From Bdellovibrio bacteriovorus (GTDB lineage Bacteria > Bdellovibrionota > Bdellovibrionia > Bdellovibrionales > Bdellovibrionaceae): a DNA stretch of 64,000 bases. The notes beneath the pieces were generated by a model. It made no database searches. It was not told the origin of the DNA and worked only from the letters and a program-made list of their open reading frames with translations. The position numbers and the translations under genes are program-made. The stretch is from positions 372,001-436,000 of the forward strand of contig NZ_LUKE01000001.1 of the NCBI RefSeq assembly GCF_001592735.1. Reading direction: 5' to 3'. This document shows, one piece after another, positions 1-64,000 of this stretch. The stretch's first letter is position 1, and the number at the start of each line of letters is the position of its first letter.

Positions 1-1
1 C

Positions 2-1504
2 GCGTGGACAGACGCCGACGAAGCGCGTTTTTCTCAATTCGTAGAGAGCATCTATGAATCCGGTTGCAACACTGTTCCAAAATGTATGAGCGGTAAAGGA
101 AACTGGTATCGTGATAAAGATCCCGCAGGAATGGTTTGGTATGCGGACTGCGGTCGCTTTCCTTACCTATTACGCTCTTATTTCGCTTTCCATAACGGAC
201 TTCCGTTTCAGGCTGCGGTCACCGCACAAAAACGTGATCCTTCCGATAAAGGCGAAATCAAATACGCGGCTAAAGGGACTTACATCGCCCAACGTCGCGC
301 CGTTAAATCTGGAACAAACGGTTACCAATTCGTCCGTTCAACGGTTGAAAGTGTTTACTCTGCCGTGTTCCGTGTTGATTCACGCTTAGATGTTGATTCA
401 GGGGTATTCTCTGACTTCTATCACGTGGCTATTAATCGTAAAAACATCCGTCCAGGGACGGTGGTTTATGATCCAAATGGTCACATCGCGACCGTCGCGA
501 AAATTCAAGATTCAGGAAAAATCATTCTTTTAGATTCTCATCCAGACAACTCTGTTTCTCGCGTTGTTTACACGGGGGCATTCCAAGCTCGTTCCATGGC
601 GCAAGGTGGTGGCTTTAAAAATTGGAGACCGGTGAGAATTTCTGGCGGTAAAACTGTCACGGCGTCTAACGCCAATTCTCCTGGATTTTCTTTAGAGCAA
701 TTCGTGGGTGACCAACCAAACTCAGGGGGTTTCTCAACAGCTAAATGGAGCACATCTGAAGGCATCTTACCTTCTTCACGTTACCTTGACGTCGTTCGGG
801 CACGCATGAGCTTGGGCGCTGTGAAATATCGTCCTATTCAAGAGATTCAGTCCGAAGTCGCAAATATCTGTTTGATGATGCAAGACCGCATTGATTCCGT
901 CCAAGCGGCGATCAACAAAGGTATCGACAGCAAATCGATGCCAAACGGTCGTTTGCCCGACAATATCTATGGAACATCTGGCGAATGGGAAGAGTACTCA
1001 ACTCCATCCCGCGATGCGCGCTTAAAAACCGCCGTGGCAGAAATGTACAGCGACGTCGTTCGTATGTACAAACTGTACCAAGCTCGTGATGCAAAAGTGA
1101 TCTATGACGGTAACGATATCGTAGGTGACATGCTAAATGCTTACGATCGCGCCGCGAATGAGTGCCAGTTGTCTTACAAAAAATCGGATGGCCGTACACA
1201 ATACTTAACTTATCAAGATTTTGTAGAACGCCTGTACGCGATGTCTTTCGACCCGTATCACTGCGTGGAACAACGTATGGGTGCGACTTCGGGAGCTGAG
1301 CTTGCGAGCTGCAACCAATCATCATCTAAAGATGAGTGGTATAAAGCCGAACAAAGCATCCGCAATTCTTTAAACCGCCCGTATGAAACAAAAATGGGTT
1401 GGTCCGTAGATCAACTTAAAGCCGGTGCTGCCATCTCTGCAGGTGTTGGCGTGAAAGAACAAACTCCACTGAATGTCAGAGCTTTCTTAAGATCTGTTCG
1501 CTAG
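2..1504 (+). CDS. Exported-protein-like gene with NlpC/P60-like features, 5' end outside the window
   Basis: The reading frame is open back to base 2, so the ATG at 86 is internal and the gene starts before the window. At least 500 residues are encoded. Counting from the internal Met, a Cys in WYADCGRFPYLL is followed about 110 residues later by a His in GTVVYDPNGHIATV and then by LLDSHPDNS. The order Cys then GHxxxV resembles papain-fold NlpC/P60 or CHAP hydrolases that cut peptidoglycan peptides, but I cannot confirm the family. The C-terminal half is rich in charged helices and has four Cys that could form disulfides. The next gene, 65 bases downstream on the same strand, is an exported cysteine protease, which suits a role outside the cytoplasm. 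No signal peptide can be seen because the start is missing. Confidence 0.75.
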   Translation, partial: AWTDADEARFSQFVESIYESGCNTVPKCMSGKGNWYRDKDPAGMVWYADCGRFPYLLRSYFAFHNGLPFQAAVTAQKRDPSDKGEIKYAAKGTYIAQRRAVKSGTNGYQFVRSTVESVYSAVFRVDSRLDVDSGVFSDFYHVAINRKNIRPGTVVYDPNGHIATVAKIQDSGKIILLDSHPDNSVSRVVYTGAFQARSMAQGGGFKNWRPVRISGGKTVTASNANSPGFSLEQFVGDQPNSGGFSTAKWSTSEGILPSSRYLDVVRARMSLGAVKYRPIQEIQSEVANICLMMQDRIDSVQAAINKGIDSKSMPNGRLPDNIYGTSGEWEEYSTPSRDARLKTAVAEMYSDVVRMYKLYQARDAKVIYDGNDIVGDMLNAYDRAANECQLSYKKSDGRTQYLTYQDFVERLYAMSFDPYHCVEQRMGATSGAELASCNQSSSKDEWYKAEQSIRNSLNRPYETKMGWSVDQLKAGAAISAGVGVKEQTPLNVRAFLRSVR

Positions 1505-1533
1505 GACAAATCTAGACTCAAAATGAGATCCCG

Positions 1534-1565
1534 GACCTCCGAAAGGTATTCAAACCTCGGAGGTT
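1534..1565 (+). promoter_or_regulatory. Leader hairpin covering the Shine-Dalgarno of the papain-like protease gene
   Basis: ACCTCCG at 1535-1541 pairs with CGGAGGT at 1558-1564, and inside that AGGT (1544-1547) pairs with ACCT (1554-1557) around a six-base loop. The 3' arm contains GGAGG (1559-1563), which is the ribosome binding site six bases before the GTG start at 1570. Folding would therefore hide the binding site. There is no T-run after the stem, so a simple terminator for the gene ending at 1504 is less likely. Regulation is inferred. Confidence 0.5.
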
Positions 1566-1569
1566 CCCG

Positions 1570-2847
1570 GTGAGACTCATAACCACTTTGTGTCTTTTGC
1601 TTTTTGTTGCACCTTTCTCTTGGGCCGAAGTCGACTCTATCAAAGTTCTAAATAAAAAAATCCAAGACTCCCAAGGCCAATGGGTGGCCGGACGAACGTC
1701 CGTCAGTGATCTGTCATGGGCTGAAAAGCGCGCCATGATGGATTCGTCTTTATTGCCTCATCCTGAAGTGCAATTTGAAATTCCCGACGAAGGCATCAAA
1801 GCCTTTGCCACTCCGATATCTATTGACTGGAGAAACAAAGACGGCAAAAGCTGGCTCACCCCTATTCGCCATCAAGGTTCCTGTGGCAGCTGCCTGGCAT
1901 TTGCCGCCACCGCGACCCTAGAAGCTCAATATAAAATCACGCAAAACAAGTCCTATAAACTTTCACCTCAGTTCCTATTTTCATGCGGGGGTGGCGTTTG
2001 CAAAAAGGGCTGGTATCCAAATCAAGCCGCTAAGTTTTTGCTAAATACCGGCGTCACGGATGAATCCTGTTTGCCTTACATGTCCAGCGGAGGCTCGGAT
2101 ATTTCGTGCTCACGCGCGTGCGGTGACTCCAGCAAGCGTGCGGTGAAGATTTCGTCTTTCAGTCTGCCTACGGACAATGCTCGCAATCTTAGCGCCATTC
2201 GCGAGGCCTTACAGCGGGGTCCGTTAGTGACGACCATGGCCGCTTACAATGATTTTATGAATTATCGCGGCGGGATTTATAAACGCGTTTCAAACAGCTT
2301 AGTCGGTGGCCACGCCATCGTCATCATTGGGTATAACGACAAGGACCGCTATTTAATCATCCGCAACAGCTGGGGCACAAGCTGGGGTGAACGTGGTTAT
2401 GGGCGTATTTCCTATGACGATACTTCAGGCATTGGCGCCACCACCTGGAAATACGAAGTGCCTAAAGCCAAGGTCTTTGACTTGCCAATACTAAATGCGA
2501 GCCTTGATTTCCAGGTAGAAAAAGAAGCCCTCAGCGGGCGCCAACCGGCCGGAAATCTGGCCGAGCCAGACTTTATGCTCACCGCACCCGTTCCCTCAAA
2601 AAATGCCACGGATTCCTTTGAGCTGACCTTAAAAAACCTTTCCGGCTTTAACGGAGAGATCACCTTCCATCAGCGCCATGAAGGGATTGAAAAAACCATT
2701 CAGCTAAACTCTCCCGCCACCGAGTTAAAAATACGTCTGAATTCAAATCTCTTAGCCGCAGGTGATTGGGAATTTTACGTCAGCGCTAAAGACTCTGCTG
2801 GCCGAGTTATCACCTCTGAAAAACATGTGCTCACAATGGAGCCCTAA
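1570..2847 (+). CDS. Exported papain-like (C1A family) cysteine protease
   Basis: A papain-fold endopeptidase of 425 residues. Residues 1-19 form a signal peptide ending near SWA-EV. The catalytic residues are clear: Gln102 and Cys108 in HQGSCGSCLAFA, His248 in GGHAIVIIGY and Asn266 in IRNSWGTSWGERGYG. The region from about 20 to 80 is short for a classical inhibitory propeptide but may serve that role. Residues 290-425 are an extra, probably beta-rich domain beyond the protease core. The start is GTG at 1570, chosen because GGAGG lies six bases upstream and the signal peptide follows directly. A strong terminator follows at 2878. It probably acts in the periplasm or outside the cell; the substrate is unknown. 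Confidence 0.93.
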   Translation: MRLITTLCLLLFVAPFSWAEVDSIKVLNKKIQDSQGQWVAGRTSVSDLSWAEKRAMMDSSLLPHPEVQFEIPDEGIKAFATPISIDWRNKDGKSWLTPIRHQGSCGSCLAFAATATLEAQYKITQNKSYKLSPQFLFSCGGGVCKKGWYPNQAAKFLLNTGVTDESCLPYMSSGGSDISCSRACGDSSKRAVKISSFSLPTDNARNLSAIREALQRGPLVTTMAAYNDFMNYRGGIYKRVSNSLVGGHAIVIIGYNDKDRYLIIRNSWGTSWGERGYGRISYDDTSGIGATTWKYEVPKAKVFDLPILNASLDFQVEKEALSGRQPAGNLAEPDFMLTAPVPSKNATDSFELTLKNLSGFNGEITFHQRHEGIEKTIQLNSPATELKIRLNSNLLAAGDWEFYVSAKDSAGRVITSEKHVLTMEP

Positions 2848-2877
2848 AAGGTCCTATTGCCAAGTTTTTAGACGAAG

Positions 2878-2912
2878 TGCCCTTGAAGGTTACCTCAAGG
2901 GCATTTTATTCT
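2878..2912 (+). terminator. Rho-independent terminator after the cysteine protease gene
   Basis: TGCCCTTGA (2878-2886) and TCAAGGGCA (2895-2903) form a nine-base-pair stem with an eight-base loop. The stem is followed by TTTTATT. Confidence 0.85.
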
Positions 2913-2983
2913 TGTCGAAAATCCTGACAGTTTAAATAGTCTGGTGTTCAGTGTATAAATTCCCCTATCACGAGGAGAATCGT

Positions 2984-3883
2984 ATGCGCGTTCTTGGTCT
3001 TTTGGCTTCTTTAAGTCTGTCTGTTTTCGCGACTTCCGCGCAGGCCGCAGCACTGAACGAACAAGTCGTTCAAAAAATCGTCGCCCAAGGGGTCCCCGCT
3101 GATGCCGTTGATAGACTTTCAAAATTCTTAGGTGAAAACGAGGGGCGTAGCTTTTCTCAGTCTGTTTACACTTGCGCCGGTAAAGATCCCAACAGCATCC
3201 GTCCTTGCGAAGAAAACAAACGCACCTTGACCACTCGTGATGTGAAGTTGGAAAATCCTTCTTTTGTCGCCATCGTTGATTTTTCCATGCCTTCCACGGA
3301 AAGAAGATTTTTTCTTATCAACACCCAGACTGGTGAAGTGAATAAGTACTTAAGCTCTCACGGCGTGGGCACCAGCCGTTCGAATTACGCTTCCCGCTTT
3401 AGCAACACCAAAGATTCACGCCAAACTTCGTTGGGTATTTATCTTGGAGGAGGAATTTACCAAGGTCATTACGGCAACACCCTGCGGATGTATGGTCTGC
3501 AAACTTCCAATGATCAAGGTTATAACCGGGACATCGTTTTACATGGCGCTTGGTACGTTGGTGAAGACTTTATCAAATCTATCAATCCAAATACCAAACA
3601 GCCTTTCGGTCGTATCGGTCACAGCTGGGGGTGCCCCGCTGTCGGCTTGGGCGTGATTGAAAAACTGGCCAACGCTCTTAAAGATGGTGGCGTGATCATG
3701 CACTACCACCCCCGCTTGATGGAAGAAGCTTTAAAAGGCCGCGAAGTGATCGATCCCGAACAACCGTTTATGGGCAATATTCCCGTGCCGACACCACGCC
3801 CAGATCAACCAGATCAAACGGATCGCGTGCAACCCCCCGTTTCAGAAACAAACGAAGCTGCGGTCGCGGCGGCGCAACCGTAA
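2984..3883 (+). CDS. Exported murein L,D-transpeptidase-like protein (YkuD_2 type)
   Basis: Encodes 299 residues with a signal peptide ending at AQA-AA near residue 21. The catalytic region has His187 (IVLHGAWYVG) and the Cys217 motif in GHSWGCPAVG, which matches the SxGCxR/A active site of the L,D-transpeptidase catalytic-domain family. Such enzymes make or remove 3-3 crosslinks or attach proteins in peptidoglycan. The C-terminal 40 residues are Pro- and Gln-rich and probably unstructured. A longer frame begins at 2951, but the ATG at 2984 has GAGGAG upstream and starts the signal peptide, so I chose it. The gene stands alone between a terminator and a converging small gene. In a predator it could remodel its own or prey wall; that is inference. 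Confidence 0.9.
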   Translation: MRVLGLLASLSLSVFATSAQAAALNEQVVQKIVAQGVPADAVDRLSKFLGENEGRSFSQSVYTCAGKDPNSIRPCEENKRTLTTRDVKLENPSFVAIVDFSMPSTERRFFLINTQTGEVNKYLSSHGVGTSRSNYASRFSNTKDSRQTSLGIYLGGGIYQGHYGNTLRMYGLQTSNDQGYNRDIVLHGAWYVGEDFIKSINPNTKQPFGRIGHSWGCPAVGLGVIEKLANALKDGGVIMHYHPRLMEEALKGREVIDPEQPFMGNIPVPTPRPDQPDQTDRVQPPVSETNEAAVAAAQP

Positions 3884-3888
3884 TCTTC

Positions 3889-4083
3889 CTAATGATGATA
3901 TCCCGCTGGCGAAAAATTCGGCGGGTCACTCGCCGGAAAAGATTCATCCAAAGTTTCGTCGACCTGGTTGTCGGTGGACTCGCGTAATTCACGCATTTTT
4001 TTTGAGTATTTTTGCGACTCTAATCGCTTTTCCATTCTATGCGCCACATACAGACCTGCGGCTAGAAACATGAGAAATTTCAT
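3889..4083 (-). CDS. Small protein with a DESFPASDPP motif
   Basis: A 64-residue protein with a hydrophobic N-terminus (MKFLMFLAAGLYVAH), a short charged helix, and the C-terminal motif ETLDESFPASDPPNFSPAG. The DESFPASDPP motif recurs in many small uncharacterised proteobacterial proteins. The frame stays open upstream to 4200, but GGAGG (4090-4094, complement) seven bases before the ATG at 4083 fixes this start. It converges with the L,D-transpeptidase gene, with stop codons five bases apart, and is divergent from the acidic protein gene at 4275. Function is unknown. Confidence 0.75.
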   Translation of the reverse strand: MKFLMFLAAGLYVAHRMEKRLESQKYSKKMRELRESTDNQVDETLDESFPASDPPNFSPAGYHH

Positions 4084-4212
4084 AGCTAACCTCCAGTTAG
4101 TCACCCGTCTTATTATCCCATTGTTCAAACCCTCCACAAGGGTCTGAACAAAAAAGCAAAACGCCCCCGTTGCTGTCTGACAATCCCTTTCAAAATACAT
4201 GTGAATAGGGCC

Positions 4213-4241
4213 TTTCAGCCGGTGGAGTTTATTTTTATAAT
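4213..4241 (+). promoter_or_regulatory. Candidate sigma-70 promoter for the gene at 4275
   Basis: A perfect TATAAT lies at 4236-4241. A weak -35 (TTTCAG, 4213-4218) stands 17 bases upstream. It lies in the divergent interval between 4083 and 4275. Confidence 0.45.
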
Positions 4242-4274
4242 GATTGTGGACCTAACACATTCTAGGAGGATGTT

Positions 4275-4802
4275 ATGGCTGCAGATAAAGAACGGGTCGA
4301 AGTTCCAGAATTCACTCAGACTAAATGGGGAGAAGCATCCGAGGACAGCATGGATGAAAAAGACATTCTGCATGATCAAGATGTGACTGCTCGCGGACTT
4401 TCCGCTGAAGACGACGAGAACATGGGAGCTCACACTCGTTCCCTTGAAGCCCTTGAAGACGAACCAGATGAATTCATGCAAGGTGATATCGACGTCAAAG
4501 AACAAATGGATCGCACCGCAGATGCCATGGACACTTCCTTACGGGGCCTGCAAAGCCAAGCCACCGAAGACAGTCCACGCACCGAATTAGGGGCCTCGTT
4601 TAAGTATACTCCGGGCGGGATCGAAGAGGTTGAACAGAAAACCGATGAGTATTTAGCGACTCACGCGAAACCTTCTAAGAAAAAAGCGGACAAAAAACCC
4701 GAACCACCGAAACCTTCCACCGAAGTTTCAATGGAAGAAGATCCAGAAGATTTAAGCGATTTTGATGAACCAAAAATGAACGGTCACGATCGCATTCACT
4801 GA
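4275..4802 (+). CDS. Hypothetical acidic hydrophilic protein
   Basis: Encodes 175 residues with no signal peptide or membrane segment. It is very rich in Glu and Asp, with a Lys/Pro-rich stretch near residues 136-155 (KPSKKKADKKPEPPKP) and another acidic tail. The composition suggests an intrinsically disordered cytosolic protein. TAGGAGGA stands about seven bases before the ATG. It converges with the hybrid histidine kinase gene, with only four bases between the stop codons. No family is recognised and no function can be assigned. Confidence 0.7.
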   Translation: MAADKERVEVPEFTQTKWGEASEDSMDEKDILHDQDVTARGLSAEDDENMGAHTRSLEALEDEPDEFMQGDIDVKEQMDRTADAMDTSLRGLQSQATEDSPRTELGASFKYTPGGIEEVEQKTDEYLATHAKPSKKKADKKPEPPKPSTEVSMEEDPEDLSDFDEPKMNGHDRIH

Positions 4803-4806
4803 GATT

Positions 4807-6819
4807 TTAAGTTGTTTGGGGGGCCGTCAATCGGCCCAGTTGTTGAATCAAATCACGACGGCGCATGGGTTTACTCATGTGCACGTCAAATCCCGAAGAC
4901 AAACAACGCGTTTGCTCCTCTAACATGGCATTGGCCGTTAAAGCGATCACCAGGCCCTTATATCCCAACGCGCGCAGCTCTTGCACCGCTTGACACCCGT
5001 CTTTTATCGGCATTTGGACATCCATCAAGATCACATCAAATGAATCAGTTAAAGCGGCCTGAACGCCTTCTTCACCATTGCTGGCTAAAATCGTGACGGC
5101 CCCGGCGTCTTCTAAAGTTCTTTTTAAAAGAGCTTGAATGTCACTAGAATCCTCAACCACCAAAATTTTTCGTCCTCGTAAGACCTGACTTAAATCTTCT
5201 TCCTGAGCTTCGGGAGATAAAGTCGATGAATCGATCGTTTTAAATTCGGCTTCTTCAATAGGTTCGGCGGTGATGGTCAACACAAAGGTGCTGCCCGCAT
5301 TGACATCTGATTCTTTCAAAACCAGATCTCCGCCTAAGTGACGCGCGAGGCCCCGGGACAATGCTAAACCCAAGCCCGTTCCGCCGAATTGACGTGTGCG
5401 TGACATGTCAACCTGACTGAAGGGTTGAAAAAGTAAGGACGTCTGATCCGCCGCAATGCCCACGCCCGAATCTTGGATTTCAAAAATAATTCTGTTTTCA
5501 CGCGGAAATTGCCGCGCCATTTTCATGCGCACAAAACCCGAAGGTGTGAATTTTACGGCATTGCCTAAGACATTGATAAGCACCTGGGAAAGCCTTGTTT
5601 CATCCGTGGCGATATAACGAGGCAGCGAACCTTCGATCACAAGTTCAAGGCAAAGTCCTTTGCTTTGGGCCTTATCACAAATTGAAGCATGCACATTGTG
5701 CAAAAGATTTTGCAAATCGACTTTTTCTATTTTGATATCTAGATGCCCCACTTCGACTTTCGATAGATCTAAAATATCGTCAATCAAACGCAAGAGGTGC
5801 CCACCGTTGGTACGAATACGATCCGCCCAATCTGTGCGATCTAATTGCGCCGAGGGGGCGGCGATCAATAAATCCGCAAAACCTAAAACGGCGCCCAGAG
5901 GTGTGCGGATTTCATGGCTCACGTTGGCTAAGAAATGGGTCTTAGCGCGATTGGCGGCTTCGGCTTCATTTTTAAGTTCTTCAAGGCGTTTATATAAAAG
6001 AGCTTTCTCTAAATTAATTCCCACTTTATTGGAATACTCTTCTGCCATTAAAAGATCCATAGAATCAAACGGTGTTCGTTTTCCGGAACGTACCAAAGTC
6101 AAACTGCCAATCGTGGTTAGTCCCCGACGGATAGGCACGCAGATGTACGATGCAAAACCCAAATGTTGCAACAGGTGAAGGGCTCGATGGGATGAAATCG
6201 AAGACTTTAAAGTTTCCACGTCCACCAGGCCTCGGAAAACCGCAAACCCAGACCGAATGACTCGCAATGGATTTAACATGGCATCAGGATTTTCAGGTTT
6301 AATAGAAACATACTCTTGCAATAAGTACGTCATCACAGGATCCATGTGTGCACTTACACCCGGCCCCACATTCAACTCAGGAATAAGATCGATACGGCAC
6401 CAATCACAGATGTCTCTGACGGCGACTTGGGCGGCCTCTTTTAAAGACTCTTCCGCTTTTAAGGCGATATCTGGAGGACCATCCAGCGACTTCAGCGTAT
6501 TGGCAAAAAACGAAAGCACTCTTTGCAGATACAGCTCTTCGCGGGAATCACGTAAAGAAATAAGGACCACATCGTCAACTTCAAGACGGGTTTTATGAAA
6601 TCTTAGAAGTTGCGAAATTCCATAAGGAAGAAGTTGTACAACATCATTCCAATATTTTCCGATAACACGGTTTTTGGGTAAGTTTAAAAGTCTCGAGGCT
6701 GCTTCATTAATATTGATAACGCGTTCATCCGAGCGCGCAAAAACCAACGGGTGAGGAATAGCCTCAAACGTCTTTCCCCATAATTCACTCGATATTTCAT
6801 CTGTTAGCGAACCGCGCAT
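4807..6819 (-). CDS. Hybrid sensor histidine kinase with PAS, GAF and receiver domains
   Basis: A cytosolic two-component protein of 670 residues. The order is PAS-like (about 10-75), GAF-like (about 110-275), a coiled linker (275-295), HisKA with phospho-accepting His302 in ANVSHEIRTPLG, and an HATPase domain. The HATPase domain has the N box at Asn420, DSGVG at 450-454 and GGTGLGLA at 479-486. A receiver domain from about 550 follows, with VVEDSSD and phospho-accepting Asp600 in VILMDVQMPIKDG. There are no transmembrane segments, so the signal is probably intracellular. The next phosphorelay partner is not in this window. AGGGTGA precedes the ATG. The gene is monocistronic and converges with the acidic-protein gene. 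Confidence 0.95.
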   Translation of the reverse strand: MRGSLTDEISSELWGKTFEAIPHPLVFARSDERVININEAASRLLNLPKNRVIGKYWNDVVQLLPYGISQLLRFHKTRLEVDDVVLISLRDSREELYLQRVLSFFANTLKSLDGPPDIALKAEESLKEAAQVAVRDICDWCRIDLIPELNVGPGVSAHMDPVMTYLLQEYVSIKPENPDAMLNPLRVIRSGFAVFRGLVDVETLKSSISSHRALHLLQHLGFASYICVPIRRGLTTIGSLTLVRSGKRTPFDSMDLLMAEEYSNKVGINLEKALLYKRLEELKNEAEAANRAKTHFLANVSHEIRTPLGAVLGFADLLIAAPSAQLDRTDWADRIRTNGGHLLRLIDDILDLSKVEVGHLDIKIEKVDLQNLLHNVHASICDKAQSKGLCLELVIEGSLPRYIATDETRLSQVLINVLGNAVKFTPSGFVRMKMARQFPRENRIIFEIQDSGVGIAADQTSLLFQPFSQVDMSRTRQFGGTGLGLALSRGLARHLGGDLVLKESDVNAGSTFVLTITAEPIEEAEFKTIDSSTLSPEAQEEDLSQVLRGRKILVVEDSSDIQALLKRTLEDAGAVTILASNGEEGVQAALTDSFDVILMDVQMPIKDGCQAVQELRALGYKGLVIALTANAMLEEQTRCLSSGFDVHMSKPMRRRDLIQQLGRLTAPQTT

Positions 6820-6891
6820 TTAATCACCCTGATTTTTTTAGGGTATAAGCGACAAATTCAGATAAAACAATGTTTTGATTAGCAGGAAAGA

Positions 6892-7719
6892 TTACAACTT
6901 CACGGACTTATTTGCCGCACCGACGGTAAAGATTTTTTGTTCAGTCTTATCGACTAGATACGTTTTAAGAGCCGCGAGCACCAAAGAAAACGAAAGACCC
7001 ACTTCAATCTCTCCTTTGTCTGTACGCAATGACTTAAATTCACTCAAACTTTGCTTTGCCACCGTGATTCTCTGTAAAAAATAGGCGGCCGACAGGGTGT
7101 CTTGATCCCCGTATCTGTTTAAAAGGATATTACGAACCCCGGGGATTTTATGGGACTCATCCGGCTCCGCCGTAATCGTTTTAAGATTTTTATCTATTCC
7201 CTCACCGATCCCCCGCAGGGAATGCCCCGTGCCCACGGCACCGATCACCGCATCCATAGGTCCTAAAGTGTTTTTCACGGCATGACCGAAAGCATGATAA
7301 TGCCGACGCTTGCCTTCATCATAAAGCTGATTAAAACGAAAGAGTTCAGGCCGCATCGCCATCACCTGATCATATTTTTCATAGATCACAGACAAATCTT
7401 CCTGATGAACTTCGGCCCCATGCGCCTGCAATCGCGCCACGATATCTGCTGAAGCGGTCATGGGAACAAATAGCACGCAAGGCATACCTAACTGTCGACT
7501 GTAATAAGCCAGGGACAGGGCCGTGCTTCCAGCGCTGACCTCCGAAACACCTTTAAAACCCGCGCTTTTTAGTTTTTGCAACTGCTGAAGTTCGCCTAAG
7601 ACCATGTGGTCCTTAATAGAGCCCCCCGGATTTTCGCCTTCAAGCGAGGTGAAAATCCGATGGCCTTTTTCTAACCCCAAAGAACTCTCTAAAATTTCTA
7701 CGAAGCGCGGCTTTAACAT
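6892..7719 (-). CDS. PLP-dependent cysteine synthase/cystathionine beta-synthase-like enzyme
   Basis: Encodes 275 residues of fold-type II PLP enzyme. The PLP lysine is in GENPGGSIKDHM (about residue 36), the substrate-loop motif is SAGSTALSLAYY, and AVGTGHSLRG binds the cofactor phosphate. It is shorter than usual cysteine synthases (about 300 residues), mainly at the C-terminus. The substrate-loop sequence also differs from the TSGNT of CysK, so O-acetylserine may not be its natural substrate. Its ATG overlaps the stop of the upstream E1-like gene in TAATG, so the two are translationally coupled. In sulfur-carrier pathways such as CysM of mycobacteria, an E1-like enzyme feeds sulfur to a cysteine synthase. 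A similar link here is inference. Confidence 0.85.
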   Translation of the reverse strand: MLKPRFVEILESSLGLEKGHRIFTSLEGENPGGSIKDHMVLGELQQLQKLKSAGFKGVSEVSAGSTALSLAYYSRQLGMPCVLFVPMTASADIVARLQAHGAEVHQEDLSVIYEKYDQVMAMRPELFRFNQLYDEGKRRHYHAFGHAVKNTLGPMDAVIGAVGTGHSLRGIGEGIDKNLKTITAEPDESHKIPGVRNILLNRYGDQDTLSAAYFLQRITVAKQSLSEFKSLRTDKGEIEVGLSFSLVLAALKTYLVDKTEQKIFTVGAANKSVKL

Positions 7720-8561
7720 TAAGCGACCTTTTTTGTTTTCAAGTCACTTGGGATGTTTAAGAGGCGTACCTTATAGGAGGCTTCAAAAACGGTGGTTGAG
7801 GCATTGGCTAAATCCACAAAAATTCCTTGTGGCGACACCACGGCTTTGCCCAAGCCCACGATGTTTTTTGCAATCTCCGAAGCCGCCACCGCCGCCGAGG
7901 CCTCCCCTCCGGGAGTCACAAACGGAATATACCCAGAACGATCCATCGCATGGATCAGCTGCCCCCACATATAAGGAGGAACTTCAGGACAAATGAATCT
8001 TAAGTATCGAGACAAATTTTCTTCATACGGCAAATCCGGAGAAATCCCCGTCTGTTCGGCAAATGACGGAGTGCCTTTTTTAAAAACCACACAGCACCCC
8101 GTAAACCCTAAGGTCGCGGAAGTCACTACCGGGATTCCACGTTTGTGAGCCTCCATGTTTAAGGCAAGCTTATCATTCATGGCAAAAAGATCCACCACAT
8201 CCACGACCCAGTCGACACCTTCAAGAAATTCGCTTAAGTTTTCTTTTTTTACTCCGTCTTTAAAAACTTTGATCTTCACTTCGGGATTGATCGCCAGGGC
8301 TTCCTCCACCGAGCATTCGTCTTTACGCATGCCAATGGTTGTTTCTTTGGCCATACGCTGACGATTGATATTTGTACGTTCAAAAGTATCTGGATCCGCG
8401 ATATGAAAATTTTCAAATCCCATTCTTACTAAATTGATGAAAATAGATCCACCAAGTCCCAAGCCCCCGATAGCGACTTTGGTTTTTTTAAATTTATAAA
8501 CTTGCTCTTTGGTAAAGATTCCGATGCTGCGCAAAATTCTTTCGTCATATTTATTGTTCAT
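7719..8561 (-). CDS. E1-like adenylating enzyme (ThiF/MoeB/HesA superfamily)
   Basis: A 280-residue single-domain protein. It has a Rossmann glycine motif GGLGLGGS at about 33-40, an acidic residue plus TNINRQ at about 64-69 (the ATP-binding NxxRQ element), and VDWVVDVVDLF as the later nucleotide-contact strand. The paired CxxC zinc motifs usual in MoeB/ThiF are not evident; the Cys present are a CC pair and isolated ones. E1-like enzymes adenylate the C-terminal glycine of a ubiquitin-like sulfur carrier, or other carboxylates such as those of tRNA or peptides. No carrier protein ending in GG is visible nearby. It is the first gene of a two-gene operon with the PLP enzyme and diverges from the gene at 8653. 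Confidence 0.88.
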   Translation of the reverse strand: MNNKYDERILRSIGIFTKEQVYKFKKTKVAIGGLGLGGSIFINLVRMGFENFHIADPDTFERTNINRQRMAKETTIGMRKDECSVEEALAINPEVKIKVFKDGVKKENLSEFLEGVDWVVDVVDLFAMNDKLALNMEAHKRGIPVVTSATLGFTGCCVVFKKGTPSFAEQTGISPDLPYEENLSRYLRFICPEVPPYMWGQLIHAMDRSGYIPFVTPGGEASAAVAASEIAKNIVGLGKAVVSPQGIFVDLANASTTVFEASYKVRLLNIPSDLKTKKVA

Positions 8562-8652
8562 AAAATCTCCCTATTTTTTTATCAAACTCTTTATTATTTA
8601 CGGAAGATGTCCGATAAAATTAAAGACTAGAAAAAATCCAGGAGAAACCTTA

Positions 8653-9402
8653 ATGAGTGAAGCGTTTAAAAAATTTCAGCTGGTCGTCTTAGAGTCCCCG
8701 ATCGAAAACTGGAGTGATCCAGCCGTGCAAAAATTATTTAACAAAATGGTGACCCTAAAAAAGAACGGTTATGAAAGCCGGTACTCCCAAGGCGTTTTAC
8801 CTGTGGACACTTCGGACTTTTTTGCCACGCACGTTTTACTGTGCGAAAAGAAAATCAATAACGATTTAAATCCTATCATGGGATATAAAACGGTGAGCTT
8901 AAGCAAGTGCTTGCAGTACAATCAAAACTTTCCGGGGCTGGGACTAGTTCAAAGTGCGAACGCCACCGAACATATTAGCGTCGTGAAAGACATCGTTCAG
9001 CGCTGCAGCCAAAACAATACGGGTCTTTCTTACCTCGGGTCTTGGACCATAGATCCTGAGTTCAAAAATCGATGTCCACAGGACGTTCACCTAAAAAGCG
9101 CATTTATCACCTTTTACCATCAGCTTTATCAAGAGCAGGGTATTAAGGAAGTACTTATCGGGGGAACTCTTCGCTTTAAGACCGAAAAGCTTTTTGCAGA
9201 ACTGGGCCACAGGCCTTTAAGCAAGGATGGCAAAGATCTATCGAATATTTTTGTGACTCATTTAGTGAAAGAGCCCGTCCTTGTAATGCACGCCACTCAG
9301 TTCCTGACGCCACCCACTTTGCAAACTAAAATTTGGCAGCAGATTTGGGATGAGCGACGGGTCCTAGGCTCGTCCTATGCAAAATTGAGATTGGCTGCGT
9401 GA
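8653..9402 (+). CDS. Putative acyltransferase-like protein (GNAT-type fold suspected)
   Basis: Encodes 249 residues with no signal peptide or membrane helix. The layout suggests a GNAT-like N-acyltransferase: an N-terminal stretch with VTLKKNGYESRY, a central strand YLGSWTIDPEFKNRC followed by a long helix, and IKEVLIGGTLRFKTEKLFAELGH. The match is by pattern only and is not secure. The ATG at 8653 has AGGAGA about eight bases upstream and was preferred to the longer frame from 8509, which reaches into the divergent regulatory interval. It diverges from the E1-like/PLP operon. Its last 28 bases overlap, head to head at the 3' ends, the gene ending at 9375. Confidence 0.6.
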   Translation: MSEAFKKFQLVVLESPIENWSDPAVQKLFNKMVTLKKNGYESRYSQGVLPVDTSDFFATHVLLCEKKINNDLNPIMGYKTVSLSKCLQYNQNFPGLGLVQSANATEHISVVKDIVQRCSQNNTGLSYLGSWTIDPEFKNRCPQDVHLKSAFITFYHQLYQEQGIKEVLIGGTLRFKTEKLFAELGHRPLSKDGKDLSNIFVTHLVKEPVLVMHATQFLTPPTLQTKIWQQIWDERRVLGSSYAKLRLAA

Positions 9403-10244
9403 TATAAAACACCTTTAGCAAAAGTAATTTCAAACACGCATGCCGGGGCCCCATGATGAACGCAGCAACGCTCTATCACTTTGGCGGGCGCTTCCCCACG
9501 ATACATCGGGGCTGAAGCCATCATCCCCGCCTTTAAAGAACAGATGTATTCATTGCCTAGATGGGTCGTTTCCATTTCCTGGGCCACATGCGGGTCCGAA
9601 GAGACTTCCAGTAAAGCTCCCTCTTCGTTCAATTTTAAAAAACGATAGCGACAGTTCTTTTCATAAAAGTTAAGACAGTCGCCCCACATGTGTTCGATCA
9701 CCTCTTTGGAGGTTTCTAACTCGGAATAAAATCTTCCTAAAAGAGTGTTCACGTTACCAGAATAGGAATACATCCCCATCGCAAAAAAATCCTTCGCGGT
9801 GAAATGGCGATGCCCCAAGTACGCCAACGCGTCGGTGATCACTTGCATGCTGATCGGAGCAAAAGGATCCGTCAGGATAGATTCACTTAAACCTAAGTGT
9901 TTCAGAACTTCGTAACGCAAGCGCCATCCGTGATTTCTTTCAATATATTCAAATGTAGTGATCGTGGTGCGACGGCGCCCGTAATTAGCCACGGCGTAGG
10001 CGTCGGGCATTTCCCACCGGCTTTTTTCTGATTGAATTTGTATAGAATGAAAATCGACTTTCCCCGTAATCACGGCGCGAGGATCAGAGTCAAAATATTC
10101 AGAAAGGCGCAGCAAGGCCTGTTCAGACAGCTGTTTTTTACCCGAGCGGACCATGACATAATCCCACCAAGTCAGCTGTAGCAAATCCTGCCACTGAGAA
10201 TCATCAATATCGGTCACGACGCGGAGACGTTCAAGTGTGTCCAT
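9375..10244 (-). CDS. HTH-like regulator with C-terminal V4R-like sensor region
   Basis: Encodes 289 residues. The N-terminal 60 residues (ending LSEYFDSDPRAV) resemble a Xre-like helix-turn-helix. The last 60 residues contain IERCCVHHGAPACVFEITF, the Cys-rich C-x-H-G-x-P-x-C-x-FEI pattern of V4R/heme-NO-binding-associated sensor domains. The central part is helical. A longer frame reaches 10283, but the ATG at 10244 has AGAAAG close upstream. The likely job is sensing a small molecule, metal or protein partner and regulating genes nearby, possibly the E1-like/PLP set. The domain names are pattern-based. Confidence 0.65.
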   Translation of the reverse strand: MDTLERLRVVTDIDDSQWQDLLQLTWWDYVMVRSGKKQLSEQALLRLSEYFDSDPRAVITGKVDFHSIQIQSEKSRWEMPDAYAVANYGRRRTTITTFEYIERNHGWRLRYEVLKHLGLSESILTDPFAPISMQVITDALAYLGHRHFTAKDFFAMGMYSYSGNVNTLLGRFYSELETSKEVIEHMWGDCLNFYEKNCRYRFLKLNEEGALLEVSSDPHVAQEMETTHLGNEYICSLKAGMMASAPMYRGEAPAKVIERCCVHHGAPACVFEITFAKGVLYHAANLNFA

Positions 10245-10374
10245 ATTTCTTTCTTTAAAGTTTGAGGACACCTTATATGGCAATTTAGAAATTAAAGAGA
10301 GTTTTATTTAATGAACAGGGGGATGATTATGGAAAAATAATGAAATTCTTCCAAATTTCCTCCCCCCAACTCCG

Positions 10375-13300
10375 CTAAACCACTGTTTCGTCGTGGCCAA
10401 AGATGCGGCGGTAATGCTTCATAAACCAGTTTTGAAAGCGGTCGACGTAAATGTGCAACGCGGGGATTACATATAACGTCAATAAGGTCGAACTGATGGT
10501 CCCCCCGATCACCACGATACCTAAGCTGGTACGTGACTTTGAGGCCTCATTTAAACCAATCGCCACGGGAACCATCCCGGCAATCAAAGCAAGACTTGTC
10601 ATAATAATCGGTCTTAAACGAGTTTCCCCGGCTTTCACCAGGGCTTCCTTCACATCAGCGCCATGACGTTGTTGTTCCGCCGCCGAGTCAATCAAAAGGA
10701 TCGAGTTCTTGGTCGCGAGTCCCATCAACATCACACAACCAATCATCGAAAATAAGTCAAAGCTTGAGCGAGTCACAAATAATGAAATAAAGGCCCCGCA
10801 AGCGGCCAGCGGAATCACCGACATAATTGTAAATGGCGTAATAAATGACCCATACAAGCTTGCCAAAACCAAGAAGATAAACATCACACCCAATCCTAAA
10901 GAGACCAGGATGTTTGTCATAAGTTCCGCAAAACGTTCGGCTTCCCCCACGAAGCTAAAGCTCACCCCCGCCGGAGGCTTAAGTTCCCCTTGGCTTAAAG
11001 TTTTAAGCTCACTAATCACGCCCCCAAGTCCTTTCCCACCAGGAGTGATATCGGCGGACAATTGAACGTAACGATTTCGATTTTCACGCAAGATCACCGA
11101 AGGACCTTGAGCTTCTTTTAAATTTGCCACATTGGCCAAAGGAACTAAGCGTTGGCTTAAGTTTGGAACCTTCAGAGTCGAAAACTGATTACGCAAATCA
11201 CGCTCTTCTGGACGAAGGCGGACACGCACGTCATAGTTCACTCCGTTTTCACGATAAATCGCTGGCGTTTGACCTTCGATCAAAGTACGAAGCTCCATCC
11301 CGATGCTGGTCAAGGTCACGCCTGAGGCTTGCGCGATATCACGTTTTAGCTGCACTTGGAATTCGGGCTTACCCGCACGATAACTGCTGTCGGGCTGAGA
11401 TAAGCTGGGATTGCTTTTTAAGTACGCCAACACTTTTTCCGAGTACTCAATCAGCTCCGTCATATTTTGCCCCACGATATTCACGTTGAACTGACGGCTG
11501 TTCTGCTGACCTGGATTGTCGGTGACAATCACGTTGTATTTTTCTAAACCTTTAAAGGCTTCACGAAGTTCGGCCTTCATCGCGGTGGTGTTCTTTGTCC
11601 GTTTTTTAGAGGGCACCAAACGCACAAACAGGCTGCCCTTATGGCTTTCTTGGTTGCCCGACCCAATCGTGGTTAAGATGTCTTCAACTTCAGGGAATTT
11701 GCGAGCCCGCTCTTCAAGCTGATGACCGACGTAGTCTGTCCCATCAAGACTGGCGCCCGGAGCTAACTCAAATTGCACATAGAACTCACCATTGTCTTGG
11801 GCCGGCAAGAAGGTAAACGGAACACGAGACGCAATAAAGATCGAGAAAATGAAAATTCCAATCGCGCCCACGATAGTTTTAATCGGATGACCCAAGGCCC
11901 ACCGCAAGGTCGTCACATAGCCTTTTTCCAACCACACTTGGAAGCGGTCAAAAGCCTTAAGCATATTATGATTCCAGCGCGCAAAACGATTCGTTGGTGG
12001 ATGATGAGAATGCGTCCCCGCCACATAAGCTGACAAAGCCGGAGCCACGAATAGACCGTCAAATAAGCTCACGATCATGGCAAAGCAGATGGTTAAACCA
12101 AACTGCTTAAAGAACTGACCCACGATGCCTTGAAGATTTCCGATCGGGCCAAAAACCGCCAAGATCGTCAGTGTTGTCGCCACAACCGCCAGGGTCACTT
12201 CATTGGTACCCACGACCGCCGCTTTTTTCGGTGACAACCCGGCCTCTAACTTACGGAAAATATTTTCCCTCACCACGATAGCATCGTCGACTAAAAGACC
12301 GACCACCAAGCTCATGGCCAACAAGCTCATGATATTGATCGAAAAGCCAAAGATCCCCATCACGATACAGGCCCCCAATAAAGAGTTCGGTAACGCAAAG
12401 CCCGTGATCAGGGTCGACTTCATACTTCCTAAGAAGAAATAAACCACGATGACTGTTAAAATGACCCCGAATAAAATCGACTCATAAACATCGTAAACGT
12501 TATCGCGGATTCTTTTACTGGTGTCTTGAATGACCTTCATCTCGGCTGGGATGTTTTTGCTTTTTAAGTCTTCATTGATTTTTAAGACTTTCGCGCGCAC
12601 ATCATCAGCCACTTTAACAGAGTTGGCGCCGGATTGACGAAAGACGCTAAATACCAATGATTTTTTGCCGTTCAAACGGCTGCGCGTTTTTTCATCCTCT
12701 AGCGTGTCTTGAATTTTCCCGACCGTCCCGATTGTGATCGGATGATACACGTCCGCCAGACGTAAAACCGTTCCGCCGATTTCGTCAATGGATTGATATT
12801 GTCCTAAGGTTCTAAATGAAAACTGCGTATTACCAACATCAATTTTACCCGCCGGAATGTTGCGTCCACCACTGCGTAAGGCTTCCGCGATACTTGTCGC
12901 CGATACGTCCGTACCATTTAAGCGGTCGCGGCTGAGACTGACATGGATTTCACGCTTACGTCCCCCGATAATATCAACCTGACCTACTTGATAGACCTGT
13001 TCGAATTGCGGTGAAATAGTTTCTTTGGCCAAATCATAAAGCTGGCCATCAGGAATATCTGACTGCAAAGCAATCGACATGATCGGCGCATCGGAAGGAC
13101 TGACCTTACGAATCACCGGCATATCCACATCATCCGGCAGATCCCGCAAAGCATTTTGAACTTTGGCGCGCACTTCTTGTTCGGCAAAGTTCAAATTGGT
13201 TTTAAGCGAGAACTCGATGATCAACATCGAAACGCTTTCCATGTTTTGCGAAGAAACTTTTTGCACCCCACTGATAGTGGCAACTTGATCTTCTAAAACT

Positions 13301-13494
13301 CGGGTGATTTCCGTTTCGATCTCTTGGGGACCAGCTCCCGAGTAGGTCGTGTAAACAACCACGGTCGGAAGACTCACGTCTGGATAAAGATCAATTGGGA
13401 GACTCTTTAATGACATCGTTCCCAGCGTAAGCATGAGAATCACTAAAGACATAATAAAAATAGGATGGCGTACGGATAATAAAGCTGGTGACAT
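10375..13494 (-). CDS. RND-family multidrug/metabolite efflux permease (HAE1/AcrB type)
   Basis: About 1040 residues, the full length for the family, with the usual two repeats of an N-terminal helix, a large periplasmic domain and a bundle of membrane helices. The first helix follows MSPALLSVRHPIFIMSL. The TM4 proton-relay signature LLVDDAIVVREN contains the conserved paired Asp. The frame continues upstream to a TTG at 13530. I favour the ATG at 13494 because it places the first helix as in other family members, though neither start has a convincing ribosome binding site. No membrane-fusion or outer-membrane partner lies beside it, so it must work with components encoded elsewhere. The substrate cannot be judged. 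Confidence 0.93.
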   Translation of the reverse strand: MSPALLSVRHPIFIMSLVILMLTLGTMSLKSLPIDLYPDVSLPTVVVYTTYSGAGPQEIETEITRVLEDQVATISGVQKVSSQNMESVSMLIIEFSLKTNLNFAEQEVRAKVQNALRDLPDDVDMPVIRKVSPSDAPIMSIALQSDIPDGQLYDLAKETISPQFEQVYQVGQVDIIGGRKREIHVSLSRDRLNGTDVSATSIAEALRSGGRNIPAGKIDVGNTQFSFRTLGQYQSIDEIGGTVLRLADVYHPITIGTVGKIQDTLEDEKTRSRLNGKKSLVFSVFRQSGANSVKVADDVRAKVLKINEDLKSKNIPAEMKVIQDTSKRIRDNVYDVYESILFGVILTVIVVYFFLGSMKSTLITGFALPNSLLGACIVMGIFGFSINIMSLLAMSLVVGLLVDDAIVVRENIFRKLEAGLSPKKAAVVGTNEVTLAVVATTLTILAVFGPIGNLQGIVGQFFKQFGLTICFAMIVSLFDGLFVAPALSAYVAGTHSHHPPTNRFARWNHNMLKAFDRFQVWLEKGYVTTLRWALGHPIKTIVGAIGIFIFSIFIASRVPFTFLPAQDNGEFYVQFELAPGASLDGTDYVGHQLEERARKFPEVEDILTTIGSGNQESHKGSLFVRLVPSKKRTKNTTAMKAELREAFKGLEKYNVIVTDNPGQQNSRQFNVNIVGQNMTELIEYSEKVLAYLKSNPSLSQPDSSYRAGKPEFQVQLKRDIAQASGVTLTSIGMELRTLIEGQTPAIYRENGVNYDVRVRLRPEERDLRNQFSTLKVPNLSQRLVPLANVANLKEAQGPSVILRENRNRYVQLSADITPGGKGLGGVISELKTLSQGELKPPAGVSFSFVGEAERFAELMTNILVSLGLGVMFIFLVLASLYGSFITPFTIMSVIPLAACGAFISLFVTRSSFDLFSMIGCVMLMGLATKNSILLIDSAAEQQRHGADVKEALVKAGETRLRPIIMTSLALIAGMVPVAIGLNEASKSRTSLGIVVIGGTISSTLLTLYVIPALHIYVDRFQNWFMKHYRRIFGHDETVV

Positions 13495-13566
13495 GGGCGG
13501 CAAACTAGCAGTTCGCACCAGTCCCGACAACAGAAGATAATTTCTGGCCCCGAATCAACCTGGCCA

Positions 13567-13602
13567 AAAGAAAACGGGAAAGGCCTCGCCCTTCCCGTTT
13601 TT
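13567..13602 (-). terminator. Terminator after the small Ser/Asn-rich protein gene
   Basis: AAAACGGGAA (13571-13580) pairs with TTCCCGTTTT (13592-13601) around a G/C-rich loop. On the minus strand the stem is followed by TTTTCTTTT. It also has T residues on the plus side and may work in both directions. It separates the 13637-13807 gene from the RND gene. Confidence 0.75.
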
Positions 13603-13636
13603 GACCAGATAAGTAATAGCGTTTCAAGCTAAGGGC

Positions 13637-13807
13637 TTATCTAAGTCCCGTTCTAGAGGAAGTTTTATTTAAATCGCTTTTAGACTGACTGCTGTTATTT
13701 TTATTAACCTCAGCGCCTTTTTCAAAACGACTTGAACTTTCTCTAGATGGTGTCTGTTGCGATGACTTATTTTCAAAGTCTTTGTTGGGGATATTTTGAT
13801 TTTTCAT
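13637..13807 (-). CDS. Small Ser/Asn/Lys-rich hydrophilic protein
   Basis: Encodes 56 residues, almost all polar (Ser, Asn, Lys, Gln, Glu, Arg), with no hydrophobic core, so it is probably disordered. AGGAGG lies about seven bases before the ATG at 13807, which is a stronger start than the ATG 30 bases further upstream. It has its own downstream terminator, which supports it as a real monocistronic gene. It resembles in composition small bacterial stress or DNA-associated proteins, but no family is recognised. Confidence 0.55.
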   Translation of the reverse strand: MKNQNIPNKDFENKSSQQTPSRESSSRFEKGAEVNKNNSSQSKSDLNKTSSRTGLR

Positions 13808-13984
13808 ACTATCCTCCTTAATCTCAACTAGCTTCATTTTACGCCGTTTTCACACCCGCAACAGCTTTTTTGGCCACCTTTGTTAAAAACCTGCATGCAA
13901 CAATGTGCCACGACAACAAAAGCGATTTTTCGTGAGTTCCATTTAAGCTTAGGCAGAATTTTTAAAAGAATATTTGGGGGGAAT

Positions 13985-14395
13985 ATGAAAACACTTTTAT
14001 TAGCTATGACCATGATCTGGGCGTCGTCGGCCCTGGCAACCGAAATCACGCCTGGCAATTTGATTGGAACCTATAAAGTTTCCGCCAGTGCATTGTTTAA
14101 ACAGTTTTATGGAAATATTTATGTTCAATCCACAAGCGACTTTGAATTCGAAAGGACCTATCCCGACGGTCGCAAAGAAGCCCGCTGCCAAGGGACTTAC
14201 ACCCTCACGGGCCCCGTAAATGCCCGAGTTCTGCAAGGTTACGGCACCTGTCCTGAGGACCGCCAAAAAAAGTTAGATTTTCGCATCGAGTTTAATAATA
14301 AAACCATGGAGGACCTTGAACGCGGAACCACCGTCCAAGTGCGATCCTCGCTTTCTGGCGGCGTCCGCGTAAATGCAACTGTGAAAAAGCAATAA
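13985..14395 (+). CDS. Small exported hypothetical protein
   Basis: A 136-residue protein with a signal peptide cleaved after SALA (about residue 18). The mature part looks like a small beta-barrel or sandwich: ITPGNLIGTYKVSA, then YPDGRKEARCQGTYTL, a Cys pair (CQGTYTLTG and GTCPEDRQ) that may form a disulfide, and an alternating polar/apolar C-terminus. The frame is open upstream to 13880, but the ATG at 13985 has GGGGGGA before it and begins the signal peptide. The next gene starts 50 bases downstream. Function is unknown. Confidence 0.75.
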   Translation: MKTLLLAMTMIWASSALATEITPGNLIGTYKVSASALFKQFYGNIYVQSTSDFEFERTYPDGRKEARCQGTYTLTGPVNARVLQGYGTCPEDRQKKLDFRIEFNNKTMEDLERGTTVQVRSSLSGGVRVNATVKKQ

Positions 14396-14445
14396 GACAG
14401 CAACGGACAGAGCGATCATAATCAAAGGATGACAAAGGAGATTCC

Positions 14446-14976
14446 ATGGAACTTGAAAGAGAACCCCAGCGAAAAACAACACCTCATTTACGCCCCAGCA
14501 CCAAACCATCCATCGCCGAAGAACGCACTTTAACGGCAAAATTTGATCGCGTCAGTTACGCCCGTGAGGCGACTTATGCCTTGGGAGCCATTTTTATCAC
14601 CATCGGATTGGTGGGTTTTGTCGTCGATAACTTATTGGCGGCGCATTTAAGTTATGCGCACAACTGGATCCATCTTATTTCTGGGATTGTCGCGATCACT
14701 TGTGCTTACTTGGGGCGTGCAGCGGCCCAGCGTTTCGCTTTAGGATTTGGAGCCTTTTATGGTCTGCTTGGAATTTTAGGGTTTGTCTTAGGAACTTCGG
14801 CCGAAGCTACGGTGGGTCACACCGGTCGAGATGCTTCCCTGTGGATCCTTTCCCCAGGGGTCCTAGAGCTAGGTACGTCTGATCATCTCTTGCATATAGG
14901 GTTTGCCGCCATCTTGCTCGCTTCAGCGCTGGTTCATCGCCAGCGCCGCAAAGATGAAGGCCTTATTTATCACTAA
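14446..14976 (+). CDS. DUF4383-like four-helix membrane protein
   Basis: Encodes 176 residues. After a hydrophilic 40-residue N-terminus there are four predicted membrane helices, starting near TYALGAIFITIGLVGFVVD, HNWIHLISGIVAITCAYLG, FALGFGAFYGLLGILGFVLG and DHLLHIGFAAILLASALVH. The arrangement and the NWIHLISGI motif match the DUF4383 family of integral membrane proteins, whose function is unknown. A good ribosome binding site (AAAGGAGA) precedes the ATG. The stop codon overlaps the stop of the converging trypsin-like gene by four bases. Confidence 0.8.
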   Translation: MELEREPQRKTTPHLRPSTKPSIAEERTLTAKFDRVSYAREATYALGAIFITIGLVGFVVDNLLAAHLSYAHNWIHLISGIVAITCAYLGRAAAQRFALGFGAFYGLLGILGFVLGTSAEATVGHTGRDASLWILSPGVLELGTSDHLLHIGFAAILLASALVHRQRRKDEGLIYH

Positions 14977-15866
14977 AGTTTCTTAAGATTAAAGCTGATC
15001 CAGTCACGGTAATAAGGAACATTTGTGTAAACGCCTACTTTATTGCACAACATGCTGCCGCGGCTGGTAACGCCGATAATAAAATACTGACCATTTTGTT
15101 CTAAGAAAATCGGCCCGCCAGAATCCCCACTGCAAGTCGCGCGGCCTTCAGACTCATCCAAACGAATTTCGCTGCGTACCACGTGCGCGATAGTCGCGTA
15201 AGTCTCTTGAAGCTCGCCGTCGCCAGACATGCTGAGCTCTTCACAGTCTTTGTAACCGTCATCACAAATCACATCCCCATTGGCGATGGCTTCTTTGAGA
15301 TTCTTCACCTTGCGCGCTTCAACAGGATAAGTCTTGACCGAAGTCACTCCGTAACCGGCCATGACGGCTTTCATTCCGGGGCGAACCGCTTTTGGATCTT
15401 GCAACATGACCGCCGGTTTGTAACCCGCTGGAGTTGTGCCTTTGAACTTGATCAATGCGATATCAGACCAATCAAACTCGTTTTCTTCTTGTTCGTCAGG
15501 ATTGTATTTTTCGTGGTATTTGAAATCCACCACGTCACGCATAAGCTCTGCTTTAATGTCAGGCTCTGAAGTTCCCATCACGGCCATGACGTCGGTTGCA
15601 AAGATGACTTGTAATTTATTGGGCTCAGAATCAAATACACAGTGTGCCGCAGTTAAAACGATGCCATCGGCAATCAAAGAACCCGTACAGATAGCCTCAT
15701 TCTTGGCGTCATAGATTCCCACGATGCTCTGAGCGATCGTCGTGCCTTCCGCGACCAAAGTCCCACCAATAATCCCTGTCGTTGGCTGAGATTCAACCTG
15801 ATTGTTCACCGAGCGCCCGCAAGCCGCCAATACCAAAGCCGCAACTGCAGCCAATAGAAAACGCAT
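14973..15866 (-). CDS. Trypsin-like serine protease lipoprotein
   Basis: A chymotrypsin-fold protease of 297 residues with a lipobox LVLAAC (Cys16), so it is expected to be anchored in a membrane facing the periplasm or outside. The mature chain begins near GIIGGT, the usual activation-site pattern. The catalytic triad is His75 (LTAAHC), Asp135 (DWSDIALIKF) and Ser249 (CSGDSGGP). Several Cys could form the family disulfides. The frame runs upstream to 15917, but the ATG at 15866 has GGGGGAG four bases before it. It converges with the DUF4383-like gene. The target is unknown; such proteases are abundant in predatory bacteria. Confidence 0.92.
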   Translation of the reverse strand: MRFLLAAVAALVLAACGRSVNNQVESQPTTGIIGGTLVAEGTTIAQSIVGIYDAKNEAICTGSLIADGIVLTAAHCVFDSEPNKLQVIFATDVMAVMGTSEPDIKAELMRDVVDFKYHEKYNPDEQEENEFDWSDIALIKFKGTTPAGYKPAVMLQDPKAVRPGMKAVMAGYGVTSVKTYPVEARKVKNLKEAIANGDVICDDGYKDCEELSMSGDGELQETYATIAHVVRSEIRLDESEGRATCSGDSGGPIFLEQNGQYFIIGVTSRGSMLCNKVGVYTNVPYYRDWISFNLKKL

Positions 15867-15990
15867 GTACTCCCCCATAGAGGAGGCTCTTATAGAAAAG
15901 ACCTTACACCCGGGCAATATTTTTTTAAAAAATCAGGGGGTCGGATGACATATTCTTGTCTTCTCCCTCTGAAAGCCTAAACTATCAGGT

Positions 15991-17538
15991 ATGAAAAACT
16001 TTTATCAAGAGGGTCCCCGACTCTCAAACACCTATCGCTCTGACAGTCTTTTGCAAAACTACCTCAAAAAACTTCTGCCGCCAGAGGCTCAGAAAAAAGC
16101 TCTTTCCCACTTAGACCATTTAGGCGAAAGGGCGGTCACGGACATGCTCAGCTGGGCCGAAGAAGCGGAAAGCTTCCCGCCACAACATGTCCCCTTTGAC
16201 CCTTGGGGCCGTCGTATTGACGACATCAAAACCTCGAATGGTTGGAAGGAGCTTGAAAAAGTCGCCGCCGAAGAGGGCATTGTCGCCACGGCCTATGACC
16301 GCGAGTTCGGATCCTTTTCCCGCGTCTATCAGATGGCCTTGCTTTACCTTTATTCACCGAGCTCTGCGATATTTTCGTGCCCGCTGGCAATGACTGACGG
16401 CGCTGCCCGGGCCATTGAGCTTTACGGCCCACCGGACTTAAAAGAACGAGCCCTTCCCCATTTGCTTTCTCGCGATCCTAAAAAGTTTTGGACGGCAGGA
16501 CAGTGGATGACCGAACGAACCGGCGGGTCGGATGTCAGTGGCACGTCCACCGATGCTCTGCCGTATTCCGAACCCAGTTTGTTTGGCGCGACCCATGCTT
16601 TGCACGGTACTAAATGGTTCACCTCGGCCACGACTTCACAAATGGCTTTGACCTTAGCGCGACCTGAAGGGGCCGTCGCCGGATCTAGGGGTTTAAGTCT
16701 GTTCTATCTTGAGCTACGTGATGCTTCAGAGCGTTTGAACAATATCCAGATTCACCGCCTGAAAGACAAATTAGGAACAAAGGCACTGCCAACGGCAGAG
16801 CTCAGCTTGCAAGGAACCCCGGCCCGCATTATTGGCGGCGAGGGTGAGGGCGTAAAACGCATCGCCAGTGTTCTGAATATCACACGTATTTACAATTCGA
16901 TCTGCGCCTTGGGACACATGCGCCGCGCTTTAGATTTGGCCACGGACTACTCTTATAAACGCAAAGCCTTCGGTAAAATCCTAATGGATCACCCGCTTCA
17001 CAAAGTGACGCTGCAAAATCTCGAAACAGAATTCCGTCGTTGTTTTGCGTTGTGCTTTCACGTGGCTCATTTATTGGGTCAAGAAGAGGTCGGTGAAATC
17101 TCCGCCGCCAATAAAGTTTTATTGCGCGCCCTCACCCCGGTTTTAAAACTTTATACGGCGAAAAAAGCGATTTTGATTTCAAGCGAAGTGGTTGAAATGT
17201 TTGGCGGAGCCGGGTATGTCGAAGACACCGGATTGCCTCGTCTATTGCGTGACGCTCAAGTTTTTGCCATCTGGGAAGGTACGACCAATGTGCTTTCATT
17301 AGACATGCTCAGAGCTTTCGAGCGCGATCAAGCTTTGCCGATTTTGATGGATTACTTTAAGAACTGCCAAGGCGCTAAAGAAGGCCATCCCGGATTTATG
17401 GCGCAGTGGAATTCCTTACAAAAGCTGTTGGGCTCGCTTTCCAAAGCCGCCCCGGAAGAATGGGAAACCCATGCTCGCAGCCTGGCTTTCGCGGTGGCTG
17501 ACACCCTCAGCGAAAACTTGATCGCATCCAACTTCTAA
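15991..17538 (+). CDS. Acyl-CoA dehydrogenase, AidB-like
   Basis: A 515-residue FAD flavoenzyme. The FAD/substrate motif WTAGQWMTERTGGSDVSG, RKAFGKILMDHPLHKVTL in the helical domain, and the C-terminal YVEDTGLPRLLRDAQ followed by IWEGTTNVLSLDMLR are typical of acyl-CoA dehydrogenases, closest in style to the AidB/long-form subgroup. It has an extra N-terminal region of about 100 residues as in that subgroup. The reaction is presumably alpha,beta-dehydrogenation of an acyl-CoA, but AidB-like members may bind DNA or act in alkylation stress. The start lacks a strong Shine-Dalgarno. The membrane-protein pair at 17545 follows after six bases and may be cotranscribed. Confidence 0.92.
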   Translation: MKNFYQEGPRLSNTYRSDSLLQNYLKKLLPPEAQKKALSHLDHLGERAVTDMLSWAEEAESFPPQHVPFDPWGRRIDDIKTSNGWKELEKVAAEEGIVATAYDREFGSFSRVYQMALLYLYSPSSAIFSCPLAMTDGAARAIELYGPPDLKERALPHLLSRDPKKFWTAGQWMTERTGGSDVSGTSTDALPYSEPSLFGATHALHGTKWFTSATTSQMALTLARPEGAVAGSRGLSLFYLELRDASERLNNIQIHRLKDKLGTKALPTAELSLQGTPARIIGGEGEGVKRIASVLNITRIYNSICALGHMRRALDLATDYSYKRKAFGKILMDHPLHKVTLQNLETEFRRCFALCFHVAHLLGQEEVGEISAANKVLLRALTPVLKLYTAKKAILISSEVVEMFGGAGYVEDTGLPRLLRDAQVFAIWEGTTNVLSLDMLRAFERDQALPILMDYFKNCQGAKEGHPGFMAQWNSLQKLLGSLSKAAPEEWETHARSLAFAVADTLSENLIASNF

Positions 17539-17544
17539 TTGTCC

Positions 17545-17934
17545 ATGAAGCAAGGATATGCACAACGCCTTGAGCTCTGGTGCTTGAAATTTATTTGTTT
17601 TTTGAGTGGTTGTTGGTTTTGCTTTTCGTTGCAAAACCATTTTCAAATGTCGGCCGTCTTGGCCGCCGCGATCACCGGTTTTTTGGGAAGTTTTTTACCC
17701 GACACCAAACGGATTGACGGCACTCACATTCACGCCACCATTTATATTGGAGCGTTCGTGGCCATGGGGTCGCAAGTCGTTAGCGCCGGGCCGTTGCAGA
17801 TTTTCCTCGTCTCTTTCATCGGCACCACCATTTATTTTTTGATCACGCCTTATTTAAAAGGTTTAGGGGGCCGCCTAGGTCTCATCGCGTTCATTTCATC
17901 CCTACTTGGGGTCGCGATGAGGTTTTGGCTATGA
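17545..17934 (+). CDS. Small multi-helix membrane protein, first of a tandem pair
   Basis: Encodes 129 residues with four hydrophobic segments and short loops: CLKFICFLSGCWFCFSL, MSAVLAAAITGFLGSFL, ATIYIGAFVAMGSQVV and LIAFISSLLGVAMRF. The motif GFLGSFLPDTKR and the later LITPYLKGLGGRLG are echoed in the next gene (GFFGATFVGMTDKSR and LIPLANGIGGGLG), suggesting divergent duplicates. The ATG at 17545 was preferred to the TTG two codons upstream. Its stop overlaps the next start in ATGA. No named family is recognised. Confidence 0.7.
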   Translation: MKQGYAQRLELWCLKFICFLSGCWFCFSLQNHFQMSAVLAAAITGFLGSFLPDTKRIDGTHIHATIYIGAFVAMGSQVVSAGPLQIFLVSFIGTTIYFLITPYLKGLGGRLGLIAFISSLLGVAMRFWL

Positions 17935-18326
17935 CATTATTAGCGGTTCTTTTGGTTTCAATTTTCGGGGCTGAAATCACGTTTTGGCTGATTCACAAAA
18001 AACGACTTTCCACCGTGCGAGCTTCTAGCTTGGCCACTTTGGTTTTTTGTTTGCTCACGATGAGCCTGGCATCTCCGCTCATTTTAACTTTGCAGGCCGG
18101 TTTTTTTGGCGCCACGTTTGTGGGGATGACGGACAAGTCACGCATGGGCTGGAAACGAGTTTTCATTGCCAGCCTTGTCTTTGGATTGATTTTTTATTTT
18201 CTGATTCCATTAGCTAATGGCATTGGCGGAGGCCTCGGTGCCGCCGCCTTTGTCGCCTGCAGTATCATTCATCTTTTAGGCCAATACTTGCCATGGCAAA
18301 AAATCACGCATCACTACTTACGTTGA
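17931..18326 (+). CDS. Small multi-helix membrane protein, second of a tandem pair
   Basis: Encodes 131 residues and starts at an ATG overlapping the previous stop (ATGA), so translation is coupled. It has four hydrophobic segments, with LTLQAGFFGATFVGMTDKSRMG and FLIPLANGIGGGLGAAAF in the same places as the related motifs of the first protein. The two may form a heteromeric membrane complex. Its last 13 bases overlap the 3' end of the converging manC-like gene. No function is assigned. Confidence 0.7.
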   Translation: MTLLAVLLVSIFGAEITFWLIHKKRLSTVRASSLATLVFCLLTMSLASPLILTLQAGFFGATFVGMTDKSRMGWKRVFIASLVFGLIFYFLIPLANGIGGGLGAAAFVACSIIHLLGQYLPWQKITHHYLR

Positions 18327-19693
18327 TAGTCATCCTGATAGCGAACGATATCATCTTCGCCGAAGTAAGTTCCTAATTGAACTTCCACGAACTCTAAAGG
18401 CTGATCCGTGTTATTGCGAATACGGTGTTTTGCCCCCAATGGAATATGAATATGCGTGCCCGCTTTCACCGGAATGATTTCATCATTGAGCACCACTTCG
18501 CCAGAGCCTTTGGTGATCGTCCAATGCTCTTCACGCTGAGCGTGAGATTGATAAGAGATCTGGGCGTGCGGATGAACACGAATCACCTTGGACTTAAAGT
18601 TTTCCGTGTCTTTTAAAATCTCGAAATAACCCCAGGGTCGGTGTTCAAAGATATGGTCTTTCGTCAGCGGCGATTTTTCTTTATTCAAAGCTTCCACCAC
18701 GTGACGAACATCTTGAGACATGCCTTTTTTTACCAGCATCAACGCATCTGCCGTGTCGACCACGATGACATCATTCAGACCGATCACGGAATAGTTCTTT
18801 TCTTTATTACCGAAGACAAAATTGCCCGACGCCTGAACCTCAATGGCTTTTTCGCCCTTTTCTAGGCTGGCCACCGCATCCCAAGAACCCACGTCACTCC
18901 AGCCGAATTCTGCCGGAATACACGCAAGTTCGTCCCCACCCAGTTTTTCCATGATGGCATAGTCAATAGAGATGTTTTGCACTTTTGCGTAGATCTCTTC
19001 CAAGTTTGAAAGATCTTTTTTTAAAGTCGAAACCAAGCCCCACATTTCGGGCTGATGTTTTTTAAAAAGTCCCACCATATGCGAAACTTTAAAAACAAAA
19101 ATCCCCGCATTCCAGCTAAAGTTTCCTTGCGCGATAAAGCCTTCGGCTTTTTCTTGATTGGGTTTTTCATGGAACTTAATAACCGGAAAAGCTTCCCAAG
19201 AGTCTTGTTTGCGGAAGCCTTGCGGTTGAGTTTGAATATAGCCGTACCCCGTTTCGGGATAAGACGGCTTAATACCCAAGGTCACCACGCGATTATTAGC
19301 GGCCACTTCAGAGGCAAATTTCACCACTTTTAAGAAATTACTTTCTTGCGTGATTAAGTGGTCTGACGGGAAGACGCCCGCGATCTCATCACCCTTTCCT
19401 TGCGCTAGTAAAACTTGGCAAAGGACAGCAATGGCCGGTGCGGTGTTTTTTCCGAAAGGTTCATACACGACCTGCACGTCGTTCATATTGTTTTGACGCA
19501 AATTCAGTTCCGTCAGAGTTTTCAAAGTTTGGGAAGTGACGATCCAAGGAGCTGATCCCATTTTCTGGCAGCGCTCTAAAGTCAGTGTTTGCAAAGCTTT
19601 GCCGAAAATATTGCAGAATTGTTTAGGCATGTGTTGGCGGGAAACGGGCCACAAACGAGTTCCACTTCCTCCAGACAATACAACAGGTATCAA
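18314..19693 (-). CDS. manC: Mannose-1-phosphate guanylyltransferase / mannose-6-phosphate isomerase
   Basis: A bifunctional enzyme of 459 residues that makes GDP-mannose. The N-terminal nucleotidyltransferase has the signature LSGGSGTRLWPVSR and GVFPSDHLI, with FHEKPNQEKA in the sugar-binding part. A C-terminal cupin domain (RPWGYFEIL, QISYQSHAQREEHW, AGTHIHIPLGAKHRI) supplies the phosphomannose isomerase activity. The frame reaches an ATG at 19738, but a TTG at 19693 has GGAGG six bases upstream and gives the usual N-terminus MIPVVLSGG, so I chose it. It diverges from the sugar-aminotransferase/kdsA operon. GDP-mannose could feed LPS or the mannosylated lipid A reported for Bdellovibrio. 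Confidence 0.93.
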   Translation of the reverse strand: MIPVVLSGGSGTRLWPVSRQHMPKQFCNIFGKALQTLTLERCQKMGSAPWIVTSQTLKTLTELNLRQNNMNDVQVVYEPFGKNTAPAIAVLCQVLLAQGKGDEIAGVFPSDHLITQESNFLKVVKFASEVAANNRVVTLGIKPSYPETGYGYIQTQPQGFRKQDSWEAFPVIKFHEKPNQEKAEGFIAQGNFSWNAGIFVFKVSHMVGLFKKHQPEMWGLVSTLKKDLSNLEEIYAKVQNISIDYAIMEKLGGDELACIPAEFGWSDVGSWDAVASLEKGEKAIEVQASGNFVFGNKEKNYSVIGLNDVIVVDTADALMLVKKGMSQDVRHVVEALNKEKSPLTKDHIFEHRPWGYFEILKDTENFKSKVIRVHPHAQISYQSHAQREEHWTITKGSGEVVLNDEIIPVKAGTHIHIPLGAKHRIRNNTDQPLEFVEVQLGTYFGEDDIVRYQDDYQRK

Positions 19694-19934
19694 AATTAAC
19701 CTCCGGTTCAGAGGTCTACCTATATCATCATCCCGCAAAACTGCGTAATTATAGTCACACCTTGGCTCGATTTGTCATAAAAACTGAGGCCTTTTGTAAA
19801 CAGCCATAGTTGCGCTTTTACCACAGAATTAAAAAAGCCCTCGACCCGAGGCCTTAAAGTTTGTCCCGCATAGACAATTCCCTGGGGAAAGAGGATACTC
19901 AAAGCTCATAAAAAAACGAACCCGGAGGCAACTT

Positions 19935-21044
19935 ATGTCTATCCCTTTTATCGACTTAAAAGCGCAATACAACGCACTTAAAACATCCATTGATTCTCGC
20001 ATCCACAAAGTTCTTGATCACGGCGCTTACGTGAATGGACCTGAAGTTGTTGAACTTGAACAAACCCTTGCAAAATATGTTGGTACAAAACATTGCTTAA
20101 CGATCGCTAACGGCACGGACGCTTTGTGGGTTCCTCTGATGGCTTTGGGAATTGGCCAAGGTGATGAAGTTATCACGACCGCATTTTCTTTTATCGCGAC
20201 AGCCGAAACTATCGTGCTTGCCGGCGCAAAACCAATCTATGTCGACATTGATCCAAAAACTTTCAATATTGATCCAGCAAAAATTGAGGCGGCGATCACT
20301 CCGCGCACCAAAGCCATCATGCCGGTTTCTTTGTATGGACAGATCGCCGATATGGATAAAATCAATGCAATCGCTAAAAAGCACAACTTGCATGTGATCG
20401 AGGATGCGGCCCAAAGCTTTGGGGCACGATACAATGACAAACGCAGCGGCAGCATGTCGATCGCAACTGGCACAAGCTTCTTCCCGGCAAAACCCCTTGG
20501 TTGCTACGGTGATGGGGGCGCCATCTTCACTAACGATGACTCTTTAGCAAAAATCATCAAAGAAATTCGCGAGCACGGTTCTGAATCTCGCTATTACCAC
20601 ACGCGTTTGGGTATCAATGGTCGTTTGGATACCATTCAATGTGCGGTTCTTTTAGCTAAGATGGAACGTTATGACTGGGAATTGGAACAACGCCAACGCG
20701 TCGCAGATCGTTATAACAATGCCTTTTCTTCGATCAAAGCCGATGGATTCTCAACTCCGTTTGTGGCTTCCAACTGCAAATCTGCGTGGGCTCAGTACAC
20801 ATTGACGGTGAAAGACCGTGCGGGCTTCCAAAAGAAGATGCAAGACGCGGGCGTACCGACCTCTGTCCACTACCCACGCATTATGCCTGACCAACCGTGG
20901 TATAAAGAACACACGGCCGATCCAAAACAAGAACTTCCTGTTGCAAGATGGGCTGCGGAGCATGTAATCAGTATTCCTATTTACCCAGACATGAACGACG
21001 CGACCCAAGATAAAGTGATCGCGGCGATCAAAGCTGCATTTTAG
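19935..21044 (+). CDS. DegT/DnrJ/EryC1/StrS-family sugar aminotransferase
   Basis: A PLP-dependent aminotransferase of 369 residues acting on nucleotide-linked keto sugars. It has SNGTDAL-type cofactor binding (IANGTDALWVPLMA), VIEDAAQSFGA for the PLP-pyridine Asp, and the PLP lysine Lys186 in GTSFFPAKPLGCYGDGGA. The FFPAKPLGCYGDGGA form and the N-terminus IPFIDLKAQY resemble WbpE/WlbC enzymes that aminate UDP-3-keto-GlcNAcA. The exact substrate is not certain. GGAGG precedes the ATG, and kdsA starts 11 bases after the stop, so it leads a three-gene envelope operon. Confidence 0.93.
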   Translation: MSIPFIDLKAQYNALKTSIDSRIHKVLDHGAYVNGPEVVELEQTLAKYVGTKHCLTIANGTDALWVPLMALGIGQGDEVITTAFSFIATAETIVLAGAKPIYVDIDPKTFNIDPAKIEAAITPRTKAIMPVSLYGQIADMDKINAIAKKHNLHVIEDAAQSFGARYNDKRSGSMSIATGTSFFPAKPLGCYGDGGAIFTNDDSLAKIIKEIREHGSESRYYHTRLGINGRLDTIQCAVLLAKMERYDWELEQRQRVADRYNNAFSSIKADGFSTPFVASNCKSAWAQYTLTVKDRAGFQKKMQDAGVPTSVHYPRIMPDQPWYKEHTADPKQELPVARWAAEHVISIPIYPDMNDATQDKVIAAIKAAF

Positions 21045-21055
21045 GAGCATCTCAC

Positions 21056-21907
21056 ATGAACACTGGCTTCGGTCCCTTAGCTAAACCTGTTACCATGAAA
21101 ACTCCGCACGGAGACATCACCTGGGGTGATGGCAAAAACTTCGTGCTTTTCGCCGGCCCCGATATCATCGAAGACGAAGGCATGGTGATGGAGACAGGAA
21201 AGGAAATCCAACGCGTGACCAAAGCTTTGGGCATTCCTTGGATCTTGAAATGTTCTTTTGACAAAGCCAATCGCCAAAGTGCTTCTAGCTTCCGTGGCCC
21301 GGGTGTCAACTCGGCGCTGAAGTCTTTAGAAAAAATCAAAGGTGAATTGAATTGCGCACTGTTGACCGATGTTCACGAAACTATTCAAGTCAAAGAAACC
21401 GCGGAAGTGGCCGACGTTCTGCAAATCCCGGCGTTTTTGTCTCGTCAAACAGACTTGCTTGTTGAAACGGCAAAAACGGGCAAAATCATTCACATCAAAA
21501 AAGGTCAGTTCTTAGCCCCTTGGGATATGAAAGCAATTGCTGCTAAAGCCGTGAATGCAGGCAATGATAAAATTCTTCTTTGCGAAAGAGGAACAACTTT
21601 CGGTTACAACCGCTTGATCAACGATATGACAGGCCTTGTGGAAATGCGCCGCTTGGGCTTTCCGGTTGTTATGGATTGCACTCACTCGACTCAACTTCCA
21701 GGTGCTACCGGCGAAAGCTCTGGCGGCCGTGGAGACATGGTATGGCCTTTGGGTCGTGCCGCGATGGCGGTGGGCGTGGATGGTATTTTCTTAGAAACTC
21801 ATCCAAATCCTGAAAAAGCTCTTTGCGATGGCCCTACTTCACTGCGTTTAAGAGACCTTGAAGGTGTGTTGACGAACTTGAAAAAGATTTTCACAACTCA
21901 TTTCTAA
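21056..21907 (+). CDS. kdsA: 3-deoxy-8-phosphooctulonate (KDO-8-P) synthase
   Basis: Condenses phosphoenolpyruvate with arabinose-5-phosphate to form KDO-8-phosphate for the LPS inner core; 283 residues. The family motifs are CSFDKANRQSASSFRG, LLTDVHE, IPAFLSRQTDLLVETAKTG, IHIKKGQFLAPWD, ERGTTFGYNRLI and LETHPNPEKALCDG. These are closer to the metal-dependent (Aquifex-type) class. At the position of the metal-binding Cys (AGPCxIE in that class, Asn in the E. coli class) this protein has Asp36 (LFAGPDIIEDEG), while the His, Glu and Asp metal ligands are kept. AGGAGC precedes the ATG. The stop overlaps the next start in TAATG. Confidence 0.95.
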   Translation: MNTGFGPLAKPVTMKTPHGDITWGDGKNFVLFAGPDIIEDEGMVMETGKEIQRVTKALGIPWILKCSFDKANRQSASSFRGPGVNSALKSLEKIKGELNCALLTDVHETIQVKETAEVADVLQIPAFLSRQTDLLVETAKTGKIIHIKKGQFLAPWDMKAIAAKAVNAGNDKILLCERGTTFGYNRLINDMTGLVEMRRLGFPVVMDCTHSTQLPGATGESSGGRGDMVWPLGRAAMAVGVDGIFLETHPNPEKALCDGPTSLRLRDLEGVLTNLKKIFTTHF

Positions 21908-22905
21908 TGGTTAAAAAGCACGCCAAGAACATCCTGATTCAATCTGCAAAGGTTGTGTTTTCAGCCGGTATCATTTACTGGCTGGTGCAATCAGGAAAGC
22001 TTAACTTTTCTGCGCTAAAAAATTTCTTAAGCCCTGGTGTTGCGGCACTGGGTTTAGGACTTATTTTAACGAACTTGTTTTTTGTAAGTGAGCGCTGGCG
22101 TATTTTGATTCGCTCCCAAGGGCTTCCTGCTCACGTCTTCCCTGTTTTCAAATTAAGCCTGATTGGTTCCTTCTTTAATTTTGCCATGCCTGGCGGCGTG
22201 GGTGGTGACGTTATTAAGGCGTTTTATTTCACTCGCGACAACCCCGGCAGCAAAGTCGTGGCGGTGACCAGCGTGCTTATGGATCGCATCTTGGGCCTAT
22301 TTGCCATGATCATCATGGCGCTCACCGTGATGCTTTGGGATATCCAGCACATCGTAAAAACACCTGCTCTTTTGACCTTGTTCTGGTTTATTCTGTCTTT
22401 GTTCATTGTTTTCTGTGTGGCTTTAGCTCTGATTTTTTCGCCTTATCTTTATAAGCGCGAAATTTTAAAAAGAGTTATCTTAAAACTGCCTTTGTCTGAA
22501 AAGTTTATGAAGCTGTATGAAAGTGTTCACCTTTACGGAAAAGACGGAAAACGTTTTTTTGCGGTCATCATCATCAGCCTTATCGCCCAGGTTGGAACGA
22601 TCTTGTTTTTATATTTAGCCGGAAATTTGGCGGGCTTTTCTGAAGTTCCTTTAAACACCTACTTCTTAGTAGCCCCCTTAGGCTTTATGGCGACGGCCAT
22701 TCCCATTTCACCTGCGGGTGTGGGCGTGGGACAAGCGGCCTTTTATTTCTTGTTTAATATTTATCTGGGTGAACAGACCGAAATCGGTCCGACCATTATC
22801 ACAGCCCTGCAAGTCGGCATGTTTCTGATCAGCTTGTCCGGTGCCTTCTTTTACTTGCGCCGTGGTGATCGCACCAAAGCCAGCGACATTGAACAGCTGG
22901 CTTAG
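21907..22905 (+). CDS. UPF0104/YbhN-type flippase-like membrane protein
   Basis: Encodes 332 residues with about eight to nine membrane helices and the conserved motifs MPGGVGGDVIKAFYF followed by MDRILGLFAMI, and the late IPISPAGVGVGQAAFYF. These mark the lysylphosphatidylglycerol-synthase transmembrane/UPF0104 family, whose members include putative lipid or glycolipid flippases. It lacks the cytosolic aminoacyl-transferase domain of MprF. Its start overlaps the kdsA stop (TAATG), which suggests a role in envelope glycolipid assembly or export. It converges with the large Fic-protein gene. Confidence 0.9.
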   Translation: MVKKHAKNILIQSAKVVFSAGIIYWLVQSGKLNFSALKNFLSPGVAALGLGLILTNLFFVSERWRILIRSQGLPAHVFPVFKLSLIGSFFNFAMPGGVGGDVIKAFYFTRDNPGSKVVAVTSVLMDRILGLFAMIIMALTVMLWDIQHIVKTPALLTLFWFILSLFIVFCVALALIFSPYLYKREILKRVILKLPLSEKFMKLYESVHLYGKDGKRFFAVIIISLIAQVGTILFLYLAGNLAGFSEVPLNTYFLVAPLGFMATAIPISPAGVGVGQAAFYFLFNIYLGEQTEIGPTIITALQVGMFLISLSGAFFYLRRGDRTKASDIEQLA

Positions 22906-22921
22906 CGAGCCTTCTCCAAGC

Positions 22922-25900
22922 TTAGATGGCAAAAACATTCCTACACATGGCGCCAGCGCCTCGGGCCGTTTTCTTTTGCGGCAACACGGAAAGATCGCCC
23001 GCCTTCAAAGACTGAAGCATCTTTATCAATTCGAACGTCTGGGCACCGGCCATATCCGACGTCGACATAATGCCTGACGGCCCAAGCTTAGTTATTAATA
23101 AATTCAACATATGCGTTTGTTCGTTAGGACGAAGAAACAGATAGAATTCAGCCAGCATATCTTTCGTATCAGAAAGCGTCTTTCCTCGCAGGACCATATC
23201 TCTTAACCGGTAGGCCAAAGACTCTGAGGTCCTCGCTGAAGCTCCGTCATCAAGTAGCGTCCTGTCTGCATCCAGGGCGCCCCGCAAAACTTGGGCAAAA
23301 TCACTTTTAAAATCCACCGTGCGGAATTGCCGCTCAACGGTTAACTTTTCTTTTGTTAACGTTTCCAACAATTTCGCCCTCACCGATTTATCTAATTTTG
23401 CTTCGCCTAGAACTTGAATAAAATACTTATTGCTCAAAACCTCCACGAACTCCGAACGCTGGTTTGGCGTCCTGAGATCTAAGGCAACACGATCTGCGAA
23501 TTTTTGGCTGACAGCCTTTCTGTCCGAAGGTGAGTTCTCAGAAAATTGCCAAAGTTCATACATGTCCCCTGCGCTGTTCGACGTCAGAGACAACAAGATC
23601 TGGAACTTCCATCTTTGCATGACGTGCTTATCGCCGTGCAAAGAAGCAATCAGTTTACTGGCGACTTTTTCCTCAATGCCCAGCATTCCAGCGCGGCGGC
23701 CTTCCTGCAAAAGAAGATTCAATTTTGATTCATTATCTACAAAAGCCTGGTTTTCTAAAAGAGCCTGTAAATATGTACCTTCCTTAAGAAACTGACTTAG
23801 CATTTTATCGTTCATCAATTCCCAAACGCCCGCATCTTGCTTAAGCAGCTTTGCCAAAAACGGAGACAACTCAGACACGGTCTTACCGGCATTGAACTGA
23901 ACCGCAACAAAGTTAAGCGCAAAAGTTCTTAGATCTTTAGCCACGCCCTGCGAATGAATCTGTAGAGAACGCAGCATGTAGAACGCCAACTCGGTGCGCT
24001 CGTTTAAATTAAAATGCATCGGAGCTTCTTGCCACAGACGGCGCAACCAAGCTTCGGCATTTGGCATTTTATTGATCTCCGGAATCCAGGCCGACCACAA
24101 TGAAAATAAATTCATCTTAAAAGTTAACTTTTCAGCATCCGTCTTGGCGACTTCCTTGGCTATGCTGATCGCTGCCTCGTACAGAGGTTGCTTAAAATGT
24201 CTCACCGGCATACTTTTCTGAATTTGCGCTAAGATATGTGGCTGAAAACTTTTTAAAAGTATTTTGATCTGTTCCTGAGTTCCGGGAATCTGTAAGTCAG
24301 AATTCCAAACTAAATACTGCAGCGCACGCGCGGATCTAGAATCCGGTGAAGACTTAGTTAATTCAGATTTTAAAATTTCAAGAAGTTCGTATTGGGCCCA
24401 GCTTTGGTGTGCTTCGACGGTCAAAGAAGCATAGACATCCAAAAGTCCATAACGAGCGCTCGCATCCACCGCCAAGGCAAGTTTAAATATTTTCTTTTGC
24501 TCTTCCGCGGAAGGCAAGTCCGTGAGGGATTCCGCTTCCGTCATTGACGTGAGCAAAGCCACCGAGATATTTTTTCTAAATTCTGTACTGCCTTTACCTG
24601 GACTGCTCACCAAAGTGTTCGCAATATTATGAAGTAATTTTTTGCCTTCAGTATTTGTAGGCCAAGTATCCAGATTCAATTTAGACAGTAACAAATCTTG
24701 AGATTCCAAATTCATTTTCGCAATAATGGAAATCAATCCCGGAGCATTAATATGGGCCAGGGATAATTTCTGAGTCGTAGGAACTTCAAGATGCCGCAAA
24801 CGATGCTGCAGAACTTCGACTTTCAATTTTCCTGAAGCAGAGGCTTTAATCAGACTCTGGATCTCTGTTCTAATCGAAATACTTTGCCAAAAACGTTTCG
24901 CTTGCTCTGTCAGTACAGGCGATTGCATCACTTGCTGCAAAGTCGATCGCTGCAATGAAGGCGGCACCTTCAAAAGATATTCTTGAATTTTAGCCGCCCC
25001 CTCACCGGTGGAAGCATCAAACTTAAGAACTGTCTGGAGTAGGCGAGATTCCAGATTTAAAAGTGTTTTAGAAAGCTCTGGATCTTGAATGAGGTATTTT
25101 TTGTACTCACGCAGCTCAGCCATCGTGGTTTCAAAACTCGCATCGGCTTTTAAAGACTTCATCAGGAATTCAATCTTTTCGGCGATGGCCCCGGCGTATT
25201 TATTAAGACCGTGTTGACGAGCCAAGGCCAATCCTTTTAATAGACTTGCATCCATGACCATATTCCAAGTCGCGCCGGATTTTTCAGAAAAGATCTCATT
25301 GAACTGACGACGACGTATGTTTTCGTCCTGTTGAGGGCCCGGCAAGTCTTTAGCGCTTAAACCAAAAACTTTTAAAGATTCCATTAAGCCTGCAAACTCT
25401 GAAAGCTTGAAATAGTCCGGAATTTTCGAAGTCATAAACTCTGAAGCCAAAGCTTTGTTCAAAGCTCCGTAAGCGTTTGTCGTATCTGCCAGAATTCTTC
25501 TTAAGACATCTGGCTTCACCAAAACATCTAAATCTGAAATAAACATGGGCGGCAGGGTCTGACGTGTCGGCAAAAGAATTTTTTGAGTGTAAAGACGTGC
25601 CAAGCGCCCATTGCCATCCGAATAAGGATGAATCGAAATGAATTTGGCCAAAAAGGAGGCGGCATCAATAGGAGTTTGATGTAACGAGCTAAATAGCTGC
25701 GTCAACAAATCACGAATCAATTTTTGATTCCATTGGATGCGAGAAGTTCCGTCGGACAGAATATTCTGAAGTCCTTTTTTTTCAATGACGGCCACAAATT
25801 CAGAACTCAACAAGGGCTTTAACTTTTCGAATTTTTCAATATCCGGATAATCATAAGAGACATAAAAACTTTTGCCGTCTTCGGCCGCTTTATAATGCAC

Positions 25901-26860
25901 TGACAGATACGGATTTTCCAATAACACGACCAACTCTTGGGGGGACACTTTGAAAGTCCCGCCTTGTCCCTCGCCACCGGCTCGAATGCCGTGCCCACGG
26001 AAATCAATGTTTTGTGCCTGGAAAAGTTCTTTCATCAGGCCTGGCAATTCAGAAAAAACTTGGTCTTTCACCCAACGGGCTTTGTCGGTTTGATCCGCCC
26101 CCCAGTTGTAAGCCACCATCGATGTTTTTTCGGAGAGAATTTCCTTATTCAGTTTTTTAAAGCTTTCAAAATGTTCTGGCTCGAACTGAGACCACGGATC
26201 GTTCGGGGCAACCCGCAAAGCACGAATCAAAGAAATCCCATCCACGTAATAAGTCAGATGAAATAAGCTTTCCAAGTATTGCGCATTCACATTCCCGGGA
26301 CGAGCATCAATGAATTCCTGCATGTTACGAGGATTCGCTAACGCTCGAATTTCTTTGGTATGCGCGCCATACCTGCCCGCATATTCGACGTGATTCAGAA
26401 CTTGGTGAGAGTTCGTCAACCACCAATCACCAGTGACCGCACGAATAAAAGGAAGCTTTTGGGCAATTTGAATTTTTTCTTCAAAACTTAATTGACGACC
26501 AAAGACTTCGGCTTCGACTTTTTCATCATAAATGGCCGTGCCCTTGGGTATAATAAAAACGACCGGATACTCACCAAAGTTTTCAGAGCTTGTCGTCGAT
26601 TCCGCCATATAAACGCCCGGCCCATAGGCTTGACGATCACCGGTGGGTTTATTGTAAAAATCGACTTCCCCTTGATCTATATATCCCTGCTGGGCCCAAC
26701 GACCGCCGACTTCCGGCTTTGTCCAATGAAAAAATATGCGGTCTTGAGTAGTGGTTTTGAAAGAACGACGCAAGCTTTCAATCTGATCAGACGAAAAATC
26801 AGCCGCCTGGGCAGAAAAACTCATTAAGAAAATAATGAATGTTATTAAATGCGTGCTCAT
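22922..26860 (-). CDS. Large exported protein with ADP-ribosyltransferase-like region and Fic domain
   Basis: Encodes 1312 residues beginning with a signal peptide ending at SAQA-AD. Residues 43-105 have FFHWT, then QQGYID, then AYGPGVYMAESTTSSENFG. This order of His, GxGVYMA and a Ser-rich turn resembles the PARP-like H-Y-E class of ADP-ribosyltransferases. The third catalytic residue is not identified. Residues 411-422 are HPYSDGNGRLAR, matching the Fic motif HPFxxGNGRxxR with catalytic His411. Fic enzymes transfer AMP or other phosphate moieties to hydroxyls of target proteins. The C-terminal 850 residues are Leu-rich and helical with repeated short helices, perhaps a solenoid. The ATG at 26860 has GAGGAG seven bases upstream and was preferred to one five codons earlier. 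It is monocistronic and a strong effector candidate. Confidence 0.85.
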   Translation of the reverse strand: MSTHLITFIIFLMSFSAQAADFSSDQIESLRRSFKTTTQDRIFFHWTKPEVGGRWAQQGYIDQGEVDFYNKPTGDRQAYGPGVYMAESTTSSENFGEYPVVFIIPKGTAIYDEKVEAEVFGRQLSFEEKIQIAQKLPFIRAVTGDWWLTNSHQVLNHVEYAGRYGAHTKEIRALANPRNMQEFIDARPGNVNAQYLESLFHLTYYVDGISLIRALRVAPNDPWSQFEPEHFESFKKLNKEILSEKTSMVAYNWGADQTDKARWVKDQVFSELPGLMKELFQAQNIDFRGHGIRAGGEGQGGTFKVSPQELVVLLENPYLSVHYKAAEDGKSFYVSYDYPDIEKFEKLKPLLSSEFVAVIEKKGLQNILSDGTSRIQWNQKLIRDLLTQLFSSLHQTPIDAASFLAKFISIHPYSDGNGRLARLYTQKILLPTRQTLPPMFISDLDVLVKPDVLRRILADTTNAYGALNKALASEFMTSKIPDYFKLSEFAGLMESLKVFGLSAKDLPGPQQDENIRRRQFNEIFSEKSGATWNMVMDASLLKGLALARQHGLNKYAGAIAEKIEFLMKSLKADASFETTMAELREYKKYLIQDPELSKTLLNLESRLLQTVLKFDASTGEGAAKIQEYLLKVPPSLQRSTLQQVMQSPVLTEQAKRFWQSISIRTEIQSLIKASASGKLKVEVLQHRLRHLEVPTTQKLSLAHINAPGLISIIAKMNLESQDLLLSKLNLDTWPTNTEGKKLLHNIANTLVSSPGKGSTEFRKNISVALLTSMTEAESLTDLPSAEEQKKIFKLALAVDASARYGLLDVYASLTVEAHQSWAQYELLEILKSELTKSSPDSRSARALQYLVWNSDLQIPGTQEQIKILLKSFQPHILAQIQKSMPVRHFKQPLYEAAISIAKEVAKTDAEKLTFKMNLFSLWSAWIPEINKMPNAEAWLRRLWQEAPMHFNLNERTELAFYMLRSLQIHSQGVAKDLRTFALNFVAVQFNAGKTVSELSPFLAKLLKQDAGVWELMNDKMLSQFLKEGTYLQALLENQAFVDNESKLNLLLQEGRRAGMLGIEEKVASKLIASLHGDKHVMQRWKFQILLSLTSNSAGDMYELWQFSENSPSDRKAVSQKFADRVALDLRTPNQRSEFVEVLSNKYFIQVLGEAKLDKSVRAKLLETLTKEKLTVERQFRTVDFKSDFAQVLRGALDADRTLLDDGASARTSESLAYRLRDMVLRGKTLSDTKDMLAEFYLFLRPNEQTHMLNLLITKLGPSGIMSTSDMAGAQTFELIKMLQSLKAGDLSVLPQKKTARGAGAMCRNVFAI

Positions 26861-27012
26861 GGGAAAACTCCTCAAGCTTCAACAGTGCAAGCCTAAGGCC
26901 CCTAAGGAGTATTTAAACGCTTCTAGAGAGTATCAACCTGAGACAGGTCCCCTGGAAATACAGAGAACGCTATTCACCTGCCAAAAAGATGAACAGCTAG
27001 AAAGTCACAAGC

Positions 27013-27954
27013 CTAAAGCGCGTGTTCTAATTTTTCTAAAAACTTAAAAGAGATTCCGGGCAATAAATTGGATACTTTCTGAAGTTTTTCTGACTCTAGA
27101 GCAGACCTTTCGGTCCGCAATAGATAAACGTTTCCGACACCGGCATGATAAGCCGCAATCACATCACTGGCACTGTCCCCAATCATGACCGACCGGGCAC
27201 GATCGACTTTTAATTTTTCATCCACTTGCTGAAACATCCCCGGACGTGGTTTGCGAAGACCCGCAAAGAAATCCCCCGCCGCGTGCGGCGCATCTTCAAT
27301 GTGACTGGCCCAAACACATTCATCGATCCAAGCCTCTTGGGCCGCTAAAAGCTTGAGCATTTGCTGATGAACCCTCTGATATTCTTCCCACGTGATTTTC
27401 GCCCGACCCAATCCGGACTGATTGGTGACTAAAGCCACCCACCAGCCTTTCGCATGGGCCTTATTTATAAGCTCAGCCACTCCAGGGGTCAGAACCACTT
27501 TTTGGGGATCATTGTTATAAGGCACATTTTTAACGACCACATCATCGCGATCCAAAAAAAGACAAGGCTGCCCGGTTGAAGACCTAAAATCAGAAAGAGA
27601 TTTTTGGGGTGATTTCGCCGCTTGATCATAAGCTTCTTGCCATTGTGATGAAGTCAGTTCTGGAATGGTAACATCCACCCAACCAGCTTCAATCCAATGC
27701 GGGGTTTTCACACCAATAAGGACTCTTTGTCCCTGCAAGATGGCGTCGACAGACTTTAAAGAATTCAATTGCGATTCAAATACAAAGACCATGTCCTGAG
27801 GGAGCGTACTGCACTGACCACTAACAAGATCCTTACAAGAAAGTCGCTTGGTTCCGGAAAACTGTGCCGCATGATCAGGAAGGCCCTCAGCCAAAAATAT
27901 GAAGCGGCCACCTCGCTGCAATGTTTCTATCATCCATCGTTCCCAGTGCATCAT
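27013..27954 (-). CDS. HAD-superfamily phosphatase with GmhB/HisB-like C-terminal domain
   Basis: Encodes 313 residues. The C-terminal half has HAD motif I at PCLFLDRDDVVV (Asp135 and Asp137), motif II in ALVTNQSGLGR, KPRPGMFQQ with the motif III Lys, and MIGDSASDVIAA for motif IV. This is the GmhB/histidinol-phosphatase type (HAD-IIIA), which dephosphorylates D-glycero-D-manno-heptose bisphosphate or related sugars. The zinc-loop Cys set of GmhB is not evident. The first 125 residues are of unknown type. The frame is open to 28056, but AGGAG about eight bases before the ATG at 27954 decides the start. A role in LPS heptose synthesis is plausible given nearby kdsA and manC. Confidence 0.8.
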   Translation of the reverse strand: MMHWERWMIETLQRGGRFIFLAEGLPDHAAQFSGTKRLSCKDLVSGQCSTLPQDMVFVFESQLNSLKSVDAILQGQRVLIGVKTPHWIEAGWVDVTIPELTSSQWQEAYDQAAKSPQKSLSDFRSSTGQPCLFLDRDDVVVKNVPYNNDPQKVVLTPGVAELINKAHAKGWWVALVTNQSGLGRAKITWEEYQRVHQQMLKLLAAQEAWIDECVWASHIEDAPHAAGDFFAGLRKPRPGMFQQVDEKLKVDRARSVMIGDSASDVIAAYHAGVGNVYLLRTERSALESEKLQKVSNLLPGISFKFLEKLEHAL

Positions 27955-28085
27955 TTTTATTACTCCTAATGGGGCAAATTTTACGACAAAGCGGCTTTCG
28001 TCACTAGATGTTTCTTGTGCCGCTTTGCATTTGTTGATGGCAATTTCTAAGGGCAAAGTCAGAATAAAATCACTAGGAGGAATGC

Positions 28086-28610
28086 GTGACCCTGTTACTC
28101 AAACAGATCTTCAATTTTTTTAAATTGCTAAATTCTGACACCGGAACAAAGCAACTCGCGGCAGGACTGTCATTGGGATTGATTTTGGGATTTGCCCCCT
28201 TTCTTTCAATCCAAACTTTGATCGTTATCGCGATTATTTTTGTATTTCGTGTGCAAATTGGGGCGGCTTTCTTGTCGGCCTTTTTCTTTAAATTTGTGGC
28301 CTTCCTTTTTGACCAGCCGGCTCACTATCTGGGTAAAGCCGTTTTAGAAATGGAATCCCTTCGTCCTCTTTTCACGACGATGTACAACATCCCATTTGTG
28401 CCGATGACACGTTTTAATAACACGATTGTTATGGGCTCGATGATTGTATCCATTTTGCTTTTGCCTTTTGCCTATTTTGGCTTCCAAGCGTTGATCATAA
28501 AATATCGCGCCACTGTGGTTGCAAGATTCAAAGGAACTAAGGCTTGGAAGGCCTTTGCCGCGACCAAGGTTTACAACTGGTACACCACTTACGACAAACT
28601 TTACGGCTAG
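28086..28610 (+). CDS. TIGR03546-type membrane protein
   Basis: Encodes 174 residues with three to four hydrophobic segments, including LAAGLSLGLILGFAPFLS and VMGSMIVSILLLPFAYFG. It matches the conserved hypothetical family TIGR03546, which is found next to TIGR03545. That is the case here, where the next start lies 12 bases after this stop. The start is GTG at 28086, with AGGAGG five bases before it. An ATG four bases upstream is in another frame. It diverges from the HAD phosphatase gene. The role is unknown. Confidence 0.85.
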   Translation: MTLLLKQIFNFFKLLNSDTGTKQLAAGLSLGLILGFAPFLSIQTLIVIAIIFVFRVQIGAAFLSAFFFKFVAFLFDQPAHYLGKAVLEMESLRPLFTTMYNIPFVPMTRFNNTIVMGSMIVSILLLPFAYFGFQALIIKYRATVVARFKGTKAWKAFAATKVYNWYTTYDKLYG

Positions 28611-28622
28611 GACGAAAGCTAT

Positions 28623-30572
28623 ATGACAACTCCAGAACAAACTATTAAGCCCGTTAAGAAAAAAGGTATTATCCGCTGGGAAGCCATCATTCCCTTTGCG
28701 GTGATCTGTGCGTTGATCGGCATCTACTTTCATTTCTTTTTTGATACTCATCTACGCAAAGCCATGGAATGGGCCGGATACAAAGGGGTCGGCGCTGAAG
28801 TGAACATCGCTGACGTTGACACCAGCTTCTTTAATGCCAGCCTGCGCATTCAAGGAATCGAAGTCACCGACGCCGAAAAACCTACGCACAACTCAATTAA
28901 AATTGGCGACATCCGCTTTTCCATGTCATGGGATGCTTTATTGCGCGCCAAAGTCTTGGTGAATGAAGCCGCTGTCGAACAAATCGAATTCGGCGTAAAA
29001 AGAAAATCTCCAGGTAAAGTAAAACCACCTGAGCCCGCCGATGACGGTCCGGGCCTCTCTGAAAAACTGCGCGAACAAGCTTTGAAAGAAGCCCAAGAAC
29101 AATCTGGCGAAAATGTTTTGGGTGATGTGATTGCGATGCTTGGGGGCAGCGATGCCCAAGGACAGCTTGATAAGCTGCAAGCCAACCTGCCATCTAAAGC
29201 GATGATCGAAAAGTTTGATAAAGATCTTAAAGCAAAACAACAGCTTTGGGATCAAAAACTAAAAGCTTTACCGCAAGGAAAAGACATCCAAGCCCTGGGC
29301 GATCGCTTAAACAAAGTGAAATATCAAAACTTTAAAGATGCCCAAGAGCTTCAGTCCTCTTTACAAGAGATCGACAAACTTTATAAAGAAGGCGATGCTA
29401 TGTACAAACAAGTACAAAGCACTGGTGACGAGCTCAGCAAAGAACTTAAAAATCTTGAGGCCGAATACAAAACTATCGACGCTCAAGTTAAGACCGACAT
29501 CAAAACTTTAGAGCAGCACTTCCGTATTCCGAAGTTAGACGCTAAAGCAATGACGATGGCGGTATTTAATAAATACCTAGCTCCTTACAAAGCTAAGTTT
29601 TATCGCTACAAGAGTTTAGCGGACAAATATGTTCCACCAAACTTGATGAAGAAAAATAAAGACAATCAAGAGGTCGCGATCCAACCTCACCCCCGCGAAA
29701 AAGGTGTGAGCTATGAGTTTGGTCGTCCCAATTCTTATCCTTTATTTTGGGTGAAGCGCACAGCCGTCAGCTCACAAGCCGGCGCGACTCCCGAAGCGGG
29801 AAACATCAAAGGGGAACTTTTAGATATCACTTCTAATCAACGCTTGGTCGGCAAACCCACCGTGGCCAATCTTTCGGGCGACTTCCCGGGCATGCAAATC
29901 TTTGGTTTTTTAATCCATTTATCTTTAGATAACACTAAAGATGAAAGTATCGTTGATTATCGCTTCAAAGTAGATTCTTACAACATCGAAGGCAAAGACC
30001 TCGTCCAAACCCCAGAAGTTAAAATTTCCTTTAATAAAGCTAAAGGCGCGATGAACCTGGATGGAAAGCTTGTGGGTCTTAAAAACGTCACTTTGAATTT
30101 GGACAACCGCTTTAGCCAAATTGAGTACGCGGTGTCTTCAACCAATGATATCGCCGATCAGATTTTAAAAGCCGTGTTTGCCGGAATCCCGACGGTAACC
30201 TTAGATGTTGATGGCCAAGGAACCATTCCTAATGTGCCACTTTCGATCAACTCAAATCTAGGACCCGAATTGCAAAAAGGATTTGAAAAACAGATCCAAG
30301 CTAAGATTGAAGAGGCCAAGAAAAAAGTTTCCGAGCTTATCAATCAAGAAATCGGCAAACAAAAGGCACAAATCGATGCGGAACTCAAAAAACTCCGCAG
30401 CCAATTTGATGGCGAAGTCACCAAAGCACAAGCACAGTTAGATGCGCAGAAAAAAACAGCCGAGTCGCGCGTTGAACAAGCTAAGAAAGATGCCGAAAAC
30501 CAAGCTAAAAAAGGTTTAGAAAAAGAAGGTCAGAAAGCTGTTGATGACCTAAAAAAGAAATTTGGCTTCTAA
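28623..30572 (+). CDS. TIGR03545-type inner-membrane-anchored coiled-coil protein
   Basis: Encodes 649 residues. One membrane helix (WEAIIPFAVICALIGIYFHF) near residues 20-42 anchors a large periplasmic region. Residues 45-110 resemble the start of AsmA-like proteins (ADVDTSFFNASLRIQGIEV). A long coiled coil covers about 170-310, a beta-rich region about 350-560, and a Lys/Glu/Ala/Gln-rich coiled coil the last 100 residues (AQAQLDAQKKTAESRVEQAKK). TIGR03545 has no known function. Coupling to the TIGR03546 gene suggests a two-protein envelope complex. A strong hairpin follows at 30593. Confidence 0.88.
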   Translation: MTTPEQTIKPVKKKGIIRWEAIIPFAVICALIGIYFHFFFDTHLRKAMEWAGYKGVGAEVNIADVDTSFFNASLRIQGIEVTDAEKPTHNSIKIGDIRFSMSWDALLRAKVLVNEAAVEQIEFGVKRKSPGKVKPPEPADDGPGLSEKLREQALKEAQEQSGENVLGDVIAMLGGSDAQGQLDKLQANLPSKAMIEKFDKDLKAKQQLWDQKLKALPQGKDIQALGDRLNKVKYQNFKDAQELQSSLQEIDKLYKEGDAMYKQVQSTGDELSKELKNLEAEYKTIDAQVKTDIKTLEQHFRIPKLDAKAMTMAVFNKYLAPYKAKFYRYKSLADKYVPPNLMKKNKDNQEVAIQPHPREKGVSYEFGRPNSYPLFWVKRTAVSSQAGATPEAGNIKGELLDITSNQRLVGKPTVANLSGDFPGMQIFGFLIHLSLDNTKDESIVDYRFKVDSYNIEGKDLVQTPEVKISFNKAKGAMNLDGKLVGLKNVTLNLDNRFSQIEYAVSSTNDIADQILKAVFAGIPTVTLDVDGQGTIPNVPLSINSNLGPELQKGFEKQIQAKIEEAKKKVSELINQEIGKQKAQIDAELKKLRSQFDGEVTKAQAQLDAQKKTAESRVEQAKKDAENQAKKGLEKEGQKAVDDLKKKFGF

Positions 30573-30592
30573 AATTTTCTTGAATAGCACAA

Positions 30593-30619
30593 GGCTTGAG
30601 TGATCTTTTCACTCAAGCC
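30593..30619 (+). terminator. Strong hairpin after the TIGR03545-type gene
   Basis: GGCTTGAGTGA (30593-30603) and TCACTCAAGCC (30609-30619) form a perfect 11-base-pair stem with a five-base loop. No clear T-run follows (CCCAAATCTTCT), so it may be a weak terminator or an mRNA-stabilising structure. Confidence 0.55.
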
Positions 30620-30793
30620 CCCAAATCTTCTCGCCGGAATCCTTCTTCATTCTTATGTTTAACGTCCAAGCTCTTTACAGGACCTGTCTAGACCTTCGAC
30701 GAAATACCTAACATGCAGTTATTACTAAATTTTTTTTCAACAAGCCTGTTTTTTATGCAAATGTTTTTGGGCTCACCTGACGAAGAGGTAGTT

Positions 30794-31894
30794 ATGGAAA
30801 CTTTGAATCTTCAAACAAAGTTAGTTGTAGCGTGTGTGTTCATGTCGATGCTTTCTGCTTGTAACAAAGTAGAATTCAAACCCGTCGCTGCCGACAACAT
30901 TCCTACCGGGATTGTAGAGCCGGAACCGAACACACCATCTAAGACCATCTCTAAGAGCGAAATCGTTGCTTACGGAAATAAGCAAGTCGACTTCCTTTTA
31001 GTCCTCGACGACTCAAACTCGATGCTGCCGGAACTTAAAAAGCTTTCCGCACGCATGGCGACTTTTGTAAGCTCATTGGAAGCGAGCAACATTGATTGGC
31101 AGATGTGTTTAACCACGACTCGTGGATACGTTTCTGGCACAAGCCTAGTACACGGACCAAATCTAGTTTGGAGAAATTATGTCCCGAAATCGGGAGTGCC
31201 TGCATACCTATTAAAAAAAGGGGCCTCCAACTTAAATAGTATTTTCACTTCGACGATCGATAACCTAACAATTGGCGGAGCAAACTCTGGCGATGAGCGC
31301 GGCATCAAAGCCACACATGATCACTTTAAGAATTCTGCTTTACACAGCTGTTACCGCGAAGGTGCGGCCGTTTCGGTGATTCTGATTTCTGATGAAGACG
31401 AAAGATCTGTGGGCGGCGATGCGAAATACGTCAAAGCCAAAGACGCTCCGGGCGCTTACCAACCCTTTGAGCTTGAAGACCTACCGGACACTTTACTGGC
31501 GCGCGCGAAAACAACATTCGGCGACGACCTCCGCTTTACGTTTAGTTCGATTATTGTGAAGCCCGACGACCTAGTTTGTGAGGCCGAACAAGACCAGGAC
31601 ACTTCACCAAGTCACTTCGGTCGTACTTATGAAACAGCCTCTAAGCTGACTGATGGGGGCGTGGGAAGCATCTGTGACGCCGACTACAGTGCAAACTTAA
31701 ATACCTTCAAAGACAAGATCGTAAATTCGCTTTCATCTCTAACACTTGATTGTGAAGCCGATCCAAAATCTTTAACGGTGAAAATTGAAGGGCTCTCCGT
31801 ACCAGGCTTGAAGCTTGACGGTAAGATCTTGAAATTTGCGTACCCATTAATTGAAGGAACGAAAATCGATCTTAGCTATAACTGCCTGGATTAG
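30794..31894 (+). CDS. Lipoprotein with von Willebrand factor A-like MIDAS motif
   Basis: Encodes 366 residues with a lipoprotein signal ending SMLSAC (Cys23). The domain from about 55 has FLLVLDDSNSML, a DxSxS MIDAS motif as in VWA domains. Later come GDERGIKATHDHF and VILISDEDERSV, where the further metal-binding Asp would lie. VWA domains mediate metal-dependent protein binding, so this may be a surface adhesion or assembly factor. The C-terminal 60 residues form a beta-rich module. A longer frame begins at 30713; the ATG at 30794 was chosen because GAGG precedes it and the lipoprotein signal follows. Its stop lies one base from the stop of the converging thioredoxin gene. Confidence 0.8.
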   Translation: METLNLQTKLVVACVFMSMLSACNKVEFKPVAADNIPTGIVEPEPNTPSKTISKSEIVAYGNKQVDFLLVLDDSNSMLPELKKLSARMATFVSSLEASNIDWQMCLTTTRGYVSGTSLVHGPNLVWRNYVPKSGVPAYLLKKGASNLNSIFTSTIDNLTIGGANSGDERGIKATHDHFKNSALHSCYREGAAVSVILISDEDERSVGGDAKYVKAKDAPGAYQPFELEDLPDTLLARAKTTFGDDLRFTFSSIIVKPDDLVCEAEQDQDTSPSHFGRTYETASKLTDGGVGSICDADYSANLNTFKDKIVNSLSSLTLDCEADPKSLTVKIEGLSVPGLKLDGKILKFAYPLIEGTKIDLSYNCLD

Positions 31895-31895
31895 A

Positions 31896-32456
31896 TTACT
31901 TTGCTAAGAGCGCTTTCATATAAGCAATTGAGTCCTTGTTATACCAATCAATAGAGCCCACAAGCTTTTTTGTAAGTTTGTGCTCTTTATCTAAGACCAA
32001 AGACTCAGGCAAACGAGCTACATCAAAGCGCTTCATTACGGAGCGATCTTCATCAAAAACGATGCTCATATGATCGCCTTTTAGTTCAGGGAAAGATTTT
32101 AAAAACACATCGATGTCTTCACGATTGCTATCGCCAGAAACGGCAATAAGAACAACATCCCCTTTGAATTCTTTGATCAGCTTAATCAGCGAGGGCACTT
32201 CTTCAATACAAGGTCCACACCAAGAAGCCCAAAAATTCAGAATAACAACCTTACCCTTAAAAGATTCAAGCTCATAGGACTGCCCTGCCAGATCTTTAAA
32301 GGCGAAGTTCGGGACACCTTCCGTTTCCATTTGCTCTACGGTGGCTAGAGCCCCTGAGGTTTCGGTCAAACGAGCATTCATGAAGTGAACATAGGCCCAA
32401 ACGCCCCCAGCGGCGACGACGACGACAACGGCAAAAGCGATCAAATGTTGTTTCAT
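31896..32456 (-). CDS. TlpA/ResA-like periplasmic thioredoxin
   Basis: Encodes 186 residues with an N-terminal membrane anchor (AFAVVVVVAAGGVWAYV) and a thioredoxin domain. The redox motif is WASWCGPCIEEVPS with Cys80 and Cys83, and the cis-Pro is in RLPESLVLD. TlpA/ResA-like proteins reduce periplasmic disulfides, for instance in cytochrome c maturation. The motif WCGPC suits a reductant. AGGAGAG precedes the ATG. It converges with the VWA-like lipoprotein gene. Confidence 0.92.
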   Translation of the reverse strand: MKQHLIAFAVVVVVAAGGVWAYVHFMNARLTETSGALATVEQMETEGVPNFAFKDLAGQSYELESFKGKVVILNFWASWCGPCIEEVPSLIKLIKEFKGDVVLIAVSGDSNREDIDVFLKSFPELKGDHMSIVFDEDRSVMKRFDVARLPESLVLDKEHKLTKKLVGSIDWYNKDSIAYMKALLAK

Positions 32457-32552
32457 AAACTCTCCTGGAAGCTGCCAAAAGCCTAAGGCAAAACGATCGT
32501 ATTATCAAGGCACAGAAGACAGCCGCAGCTTTATGAAGCAGGCTTTTAATAC

Positions 32553-32583
32553 AAAAAAAGGCCCAGGAAACCCTGAGCCTTTT
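32553..32583 (-). terminator. Rho-independent terminator of the alpha ribosomal operon
   Basis: On the minus strand AAGGCTCAGG pairs with CCTGGGCCTT (ten pairs, one G-T) around GTTT, followed by seven T. It lies about 60 bases after the rplQ stop. Confidence 0.9.
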
Positions 32584-32639
32584 AATAATTTATTTATAAA
32601 TCTGAAGTTCAAAGTACACCGATCTTATCGGCGCTCAAA

Positions 32640-33182
32640 CTACGCGCGAGATGCTGCGCGGTCTTTCTTTTGAATCTTTTTAACAGATTTCTTTTTAGCA
32701 GCTACTAGTTTAGTAGAAGCTTTTTTAGCTTTAGCTGCTGGAGCTTTAGCGGCTTTCGCCTCGCCTTTTGCTGCTTTAGCTGGTTTAGCAGTTTCTTTCG
32801 CTGCACCTTTAGCTTCGTAGTCATAGTCTACGAATTCAAGGAATGCCATCTCTGCCGTGTCACCAGGTCTGCGACCGATTTTGATGATACGAGTGTAACC
32901 ACCTGGACGAGTTTTGAAACGAGGAGCGATATCTTTGATGATCGCAGATACTGCATCTTGATTGTTGTTGAAACGAGATAACAACAAACGAGTTGCTGCT
33001 AGATCGCCAGCCTTACCTACAGTAATAGCTTTTTCAACGTGACGACGTACTTCTTTCGCACGATCAACAGTTGTCGTGATACGACCGTGTTCAACCAACG
33101 AAACGACCATTCCGTTAAGAAGGGCTTTTCTTGGGCCAGATTTACGATCAAAATGTTTTACTCTTCTTCTGTGTGAACTCAT
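32640..33182 (-). CDS. rplQ: 50S ribosomal protein L17
   Basis: Encodes 180 residues. The core begins MSSHRRRVKHFDRKSG and contains VEHGRITTTVDRAKEVRR, typical L17. The protein carries an Ala/Lys-rich extension of about 60 residues (AKAAKGEAKAAKAPAAKAKK) not found in the 127-residue E. coli protein. The start at 33182 is preceded by GGAGAG; the frame upstream is open but not needed. It is the last gene of the alpha operon, before the terminator at 32553. Confidence 0.96.
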   Translation of the reverse strand: MSSHRRRVKHFDRKSGPRKALLNGMVVSLVEHGRITTTVDRAKEVRRHVEKAITVGKAGDLAATRLLLSRFNNNQDAVSAIIKDIAPRFKTRPGGYTRIIKIGRRPGDTAEMAFLEFVDYDYEAKGAAKETAKPAKAAKGEAKAAKAPAAKAKKASTKLVAAKKKSVKKIQKKDRAASRA

Positions 33183-33268
33183 GTTCTCTCCGTTTAACGT
33201 GCCGACCGTACAAGGTATCGACACATGCACGCCCTTTTAGAGCGTTTCTTTAAAGCCATCCGGGCTTG

Positions 33269-33296
33269 CCCGCCGTAGCCTTTTGGCGAAGGTGGG
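33269..33296. repeat. REP-like palindromic element between rpoA and rplQ
   Basis: CCCGCC (33269-33274) pairs with GGTGGG (33291-33296), one pair being G-T. Inside, GCC and GGC pair around TTTT, with a three-by-three internal loop. The sequence style (CGCCGTAGCC...GGCGAAGG) is like dispersed palindromic elements in other genomes. Copy number here is not known. Confidence 0.35.
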
Positions 33297-33306
33297 GCGT
33301 ATAGTT

Positions 33307-33332
33307 AACAAGCCCCATTCTTGGGGCTTGTT
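33307..33332 (-). terminator. Perfect hairpin just after rpoA
   Basis: AACAAGCCCC (33307-33316) and GGGGCTTGTT (33323-33332) make a ten-base-pair stem, 11 bases after the rpoA stop. On the minus strand no T-run follows, so it probably acts as an attenuator or RNA-processing or protective structure before rplQ. Confidence 0.5.
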
Positions 33333-33343
33333 TTAAAAACAAA

Positions 33344-34378
33344 TTACTGAGGCACTTCAGAGCGCTTCACTGGTGGTTGAGAAGGATCCCAACCTGGAGG
33401 TGGCCAACCTTCGATTTTCATACCGAGGCCAAGTCCCATCTCGCCCAAGATTTCTTTGATTTCATTCAAAGATTTGCGACCGAAGTTTTTCGTTTTCAAC
33501 ATTTCTGCTTCAGAACGAACAACTAACTCGCCGATGTAACGGATGTTAGCGTTTTTCAAGCAGTTTGCTGAACGAACTGAAAGCTCAAGATCGTCAACAG
33601 AACGGAACAAGTTCTCATTCAATGAAGGAGATCCCATTTCGCGTGCTTCTTCAGCTGGCTCCATCATTTCATCGAAAGTTAAGAAGATTTGAAGTTGTTC
33701 TTTCATGATTTTAGATGAAAGAGCTACTGCTTCTTCTGGTTTCAATGAACCGTCAGTCCATACTTCAAGAGTCAATGCATCGTAGTCAGTACGTTGACCA
33801 ACGCGAGCATTTGAAACGTTGTAGTTCACCTTACGGATGGGGCTGTAAAGAGCATCAACACCGATAAAGCTGATTGGCAAATCAGTTTCTCTGTTTTCAG
33901 TCGGAACATATCCGCGACCAAAGCTTACGATGATTTCAGCAGAGAAGTTTGCATTCGCACCCAAAGTCGCGATGTGAAGATCTGGGTTCAAAACTTCGAT
34001 CTTATCAGTCGTTTGGATATCCGCTGCTGTAACTTTACCCGGACCTTTTTTATTGATCTTCAAAGTTAAAGCATCAGAAGTGTATTGTTTGAAGCGAACT
34101 TCCTTAAGGTTCAAGATAATGTCAGTAACATCTTCTAGAACATCTGGAATCGTAGTGAACTCATGCAAAACACCTTCGAATTTAACCGCAGTGATTGCAG
34201 AACCCATCATTGAGCTAAGAAGAATTCTTCTCAATGAGTTACCAAGAGTAACACCGAAGCCTCTTTCAAGGGGACGGATAATAAACTTAGCGTAGTCATC
34301 ACGGAGAGTATCACGATCAATTTCAAAACCTTTAGGCTTGATCATCTCTCTCCAAAATTTATAATAGTGCTCTTGCAT
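33344..34378 (-). CDS. rpoA: RNA polymerase alpha subunit
   Basis: Encodes 344 residues. The N-terminal assembly domain has [19 protein letters not shown] and the C-terminal domain has [15 protein letters not shown], which binds UP elements and activators. GGGGAG precedes the ATG. Between rpsK and rpoA lies a 174-base spacer where rpsD usually sits. Confidence 0.98.
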
Positions 34379-34452
34379 TGCTCCCCCGAGAAGTAAAATT
34401 ATCTTGCGTAATAACCAACGATCATAGTTTCTTTACAGAGCGTTGTCATCCT

Positions 34453-34475
34453 TCAAAACCTGTACCAGGTTGAAA
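34453..34475 (-). promoter_or_regulatory. Hairpin in the rpsK-rpoA spacer
   Basis: TTC-AACCTG pairs with CAGGTTGAA around TAC, with a two-base bulge, in the middle of the 174-base untranslated spacer 34379-34552. It could be a ribosomal-protein regulatory site or a relic of the rpsD interval. Its role is inferred. Confidence 0.35.
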
Positions 34476-34552
34476 GCGTCAAACATTTTCTGAGGAAACC
34501 CATGATCGACTCAAGGCAGTATGCGTCATAGCACACCACCCGAGTATCTCCA

Positions 34553-34960
34553 TTAGATTCTTCTGCGTTTAGGCGGACGGCATCCATTGTGTGGCACTGG
34601 AGTGATGTCTTTCAAAGACAAGATTCTCATGCCTGTAGCTGCCAACGCGCGGATAGCTGGTTCACGACCAGCGCCAGGGCCTTTCAGATACACGTCGATA
34701 GACTTCATACCTGCTTCCATAGCTTTTTTCGCTGCATCTTCAGCCGCAACTTGCGCTGCGAATGGAGTACCTTTACGGCTACCTTTGAAACCAAGGTGAC
34801 CCGCAGAAGACCAAGAAACTGTCGCACCAGTCAGGTCCGTCATAGTAACGATCACGTTACCGAAACCAGCTTGGATGTAGCAGTTCCCTTGGGGAACGTT
34901 CTTTTTAACTTTTTTCTTTACAACTTTTTTGTTGTCTTGAGCTTGTTTATTTTCAGCCAT
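34553..34960 (-). CDS. rpsK: 30S ribosomal protein S11
   Basis: Encodes 135 residues. A Lys-rich N-terminus is followed by the S11 core with [20 protein letters not shown], and the C-terminal signature [16 protein letters not shown]. It sits ten bases after rpsM. Confidence 0.98.
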
Positions 34961-34970
34961 TAGCTACTCC

Positions 34971-35345
34971 CTAGACCGCTTTTTTCTTATTCGCGACCGT
35001 TTTCTTAGGACCTTTACGAGTACGAGCGTTCGAACGTGTGTTCTGACCGCGCACTGGTAAACCTTTACGATGACGGATACCGCGATAGCAGTTTAGATCC
35101 ATAAGACGTTTGATAGAGAGGCCGATTTCACGACGAAGATCACCTTCAACTTTGAAGCTTTGCTCGATGATTCCACGGATTTTAGCAATGTGCTCGTCCG
35201 TTAAACCTTCAGTGCGAAGTTCATGGGGGATACCCACTTGTTTACAGATGCTAGCCGCACGAGGGCGACCGATGCCGTAAATATACGTCAAAGCGATTTC
35301 AACTCGTTTATTTCTAGGTAAGTCGACACCAAGTAAACGTGCCAT
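34971..35345 (-). CDS. rpsM: 30S ribosomal protein S13
   Basis: Encodes 124 residues. It begins [16 protein letters not shown] and has [10 protein letters not shown] and the C-terminal [19 protein letters not shown] typical of S13. It follows rpmJ by two bases. Confidence 0.98.
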
Positions 35346-35347
35346 TT

Positions 35348-35461
35348 TTAACCCTGCCTTTGCTTATGTTTAGGGTTTTCGCAGATAACGCGAATAACGC
35401 CTTTTCTTTTAATAACTTTACATTTGTTACAGATAGCTTTAACCGATGGTCTTACTTTCAT
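35348..35461 (-). CDS. rpmJ: 50S ribosomal protein L36
   Basis: Encodes 37 residues, too short to be easily noticed. [18 protein letters not shown] is followed by a third Cys and a His ([13 protein letters not shown]), giving the zinc-binding CxxC-C-H form. The frame extends upstream to 35542, but L36 begins at this ATG. No infA lies between adk and rpmJ. Confidence 0.95.
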
Positions 35462-35598
35462 AACTGTCTTCCCATGCTTAATTCTTTTGCCCCCGATAGT
35501 AGAGGCAAAAATACTGGCAATAACACGAACGCGGTCCGGCACACTAACGCTGAAAAGAATTAAAGTCTAGAAATAAAAAAAATAATACAGTGGTCTAT

Positions 35599-36234
35599 CT
35601 AAGATATTATTTTTTCGATTTCGTTGTATACATTTTCAGTTTCGCGGTTGCCGTCCACTGCCGTGAACTTGCCTGCTTTTTTATAAAAATCTTTTAGGGG
35701 GCTTGTGAATTCTTCGTAGGCCTTAAGACGAGTGCCAATGACCTCCGCCTTATCGTCATTTCGCTGAATGACTTCGCCGCCGCAGTTATCACAAACGCCT
35801 TCCTTCGTGGTAGGCTTGCTAACGATATGGTAGACAGCCCCACAGTTTTTGCAAACCCGTCTACCCGTCAATCGATCCATCAATATCTCCATCGGAACTT
35901 CCAAAAAAATGGCTTTTCCGATTGTGAGATGCATTTTATTTAACAATTCATCCAATGCCTGCGCTTGCGCCACAGTTCTTGGGAAGCCGTCTAGAATAAA
36001 GTTTTTTACACCTTTAGCTAGCACTTCCTCTACCATACCGATAACAATGCTATCCGGTACGAGCTGCCCCTTGTCCATAAAGGCTTGAGCTTGCTGGCCT
36101 AGTTCAGTCTTACCCTTGATGGCAGCGCGGAATAAATCTCCCGTGCTGATCTGAGTCATATCTTTACGCTTAATAAGCAATTCAGACTGAGTACCTTTGC
36201 CGGCTCCCGGAGCCCCGAACAGGATCAAGTTCAT
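35599..36234 (-). CDS. adk: Adenylate kinase with zinc-binding lid
   Basis: Interconverts AMP, ADP and ATP; 211 residues. It has the P-loop [12 protein letters not shown], the AMP-binding [20 protein letters not shown] and the lid [13 protein letters not shown]...CDNCG, where four Cys bind zinc. The ATG overlaps the secY stop in TAATG. The map and infA genes, which often follow, are absent here. Confidence 0.97.
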
Positions 36235-37562
36235 TAAAATTGAACCCTTCTGCTACGGATCTTAGCTCCTTTTAGGAAGCCCTCATATTTTTGAGTGATC
36301 ATGTGAGATTGGATTTGCTGAGCAGTATCCAAAGCAACACCGACTAAGATTAACAAACTGGTTCCACCGAAGTGGAAAGGAACATTCAATTGAGAAGTCA
36401 AAAGACCTGGCAAGATACAGATCGTGCAAAGATAGATACAACCTAGAACATTCACGCGCTCAAGAACACGTTGAATGTAATCAGCTGTGGTTTTACCAGC
36501 ACGGATACCAGGAACGAAACCACCGTATTTTTTAAGATTGTCAGCAACGTCATTAGGGTTGAAAACGATCTCAGTATAAAAGAACGAAAAGAATACGATC
36601 AAAAGAACGAACAAGATATTGAAGATCGTCCCAGACGGATTCAATGAGTCTTGAAGCGCTTTCAACCAAGGTACATTCACGAATTGAGCCATGGTCGCAG
36701 GGAACATAAGCAAAGAACTCGCGAAGATCGGCGGGATAACCCCAGAAAAGTTGATTTTAATTGGAAGATGGCTTGAAGGGGTTTGCATTGACTGCATTCC
36801 GCCACCACCTTGACGTTGAGAATACTGTACCGTGATACGACGTTGCGCAACTTCCATATAGATAACTGCCGCAATGATCGCCACCATGAAAATGATCAGA
36901 CCCAAAATGACCGCAAAGCGCATTTCGCCTGATCTCATCAGCTCCCACAATTGTTGAGCACCGTGAGGAATCGCCGCTGCGATACCTGTAAAGATGATCA
37001 AAGAAGTACCGTTACCGATGCCACGTTCGGTGATTTGCTCACCCAGCCACATGATAAAGCATGTACCTGCGGTCAGGGTGATGATTGTCATGATTTGGAA
37101 CGGAAGAAACGCCACCACCGGCGCAATCACCAGAGGTTGTCCTTGGGGACTTGTCGAGTTCATCAACCACGTGCTGATTCCATAACCTTGGATAATAGCC
37201 AAAGCGACAGTCGCATAACGAGTGTATTGATTGATCTTACGACGGCCTGCTTCGCCTTCTTTCTTAAGAGCTTCAAGATATGGAATCGCCGAAGTCAAAA
37301 GCTGGAAAATGATTGAAGACGAGATGTAAGGCATGATTCCCAATGCAAAGATTGAGAATTGAGAAAGCGCACCACCCGTGAAGGTATTGAACAGGCCAAA
37401 AATGCCATTGTTCTGCGCTTGGAAAAATGAGAGCACCGCGTTTCCATCCACACCTGGGGTTGGAACGTGAACACCTACTCTGTAGATAGCTAACAGCGCT
37501 AAAGTGAACAAGATGCGTTTACGAAGATCGGAATTCTTTGCGATGCTCTCAATTGCAGACAC
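36234..37562 (-). CDS. secY: Preprotein translocase subunit SecY
   Basis: The channel subunit of the Sec translocon, 442 residues with ten membrane helices. It starts with [21 protein letters not shown] and contains [12 protein letters not shown] and [10 protein letters not shown]. It overlaps rplO by one base and adk by one. It is the route for the many signal-peptide proteins in this window. Confidence 0.98.
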
Positions 37563-37999
37563 TACTTAATTACCTCGACTTTGCCGCCAGCAGCTTCAAT
37601 AGCTTTCTTAGCGCTTTCTGAGAATTTATGAGCTTTAACAGTCAAAGCTGTTTTAAGCTCGCCTTTTCCCAAAATCTTAACAGCGCCTTTGGAAACAAGT
37701 CCAGCAGCTTGTAGAGATTCAGGAGTTACTTCTCCAGAAAGTTTAGCAAGTTGTTCAAGATTAACAATTTCAAAGTTGTTAGCGAACTTAACGTTGCTGA
37801 AACCAAATTTTGGCAAACGACGGTGCATAGGTGTTTGACCACCTTCGAAACCACGGCGCACAGTACCACCGGTACGAGCCAATTGACCCTTGTGACCTTT
37901 AGTAGATGTGCCACCCATACCAGAACCGATACCGCGACCGATTCTTTTTGGGTAATGCGTAGATCCGGCTTTTGGAGCTAATGTACTTAGCAAGCTCAT
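37562..37999 (-). CDS. rplO: 50S ribosomal protein L15
   Basis: Encodes 145 residues, with [22 protein letters not shown] near the N-terminus, [17 protein letters not shown], and the C-terminal [20 protein letters not shown]. It is coupled to secY. Confidence 0.98.
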
Positions 38000-38001
38000 G
38001 A

Positions 38002-38187
38002 CTACCCCTTAACTTCAACATCGACAAGATGTTGAACTTTCATAATATTTCCACGCGCCGCAGGAGAATCTTTCACTTCTGCAGTGCTACGAATTTTTTT
38101 AAGACCAAGGCAACGAACTGCATCTTTTTGATCTTGAGTGCACTTGTTAGTTGATCTTTTCAATGTAAGAACAAATGTTTTAGCCAT
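38002..38187 (-). CDS. rpmD: 50S ribosomal protein L30
   Basis: Encodes 61 residues. [16 protein letters not shown] is followed by the L30 core [19 protein letters not shown]. The ATG at 38187 is preferred to a GTG three codons upstream. It lies between rpsE and rplO as usual. Confidence 0.95.
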
Positions 38188-38203
38188 CTGATTCACCCGT
38201 CTA

Positions 38204-38662
38204 TTACAGCTGTTGTTTCAACTGTTTTAAGCCGTCGATAGTCGCTCTTACTGCATTGTGCGGGTTACGAGTACCAACACATTTAGTAAGAATGTCTTTT
38301 ACACCGACAGATTCAAGAACCGCACGCACCGCGCCACCAGCAATAACGCCAGTACCAGGAGCCGCAGGTTTCATGATTACTTTTGCTGCGCCGAATCGAC
38401 CAATCACTTCATGAGGGATTGTGCGACCATCTTTTAATTGAACGCTTTTCGCAGTTTTCTTTGCAGATCTGCTAGCTTTTCCGATAGCTTCTGGAACTTC
38501 AGATGATTTACCAGAACCGAATCCGATATCACCAGCTTTGTTTCCAACAACTACTAGAGCTGCGAAAGAGAAGCGACGACCACCCTTAACAACTTTTGTT
38601 ACGCGGTTGATCGCTACTACACGCTCTTCTAATTCAGCTGCTTGAGCTTGAACTTTCTCCAC
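38204..38662 (-). CDS. rpsE: 30S ribosomal protein S5
   Basis: Encodes 152 residues, with [21 protein letters not shown] and [15 protein letters not shown]. The start is GTG with AGGAG upstream. An out-of-frame ATG lies close by. Confidence 0.97.
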
Positions 38663-38672
38663 ACATCACTCC

Positions 38673-39038
38673 TTAGAAATTGAGGCCGCCCTCACGAGCG
38701 CCTTCAGCTAGAGATTTAATACGTCCGTGATAAAGGTAACCGTTGCGGTCAAAAACCACAGAAGTGATTTTTTTAGATGTAGCAGCCTTAGCGGCTTCAA
38801 CACCTACGTGTTTCGCAAGTTCGATACCAGATTTATCTTCATTACCTAGAGAAGAAACAGCAACCAATGTCGTGCCATCAACGTCGTTGATAATTTGCGC
38901 ATACATGTGTTTGCCGCTGCGGAATACGCAAAGGCGTGGTCTTTCCGCAGTACCTGTTACAGTCTTGCGGATGCGGATTTTCTTCTTGAGGCGATTTGCT
39001 TTTCTATCGCTTGTATGTTTTCCGATTTTAACTTTCAT
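38673..39038 (-). CDS. rplR: 50S ribosomal protein L18
   Basis: Encodes 121 residues, a 5S rRNA-binding protein. It has RPRLCVFRSGKHMYAQIIND, DRNGYLYHGRIKSLAEGARE and the terminal GLNF. Confidence 0.98.
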   Translation of the reverse strand: MKVKIGKHTSDRKANRLKKKIRIRKTVTGTAERPRLCVFRSGKHMYAQIINDVDGTTLVAVSSLGNEDKSGIELAKHVGVEAAKAATSKKITSVVFDRNGYLYHGRIKSLAEGAREGGLNF

Positions 39039-39050
39039 TTTCTACCTCAA

Positions 39051-39593
39051 TTATTTACCAGCCGACTTACCAGCTTTACGTCTGATATGCTCACCAGTGT
39101 AACGAACACCTTTACCCAAGTACGGCTCTGGTGGACGGAAGCCGCGGATTTTCGCCGCTACTTGACCAACAAGCTCTTTGCTTGGACCAGTGATGCTCAA
39201 TGCAGTTTGCTTATCTACTTTGATTTCGATGCCTTCAGGGATATCGAAGATCACTGGGTGAGAAAAACCTAGTGAAAGCTCCAATTTTTTGCCGGCTACG
39301 TTTGCACGGTAACCGACACCTTGAAGTTCAAGACCTTTTGTGAAGCCTTTAGTTACGCCAGTAACTGCGTTTTGAATAAGAGCGCGATAAAGACCGTGCA
39401 AGGCACGAGTTTCTTTAGAGTCATCTTTACGAGTCAAAACAACTTTGCCAGCTTCTACTTTCGCAGTGATAGCTTGTTGAAGACCGATTTTCAAAGAAGA
39501 CTTCGCACCTTTAACGGTTACTTCGTTAGAAGGTGAAACGCTTACTTGTACTGTGTTATCAAAAATAACGGGTGCTTTTCCAATACGTGACAT
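39051..39593 (-). CDS. rplF: 50S ribosomal protein L6
   Basis: Encodes 180 residues. MSRIGKAPVIF, LELSLGFSHPV and the C-terminal PEPYLGKGVRYTGEHIRRK identify it. The order rpsH-rplF-rplR is canonical. Confidence 0.98.
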   Translation of the reverse strand: MSRIGKAPVIFDNTVQVSVSPSNEVTVKGAKSSLKIGLQQAITAKVEAGKVVLTRKDDSKETRALHGLYRALIQNAVTGVTKGFTKGLELQGVGYRANVAGKKLELSLGFSHPVIFDIPEGIEIKVDKQTALSITGPSKELVGQVAAKIRGFRPPEPYLGKGVRYTGEHIRRKAGKSAGK

Positions 39594-39600
39594 TTTTCAC

Positions 39601-39990
39601 CTACCAAATAGTCGCTAGCAATTCGCCACCGATTTTTTGATCGTTAGCTTGTTTGCCGCTCATGATGCCTTTGCTTGTGCTGATGATGGACATACCATAA
39701 CCAGAACGAACAACAGGAATCTTGTCAGATTTAATATAAACACGACGGCCTGGACGGCTGACGCGATCGATAGAATTGATAACGTGGTTACCAGCTTCGT
39801 CGTATTTCAAGTAAAGGCGCATGATGCCTTGTTTACTATCTTTAGCGACTTTGAAGCTTCTGATCAAACCTTCGTTAACAAGGATTTGTGCAATCCCTGC
39901 GCGAACTTTTGATGCTGGAAGATCCACTTTTTCGTGCTTTGCAGCACCAGCGTTACGAATCAATGTAAGGAACTGAGAAATTGTATCCAT
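39601..39990 (-). CDS. rpsH: 30S ribosomal protein S8
   Basis: Encodes 129 residues, with FLTLIRNAGAAKHEKVDLPA, SRPGRRVYIKSDKIP and the C-terminal STSKGIMSGKQANDQKIGGE. This is a complete S8. Confidence 0.98.
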   Translation of the reverse strand: MDTISQFLTLIRNAGAAKHEKVDLPASKVRAGIAQILVNEGLIRSFKVAKDSKQGIMRLYLKYDEAGNHVINSIDRVSRPGRRVYIKSDKIPVVRSGYGMSIISTSKGIMSGKQANDQKIGGELLATIW

Positions 39991-40000
39991 CTTATTACCC

Positions 40001-40306
40001 CTACCAGCTAGCTTTCGTTACGCCGGGCAATTTACCGTCAAGCGCCAAAGCTCTGAATGCAATACGAGACAAACCGAATTTTCTGTAGTTACCACGAGGG
40101 CGACCAGAGATTTCACAACGAGTGATAACGCGGTTTGGATTTGTATTCTTAGGAAGAGCTTGAAGCTTTTTACGAGCTTCCATTCTTTCCTCTTCAGACA
40201 ACTTCATGTTAACAGCTTTTTCTCTAAGCTCTGTGCGGTAAGCCGCATAGCGCTTAGAGATTTCTTTACGTTTATTATTTTTTACGATGCTTGATTTACG
40301 AGCCAA
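40001..40306 (-). CDS. rpsN: 30S ribosomal protein S14, zinc-independent form
   Basis: Encodes 101 residues, the long form without the CxxC zinc motifs. It ends with [20 protein letters not shown] and [11 protein letters not shown]. Confidence 0.98.
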
Positions 40307-40318
40307 GTGACACCCCTC

Positions 40319-40858
40319 TTACTTTCTGAAGGGCATACCAAGTGCTTCAAGAAGCGCTCTGCCCTCAGCGTCGTTTTTCGCTGTTGTACAAATAGTGATG
40401 TTCATACCGCGGACTTTATCTACTTTATCGTAGTTGATTTCCGGGAATACGATTTGCTCTTTCAAGCCCATGTTGTAGTTACCACGGCCGTCGAAACCTT
40501 TATTAGGCAAACCACGGAAGTCACGTACGCGAGGTAGTGCCAACGTGTTCAAACGATCCATGAAAGACCACATACGGTCTCTACGCAAAGTCACGCGAAC
40601 ACCCAATGGGATGCCAGCACGCAATTTGAAGTTAGAGATCGCTTTTTTAGCTTTAGTGATAACCGCTTTTTGTCCAGAGATCGCAGTGATCTCATCAACA
40701 ACAGTGTTCAAAATTTTTGGATTTTGAACTGCTTCGCTTAAGCACACGCTTAGAGTGATTTTCTCTAAACGAGGAACTTGCATCACGTTTTTCGCGCCTA
40801 ATTGTTTCATCAATGAAGGAGCGATTTCTTTTTGGTATTTATTCTGTAAACGATTCAT
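40319..40858 (-). CDS. rplE: 50S ribosomal protein L5
   Basis: Encodes 179 residues from the ATG at 40858 ([16 protein letters not shown]), the same length as the E. coli protein. A GTG at 40867 is in frame, but TAGGTG, which overlaps the rplN stop, is better spaced for the [19 protein letters not shown] and [16 protein letters not shown] identify it. It directly follows rplN; rplX is missing between them. Confidence 0.96.
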
Positions 40859-40867
40859 TTCATTCAC

Positions 40868-41236
40868 CTACAGTACTTCCGGAGCTAGTGATACAATCTT
40901 TACGAAAGATTTAGCTCTCAATTCTCTGGCAACTGGGCCAAAGATACGTGTTCCGATGGGCTCTTTAGCTGCGTTGATCAAAACTGCAGAGTTATCATCG
41001 AAACGGATGTAAGATCCGTCTGGACGACGCAATTTTTGAACAGTTCTAACAACAACGGCTTTAGCTACGTCACCCTTTTTTACTTTTGCATTTGGCAAAG
41101 CTTCTTTAATAGAAACGACAATGACGTCACCGATAGAAGCAACACGACGTTTAGATCCACCAAGGACCTTAACGCACATAACTTCTTTCGCGCCAGAGTT
41201 GTCAGCAACATTGAGTCTTGTTTGCATTTGAATCAT
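40868..41236 (-). CDS. rplN: 50S ribosomal protein L14
   Basis: Encodes 122 residues. [40 protein letters not shown] and the terminal [10 protein letters not shown] identify a complete L14. Its stop is the base beside the rplE frame, so no L24 gene can lie between. Confidence 0.98.
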
Positions 41237-41247
41237 GACAACTCTCC

Positions 41248-41520
41248 CTATGCCTTAGCGGCTTCGACTACTTCAGCCAAAGTCCAACGTTTAGTTTTGC
41301 TAAGAGGGCGAGTTTCACGGATCTTAACGATATCACCAGTTTTAGCTTGGTTCTTTTCGTCATGAGCCTTGAATACAGATGTCTTCTTAACATATTTTCC
41401 GTATTTTGGATGTTTAACCATGCGGTAGATAAGAACAGAAATGGTTTTATCCATTTTGTCGCTGACTACTTCGCCGGTAACTTCAATTTTACGACCTCTA
41501 GTATTAGTTTCTGTACTCAT
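41248..41520 (-). CDS. rpsQ: 30S ribosomal protein S17
   Basis: Encodes 90 residues, with [34 protein letters not shown] and [18 protein letters not shown]. It lies in the usual order rpmC-rpsQ-rplN. Confidence 0.97.
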
Positions 41521-41523
41521 ACT

Positions 41524-41715
41524 CTACCTCGCCACTTTTTTAACAATGGCTGTATTGATTTTCGCGATATTCTTACGAAGATCACGAATTACCAACGGGT
41601 TTGAAAGCTGACCGATGGAATTTTTGATACGCGCTTGGAACAACTCCTCAGCGAAAGCTGTTCTACGCTTTTTTAATTCAGTTACAGAAAGATCTTTAAT
41701 CTCAGTGAACTTCAT
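41524..41715 (-). CDS. rpmC: 50S ribosomal protein L29
   Basis: Encodes 63 residues; MKFTEIKDLSVTELKKR and ARIKNSIGQLSNPLVIRDLR are typical. Two-base spacing separates it from rplP. Confidence 0.96.
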   Translation of the reverse strand: MKFTEIKDLSVTELKKRRTAFAEELFQARIKNSIGQLSNPLVIRDLRKNIAKINTAIVKKVAR

Positions 41716-41717
41716 GA

Positions 41718-42125
41718 CTACTCCCTTACCAAGAAACGAGTTTTAAAAGGGAGCTTGTGAGCCGCGCGCTCGAAAGCTTCTTTAGCTTGCTCGCGAGTGA
41801 CGCCGTTCATTTCAAACAGGATTTTACCTGGAAGACAGCGTGCAACCCAAAGTTCTGGATTACCTTTACCGCTACCCATACGAGTTTCAGCAGGCTTTTT
41901 GGTTACTGGAATATTTGGGAACACACGGCACCAAATTTTACCACCACGCTTTACTGAACGAGAGATAGCGATACGGCCTGCTTCTAGTTGACGAGCTGTA
42001 AGGCGACCTTCCTCAACGCACTGAAGACCGTAGTCTCCGAAGTCAAGGTTAGAGCCACGAACTGCGAAACCAGTTGCACGACCTACGAATTGTTTACGAT
42101 GTTTTACTCTTTTAGGACTTAACAC
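41718..42125 (-). CDS. rplP: 50S ribosomal protein L16
   Basis: Encodes 135 residues from a GTG at 42125 ([19 protein letters not shown]), which has GGAGG upstream and gives the family N-terminus. The five codons before it lack a start advantage. It overlaps the rpsC end by 14 bases. [19 protein letters not shown] near the peptidyl-transferase loop is conserved. Confidence 0.95.
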
Positions 42126-42777
42126 GACCTGCCTCCTCAACTTCGCGAGCAGATAAGATATCGCCTTTATAGATCCATACTTTCAGACCGATGATACCGT
42201 ATGCTGTTAGAGCTTCTGCAGTACCGTAATCGATATCTGCGCGCAATGTATGAAGAGGAACACTCTTCTCATTGTACCACTCTGAACGAGCAATCTCTGC
42301 ACCATCAAGACGTCCCGAAACACGGATCTTGATACCTCTCACGCCGCCTTTGATCGCAGCTGCAATAGATTTTTTAAGAGCTCTTCTCCAAGAGATACGT
42401 TTCTCAAGTTGTTGAGCAATGCTCTCAGCGACGAGCTGAGCATCGAGGTCTGGCTTGCGCACTTCTTGGATGCTCAAGAAAACTTCGTTGGGTGTAAGTT
42501 TTTGAACTTCCGCTTTAAGCGAATCAATACCAGTACCTTTTTTACCAATAACAACACCTGGGCGAGCAGTCGAGATGATGATTTTAATCTTCTTCGCTGC
42601 ACGTTCCATTTCAATTTTTGCGACACCCGCGTGCTTAAGTTTATCTTTTAGATATTTTCTTAAGCGGATGTCTTCGTGAAGGTTTTCAAAATATTGTTGA
42701 CCCTTCGCGTACCAGCGAGAATCCCAAGTTCTGATAACACCAACGCGTAAACCAATTGGATTAACCTTTTGTCCCAC
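42112..42777 (-). CDS. rpsC: 30S ribosomal protein S3
   Basis: Encodes 221 residues. [20 protein letters not shown], the KH motif [14 protein letters not shown] and [19 protein letters not shown] identify S3. It overlaps the rplP start. Confidence 0.98.
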
Positions 42778-42779
42778 GA

Positions 42780-43112
42780 CTATTTCTCCTCAAGTACTAC
42801 GTTGATGTGACTTGTCTTTTTACGTACACCGAAAGCACGGCCTTGAGCGCGTGGACGGAAACGTTTAAGAACCGGACCTTGATCAACCCAGATGGTTTTG
42901 ACGTAAAGGTTATCTACGTCCATAACTTTTTTGTATTCAGCATTCGCAACCGCTGATTCGATTAATTTCTTAACCATTCCAGCCGTTTTCTTGTTCAAGA
43001 AAGTAAGAGTTTTTACTGCTTCGTTCACGTCTTTACCGCGAACAAGGTCAGCTACCAATCTTGCTTTCTGTGCGCCTACTCTTGCATATTTTAAGCTAGC
43101 TTTAACTTCCAT
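42780..43112 (-). CDS. rplV: 50S ribosomal protein L22
   Basis: Encodes 110 residues starting [24 protein letters not shown] six bases upstream favours this ATG over a TTG two codons earlier. [20 protein letters not shown] is the exit-tunnel hairpin part. Confidence 0.96.
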
Positions 43113-43124
43113 TATCAACCTCTA

Positions 43125-43415
43125 TTACTTCTTGGCTGCAGCAGGAGCAGCTGCTTTCTTCTCGGCGTGACCTTGGAAAGTTCTTGTTGGAGCAAACTCA
43201 CCGAGTTTGTGACCAATCATATTCTCAGTGATGTACACTGGAACGAACTTTCTTCCGTTATGAACTGCGAATGTCAGTCCAATCACTTCTGGAAGAATTG
43301 TTGAGCGGCGAGACCAAGTTTTAATAACTTTCTTATCATTTTTTTCGATCGCTGTGTCGATTTTCTTTTGAAGATGTAAATCAACGAAAGGACCTTTTTT
43401 AATTGAACGTGCCAC
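43125..43415 (-). CDS. rpsS: 30S ribosomal protein S19
   Basis: Encodes 96 residues: [40 protein letters not shown] and [18 protein letters not shown]. The C-terminus adds a short Ala/Lys tail. Confidence 0.98.
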
Positions 43416-43424
43416 CGATGACTC

Positions 43425-44243
43425 CTACTTACGTCTCTTGATGATTGAAGAGTTGGTTCTCTTGTTATGTCTAGTTTTGTAACCCTTACACGGTTGACCC
43501 CAAGGAGTTACCGGGTGATGACCTTTACCAACACCCTCACCACCACCCAATGGATGGTCGACTGGATTCATATGCATACCGCGAACTGAAGGGCGGATAC
43601 CTCTCCAGCGAGAACGACCTGCTTTACCAAGTTTGATGTTTTCGTTGTCAGTGTTACCAACTTGACCGATCGAAGCTTTGCAAACAGACAAGATCTGTTT
43701 CAATTCGCCTGATGGCATACGTACTTGGCAGTATTGATCACCTTTACCTGCAAGAGTTGCAGAGGCACCAGCACCACGGCATACTTGGCCGCCTTTACCT
43801 GGACGCATTTCGATGTTGTGGATCACAGTACCAACTGGGATCGCCGCCAAAGAAAGGCAGTTACCTGGCTTGATATCGGCTTTGTCAGAAGCAAGAACAG
43901 TATCACCTACGTTCAAACCTACTGGAGCGATGATGTAAGCTTTCGCTCCATCAATGTAAGAAATCAAAGCGATACGGCAAGTTCTGTTTGGATCGTACTC
44001 GATCGCAATAACTTTTGCTGAAACTTCAACTTTAGTACGTTTGAAATCAACCAAACGATACTTACGTTTATGTCCGCCACCTTGGTGACGAATAGTAATC
44101 TGTCCATGATTGTTACGAGCCGCTTGTTTTTTCAAAGGAGCCAATAAAGACTTCTCTGGAGTGGTTTTAGTGATTTCTTTGAAATCAAAACCAGTCATTC
44201 CGCGACGGCCGTGAGAGCGTGGGGCGAATGTTTTAATACCCAT
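43425..44243 (-). CDS. rplB: 50S ribosomal protein L2
   Basis: Encodes 272 residues. [37 protein letters not shown] and the C-terminal [20 protein letters not shown] identify it. The conserved His of the peptidyl-transferase region lies in VDHPLGG. Confidence 0.98.
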
Positions 44244-44245
44244 CT

Positions 44246-44524
44246 CTATACTCCCTCAAAAAGAGCGATCTTCTCACCTTCAACAAGCTTAACGTAAGCT
44301 TTTTTCCAGTAAGGGATCTTGGTTAATCCGAATTTAGTGTACTTCGAGTGGCCGCGGCAGATGCTTGTACGCACGCTGTCTACTTTTACTTTGAAGTTCT
44401 TTTCAACTGCAGCTCTAACTTCAGTTTTTGAAGCTTTCAAATCAACTTCGAAAACATAAACGCCTGCAGCGTTGTGATATGTGTTTTTCTCCGTAATGAG
44501 TGGAGTCTTAATTACTTGTTTCAT
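44246..44524 (-). CDS. rplW: 50S ribosomal protein L23
   Basis: Encodes 92 residues from the ATG at 44524 ([18 protein letters not shown]), which overlaps the rplD stop in TAATG and has GGAGA upstream. The core has [20 protein letters not shown]. Confidence 0.96.
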
Positions 44525-45153
44525 TACGCGTTCTCCAATGAGCAACGATCAACGATTTTCGCTACAGAGTCTTTAGTGATGACTGCTGCATCGTATTTCA
44601 AAAGATCGAATACGTTCAAACCTTCAACTGGGAAGTATTTGAATGTAGGTAGGTTTTTAGTAGCGCGACCGAATTTTTCGTTAACAGCAGAGTCAACCAA
44701 GACAGCTTTCTTCAAGCCGAATGCTTTTAAGCGCTTGTTAAGCTCAGCTGTTTTGCCTTCAGAAGTCATGCTGTCCACGATGAACAACTTGCCTTCAGCT
44801 TGAAGGTGAGAAAGCGCCATGCTCAAACCTAAGCGACGGACTTTTTTAGGAAGTACGAACGCGTAGCTGCGAGGTTGTGGACCAAACATAGTACCACCGC
44901 CAGGCATTAAAGGTGAACGTGAAGAACCTTGACGAGCTCCACCAGTTCCTTTTTGTTTGAAAGGCTTTTTACCACCACCAGACACAAGACCTTTAGTTTT
45001 AGTCATGTGAGTACCTTGGCGACGAGCAGCCAATTGCCATTGAACTACTGTGTGAAGAACTTCCTTTTTAACAGGAGTTTCGAACACGTCAGAAGCCAAC
45101 TCAACGGATCCAACTTTTTCTTTTTTCCAGTTTAATACGTTTACTGTAGCCAT
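44524..45153 (-). CDS. rplD: 50S ribosomal protein L4
   Basis: Encodes 209 residues. RRQGTHMTKTKGLVSGGGKK, GTGGARQGSSRSPLMPGGG and FGPQPRSYAFVLPKKVRRLG identify L4. In E. coli this protein represses its own operon; a matching leader site was not located. Confidence 0.98.
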   Translation of the reverse strand: MATVNVLNWKKEKVGSVELASDVFETPVKKEVLHTVVQWQLAARRQGTHMTKTKGLVSGGGKKPFKQKGTGGARQGSSRSPLMPGGGTMFGPQPRSYAFVLPKKVRRLGLSMALSHLQAEGKLFIVDSMTSEGKTAELNKRLKAFGLKKAVLVDSAVNEKFGRATKNLPTFKYFPVEGLNVFDLLKYDAAVITKDSVAKIVDRCSLENA

Positions 45154-45154
45154 A

Positions 45155-45814
45155 TTACTCTCTCACCAACTTAACCAAAGTGTTTCTAGCGCCAGGAACT
45201 GGGCCTTTCACCAAAACAACGTTTTCATCAGCAATAATTTGCACGATTTCAACGTTCTTAACTGTGACGTTTTCAGCTCCCAAATGACCTGGGAATTTTT
45301 TACCTGGCATTACGCGACCTGGCCATGTTCTGTTACCAGAAGAACCCGGACGACGGTGGAATTTAGAACCGTGGGATGCAGGACCGCCCGCAAAGCCCCA
45401 ACGTTTTACTGAACCTGCAAAGCCTTTACCTTTAGACTTAGAAGTCATCTTAACGATGTCTCCTGCTGCTAAAGAATCGATAGACACTTGCGCGCCTACT
45501 TTAAGACCTTCTGGAGCTGCTTGACGAAGTTCTTTTACAAACTGAGCGCCATTTTCAAAGCCAGCATCTTTAAGATGACCTTGTTCAGCTTTGTTAGAAT
45601 TTTTTGCTTTTTTAGGAGTGCAAGCTACTTGAATAGCTTCATAACCATCAACGTCATTAGTTTTGATTTGAGAAACAAACCAAGGCTCATAACGTAGAAC
45701 TGTAACAGGAATAGCTTCACCTTGTTCATTATAAACAGTAGCCATACCTTCTTTGAATGCGAACAAGCCGTTCAATTTCAAGCTCGCTGTAGTGTTTTGT
45801 GTAGTTTCGCTCAC
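45155..45814 (-). CDS. rplC: 50S ribosomal protein L3
   Basis: Encodes 219 residues. The conserved stretch KSKGKGFAGSVKRWGFAGGP is followed by KFHRRPGSSGNRTWPGRVMPGK split across the loop. The N-terminus carries about ten extra residues (MSETTQNTTA) before the usual start. Confidence 0.98.
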   Translation of the reverse strand: MSETTQNTTASLKLNGLFAFKEGMATVYNEQGEAIPVTVLRYEPWFVSQIKTNDVDGYEAIQVACTPKKAKNSNKAEQGHLKDAGFENGAQFVKELRQAAPEGLKVGAQVSIDSLAAGDIVKMTSKSKGKGFAGSVKRWGFAGGPASHGSKFHRRPGSSGNRTWPGRVMPGKKFPGHLGAENVTVKNVEIVQIIADENVVLVKGPVPGARNTLVKLVRE

Positions 45815-45823
45815 GTGTTACTC

Positions 45824-46141
45824 CTAGATCGCCGACAGCTTGATTTCAACATCAACACCTGCAGAAAGATCCAACTTCATAAGTTGGTCTACTGTTTGTT
45901 GGGTTGGTTCTAAAATATCGAGCATGCGCTTGTGAGTTCTCACTTCGAATTGTTCACGAGATTTTTTATCTACGTGCGGAGAACGCAATACAGTGTAACG
46001 GTTGATGCGAGTAGGCAAGGGAATTGGACCCGCAATTTTAGCACCTGTACGGCGAGCAGTTTCAACGATTTCTTTCGTCGACTGATCAAGCAGCTTATGA
46101 TCGAATGCCTTCAATCTGATTCTGATTTTTTGACTTTGCAT
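45824..46141 (-). CDS. rpsJ: 30S ribosomal protein S10
   Basis: Encodes 105 residues. [40 protein letters not shown] and [14 protein letters not shown] identify S10. It is the first gene of the S10 operon, about 150 bases after the promoter at 46297-46325. S10 is also the NusE antitermination factor. Confidence 0.98.
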
Positions 46142-46296
46142 ATGGACACTCTTCTTCTTTTTAAAGTATCGTAATTACTAGCATTTTTCTTCAAACAACC
46201 CTATCCCATCGAAAACTTATCCCCGAAATAGCCCTTGCGGCTGATGTCGCTTCTACGCGGGGGGTTTTTTGTAAATTTGGTTGCTACGAGTGCGCG

Positions 46297-46325
46297 AGTA
46301 TGCTGAGGAGGAAACTCTTTGTCAA
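46297..46325 (-). promoter_or_regulatory. Sigma-70-like promoter of the S10 ribosomal operon
   Basis: On the minus strand a perfect TTGACA (46320-46325) is followed after exactly 17 bases by CATACT (46297-46302). The rpsJ start lies about 155 bases downstream with no gene between. Confidence 0.75.
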
Positions 46326-46361
46326 AGGGAAATTATTATTTTTTTAAAATCTTTGGGGAAC

Positions 46362-46379
46362 CCGCAAAGTGCGGTTTTT
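46362..46379 (+). terminator. Short terminator-like hairpin upstream of the S10 promoter
   Basis: CCGCA (46362-46366) and TGCGG (46370-46374) pair around AAG, followed by TTTTT on the plus strand. No plus-strand gene ends just before it, so its function is unclear; it may block stray transcription. Confidence 0.4.
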
Positions 46380-46386
46380 CCCAGTG

Positions 46387-46408
46387 AAAAAAGCACCCAG
46401 AGGGTCTT
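46387..46408 (-). terminator. Terminator-like hairpin after the LA_2272-like gene
   Basis: On the minus strand AGACCC-TCT-GGGTGCT forms a short stem with a one-base bulge, followed by TTTTTT. It lies between the gene ending at 46545 and the S10 promoter. Confidence 0.45.
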
Positions 46409-46431
46409 CAAAAAAGCTCCCCCGGAAACGC

Positions 46432-46458
46432 AAATATGCCCATAATTAGGGCATATTT
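46432..46458. repeat. Perfect ten-base inverted repeat
   Basis: AAATATGCCC (46432-46441) and GGGCATATTT (46449-46458) are separated by ATAATTA. It could be an RNA hairpin or an operator-like site for a dimeric regulator. Confidence 0.5.
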
Positions 46459-46544
46459 ATCGAAGGATCTTCGTATATATTTATAGTCAGGCTCGGAATC
46501 CCATCACAAAACGTCTTCTGGCCCGCTGAGTCGAACCTTAAACT

Positions 46545-47147
46545 CTAAAATCCAACGTTCAAGATCGGGCAGACGCTGATCAAACCCTTATTGTTAAAGT
46601 TGATCAGACCAATTTGAATACCATGTAGATTTTCCGCGATATTCACGACCCCCAGCTGAAGACCATAAACTTCCTTGGCTCTATTATAAAGACCTGCCTG
46701 CACCCCGAAGACATCCGTGAAAGGCGCATGATTCCCCGCCGCCAACTGAAGACCCACAATGTCAGAATCTGCCGACTGATAATTCATCAAGGCCACCTGC
46801 AAGCCGTAAGCGCTGACCTTATTTGTATTGATGTTGGCCACGCCCGCAAACTGAAGACCTAAAATGGTCGTCTGCCCACCCGTCTTATTAAAAAGGCCAC
46901 TCACAGCCAGCCCCGTGAAGGTTTGATCGGTGATATTTCCCAATGCACCGACATCCAAACCATAAACATTGCGATGATGTCCATATAACAGACTTAAACG
47001 AAAACCCGTGATCGTGAAGTCATCTGAAGGAAACTGCACCGGGGGCACAATCCCTACAGCCAACGGCGTGATCGTGGTCGCAGCCATGACATGGTTAGAG
47101 AAAAAAACAGCGAATACGACAAAGATGATTTTTATGTGAGTCTTCAT
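46545..47147 (-). CDS. Exported repeat protein, LA_2272-like surface repeat type
   Basis: Encodes 200 residues with a signal peptide ending at VMA-AT. The rest consists of imperfect beta-strand repeats of about 15-20 residues with the pattern V-Y-G-L-Q-L-G-V-V-N (NVYGLDVGALGN, VFGVQAGLYN, VYGLQLGVVN, LHGIQIGLIN). These resemble the surface repeat of the Leptospira LA_2272 family and probably form a beta-solenoid or barrel at the cell surface. Its length is consistent with seven or eight repeats. It is monocistronic, upstream of the S10 promoter and on the same strand. Confidence 0.8.
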   Translation of the reverse strand: MKTHIKIIFVVFAVFFSNHVMAATTITPLAVGIVPPVQFPSDDFTITGFRLSLLYGHHRNVYGLDVGALGNITDQTFTGLAVSGLFNKTGGQTTILGLQFAGVANINTNKVSAYGLQVALMNYQSADSDIVGLQLAAGNHAPFTDVFGVQAGLYNRAKEVYGLQLGVVNIAENLHGIQIGLINFNNKGLISVCPILNVGF

Positions 47148-47253
47148 AGGAGTATTGTAGGAAGTTTTGACAGCAAATCAACACTTCGTACATTACAACA
47201 GCCAAACACGCTGGCATTCCGCCTTTTTTGTTAAAATATCAGCGAAAGAATGA

Positions 47254-47505
47254 GTTTTAATTCGTGGAATGATGATTGAGCCATACCACTGGTGGGATTT
47301 TCTGCCTCAGTTGCAAAATGCATTTCCTCCACATACCTTTCATCTGCCCCATGTCCATGGGACGGGCCCCACGGGCCTGTCACTCACTTCTCAAAGTGTA
47401 AGCAAAAACCTGACGTATTTACGTCAGCAGATTAATTCTTCCACGACACGGCCTCTTCATCAGAGGCTTATTTTAAAGCTTTGCGCTTCTTGCCGTAATC
47501 TTTAA
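47254..47505 (+). pseudogene. Remnant of an alpha/beta-fold hydrolase gene
   Basis: The frame after a stop at 47251 reads VLIRGMMIEPYHWWDFLPQL then FPPHTFHLPHVHGTGP and later SQSVSKNLTYLRQQI. The pattern of a first strand ending in RG, HW, a helix with F..LQ..FP, a second strand, H/D-x-x-G-x-G and LRQQ fits the N-terminal 60 residues of small proteobacterial alpha/beta hydrolases. After that the frame turns into unrelated sequence and stops. The nucleophile elbow (GxSxG) is absent, and there is a stop just upstream with no ribosome binding site, so it is probably a truncated leftover. It may also be a false frame. Confidence 0.45.
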
Positions 47506-47520
47506 AAATACCGAAGTCAC

Positions 47521-47546
47521 CATGGCGTTCGCAGCAGAACGCCATG
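47521..47546. terminator. Perfect ten-base-pair hairpin
   Basis: CATGGCGTTC (47521-47530) and GAACGCCATG (47537-47546) pair around GCAGCA. There is no T-run, so it may be a structural element or a Rho-independent terminator relic after the gene fragment. Confidence 0.4.
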
Positions 47547-47712
47547 ATATGTGAAGCTCCCAGCGTCCGAAATCCGGGAATGCCATCCTTTAAAAATGGA
47601 CTGACCTACGCAGCCCCTCATCTAAACCATCAAAATCATTATATTTCGACTCCTCCAACATCTTGGCATTTTCGTTGCGATAAGAGGCATTTGAGACTTA
47701 TGGAGGTCCCAG

Positions 47713-48624
47713 ATGATTAAAAGCTACCTGATAATCGGAATTTTCTATCTAGCCTTTTCAACCCCAGCCTTCGCATGGGACATCGGCATTGCAAAAGGAG
47801 ATGATCCCCAATTCGTTAAAGATATAGTAGAGGGAGCCAAGCATGGCGGAACTCAAATCGCTAATGGGGCTAAAAAAGCAGGTACAGAAATCAGCAACGG
47901 AGTTCGAGACGTATTTTCTGTCGTAGGCAATGCGACGGGAATCTCCGACGTAATCGATTCAAATATGGAAACAATTATTTCAGCCGGCCGAGCAAAAGCT
48001 TGTTTAGCTACTTTATGTTACAGCGAAATTTTGAGAAAAAAACAGCTCGAAGAAGCTGAGGAAAAAGCAAAAAAACAATACGAATTGGCATTCCAGGATT
48101 ACGTTGAAAAATCTTCGCGAGCGGACCGTGAAATGAGAATTTCATCAGCAAAGAGGGCTTATGAACTCGCTAAAGCTTATTACAACCAACTGTATGAAAG
48201 ATATCAAATTGTCTTAAGCCAACATAAGGCGCTGTTCTCCATTCAGCAAGCCATTTTCGCAGAGAATGAGTATCGAAAAAAACTCGAAGAAGCGGGTGTC
48301 CAGGGTAGACGACTAGAAAACCGAGAGATGATCCCTCCAACAAACGAGTTTGTCCAAAATCGATCGCAGAATTACACCACCGCCATGCAAAAACTCAATC
48401 AACAGATGGAAGTCATTTCGGCGCAGACAGGGCGTTCACGAGAGAAGTTGCTGGCTGAATTCGTACGGATATTAGACTTTCCGACAATGAAATCTATCAT
48501 AAACGATACAAACTCAATCGGCGAGAACATGCTGAAGGAAAAAGCTGACCTAAAAATTCAGCTTCAAAAAGCACACAAAGAATTAAAAAAACAAGAAAAT
48601 AATTATAACGTGGAGTTGGCATAA
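47713..48624 (+). CDS. Exported coiled-coil protein, first gene of the toxin operon
   Basis: Encodes 303 residues. A signal peptide ends at AFA-WD (about residue 22). Residues 30-75 are Gly/Ala/Lys-rich (GAKHGGTQIANGAKKAGTEI), like a small amphipathic or flexible region. From about 100 to the end the chain is almost all charged helix with heptad-like patterns, so it should form a long coiled coil. One Cys pair (KACLATLC) lies near residue 95. GGAGG stands upstream of the ATG, and the stop overlaps the next start in TAATG. It is probably secreted together with the toxin encoded two genes on, as a carrier, stalk or helper. No named family is recognised. Confidence 0.75.
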   Translation: MIKSYLIIGIFYLAFSTPAFAWDIGIAKGDDPQFVKDIVEGAKHGGTQIANGAKKAGTEISNGVRDVFSVVGNATGISDVIDSNMETIISAGRAKACLATLCYSEILRKKQLEEAEEKAKKQYELAFQDYVEKSSRADREMRISSAKRAYELAKAYYNQLYERYQIVLSQHKALFSIQQAIFAENEYRKKLEEAGVQGRRLENREMIPPTNEFVQNRSQNYTTAMQKLNQQMEVISAQTGRSREKLLAEFVRILDFPTMKSIINDTNSIGENMLKEKADLKIQLQKAHKELKKQENNYNVELA

Positions 48625-49241
48625 TGAAATACTTTGCATTTATATTGCTAACTATGATGTCCCTTCATTCATTTGGAATGAATGACCTGGAACGAGGCGC
48701 CCTTTTTTATTCCAATCTGTATTCATATGGAACTTTCCTCCCAGACATGGAAAGCAGAATGACTCTGATCCGGCTTGAATATGAAAAAAAGAAGTCAGAG
48801 CTTAAGATGAGTTTTGAGGCCAATTTCAGAGCATCACAAATTGAACAAATCAGACATGCGATTACAATCAACAAAGAATACATCAGGTCCTTTGCCGCTG
48901 AGAAATCAATGGCTGAAGCAAAACTTAAATCTTTTTCCATCTTAGTTGGGTATGCCAAAAACCTCTTTAAGGGCTCAGTATCCCGCGAATTGATTTTGAA
49001 CGAAATCGCAATATATGCTGAAGAAGACGAATCTTTCAAAAAAGATTGGAACCAAATTCTGATTGAATCAGGCGCCCTTGAGGTCGAAAGCTCTATCTCA
49101 GAGAAAAATGAATTAATATTCTCTACGGCACTTGAAATTCAGGCACAACTTGAAGTTTTGCAAAGCTCAATTCAGATTCAAATTGATGATCTAGAAGAAG
49201 AAAATCAGCAGCTTGATGAACAGCTTAGGACGATTCAATGA
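48624..49241 (+). CDS. Exported coiled-coil protein, second gene of the toxin operon
   Basis: Encodes 205 residues with a signal peptide cleaved near HSFG (residue 18). The mature chain is a helix-rich protein with strong coiled-coil character at 45-105 and at the C-terminus (IQIDDLEEENQQLDEQLRTI). It has no Cys in the mature part. Its start overlaps the previous stop by one base and its stop overlaps the toxin start by four bases (ATGA), so all three proteins should be made in fixed ratio. It may form a complex with the coiled-coil regions of the neighbours. No family is recognised. Confidence 0.75.
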   Translation: MKYFAFILLTMMSLHSFGMNDLERGALFYSNLYSYGTFLPDMESRMTLIRLEYEKKKSELKMSFEANFRASQIEQIRHAITINKEYIRSFAAEKSMAEAKLKSFSILVGYAKNLFKGSVSRELILNEIAIYAEEDESFKKDWNQILIESGALEVESSISEKNELIFSTALEIQAQLEVLQSSIQIQIDDLEEENQQLDEQLRTIQ

Positions 49242-50668
49242 AGACATTCATCAAATTCGCGATATCGTTTTTAATCACCATCAACGCCGTTGCCACCCCC
49301 GACTCTTCGAGCGGATACATTCCAATTTTTATCGAAAGCGACGGGGATACAGAAATTAATTTTTTTGTGCCTGACAGAAACCCAGAATCATTAATCCCCG
49401 GAGAACTCTATTATTTCACGGATGGCACAAATGAATATCAAGGAATTTACAAAGGTGTGAATGAGGACGGAAGAGCACACTGGACAAACTTTGAAAAAGC
49501 GCCGACTGACGATATAAACTCACATGTCTATTCAGGTCCCTCCTTGAATGACAGGAAAAAAAACTCTGGTGTTCAAAGTCCGTTGCAATCCGCTGACTAC
49601 CTAAATTCAGATGCTCATAAAAGAGGTGTTAGCTCCGCCACGTCGACAGGCTTAGCACATGCTATTTACAAAGGAATTATTTTTACCCCAGATTACATGT
49701 CAGAGTTGGCACGAATTCAAACAGAGACGGCAAAAAATCAAGCAAAGTCGGAGGCCAACTATAAGCATATCCGTGAAACAGTAATCCAAGCAGAAGAAAA
49801 ATATAAAAATGCAATTACTGCTTTTCAAAAATCACTAACCAATCTTAACCAATCAGGTGCGTCCCACGTATACTCTATCGATTTCAAAAGTAATGACGTG
49901 GCTCTAGTCAAAGAACTAAAGTCTCTAGAACAAATCTTTCGCGCGAGCCGAACTCTAACAACAAAAGGACAAAACTCGCGGCGGTATGGATTAGAAATGA
50001 TCCGCCAATCCGATATTTCTTCTACCTTCGGCGATACGGAGGCTGCATACGCATTTAAACAATATGCGGAATCATTCGCTGACATTGTGGTCGGATTGGA
50101 TCCAGTGACGGGTCCAATTCGGGATGTTTATGAAGCGTTCACCGGTAAGAACCTCATCACAGGAGAAAATCTAGAAACAGTTGACAGAACTTTCGCCGTC
50201 TTAGGCGCCATATCTTTCGGTTTCGGATCAAAACTATCGAGAGGTATTAAGGCGATAACGAAAATCGTCGGCCGAAATACTGAAGCCATCATTCATTCTG
50301 AACGCATCGCGATACATACTGAGGAAAAACTTGGGCTCGAGAGCCGTGCGCAATACCATGCATACATAAAATATCTACGAACAAAGATGGAACGTCCTAA
50401 ATTCGAAGATCCTATTCTGTCCGAATATATGGATTGGTTTTGGCGAAGGGATGGAAAAGTCGGCAACGGAAGCACGATGGCCGCTATTCGAGCTGAGAGG
50501 GCATCTGGCAAAAAAATTGGTGGACGCTCACATACCCAGAAGGGATCTGATGCGGTAATAACGTTGACTAATTGGCTAAGGAATAATCCGAATGCGAGCA
50601 CAGCTGACCGTCGGGCTGTTGAGAATATTCTTTTGGATCTCATGGATGCACTTAAGGGAGATATATGA
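49238..50668 (+). CDS. Sec-exported polymorphic toxin with PT-TG-like pre-toxin domain
   Basis: Encodes 476 residues. Signal peptide 1-19 (cut near NAVA-TP). Residues 25-90 look beta-rich and 150-245 form a helical coiled region. Residues 278-335 (DIVVGLDPVTGPIRDVYEAF, TGKNLITGENLE, then GAISFGFGSKLSRGIKA) match the pre-toxin TG (PT-TG) domain that precedes toxin tips in polymorphic toxins. The C-terminal 100 residues, with GKVGNGSTMAAIRAE, GRSHTQKGSDAV and NWLRNNPNASTADRRAVE, look like a small toxin tip. The His and Lys/Arg-rich motif suggests a nuclease, but I cannot name the family. It is coupled by ATGA overlaps to the helper gene before it and to the immunity-like gene after it. Confidence 0.82.
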   Translation: MKTFIKFAISFLITINAVATPDSSSGYIPIFIESDGDTEINFFVPDRNPESLIPGELYYFTDGTNEYQGIYKGVNEDGRAHWTNFEKAPTDDINSHVYSGPSLNDRKKNSGVQSPLQSADYLNSDAHKRGVSSATSTGLAHAIYKGIIFTPDYMSELARIQTETAKNQAKSEANYKHIRETVIQAEEKYKNAITAFQKSLTNLNQSGASHVYSIDFKSNDVALVKELKSLEQIFRASRTLTTKGQNSRRYGLEMIRQSDISSTFGDTEAAYAFKQYAESFADIVVGLDPVTGPIRDVYEAFTGKNLITGENLETVDRTFAVLGAISFGFGSKLSRGIKAITKIVGRNTEAIIHSERIAIHTEEKLGLESRAQYHAYIKYLRTKMERPKFEDPILSEYMDWFWRRDGKVGNGSTMAAIRAERASGKKIGGRSHTQKGSDAVITLTNWLRNNPNASTADRRAVENILLDLMDALKGDI

Positions 50669-51051
50669 ATAATCAAAGAAAAATAACGGCCTTAATAGTA
50701 GCTAAATTACGCGAAGGCCAAGACAGTCTTACTGATAATATTGAACAGCGCCTTCGTGAGGTGAGCAGTTTTCCGGACAGAGTTCAAGTTCAGTTCATCG
50801 TGAGCATTTTTGCCAAAAATCCGTCGGAAACTGATTGGAAAGTTCTTTTCGAAAATATTGAAAGTCTTCTTTTAACCACAGACGAAGATCAGCTGGAAGT
50901 CATCTATCAAGATGTCCTTGAAACATTATCTAATCTTATCTGCAACCAAGTGCTAGCTCCTCACTTGGTAACTTCGGTCATTGGCCCACGCTCACGTAAA
51001 TATATAGAAGATTATGACAAACTCCTAGGGTCTAAAACTCCCGGTTTCTAA
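50665..51051 (+). CDS. Probable cytosolic immunity protein for the adjacent toxin
   Basis: Encodes 128 residues with no signal peptide. It is helical and acidic, ending PRSRKYIEDYDKLLGSKTPGF. That ending resembles C-termini of small immunity proteins in polymorphic toxin loci, though the match is by memory of pattern only. Its start overlaps the toxin stop (ATGA), the usual arrangement of toxin and immunity genes. A cytosolic immunity protein fits a toxin that would act in the cytoplasm on nucleic acid or another soluble target. A weak hairpin (TGTCCG and CGGACA, 51057-51085) follows the stop. Confidence 0.7.
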   Translation: MNNQRKITALIVAKLREGQDSLTDNIEQRLREVSSFPDRVQVQFIVSIFAKNPSETDWKVLFENIESLLLTTDEDQLEVIYQDVLETLSNLICNQVLAPHLVTSVIGPRSRKYIEDYDKLLGSKTPGF

Positions 51052-51196
51052 AAGACTGTCCGGATTCTCAGACGTAAGACGGACAACAAATCCACCTCAC
51101 TCCATAACTATTTGTAATTACTTATAAAAATGAATTGGCCACATTCCTGAGGTTGGCGGCGATCTTTGCATTAAGCGCTATGACAAAGGAGATTTA

Positions 51197-51826
51197 ATGA
51201 AAAACATCTTATTACTATCGATAGTCGCTATTTGTATCACGGCTTGTGCGCCCGATACGAAAGACCCTTATATTGGAACCAAGATATATGGGTATTCAAA
51301 TGATGTGATTTTTGAACTCGGAAACGTCCATAACGACTCAGGTAGCCTTCCTTCCCAAGTAAAAGTGAATCTCGAAAAACCTGACCCGAAATTTTCAAAA
51401 TTAAGAGTAATACCGTTTATCGAAGAAAACGCACCATATCCTCAAGACACCGTTGTAAAAATCGGATGCGACGGTGCAAGCCAGGATATGCCGGAAGTCC
51501 TAGAGGTGCATACCATCATTTTGTGTGGAGATTTGTATTTTGAAAAACAAAATCTTAACTACACAGCAAATACGATCATTTTGATTTCGGCAAATATCAA
51601 GATAGTTTCTACGTATGAAGATTTAAAATATCTTGGCGTTAATCTTAGAGCCCAATCAAAAATCATTTTAAAAGGAAGATCTGTTATAAATCTACAAGGT
51701 CGAGCTCGACCTAACAATGCAGGCCTCGAAACACCCCCTAGACTGACCATGGCCACAAAATTATTCGACGAAGAGGGGTCTCTAGAAGTGACATCAAAAG
51801 CCAACTACCTCATTTACGGAAAATAG
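51197..51826 (+). CDS. Lipoprotein with beta-solenoid-like segment
   Basis: Encodes 209 residues with a lipobox ICITAC (Cys17). The second half has regularly spaced short strands (TIILCGDLYFEKQN, NTIILISANIKIVS, KIILKGRSVINLQG), as in right-handed beta-helices or filamentous surface proteins. AAAGGAGA precedes the ATG. The next gene starts one base after the stop region, so the two are coupled. It probably sits in the outer membrane and may serve the toxin operon 145 bases upstream. Function is unknown. Confidence 0.7.
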   Translation: MKNILLLSIVAICITACAPDTKDPYIGTKIYGYSNDVIFELGNVHNDSGSLPSQVKVNLEKPDPKFSKLRVIPFIEENAPYPQDTVVKIGCDGASQDMPEVLEVHTIILCGDLYFEKQNLNYTANTIILISANIKIVSTYEDLKYLGVNLRAQSKIILKGRSVINLQGRARPNNAGLETPPRLTMATKLFDEEGSLEVTSKANYLIYGK

Positions 51827-51827
51827 T

Positions 51828-52907
51828 GTGAAAAATCTTATCGTTGCTTTTTTTGCTATTACGCTTCCCGTTCATGCTTTTTCTCAAGAAAGGTCTGTTC
51901 TACAAGGTGTCATCGAAGAAATGACGAAAAAATACTTAGAAGAAGTCTCGAAGACCTTTGTAACTAAAAAACTGGAAGAATATGCGGCCCAAAAATTGGG
52001 AATGGAATTGACCGGTCGATTGGGTACCGCGCTCGCATTCGTTAGTCTCGTCGACGGAATTATTCAATATGATAAAGCGACATCTGAAACTCAACGCTAT
52101 CAATCATTCAGTCAAACAGTTGCTTCTGGTATTTCGCTCGTCGCTCCCCCTGTTGGAGCACTAGTAGGATTAGGAGTTATGGCACAGGGGATGATGGGTG
52201 CCCTCGTATCTAAAACCTACTCACTTAAAATAGCGAAGTTGGTAAACGAAATTAGCGATCTCGAAAGAAAGTCTTCCGAATTACTAATTAAACAGGCGGA
52301 GTCGGAAAAAAATCGCTTTGCAGTTCTCCTTGCGAGATCAGAGGCAATTAAAATTTTGGTTGAGGAAAATTCAAAGATCATCGAGCGACGGTGCTCCGTA
52401 GAGCAATCCTTAGTGGCTGAAATCAACTCCTGTTTTCAGAGTGCACTTTTACAGAGATCTCTACTAAGACTATATATTAGTACAATGGCTAGAATCGCCG
52501 GATTTAACGGAAGATTTATTAATGTTATTGCTGGATTAAATCAGACTGAGATAGCCAAAATCAACGCAACCTTAAAAGCAGCCACTGATCATGTGACGAA
52601 GATTGAGTTGTCAATTCAAGAAACCGTCCTCTACCTCACAACAGCCTCGGCCCTTTTTGTTCGCGATGAGGTAAAGAAAAAATATCGCCACCTGACTTGT
52701 GAAAGATTGTTACTTTCAAACACAAAAAAGATTTTATCTTTGAAAATCTTAATAGAGAATAGCGCTCCATCAGCTGAATTACTGAGCTTTGCCATTGAAG
52801 AATACCAAATAGATCTAAAGTCCCTAGCAGAGGAATCTTGCGCAGAGGCTCTGAAGCTTTTCGATCCATCTATTCAAGCAGTTATCCAAAGCCTTCTGCA
52901 TACTTGA
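51828..52907 (+). CDS. Exported helical protein with hydrophobic Gly-rich segment
   Basis: Encodes 359 residues starting with GTG at 51828, just after the previous stop. A signal peptide ends near AFSQ (about residue 20). Residues 100-128 (SQTVASGISLVAPPVGALVG followed by LGVMAQGMMGALV) are hydrophobic and Gly-rich, flanked by long charged helices. This is the layout of helical pore-forming toxins or membrane-inserting helpers. Mature Cys are few but include a cluster around 190-205. It could insert in a target membrane and help the toxin cross it. This is inference from shape only. A strong terminator follows at 52955. Confidence 0.65.
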   Translation: MKNLIVAFFAITLPVHAFSQERSVLQGVIEEMTKKYLEEVSKTFVTKKLEEYAAQKLGMELTGRLGTALAFVSLVDGIIQYDKATSETQRYQSFSQTVASGISLVAPPVGALVGLGVMAQGMMGALVSKTYSLKIAKLVNEISDLERKSSELLIKQAESEKNRFAVLLARSEAIKILVEENSKIIERRCSVEQSLVAEINSCFQSALLQRSLLRLYISTMARIAGFNGRFINVIAGLNQTEIAKINATLKAATDHVTKIELSIQETVLYLTTASALFVRDEVKKKYRHLTCERLLLSNTKKILSLKILIENSAPSAELLSFAIEEYQIDLKSLAEESCAEALKLFDPSIQAVIQSLLHT

Positions 52908-52954
52908 CTTGTAATCGACATGGTTGTCCCATAGGATATTTCGGAACAAAAATT

Positions 52955-52984
52955 AAACAGCGTCTCAAACCGAGACGCTGTTTT
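52955..52984 (+). terminator. Rho-independent terminator ending the toxin-associated block
   Basis: AAACAGCGTCTC (52955-52966) and GAGACGCTGTTT (52972-52983) form a 12-base-pair stem with a five-base loop. A T-rich run follows (TTTTGC, partly in the stem). Confidence 0.9.
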
Positions 52985-53021
52985 GCTTCAGAGGGCCACG
53001 CAAAAATCCGATAATATCCCA

Positions 53022-53972
53022 ATGAAACTTAAATCCATCGGGACTTTTATTGGGTGTGTTTGCCTGTCGGCGTTCATTCCTTTTTTTGCGATGGGTGATT
53101 CCGACAAGATCTGCCTGATCATGACCTTTAAACAAGACCTGCAGGGCACCGATGCGGACCTAAAAAATTATCGAGATATCGCCGCCAATAACAATTGTAA
53201 GCCGGTCGAACTCAATGAAAAATTCTTTATCGACAACCATCCCAAAGAAAAAGCGCTGAAAAAGCTGCAAGCCATGTTGGGATCTAACTATACAGATGTT
53301 CTCTTCATGTATTCTGGTCACGGACATTGCCTTTCCAACGACCGCTATGCAGGCACCGAAGCGGCCTTGCCTGCAGAAGCCCTTCGCAAGCCCGGCACTC
53401 GCGGGCTGACACCAGTTTCAAAATCGGGTGTTGAAGGAAGAATGTTCGGTATGGAGTTTGGCAATTCAGATCAATGCATCACCAAGTGTCCCAAGCATAA
53501 CTTTGCTGACTGCAGGCTTGCCTGTCGAAAAATCAATAGTATTACCGACACCGACCTCGAGGCCATTTTTGCGGGCAAGAACGTTTCTTCCATCATCGAC
53601 GCTTGTGGCAGTGGATGTCAGGAAACCAAACAATTTGGTCCAAGAACTTATAATGCCTTAACCTCGACCAATGATGGCAGCACTTCTGCGGACAGCCCTG
53701 AAGGCGGAGGGCTGAATTTAAAGATTAAAGAGGTCGCAAGCTCTTCCCAAGCTTGTTTGGCAGACACCGACAAAGACGGGATGATTTCCGTTAGCGAAAT
53801 GACGTCTTACATTTCGAAATCTCCGGGCGAAAACCTGGATAAGAAAGCGTATTTCACGTCTAAGGGACAAGGCCCCCACCCCGTCCAATTGATCAAAGTA
53901 TCCAGCGATGTTTCTTGCGGAAAAAATTCAAATTCGAAAGCAAATCAAAGTTCCAAGGGTGGTGTCCAGTGA
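53022..53972 (+). CDS. Exported caspase-like (C14 type) protein with EF-hand-like loop
   Basis: Encodes 316 residues. The N-terminal 25 residues are a signal peptide or anchor (GTFIGCVCLSAFIPFFAMG). The caspase-hemoglobinase fold is indicated by His100 in VLFMYSGHGHC and Cys195 in SSIIDACGSG, at the spacing of metacaspase-like enzymes. A Ca2+-binding EF-hand-like loop at about 248-259 (DTDKDGMISVSE) follows the catalytic part. Several Cys between may make disulfides. The ATG at 53022 is preferred over one 13 codons upstream, which lies in the terminator stem. Its stop overlaps the next start in GTGA. The target is unknown; calcium control is a plausible inference. Confidence 0.85.
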   Translation: MKLKSIGTFIGCVCLSAFIPFFAMGDSDKICLIMTFKQDLQGTDADLKNYRDIAANNNCKPVELNEKFFIDNHPKEKALKKLQAMLGSNYTDVLFMYSGHGHCLSNDRYAGTEAALPAEALRKPGTRGLTPVSKSGVEGRMFGMEFGNSDQCITKCPKHNFADCRLACRKINSITDTDLEAIFAGKNVSSIIDACGSGCQETKQFGPRTYNALTSTNDGSTSADSPEGGGLNLKIKEVASSSQACLADTDKDGMISVSEMTSYISKSPGENLDKKAYFTSKGQGPHPVQLIKVSSDVSCGKNSNSKANQSSKGGVQ

Positions 53973-54619
53973 GAAAAGTACTTTTTCTTTTCATACTGCT
54001 GACAAGTCTGCCCGCTTTGGCTTTTTTGAAACTGGAAAGAGTTGATCTCACCAAAAAAAATATTGAACTGGAGTTCTTTGCCGATGGCTCTAATGTTGTG
54101 CTGCGAGACGAACAAGGTTGGGTGACCTTAAAGCTAGTGACTCTTTTGATGTTTCAAGATTCCATTTACGCCTCTTATAAAAAACCGGAAAAAGCGGCGG
54201 CTTACTTAAAACAGACTCCACCCCACTTAAATACCCTGGCACCAGTGTTAAAAGAAATTCTTAAGAAAATAAAATCCCAAAATATCAATGCCGAGCAGAT
54301 AGATCGCCTCGAGTCATTAGAGGAATCAGGCCTCCTGGATTTACAAAAAGATCGCAAAAGAACTACAGAAATTCTTTTACATGATAAGATCGCTCCTCTG
54401 CTAGCGACCGCCCCTGAAATCAAAATACTAAAAATGAATATTAATGGCAAAGAGACGCAGAAGCCCGCCAGGAGTTTAAATCCTGATGATTTCATTGCTT
54501 ACCAGCTGACAGCCTCGACCCTCGAGGTACCGCCGGCAAAGATTTACAAAACTTCTCCGGAAATTCTTTGGAACAAAAAGAGAACCCTTTTTGTGATTCC
54601 TAAAGGAAGCTCTGAATAA
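53969..54619 (+). CDS. Exported protein coupled to the caspase-like gene
   Basis: Encodes 216 residues from a GTG that overlaps the caspase-like gene stop (GTGA). The signal peptide is MRKVLFLFILLTSLPALA. The mature part has a beta-rich N-terminal segment (VDLTKKNIELEFFADGSNVV), a helical, Lys-rich middle (DLQKDRKRTTEILLHDKIAP) and a further strand-rich tail. No family is recognised. Tight coupling suggests a partner, substrate or inhibitor of the caspase-like protein. It converges with the beta-helix lipoprotein gene, four bases apart. Confidence 0.65.
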   Translation: MRKVLFLFILLTSLPALAFLKLERVDLTKKNIELEFFADGSNVVLRDEQGWVTLKLVTLLMFQDSIYASYKKPEKAAAYLKQTPPHLNTLAPVLKEILKKIKSQNINAEQIDRLESLEESGLLDLQKDRKRTTEILLHDKIAPLLATAPEIKILKMNINGKETQKPARSLNPDDFIAYQLTASTLEVPPAKIYKTSPEILWNKKRTLFVIPKGSSE

Positions 54620-54622
54620 GTT

Positions 54623-57067
54623 TTAAGGCCCGGTGTTTCCCGAATTGAATCCTTGAAATGTCGTGGCGCGATTAATCCAAGTGCTGGCGGCTTCGGTGCG
54701 AAAACCAATAGAACCCGCTTGAACGGCTGAGCCTCTGGAAATCGAATTCGATCGCAGGACAGTTCCCGTGAGTTTTGTACCATTCATGGGAACGGAATCA
54801 AAGGTGCCCGTCTCCCAAATGACTTTTAATGCCGAGATCAAACCATAGTGGACGTTGGTTAAAACGTTTTTTTCAAAAATATGAGAATCGATGTTGCCAC
54901 CTGCGGAATCCCATTGATCAAAGGCGATTCCCATGTTCGTCATGCCGTTAATCGTGTTACCGCGAAAAACGTTTCCAATCGCTCCCCAATCAAGAGAAGA
55001 GTCATAGCCGTAAACCATCCCGGTGTAGATTCCATTATTTCCATCCGTGATCGTGTTGTTAGCTGTTAAAGAAAAATAAAGTGGCGCTCCGTTACCGGCC
55101 ATATTTGAGACGTGGGTTACAATCATCAAACCGTGGCGCATGCGAGAGATCGTATTCTTATCAACGATCGCATCAACACTGCTGCCAAAAACATTCACCG
55201 CCGTTGAGGCTGAATCATGGGTGGAGTGAGTCGTGCGACCTTGAAATGTATTATTATATACGACCGTTTTTTCCGAAACTGCGTTGATCAAAAATTTACT
55301 GCTCGCATCCGGCGCAATCGTCCATGCTCGATCGACGGTCACCACCCCGGCCGCAACTGAAACAACTCGTCGATGCTGTCCTAAACCTTTGCCGCTGGTG
55401 ATGGTGATATCTAAGCCGCCTTCGGTCGTTGTTGGATCTGAAGTCACGGAAGCAAAAGTCACTGAACTTGCGCCCACGGCGGTAGCTGCCGTTTTGTATT
55501 CACCACCTCCAAATTCAAAAAGAATTTGTTCGCCCATATTGCAATCTACAAAATTACAATCGCGAGGTGCATAATTGTGAGAAGCATTACCTGAAAAGTA
55601 GGCATTACGTAAACTGCCGAAGTGACCTTGGGAGACGAACATGCGACCGATCCCGTGACCATCCGCTTGTGTTTCATCGAAATTAGAGAAATCGTTGTTG
55701 GTCAGGGCGATCTCTCTCCCGCCCCATAACGACACCCCACTTTCGGCGTCATTCGTCAGGCGAAAAGTCGTGTTATTAATAAACACTTGCGAAGCCGAAG
55801 CCCAAAAACTTCCCGCCCCCACAAAGTCCACGCCATCCAGCAGGATGTTATTACATCCGTTGCCAACCTCGAAGACTTTGCCACCGCGAGATTTCAAGCG
55901 CGAGTTGATGATCTTAAGATCATTTACCGACATGTAAATCAAAGCTTCGCCATTCGCGGCAATCATGCCGTCAGCATCAATTTCAATACCCTCAATCACG
56001 ATGCCGCTGCCGATGTTTTTTATAAATCCATTTTCAGTGGGTAAAGGGATCGTCATTTTTAAACTAGTGACGTCTCGGCCCGCGCCTAACAGACGAGTTT
56101 TCGCTGGTAAAAAGAAACTCTCACTCACCGCATAGGTCCCGGCGGGTAAATATACCGTCGCCGGTGCCCCTGAGTTGCCGGCGGCAATGATCGCGTTGCG
56201 AATAGCGACCGAGTCATCCGTCACGCCATCACCGACAGCATTATAAGGTGCGTTCTTCACATTGAACGTTTGGGATTCAACTCCCGCCCACGGTGACGTC
56301 GCTAAAACATTTAAAGTCAAAGGCCCACTCCAACCAAAACGTCCGCCATGACCGTTGTGAATCCACAGCTCATAAGTTCCCGCGGCAAGGTTGGGCACCA
56401 CAAAATCCACTTTATACGGGTTCACTGTCGTAGGCGTCACCCAAGAACCCTCAGCATTCGCGGGCTTCACATAAACGTACGAAGTTGAAGTGCCGTTGCC
56501 GTAAGATAGATTACGACCAAAAATGGAAATAGTCTGACCTGCGATCGCCTTTTTGGGACCGACCCACCAGCCTTCGGTGCGATTGAGGGCGAAGGCCTTT
56601 CCGCGCACGTCACCATCATGGGGCCACACCAGATACATCGCCCATGGCAATCCGCCAGGGACCGTGGTTGAAGCCGTTCTGGTATTTGTATAAAGAGGCG
56701 CTACGGATTGAGTCGCGCGATCTGAACTTATTGTCTGAGAGAAAATTTCGAACTTCATCCCCGAACTAAAATTTTCACCAGCCAGGGTGAAAGTTTCATC
56801 CGCGCCCGCAGTACGCAACATCTCCGCTATAAGTGGACCGGTATCTTTTGTTTCAAGTGAAGGAGGCTGATAGATGTCGACGCCCGAAGGAAGAGTAGGC
56901 TCCGGGTTGGGAACCGGGAAACCAAAATCCGCCGGCTCGGCTAAAGGTCCTAAATTAGGGTTCGGCGTGGTCGTCCACGGAATTGGAAAAAATGAATTCT
57001 GAGTGCAGGAAAGGGTGAGGAAGAGTAAAAACGGCAACAGCCAATACCCGTGTCCACTTTTCTGCAT
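54623..57067 (-). CDS. Lipoprotein with pectate-lyase-type right-handed beta-helix
   Basis: Encodes 814 residues with a lipobox LTLSC (Cys20). Residues about 65-260 form beta-rich (Ig/IPT-like) modules with repeated YVKPANAEGSW/IFGRNLSYG motifs. From about 275 the pectate_lyase_3 signature appears: DGVTDDSVAIRNAIIAAG and TVYLPAGTYAVSESFFLPAK. It is followed by rungs with Asn ladders typical of a parallel beta-helix. It probably acts on a polysaccharide or binds surface glycans. The position of acidic catalytic residues is not certain. It lies directly downstream of fusA in the same orientation, but a separate promoter is likely across the 106-base gap. Confidence 0.88.
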   Translation of the reverse strand: MQKSGHGYWLLPFLLFLTLSCTQNSFFPIPWTTTPNPNLGPLAEPADFGFPVPNPEPTLPSGVDIYQPPSLETKDTGPLIAEMLRTAGADETFTLAGENFSSGMKFEIFSQTISSDRATQSVAPLYTNTRTASTTVPGGLPWAMYLVWPHDGDVRGKAFALNRTEGWWVGPKKAIAGQTISIFGRNLSYGNGTSTSYVYVKPANAEGSWVTPTTVNPYKVDFVVPNLAAGTYELWIHNGHGGRFGWSGPLTLNVLATSPWAGVESQTFNVKNAPYNAVGDGVTDDSVAIRNAIIAAGNSGAPATVYLPAGTYAVSESFFLPAKTRLLGAGRDVTSLKMTIPLPTENGFIKNIGSGIVIEGIEIDADGMIAANGEALIYMSVNDLKIINSRLKSRGGKVFEVGNGCNNILLDGVDFVGAGSFWASASQVFINNTTFRLTNDAESGVSLWGGREIALTNNDFSNFDETQADGHGIGRMFVSQGHFGSLRNAYFSGNASHNYAPRDCNFVDCNMGEQILFEFGGGEYKTAATAVGASSVTFASVTSDPTTTEGGLDITITSGKGLGQHRRVVSVAAGVVTVDRAWTIAPDASSKFLINAVSEKTVVYNNTFQGRTTHSTHDSASTAVNVFGSSVDAIVDKNTISRMRHGLMIVTHVSNMAGNGAPLYFSLTANNTITDGNNGIYTGMVYGYDSSLDWGAIGNVFRGNTINGMTNMGIAFDQWDSAGGNIDSHIFEKNVLTNVHYGLISALKVIWETGTFDSVPMNGTKLTGTVLRSNSISRGSAVQAGSIGFRTEAASTWINRATTFQGFNSGNTGP

Positions 57068-57173
57068 CGTAGAACCCTCCGAATTTTATCTCTGGGTTCT
57101 ATTTTCGATGCTAGTGAATTAAAAGTAAATGAGGACGTCTCACTTGTATGTCGACAATGCTCGGTTTTACCGA

Positions 57174-59279
57174 CTAAAAACGGCCCATTTTGTGAAGGAT
57201 CTCAGCTTTAACTTTTGGTGGTACGACTGCATATTCCAAGAATTCCATACTGAAACTTGCACGGCCTTGGCTTAACGAACGCACGTTCGTCGCATAACCA
57301 AACAAGTTAGATAACGGAGCTTCGGCAGAAATCACCTGACCGCCACCGACTTTTGCATTCATCGTCAGGATTTTTCCACGACGAGAATTTAAATCGCCAA
57401 CAACGTTACCCACGAATTCATCCGGGCAAGTCACTTCCAGCTTAAAGATAGGCTCTAACAATTCCACTTGGGCGTTTTTCACGGCCTCACGGAACGCTAG
57501 GCTGGTCGCCGCTTTAAAGGCCATTTCGCTAGAGGCTTCCGGACGAACTTCAACAGCATTCAAAGTCCCGCGGATACCAATCATCGAATAACTTGCTAAA
57601 GGACCCACTTCCGCTGCTTCTTTAAAGCCACTTTCGATCGCTTTTAAGAAACCTTGGTTGAACTCTTTAGAAATAGAAACTTTCGATTGAAATTGGATTC
57701 CGTCATGTTGAGAAATCGGATCAATCGTCAAAGAAACTTTAGCGAACTGCGCTTCACCCGCAACTTCACGTTCGTAAATGAATTCAGAAGTGGCAGAAGC
57801 AGAAATCGATTCACGGTAAGAAACTTGGGGCTTACCGACATTGGCTTGAACTTTGTGTTCACGCAACAAACGATCGACCAAAATCTCTAAATGCAATTCA
57901 CCCATCCCAGACAACAGAATCTGCCCTGTCTCAGGATCGTTACGCAAACGGCACGATGGATCTTCTTTACCTAGCTTATCTAAACCTTGAAGCATTTTTT
58001 CTTGGTCCGCTGAAGACTTCGCTTCAATCGCCACAGAAATAACAGGCTCAGGGAAAGTGATCGACTCAAGAACCACTGCGTGTGAAGTTTCACACAAAGT
58101 GTCGCCCGTTGCTGTGAACTTCAAACCTACCACAGCTCCGATATCCCCCGCTTTAAGGCTTTGGATTTCTTCACGAGAGTTGGCGTGCATTTTCACTAGT
58201 TTTTGGATGCGCTCTTTTTTCTCTGTACGAGGATTGAAAAGTTGGTCGCCCACTTTCACTTCGCCAGAGTAAACACGGATGTAAGTCAAAGTTCCCGCAA
58301 ATGGGTCATTGGCAATTTTAAATGCCAACGCTGCCACATTGGCGTCAAACTCTGTTTTACAGATAATTTCTTTTTCAGGTTTCGCAGGATCATGACCTAC
58401 GATCGCCGGCACCTCAATAGGTGATGGCAAATAATCGATCACGCCATCTAGCAGTGGCTGAACACCTTTATTTTTAAAAGCAGCTCCGCAGAATACCGGG
58501 AAGGCTTTTAATTCTAAAGTGCCTTTGCGAAGAGCGGCTTTAAGCTCAGCGACCGACACTTCTTCGCCATTCAGATATTTTTCTAAAAGTGCATCGTCGA
58601 ATTCAACGATTTTCTCGACAACTTCAGTGCGGAAACGAGCGACGTCTTCTTTCATGTCAGAAGGAACGTCTTGCACTTCAAAGTTATCTCCCATGCCGGA
58701 TTGATCCCACATGTAAGCTTTATTTTCTAATAGATCTACAACGCCACGGAAGGTGTCTTCCATACCGATAGGTACTTGTACAGGAATTGGATTGGCGTTT
58801 AATTTGTCTTTGATCGTCCCGAAAGACATCACAAAGTCAGCTCCGACACGGTCCATTTTGTTCACAAAACAAATGCGCGGAACTTTGTATTTATCGGCTT
58901 GTTTCCATACAGTTTCAGATTGAGGTTCTACGCCGTTGACGCCGTCGAAAACCGCAATAGCTCCGTCAAGAACACGCAATGAACGCTCCACCTCGATGGT
59001 GAAGTCCACGTGTCCGGGAGTATCTATGATGTTGATTCTGTGATCTTTCCAGAACGCCATGGTCGCGGCCGAAGTGATAGTAATACCACGTTCTTGCTCT
59101 TGAACCATCCAGTCCATGGTGGCATCGCCATCATGAACTTCTCCGATTTTATGACTTTTACCTGTGTAGTAAAGAATGCGCTCGGTGGTGGTCGTTTTAC
59201 CGGCATCGATGTGAGCCATGATGCCGATATTACGAGTGAACTTGAGATCAGCTACTGTTTTTGGATCTTTAGCTGACAT
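57174..59279 (-). CDS. fusA: Elongation factor G
   Basis: A translational GTPase of 701 residues that drives translocation and ribosome recycling. G1 is [16 protein letters not shown]3 is [15 protein letters not shown] and G4 is [11 protein letters not shown]. Domain IV carries the YRESI start and the tip loop, and the C-terminal half has [17 protein letters not shown]. It follows rpsG by nine bases, and the str-operon order rpsL-rpsG-fusA is conserved. tuf is not next to it. Confidence 0.98.
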
Positions 59280-59288
59280 TAAACTAGA

Positions 59289-59762
59289 TTACCAGTTGTA
59301 GTGAGAGAAAGCCTTGTTCGATTCAGCCATACGGTGAACGTCGTCTTTCTTCTTAATCGCGTTACCACGATTGTTGTAAGCATCAACGAATTCGCCAGCC
59401 AAACGCTTAGCCATGTCTTTTTCACCACGCTCGCGAGAGTATTCAACCAACCAACGCATTGCCAAAGCAAGACGGCGAGATGGACGAACATCTACTGGAA
59501 CTTGGTAAGTTGCTCCACCTACGCGGCGAGAACGAACTTCGATAGAAGGCTTCACATTTTCCAAAGCTTTTTTGAAAACATTCATTGGCTCTTCACCTTG
59601 AATTTTTCCTTCAAGCTCTTTCAAAGCTCCGTAGAACAACTTTTGAGAAGTTGCTTTTGCGCCATCGTACATCATTTTATTGACGAACTTAGCTACTACT
59701 AGATCCTTGAAAACTGGATCTGGAATGATTTCTCTTTTAAAGGTCTTTTTACGACGTGACAT
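59289..59762 (-). CDS. rpsG: 30S ribosomal protein S7
   Basis: Encodes 157 residues. [40 protein letters not shown] and the C-terminal [19 protein letters not shown] identify S7. It precedes fusA. Confidence 0.98.
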
Positions 59763-59772
59763 TTCTCAATCC

Positions 59773-60147
59773 TTATTTCTTAGGTCTCTTAGTACCGTAT
59801 TTTGAACGAGAACGAAGACGTCCGTTCACACCTTGAAGATCCAACACACCGCGAACGATATGGTAACGAACACCCGGCAAGTCCTTAACACGACCACCGC
59901 GGATCAAGACCACGCTATGCTCTTGCAAGTTATGACCGATACCTGGGATGTAAGAGATCACTTCAAAACCGTTAGAAAGACGGACTTTTGCTACTTTACG
60001 AAGAGCTGAGTTCGGTTTCTTTGGTGTTGTCGTGTAAACACGAGTGCAAACACCACGGCGCTGAGGGCAAGCCACCAATGCTGGAGACTTTGTTTGGTTC
60101 TTTTGAACTTTACGCTCACTTTTGATGAGCTGGTTAATTGTAGGCAC
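59773..60147 (-). CDS. rpsL: 30S ribosomal protein S12
   Basis: Encodes 124 residues. [15 protein letters not shown], the decoding-site loop [17 protein letters not shown] with Lys of the streptomycin-sensitive form, and the terminal [11 protein letters not shown] identify S12. It is the first gene of the str operon. Confidence 0.98.
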
Positions 60148-60200
60148 GTTTAAAACCCCTTAAACAATTTATACAAATCCGTCTTTTCTTAGGACGCTGG

Positions 60201-60229
60201 AAATTACATTCACAAAGCGCCCGGGTCAA
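60201..60229 (-). promoter_or_regulatory. Sigma-70-like promoter of the str operon
   Basis: On the minus strand TTGACC (60224-60229) is followed after 17 bases by TAATTT (60201-60206), about 53 bases before the rpsL start. It lies after the rpoC hairpin. Confidence 0.65.
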
Positions 60230-60297
60230 GACTTAGTTATTAATTTTTAATGGCCTGAAAACCGCTGTGAGATGAGGTTTCCGGCCGTTTTATCTAA

Positions 60298-60316
60298 GCC
60301 CTGGAAATTCCAGGGC
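60298..60316 (-). terminator. Hairpin after rpoC
   Basis: GCCCTGGAA (60298-60306) pairs with TTCCAGGGC (60308-60316). It lies 12 bases after the rpoC stop. The minus strand has no clear T-run, so termination may be partial. Confidence 0.45.
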
Positions 60317-60328
60317 TTTTCATGAAAA

Positions 60329-63300
60329 CTACCCTTGAGGCTGTGCCGATGCACCCATTCCTGGCAACGCCACGAATGAAGTATCGTCATCTTCAGCCAC
60401 AGACACCTTCCAACGTTTGTAAGAAGTCAGACCGGTACCAGCAGGGATCAAACGACCCATGATGATGTTCTCTTTCAGACCACGCAAATGATCCGTACGA
60501 GAGTTGATCGCCGCTTCCGTCAAGACTTTTGTAGTCTCTTGGAAAGAGGCTGCTGAAATCCAGCTGTCTGTGCTTAAAGAAACCTTGGTAATACCTAGAA
60601 GAAGCGGAGTCGCCGTTGCTGGCTGTCCACCTTCGCGGTTAATACGTTCGTTTTCTTCAAGGAACGCGTAACGTTCTGCTTGCTCACCCGCCAAGAAACG
60701 GCTGTCACCAGCGTCTCTGATTTCTACTTTACGTAGCATTTGGCGAACGATCACCTCGATGTGCTTATCATTGATGACAACCCCTTGAAGTCGGTAAACT
60801 TCTTGGATTTCGTCAACAAGATATGCTGAAAGGGCTTTCGCACCTAGAACCGCCAGAATGTCATGAGGATTTGTTGGACCGTCCATCAACGCCTCACCGG
60901 CTCTTACGTACTCACCTTCGCGAACCGCAACGTGTTTACCTTTAGGGATAAGATATTCTTTTTGCTCACCCACTTCAGGCGTTACGATCACGCGTTGTTT
61001 ACCCTTCACGTCTTTACCGAATGTCACATAACCATCAATCTCAGAGATGATAGCTGCTTCTTTCGGTTTACGAGCTTCGAACAATTCAGCAACGCGCGGA
61101 AGACCGCCCGTGATATCCTTCGTTTTCGAAGTCTCACGATGCATTTTCGCGATCACGTCACCGGCATGAACTTCCTGTTGATCCGTCACTAGCAATTGAG
61201 CCCCCACTGGGATCAAGTAACGAGCTGGGATATCACGACCAGGAAGATTCAATGTCTTACCAGCACCGTCCACCAGGAACACTGTTGGTTTGATATCAGA
61301 AGATTTAGACTCCATGATAACTTTAGTAGCAAAGCCTGTTACCGCATCGACTTGCTCCTGCATTGTTGAACCTTCTTCGATATCATGGAATTGGATCTTC
61401 GCAGAAACCTCTGCAATGATCGGATTCGAATATGGATCCCACTCAGCAACAGTTTGTCCTTTAGCGACTTTGTCACCTTCTTTGAAATTAAGTACAGCAC
61501 CGTAAACAAGCTTGAAGTTTTCACGCTCACGACCTGTTTCGTCGATAACAAGTGCAGAACCGTTACGATTCATCACTGTTAATTTACCATTGCGGTTTGT
61601 GACTGCATGAACGTTTTCAAGTTTGATAGTACCGTCATAACGAGTTGTATGAACGGATTGTTCAACTGAACGAGAAGCCGCACCACCTAAGTGGAACGTA
61701 CGCATCGTCAACTGAGTACCCGGCTCACCGATAGATTGTGCCGCAATGATACCTACTGTTTCACCCAAATTAACGGTAGCGCCGCGAGACAAGTCACGTC
61801 CGTAACAACGAACGCACACACCACGATCAGATTCACACACTAAAGCGGAACGGATCTCAACGCGGTCAATACCCGCTTCTTCGATACGCTTAACATCAGT
61901 TTCAGTGATCTCTTGGTTTGCACGAACCATCACTTGGTTGTTTGCAGGGTTCACAACATCCTTCAATGCTGTACGACCCAAGATACGATCGCCGATGTTT
62001 TGGATGATCTCACCAGCTTCATAAACTGGAGTGATTTCCAAACCGTCTGTCGTACCGCAATCTACTTCAGAAACAACAACGTCTTGAGCCACGTCAACAA
62101 GACGACGAGTCAAATAACCCGAGTTGGCTGTTTTAAGAGCGGTATCGGCAAGACCTTTACGCGCACCATGCGTTGAAATGAAGTACTGGATAACCGTTAA
62201 ACCTTCACGGAAGTTTGCCGTGATCGGTGTTTCGATGATCTCACCTGATGGTTTCGCCATCAGACCACGCATACCACCCAACTGACGGATCTGAGCCGCG
62301 GAACCACGGGCTCCGGAGTCAGCCATAATGAAGATAGGATTGAATGAAGGTCCGACGATTTCTTTACCATCCACCACGAAAGTTTGTTTTTCGATGGCGT
62401 TCATACCTTCTTTCGCGATCTTGTCACCCGTTTGGGCCCAGATATCCACGACTTTATTGTAGCGCTCACCATCAGTGATCAAACCTTCATCGTACTGTTG
62501 CTGGATCTCAGTCACTTGAGCTTCCGCATCTTTAATCATCGTCGCTTTGGCAGCTGGGATCACCATGTCGTCGATACCGATCGACATACCCGCAGCGGTA
62601 GAATATTTGAAGCCAAGTTCCATGATTTTATCTGCTAACAAGCAAGTCGCTTTTGCACCCGCAAGACGGAACGTCTTATCGATCAAAGCTGCGATTTGTT
62701 TTTTATTCATCGGAACGTTCACTTCGCTGAACGGAACTTCTTTAGGAACGATGTCCGAAAGAATAGAACGTCCTACAGAAGTTTCTTGAACTTTTCCGTT
62801 GATACGAACTTTACAAGCCGCTTGCAAATCAACCAAACCAGTTTCGTAAGCGTATTGCGCCTCTTGAACGGTCGAGAAAGCTTTGCCAGCTCCTTTTGCG
62901 CCCGGACGAATACGAGTCAACCAGTATAGACCCAAGACGATATCTTGAGATGGATTGATGATTGGTTTACCTGATGCAGGAGTAAGGATGTTGTTTGTAG
63001 ACATCATCAATACGCGAGCTTCCACTTGTGATTCCACTGAAAGTGGAACGTGCACGGCCATTTGGTCACCGTCGAAGTCGGCATTGAACGCCGTACAAAC
63101 TAACGGATGCAATTGGATCGCTTTACCTTCATGCAAAACAGGTTCAAAAGCTTGGATACCAAGTCTGTGAAGAGTCGGCGCACGATTCAGAAGAACCGGA
63201 TGCTCTTTAACGACGTCAGCAAGGATATCCCATACTTCCACTGTCTCTTGATCAACCAAACGCTTAGCTTGTTTGATTGTTGTCGCAAGACCCTTTTCTT

Positions 63301-64000
63301 CTAATTTGTTGTAAACGAATGGTTTGAACAATTCCAAAGCCATCTTCTTAGGAAGACCACATTGGTGAAGTTTCAGGGTCGGACCAACCACAATCACCGA
63401 ACGACCAGAGTAGTCGACACGTTTACCAAGTAGATTTTGACGGAAACGACCTTGTTTACCTTTCAACATATCAGAAAGTGAACGAAGAGGACGTTTGTTT
63501 GGACCGGTGAAAGTCTTACCGCGACGACCATTATCTAAAAGAGCATCTACTGCTTCTTGCAACATCCGCTTTTCATTGCGGATGATGATGTCTGGAGCAT
63601 TAAGCTCTTGAAGACGTTTCAAACGGTTATTACGGTTGATCACGCGACGGTAAAGATCATTCAAGTCCGATGTCGCGAAACGACCGCCATCTAGCGGAAC
63701 TAGAGGACGCAAGTCTGGTGGCAACACTGGAAGAGCTTCTAACATCATCCATTCAGGCTTGTTGATAGAGCCTTTGAAAGCCTCAACAACTTTAAGACGT
63801 TTAGTGATCTTCTTCATGCCTGCTTCAGATTTAACATCTTTAGCTTCTAGGCGAAGTTTACGAGAAAGATATTCTGGATCAATTTTACGAAGAAGTTCAC
63901 GAACGGCCTCACCGCCCATGCCCGCTTTGAAGCTTGGACCGAACTCATTAAGAGCGGCTTGGTAAGCTTCTTCAGTAAGGATGGCACCTTCTTCTAAAGT
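60329..64000 (-). CDS. rpoC: RNA polymerase beta' subunit, C-terminal part
   Basis: The reading frame continues past the ATG at 63919 to the window edge (upstream residues read [21 protein letters not shown], which is rpoC sequence), so the 5' part is outside. At least 1223 residues are seen. The active-site metal motif NADFDGDQM, the [10 protein letters not shown] loop, the second zinc site with [15 protein letters not shown], and the trigger-loop [13 protein letters not shown] are present. The protein ends with a short tail [20 protein letters not shown]. Confidence 0.98.

Follow-up and report, generated by a model that had tools for sequence, protein, structure and literature searches.

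What product, and what purpose, would bring together an E1-like enzyme, a cysteine-synthase-like enzyme, an acyltransferase and a regulator in four adjoining genes of Bdellovibrio bacteriovorus? The locus lies in a window of 64,000 nucleotides, the whole stretch of DNA that was analysed. On the reverse strand, the open reading frame of a ThiF-type E1 (7719-8561, 280 residues, with a ThiF match) is followed by that of a PLP-dependent, CysK-like enzyme (6892-7719, 275 residues, with a PALP match), and the two are coupled through TAATG, in which the TAA of the E1 gene and the ATG of the PLP gene have one base in common. The acyltransferase gene (8653-9402, forward strand, 249 residues) diverges from this pair across 91 bp (8562-8652), presumably the control region, and overlaps tail to tail, by 28 bp, the gene of a regulator with an HTH-like and a V4R-like part (9375-10244, reverse strand, 289 residues); both of these open reading frames were assigned with the help of AF2 models. 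The coupling, the divergence and the overlap had all been pointed out in a preliminary description, which read the locus as an uncharacterised sulfur or amino-acid-derived metabolite pathway with its own sensor. The amino-acid-derived part of that reading and the sensor fit well with the results below, and the sulfur part has to be given up.

The four genes are kept together and in the same order, and not scattered, in seven genomes from two families: four members of the genus, two further members of the same family and one member of the Bacteriovoracaceae. Because it is kept in other genomes, the order is far beyond chance. The distribution is patchy within the genus (4 of 24), and two more genomes hold the set with only the PLP gene missing. 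The divergent intergenic regions had no common operator motif on inspection by eye. Downstream of the PLP gene lies the gene of a hybrid histidine kinase (4807-6819, reverse strand; PAS-GAF-HisKA-HATPase-REC by Pfam), probably an associated signalling gene; related histidine kinases flank most members of the clade with E1 and PLP genes, on the other flank in the Bacteriovoracaceae (L069/L102). The neighbouring kinase at locus L053 was rejected as an orthologue of the window kinase, as was an 894-residue neighbour at locus L052 (alignment A6), which resembles aconitase, and we thus claim the kinase linkage for most members only. The genome from which the window comes holds another such module at a distance of about 446 kb (L047, 5269-9593), consisting of an HTH, a V4R-like regulator, an acyltransferase, an alpha/beta hydrolase and an E1. 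Viral contigs and phages contained no relative of the window acyltransferase, and plasmids no DNA match to the locus.

The protein encoded at 8653 has no sequence match in Pfam, NCBIfam or the PDB. Its AF2 model, built from six sequences (the window and related loci), is confident (pLDDT 86.7, pTM 0.86) and has the GNAT fold that the preliminary description had considered possible, with LuxI/FeeM enzymes as its nearest neighbours. The top solved structures are FeeM (Z 16.6 over 175 residues), RpaI (16.1), BjaI (16.0) and LasI (15.2), with MesI likewise among them; the remaining GNATs score lower (Z 12-15). By its predicted fold the protein is a LuxI/FeeM-type acyltransferase, and by score it stands outside the FeeM Pfam family (PF21926, taken at its gathering score), to which it has no match and 3 of 54 members of its own family match weakly. 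Across these 54 homologues D55 is invariant and K36, H60 and G185 are nearly so; we take D52-x-x-D55 to resemble the D45-x-x-D48 motif of LuxI enzymes. Likeness to FeeM is weak at the level of sequence. The comparison of a six-sequence profile with one FeeM was uninformative, and a profile of all 54 sequences aligned co-linearly with canonical FeeM, with an E of 0.0022 in one comparison and an hhalign probability of 13%, which gave weak co-linear support. On the strength of the model, we propose that this protein is an N-acyl amino acid synthase.

The E1 matches Pfam ThiF with an E of 1e-33, and its best NCBIfam models, PRK08223 and PRK14851/14852, score well above ThiF and MoeB and below their curated cut-offs. 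Its ATP site is invariant in nine orthologues (GxGxxG, D56, N66-R67-Q68, K80 and D121/D124). In the E1 tree, a supported clade holds nine acyltransferase-linked E1s, including all seven that are linked to the PLP gene. Among 27 related Bdellovibrionota E1 loci that lack a window-type acyltransferase, a canonical FeeM is found nearby in 12, an arrangement known from the acyl-oxazolone clusters OxzAB, TyzABC and TrzAS, and a nitroreductase in 7, and a homologue from Nitratidesulfovibrio is a single FeeM, ThiF and nitroreductase fusion protein. By these affinities the E1 belongs with the FeeM/OxzB/TyzB-type partners that adenylate and cyclise N-acyl amino acids, and we propose that it is a carboxylate-activating cyclase. 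The ThiF homologues TyzB, OxzB and TrzS use ATP to close N-acyl amino acids into oxazolones (PMC10404671, PMC12856293).

The PLP enzyme is of fold-type II and falls in the CysK/CysM superfamily (Pfam PALP, E 5.6e-26), and it is short at its C-terminus. It scores 54 bits against the cysteine synthase (CysK/CysM) equivalog models, whose cut-offs are 344-413. The substitution of SAGST for TSGNT, remarked on earlier in the window sequence, is a property of the family: A63-G64-S65 is invariant and the Asn of the SGN loop is replaced by Ser in all seven orthologues, as K36 (the Schiff-base lysine) and GTGHS are also invariant. At E <= 1e-30, the family occurs in 7 of 369 genomes, in a single copy each and only at the four-gene locus. 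Since fold-type II PLP enzymes of this kind require a free amino group, the enzyme is most simply placed before N-acylation, and we propose that it supplies the amino-acid substrate.

The coupling of an E1 to a CysK-like enzyme also brings to mind a sulfur-carrier pathway, in which the E1 would charge a GG-ended carrier and the CysK-like enzyme would use its thiocarboxylate, and operons that combine ThiS/MoaD, an E1, a JAB protein and a cysteine synthase do exist (PMC1779556). The GG-ended carrier foreseen in the preliminary description was not found, however: the complete genome has no ThiS/MoaD family member (no match to PF02597, with a control that was positive in 11 of 14 genomes), and the locus itself has no JAB, rhodanese or carrier. 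The E1, correctly described before as having no evident zinc Cys pairs, has no CxxC and no invariant Cys across nine orthologues. This pathway would need a highly divergent carrier, is already contradicted and seems to us very improbable. The notion of an E1-based anti-phage conjugation system, prompted by weak matches to PADLOC E1-E2 models (best 36 bits), is scarcely credible, as these matches span the generic adenylation domain only, the partner genes are metabolic, and the locus lacks an E2, a JAB, a nucleotide cyclase and an effector.

The V4R assignment of the regulator is weak by Pfam, with PF02830 giving 17.7 bits against a gathering score of 31 (E 0.0038) and weak matches in 7 of 12 family members, and it is the AF2 model (pLDDT 79) that upholds it. 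The ligand-type domain, at about residues 88-280, has a predicted V4R/H-NOX/TRAPP fold (H-NOX Z about 13.5 over 170 residues, Bet3 Z about 10), and the Foldseek matches of the model include PoxR and MopR. The window regulator has no Pfam HTH match; its HTH half was assigned from the helical N-terminus of the model and from HTH_3 matches in related regulators. Three Cys are invariant in nine orthologues, among them a C-x7-C whose spacing presumably resembles that of the V4R metal site. In spite of the H-NOX fold, we dropped a haem sensor as the probable identity of the regulator, as an alignment of close orthologues has neither the YxSxR motif nor a conserved proximal histidine. The ligands of proteins with the V4R/H-NOX/TRAPP fold are haem, phenols or a fatty acyl chain. 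A hydrophobic small molecule would be the natural inference for the ligand of the modelled domain.

Based on this analysis, we lean slightly towards a locus for the synthesis and detection of a small N-acyl amino acid derivative, and we can present a proposal for how it might work. The CysK-like enzyme would produce a particular, probably non-proteinogenic, amino acid, to whose amino group the LuxI/FeeM-type GNAT, confidently predicted in fold, could couple a fatty acyl group. The E1 would then adenylate the free carboxylate with ATP, as its family membership suggests, and the AMP would be displaced by the amide oxygen or by a side-chain nucleophile to give an oxazolone or a similar ring, a step that would proceed without a sulfur carrier or thioester. 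The HTH regulator may bind the product through its V4R/H-NOX-fold domain, with the hybrid kinase possibly a second input beside it, and the product-bound regulator would control the locus and other genes in the manner of an autoinducer system. A nitroreductase/FDO is absent from the locus in the window and in the orthologues, and the genome has only two nitroreductases, both short and both elsewhere. The product would be saturated, and a classical conjugated oxazolone or azlactone is not expected because no FDO is present at the locus.

The window locus is not an isolated case. Relatives of the acyltransferase occur in 81 of 369 sampled Bdellovibrionota genomes, and a V4R-type regulator lies within 2.6 kb at 51 of 55 acyltransferase loci, tail to tail at 38; about half of the synthase loci pair with histidine kinases. 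An E1 is present in 23 of the 55 and a SAM methyltransferase in 23, with both in one and neither in eight. Over the 55 loci an apparent alternation of E1 and methyltransferase gives a Fisher p of 8e-8, but the labels cluster on the tree: it takes six switches to explain them, and the sign test could draw on just three independent pairs on starred branches. The alternation suggests that E1 and methyltransferase are two ways to cap the same carboxylate. As the same synthase-regulator core is found across Bdellovibrionota with other tailoring genes (a methyltransferase or an alpha/beta hydrolase), the window locus belongs to a family that has diversified. Taken together, these loci look to be a diversified, undescribed family of LuxI/FeeM-like systems whose receptors have the H-NOX/V4R fold; in the open-access literature we found no description of a V4R-paired synthase family.

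Two other readings accept the enzymes and differ in what they make or what it is for. The E1-activated N-acyl amino acid could instead be attacked by a side chain or by another molecule, yielding a lactone, thiolactone, lactam, ester or amide, with the PLP enzyme providing the nucleophilic side chain; a beta-synthase-type PLP enzyme could install such a side chain, and the missing FDO and the hydrolases or methyltransferases that stand instead at related loci would agree with such a cap. The ThiF relatives in FeeM-type clusters have, however, been shown biochemically to yield oxazolones (PMC10404671, PMC12856293). We consider this set of alternative caps unlikely as a whole, while regarding a lactone or thiolactone product as a serious rival to an oxazolone. 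It is also somewhat doubtful that the metabolite is real and no signal at all, being a membrane lipid, an antimicrobial or a prey-directed compound whose regulator controls only its own pathway. Antimicrobials and cell-associated lipids are both represented among the known N-acyl amino acids and oxazolones (PMC12479983, PMC12856293), and a linked regulator is by itself no proof of signalling; yet V4R-type regulators and histidine kinases are denser at the synthase loci than expected for a plain pathway.

Extending our preferred reading, that the locus makes and senses an N-acyl amino acid derivative, to the phylum, we tentatively suggest that Bdellovibrionota possess a cell-cell signalling class that is diversified and undescribed, in which the carboxylate of an N-acyl amino acid made by the LuxI/FeeM-fold synthase would be capped by an E1-type cyclase or by a methyltransferase, and the cognate receptor would be an HTH protein of V4R/H-NOX fold, the window version having a dedicated PLP enzyme for a special amino acid. 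Little is known of how Bdellovibrio-like predators communicate chemically, and this family of loci, in which LuxI-fold synthases are paired with regulators predicted to bind small molecules, in 81 of 369 sampled genomes of the phylum, offers concrete genes to test. If the suggestion is true, acyl amino acid signalling would gain the V4R/H-NOX fold as a further receptor fold. The apparent choice between E1 and methyltransferase suggests that one cap is exchanged for the other in evolution while the intermediate stays the same.

Several known systems resemble parts of this locus. The ligand domain of the regulator shares its fold with H-NOX proteins and with the aromatic-sensing V4R domains of XylR, DmpR, PoxR and MopR, and with the latter presumably also conserved cysteines including the C-x7-C; the regulator differs from these in being a small HTH protein without an AAA+ domain, and its relatives differ from H-NOX in having neither the YxSxR motif nor the conserved haem histidine. 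The LuxI, BjaI and RpaI AHL synthases, with LuxR, are alike in synthase fold (Z 15-16) and in the adjoining regulator. Here, however, activation of the carboxylate would fall to a separate E1, so that SAM-lactone chemistry is not expected, and the regulator has, unlike LuxR, a V4R/H-NOX fold. The N-acyl amino acid synthase FeeM is the best structural match at 11% identity and with no Pfam FeeM match. In its chemistry the locus would most resemble the oxazolone clusters, namely TyzA/TyzB/TyzC and TrzA/TrzS of Mycobacterium tuberculosis and OxzA/OxzB of Pseudoalteromonas rubra. We do not count it as a member of that group because the FDO, a defining part, is absent, and it differs further in its coupled CysK-like gene restricted to such loci, its dedicated V4R-fold regulator and an acyltransferase that has diverged beyond the reach of the FeeM Pfam model. 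As in these clusters, a LuxI/FeeM-fold N-acyltransferase adjoins a ThiF-type adenylating enzyme (an E1 at the family level), and as in tyz the acyltransferase and the E1 are encoded on opposite strands. The tyz genes of M. tuberculosis are flanked by cysK1 and cysE (PMC10404671, PMC12856293), and the closest structures reported for TyzA, FeeM and BjaI (PMC10404671), are top matches of the window acyltransferase as well.

Among the 55 neighbourhoods of acyltransferase relatives in Bdellovibrionota (L103-L139), the acyltransferase gene is adjoined by an E1 gene or by a SAM methyltransferase gene, and almost never by both together. One acyltransferase subfamily (L054 7266-7988, L055 12826-13533 and L056 8210-8947, positions within each neighbourhood) occurs without E1, methyltransferase or V4R regulator and is linked to two other families, c11 and c12.

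Outside the window, the same genome carries a second, diverged module (G000:C1 about 825268-829592, corresponding to L047 5269-9593) that comprises an HTH gene, a V4R-like regulator, a LuxI/FeeM-type acyltransferase, an alpha/beta hydrolase and an E1. Canonical FeeM and ThiF clusters, some with a nitroreductase, are common in Bdellovibrionota (L154, L163, L062, L063, L166, L171-L173) and are probably acyl-oxazolone loci. A related E1 on plasmid pBdHAGR2 of Bdellovibrio sp. HAGR004 (L140 9968-10843) adjoins an ABC transporter.

The window locus is flanked by a hybrid histidine kinase (PAS-GAF-HisKA-HATPase-REC; 4807-6819, minus strand), relatives of which are present at most orthologous loci, and, directly beyond the regulator gene, by an AcrB-type RND transporter (10375-13530, minus strand), which in most relatives is not kept at the locus. 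The tyz cluster of Mycobacterium tuberculosis likewise has an RND gene (mmpL9) next to it.
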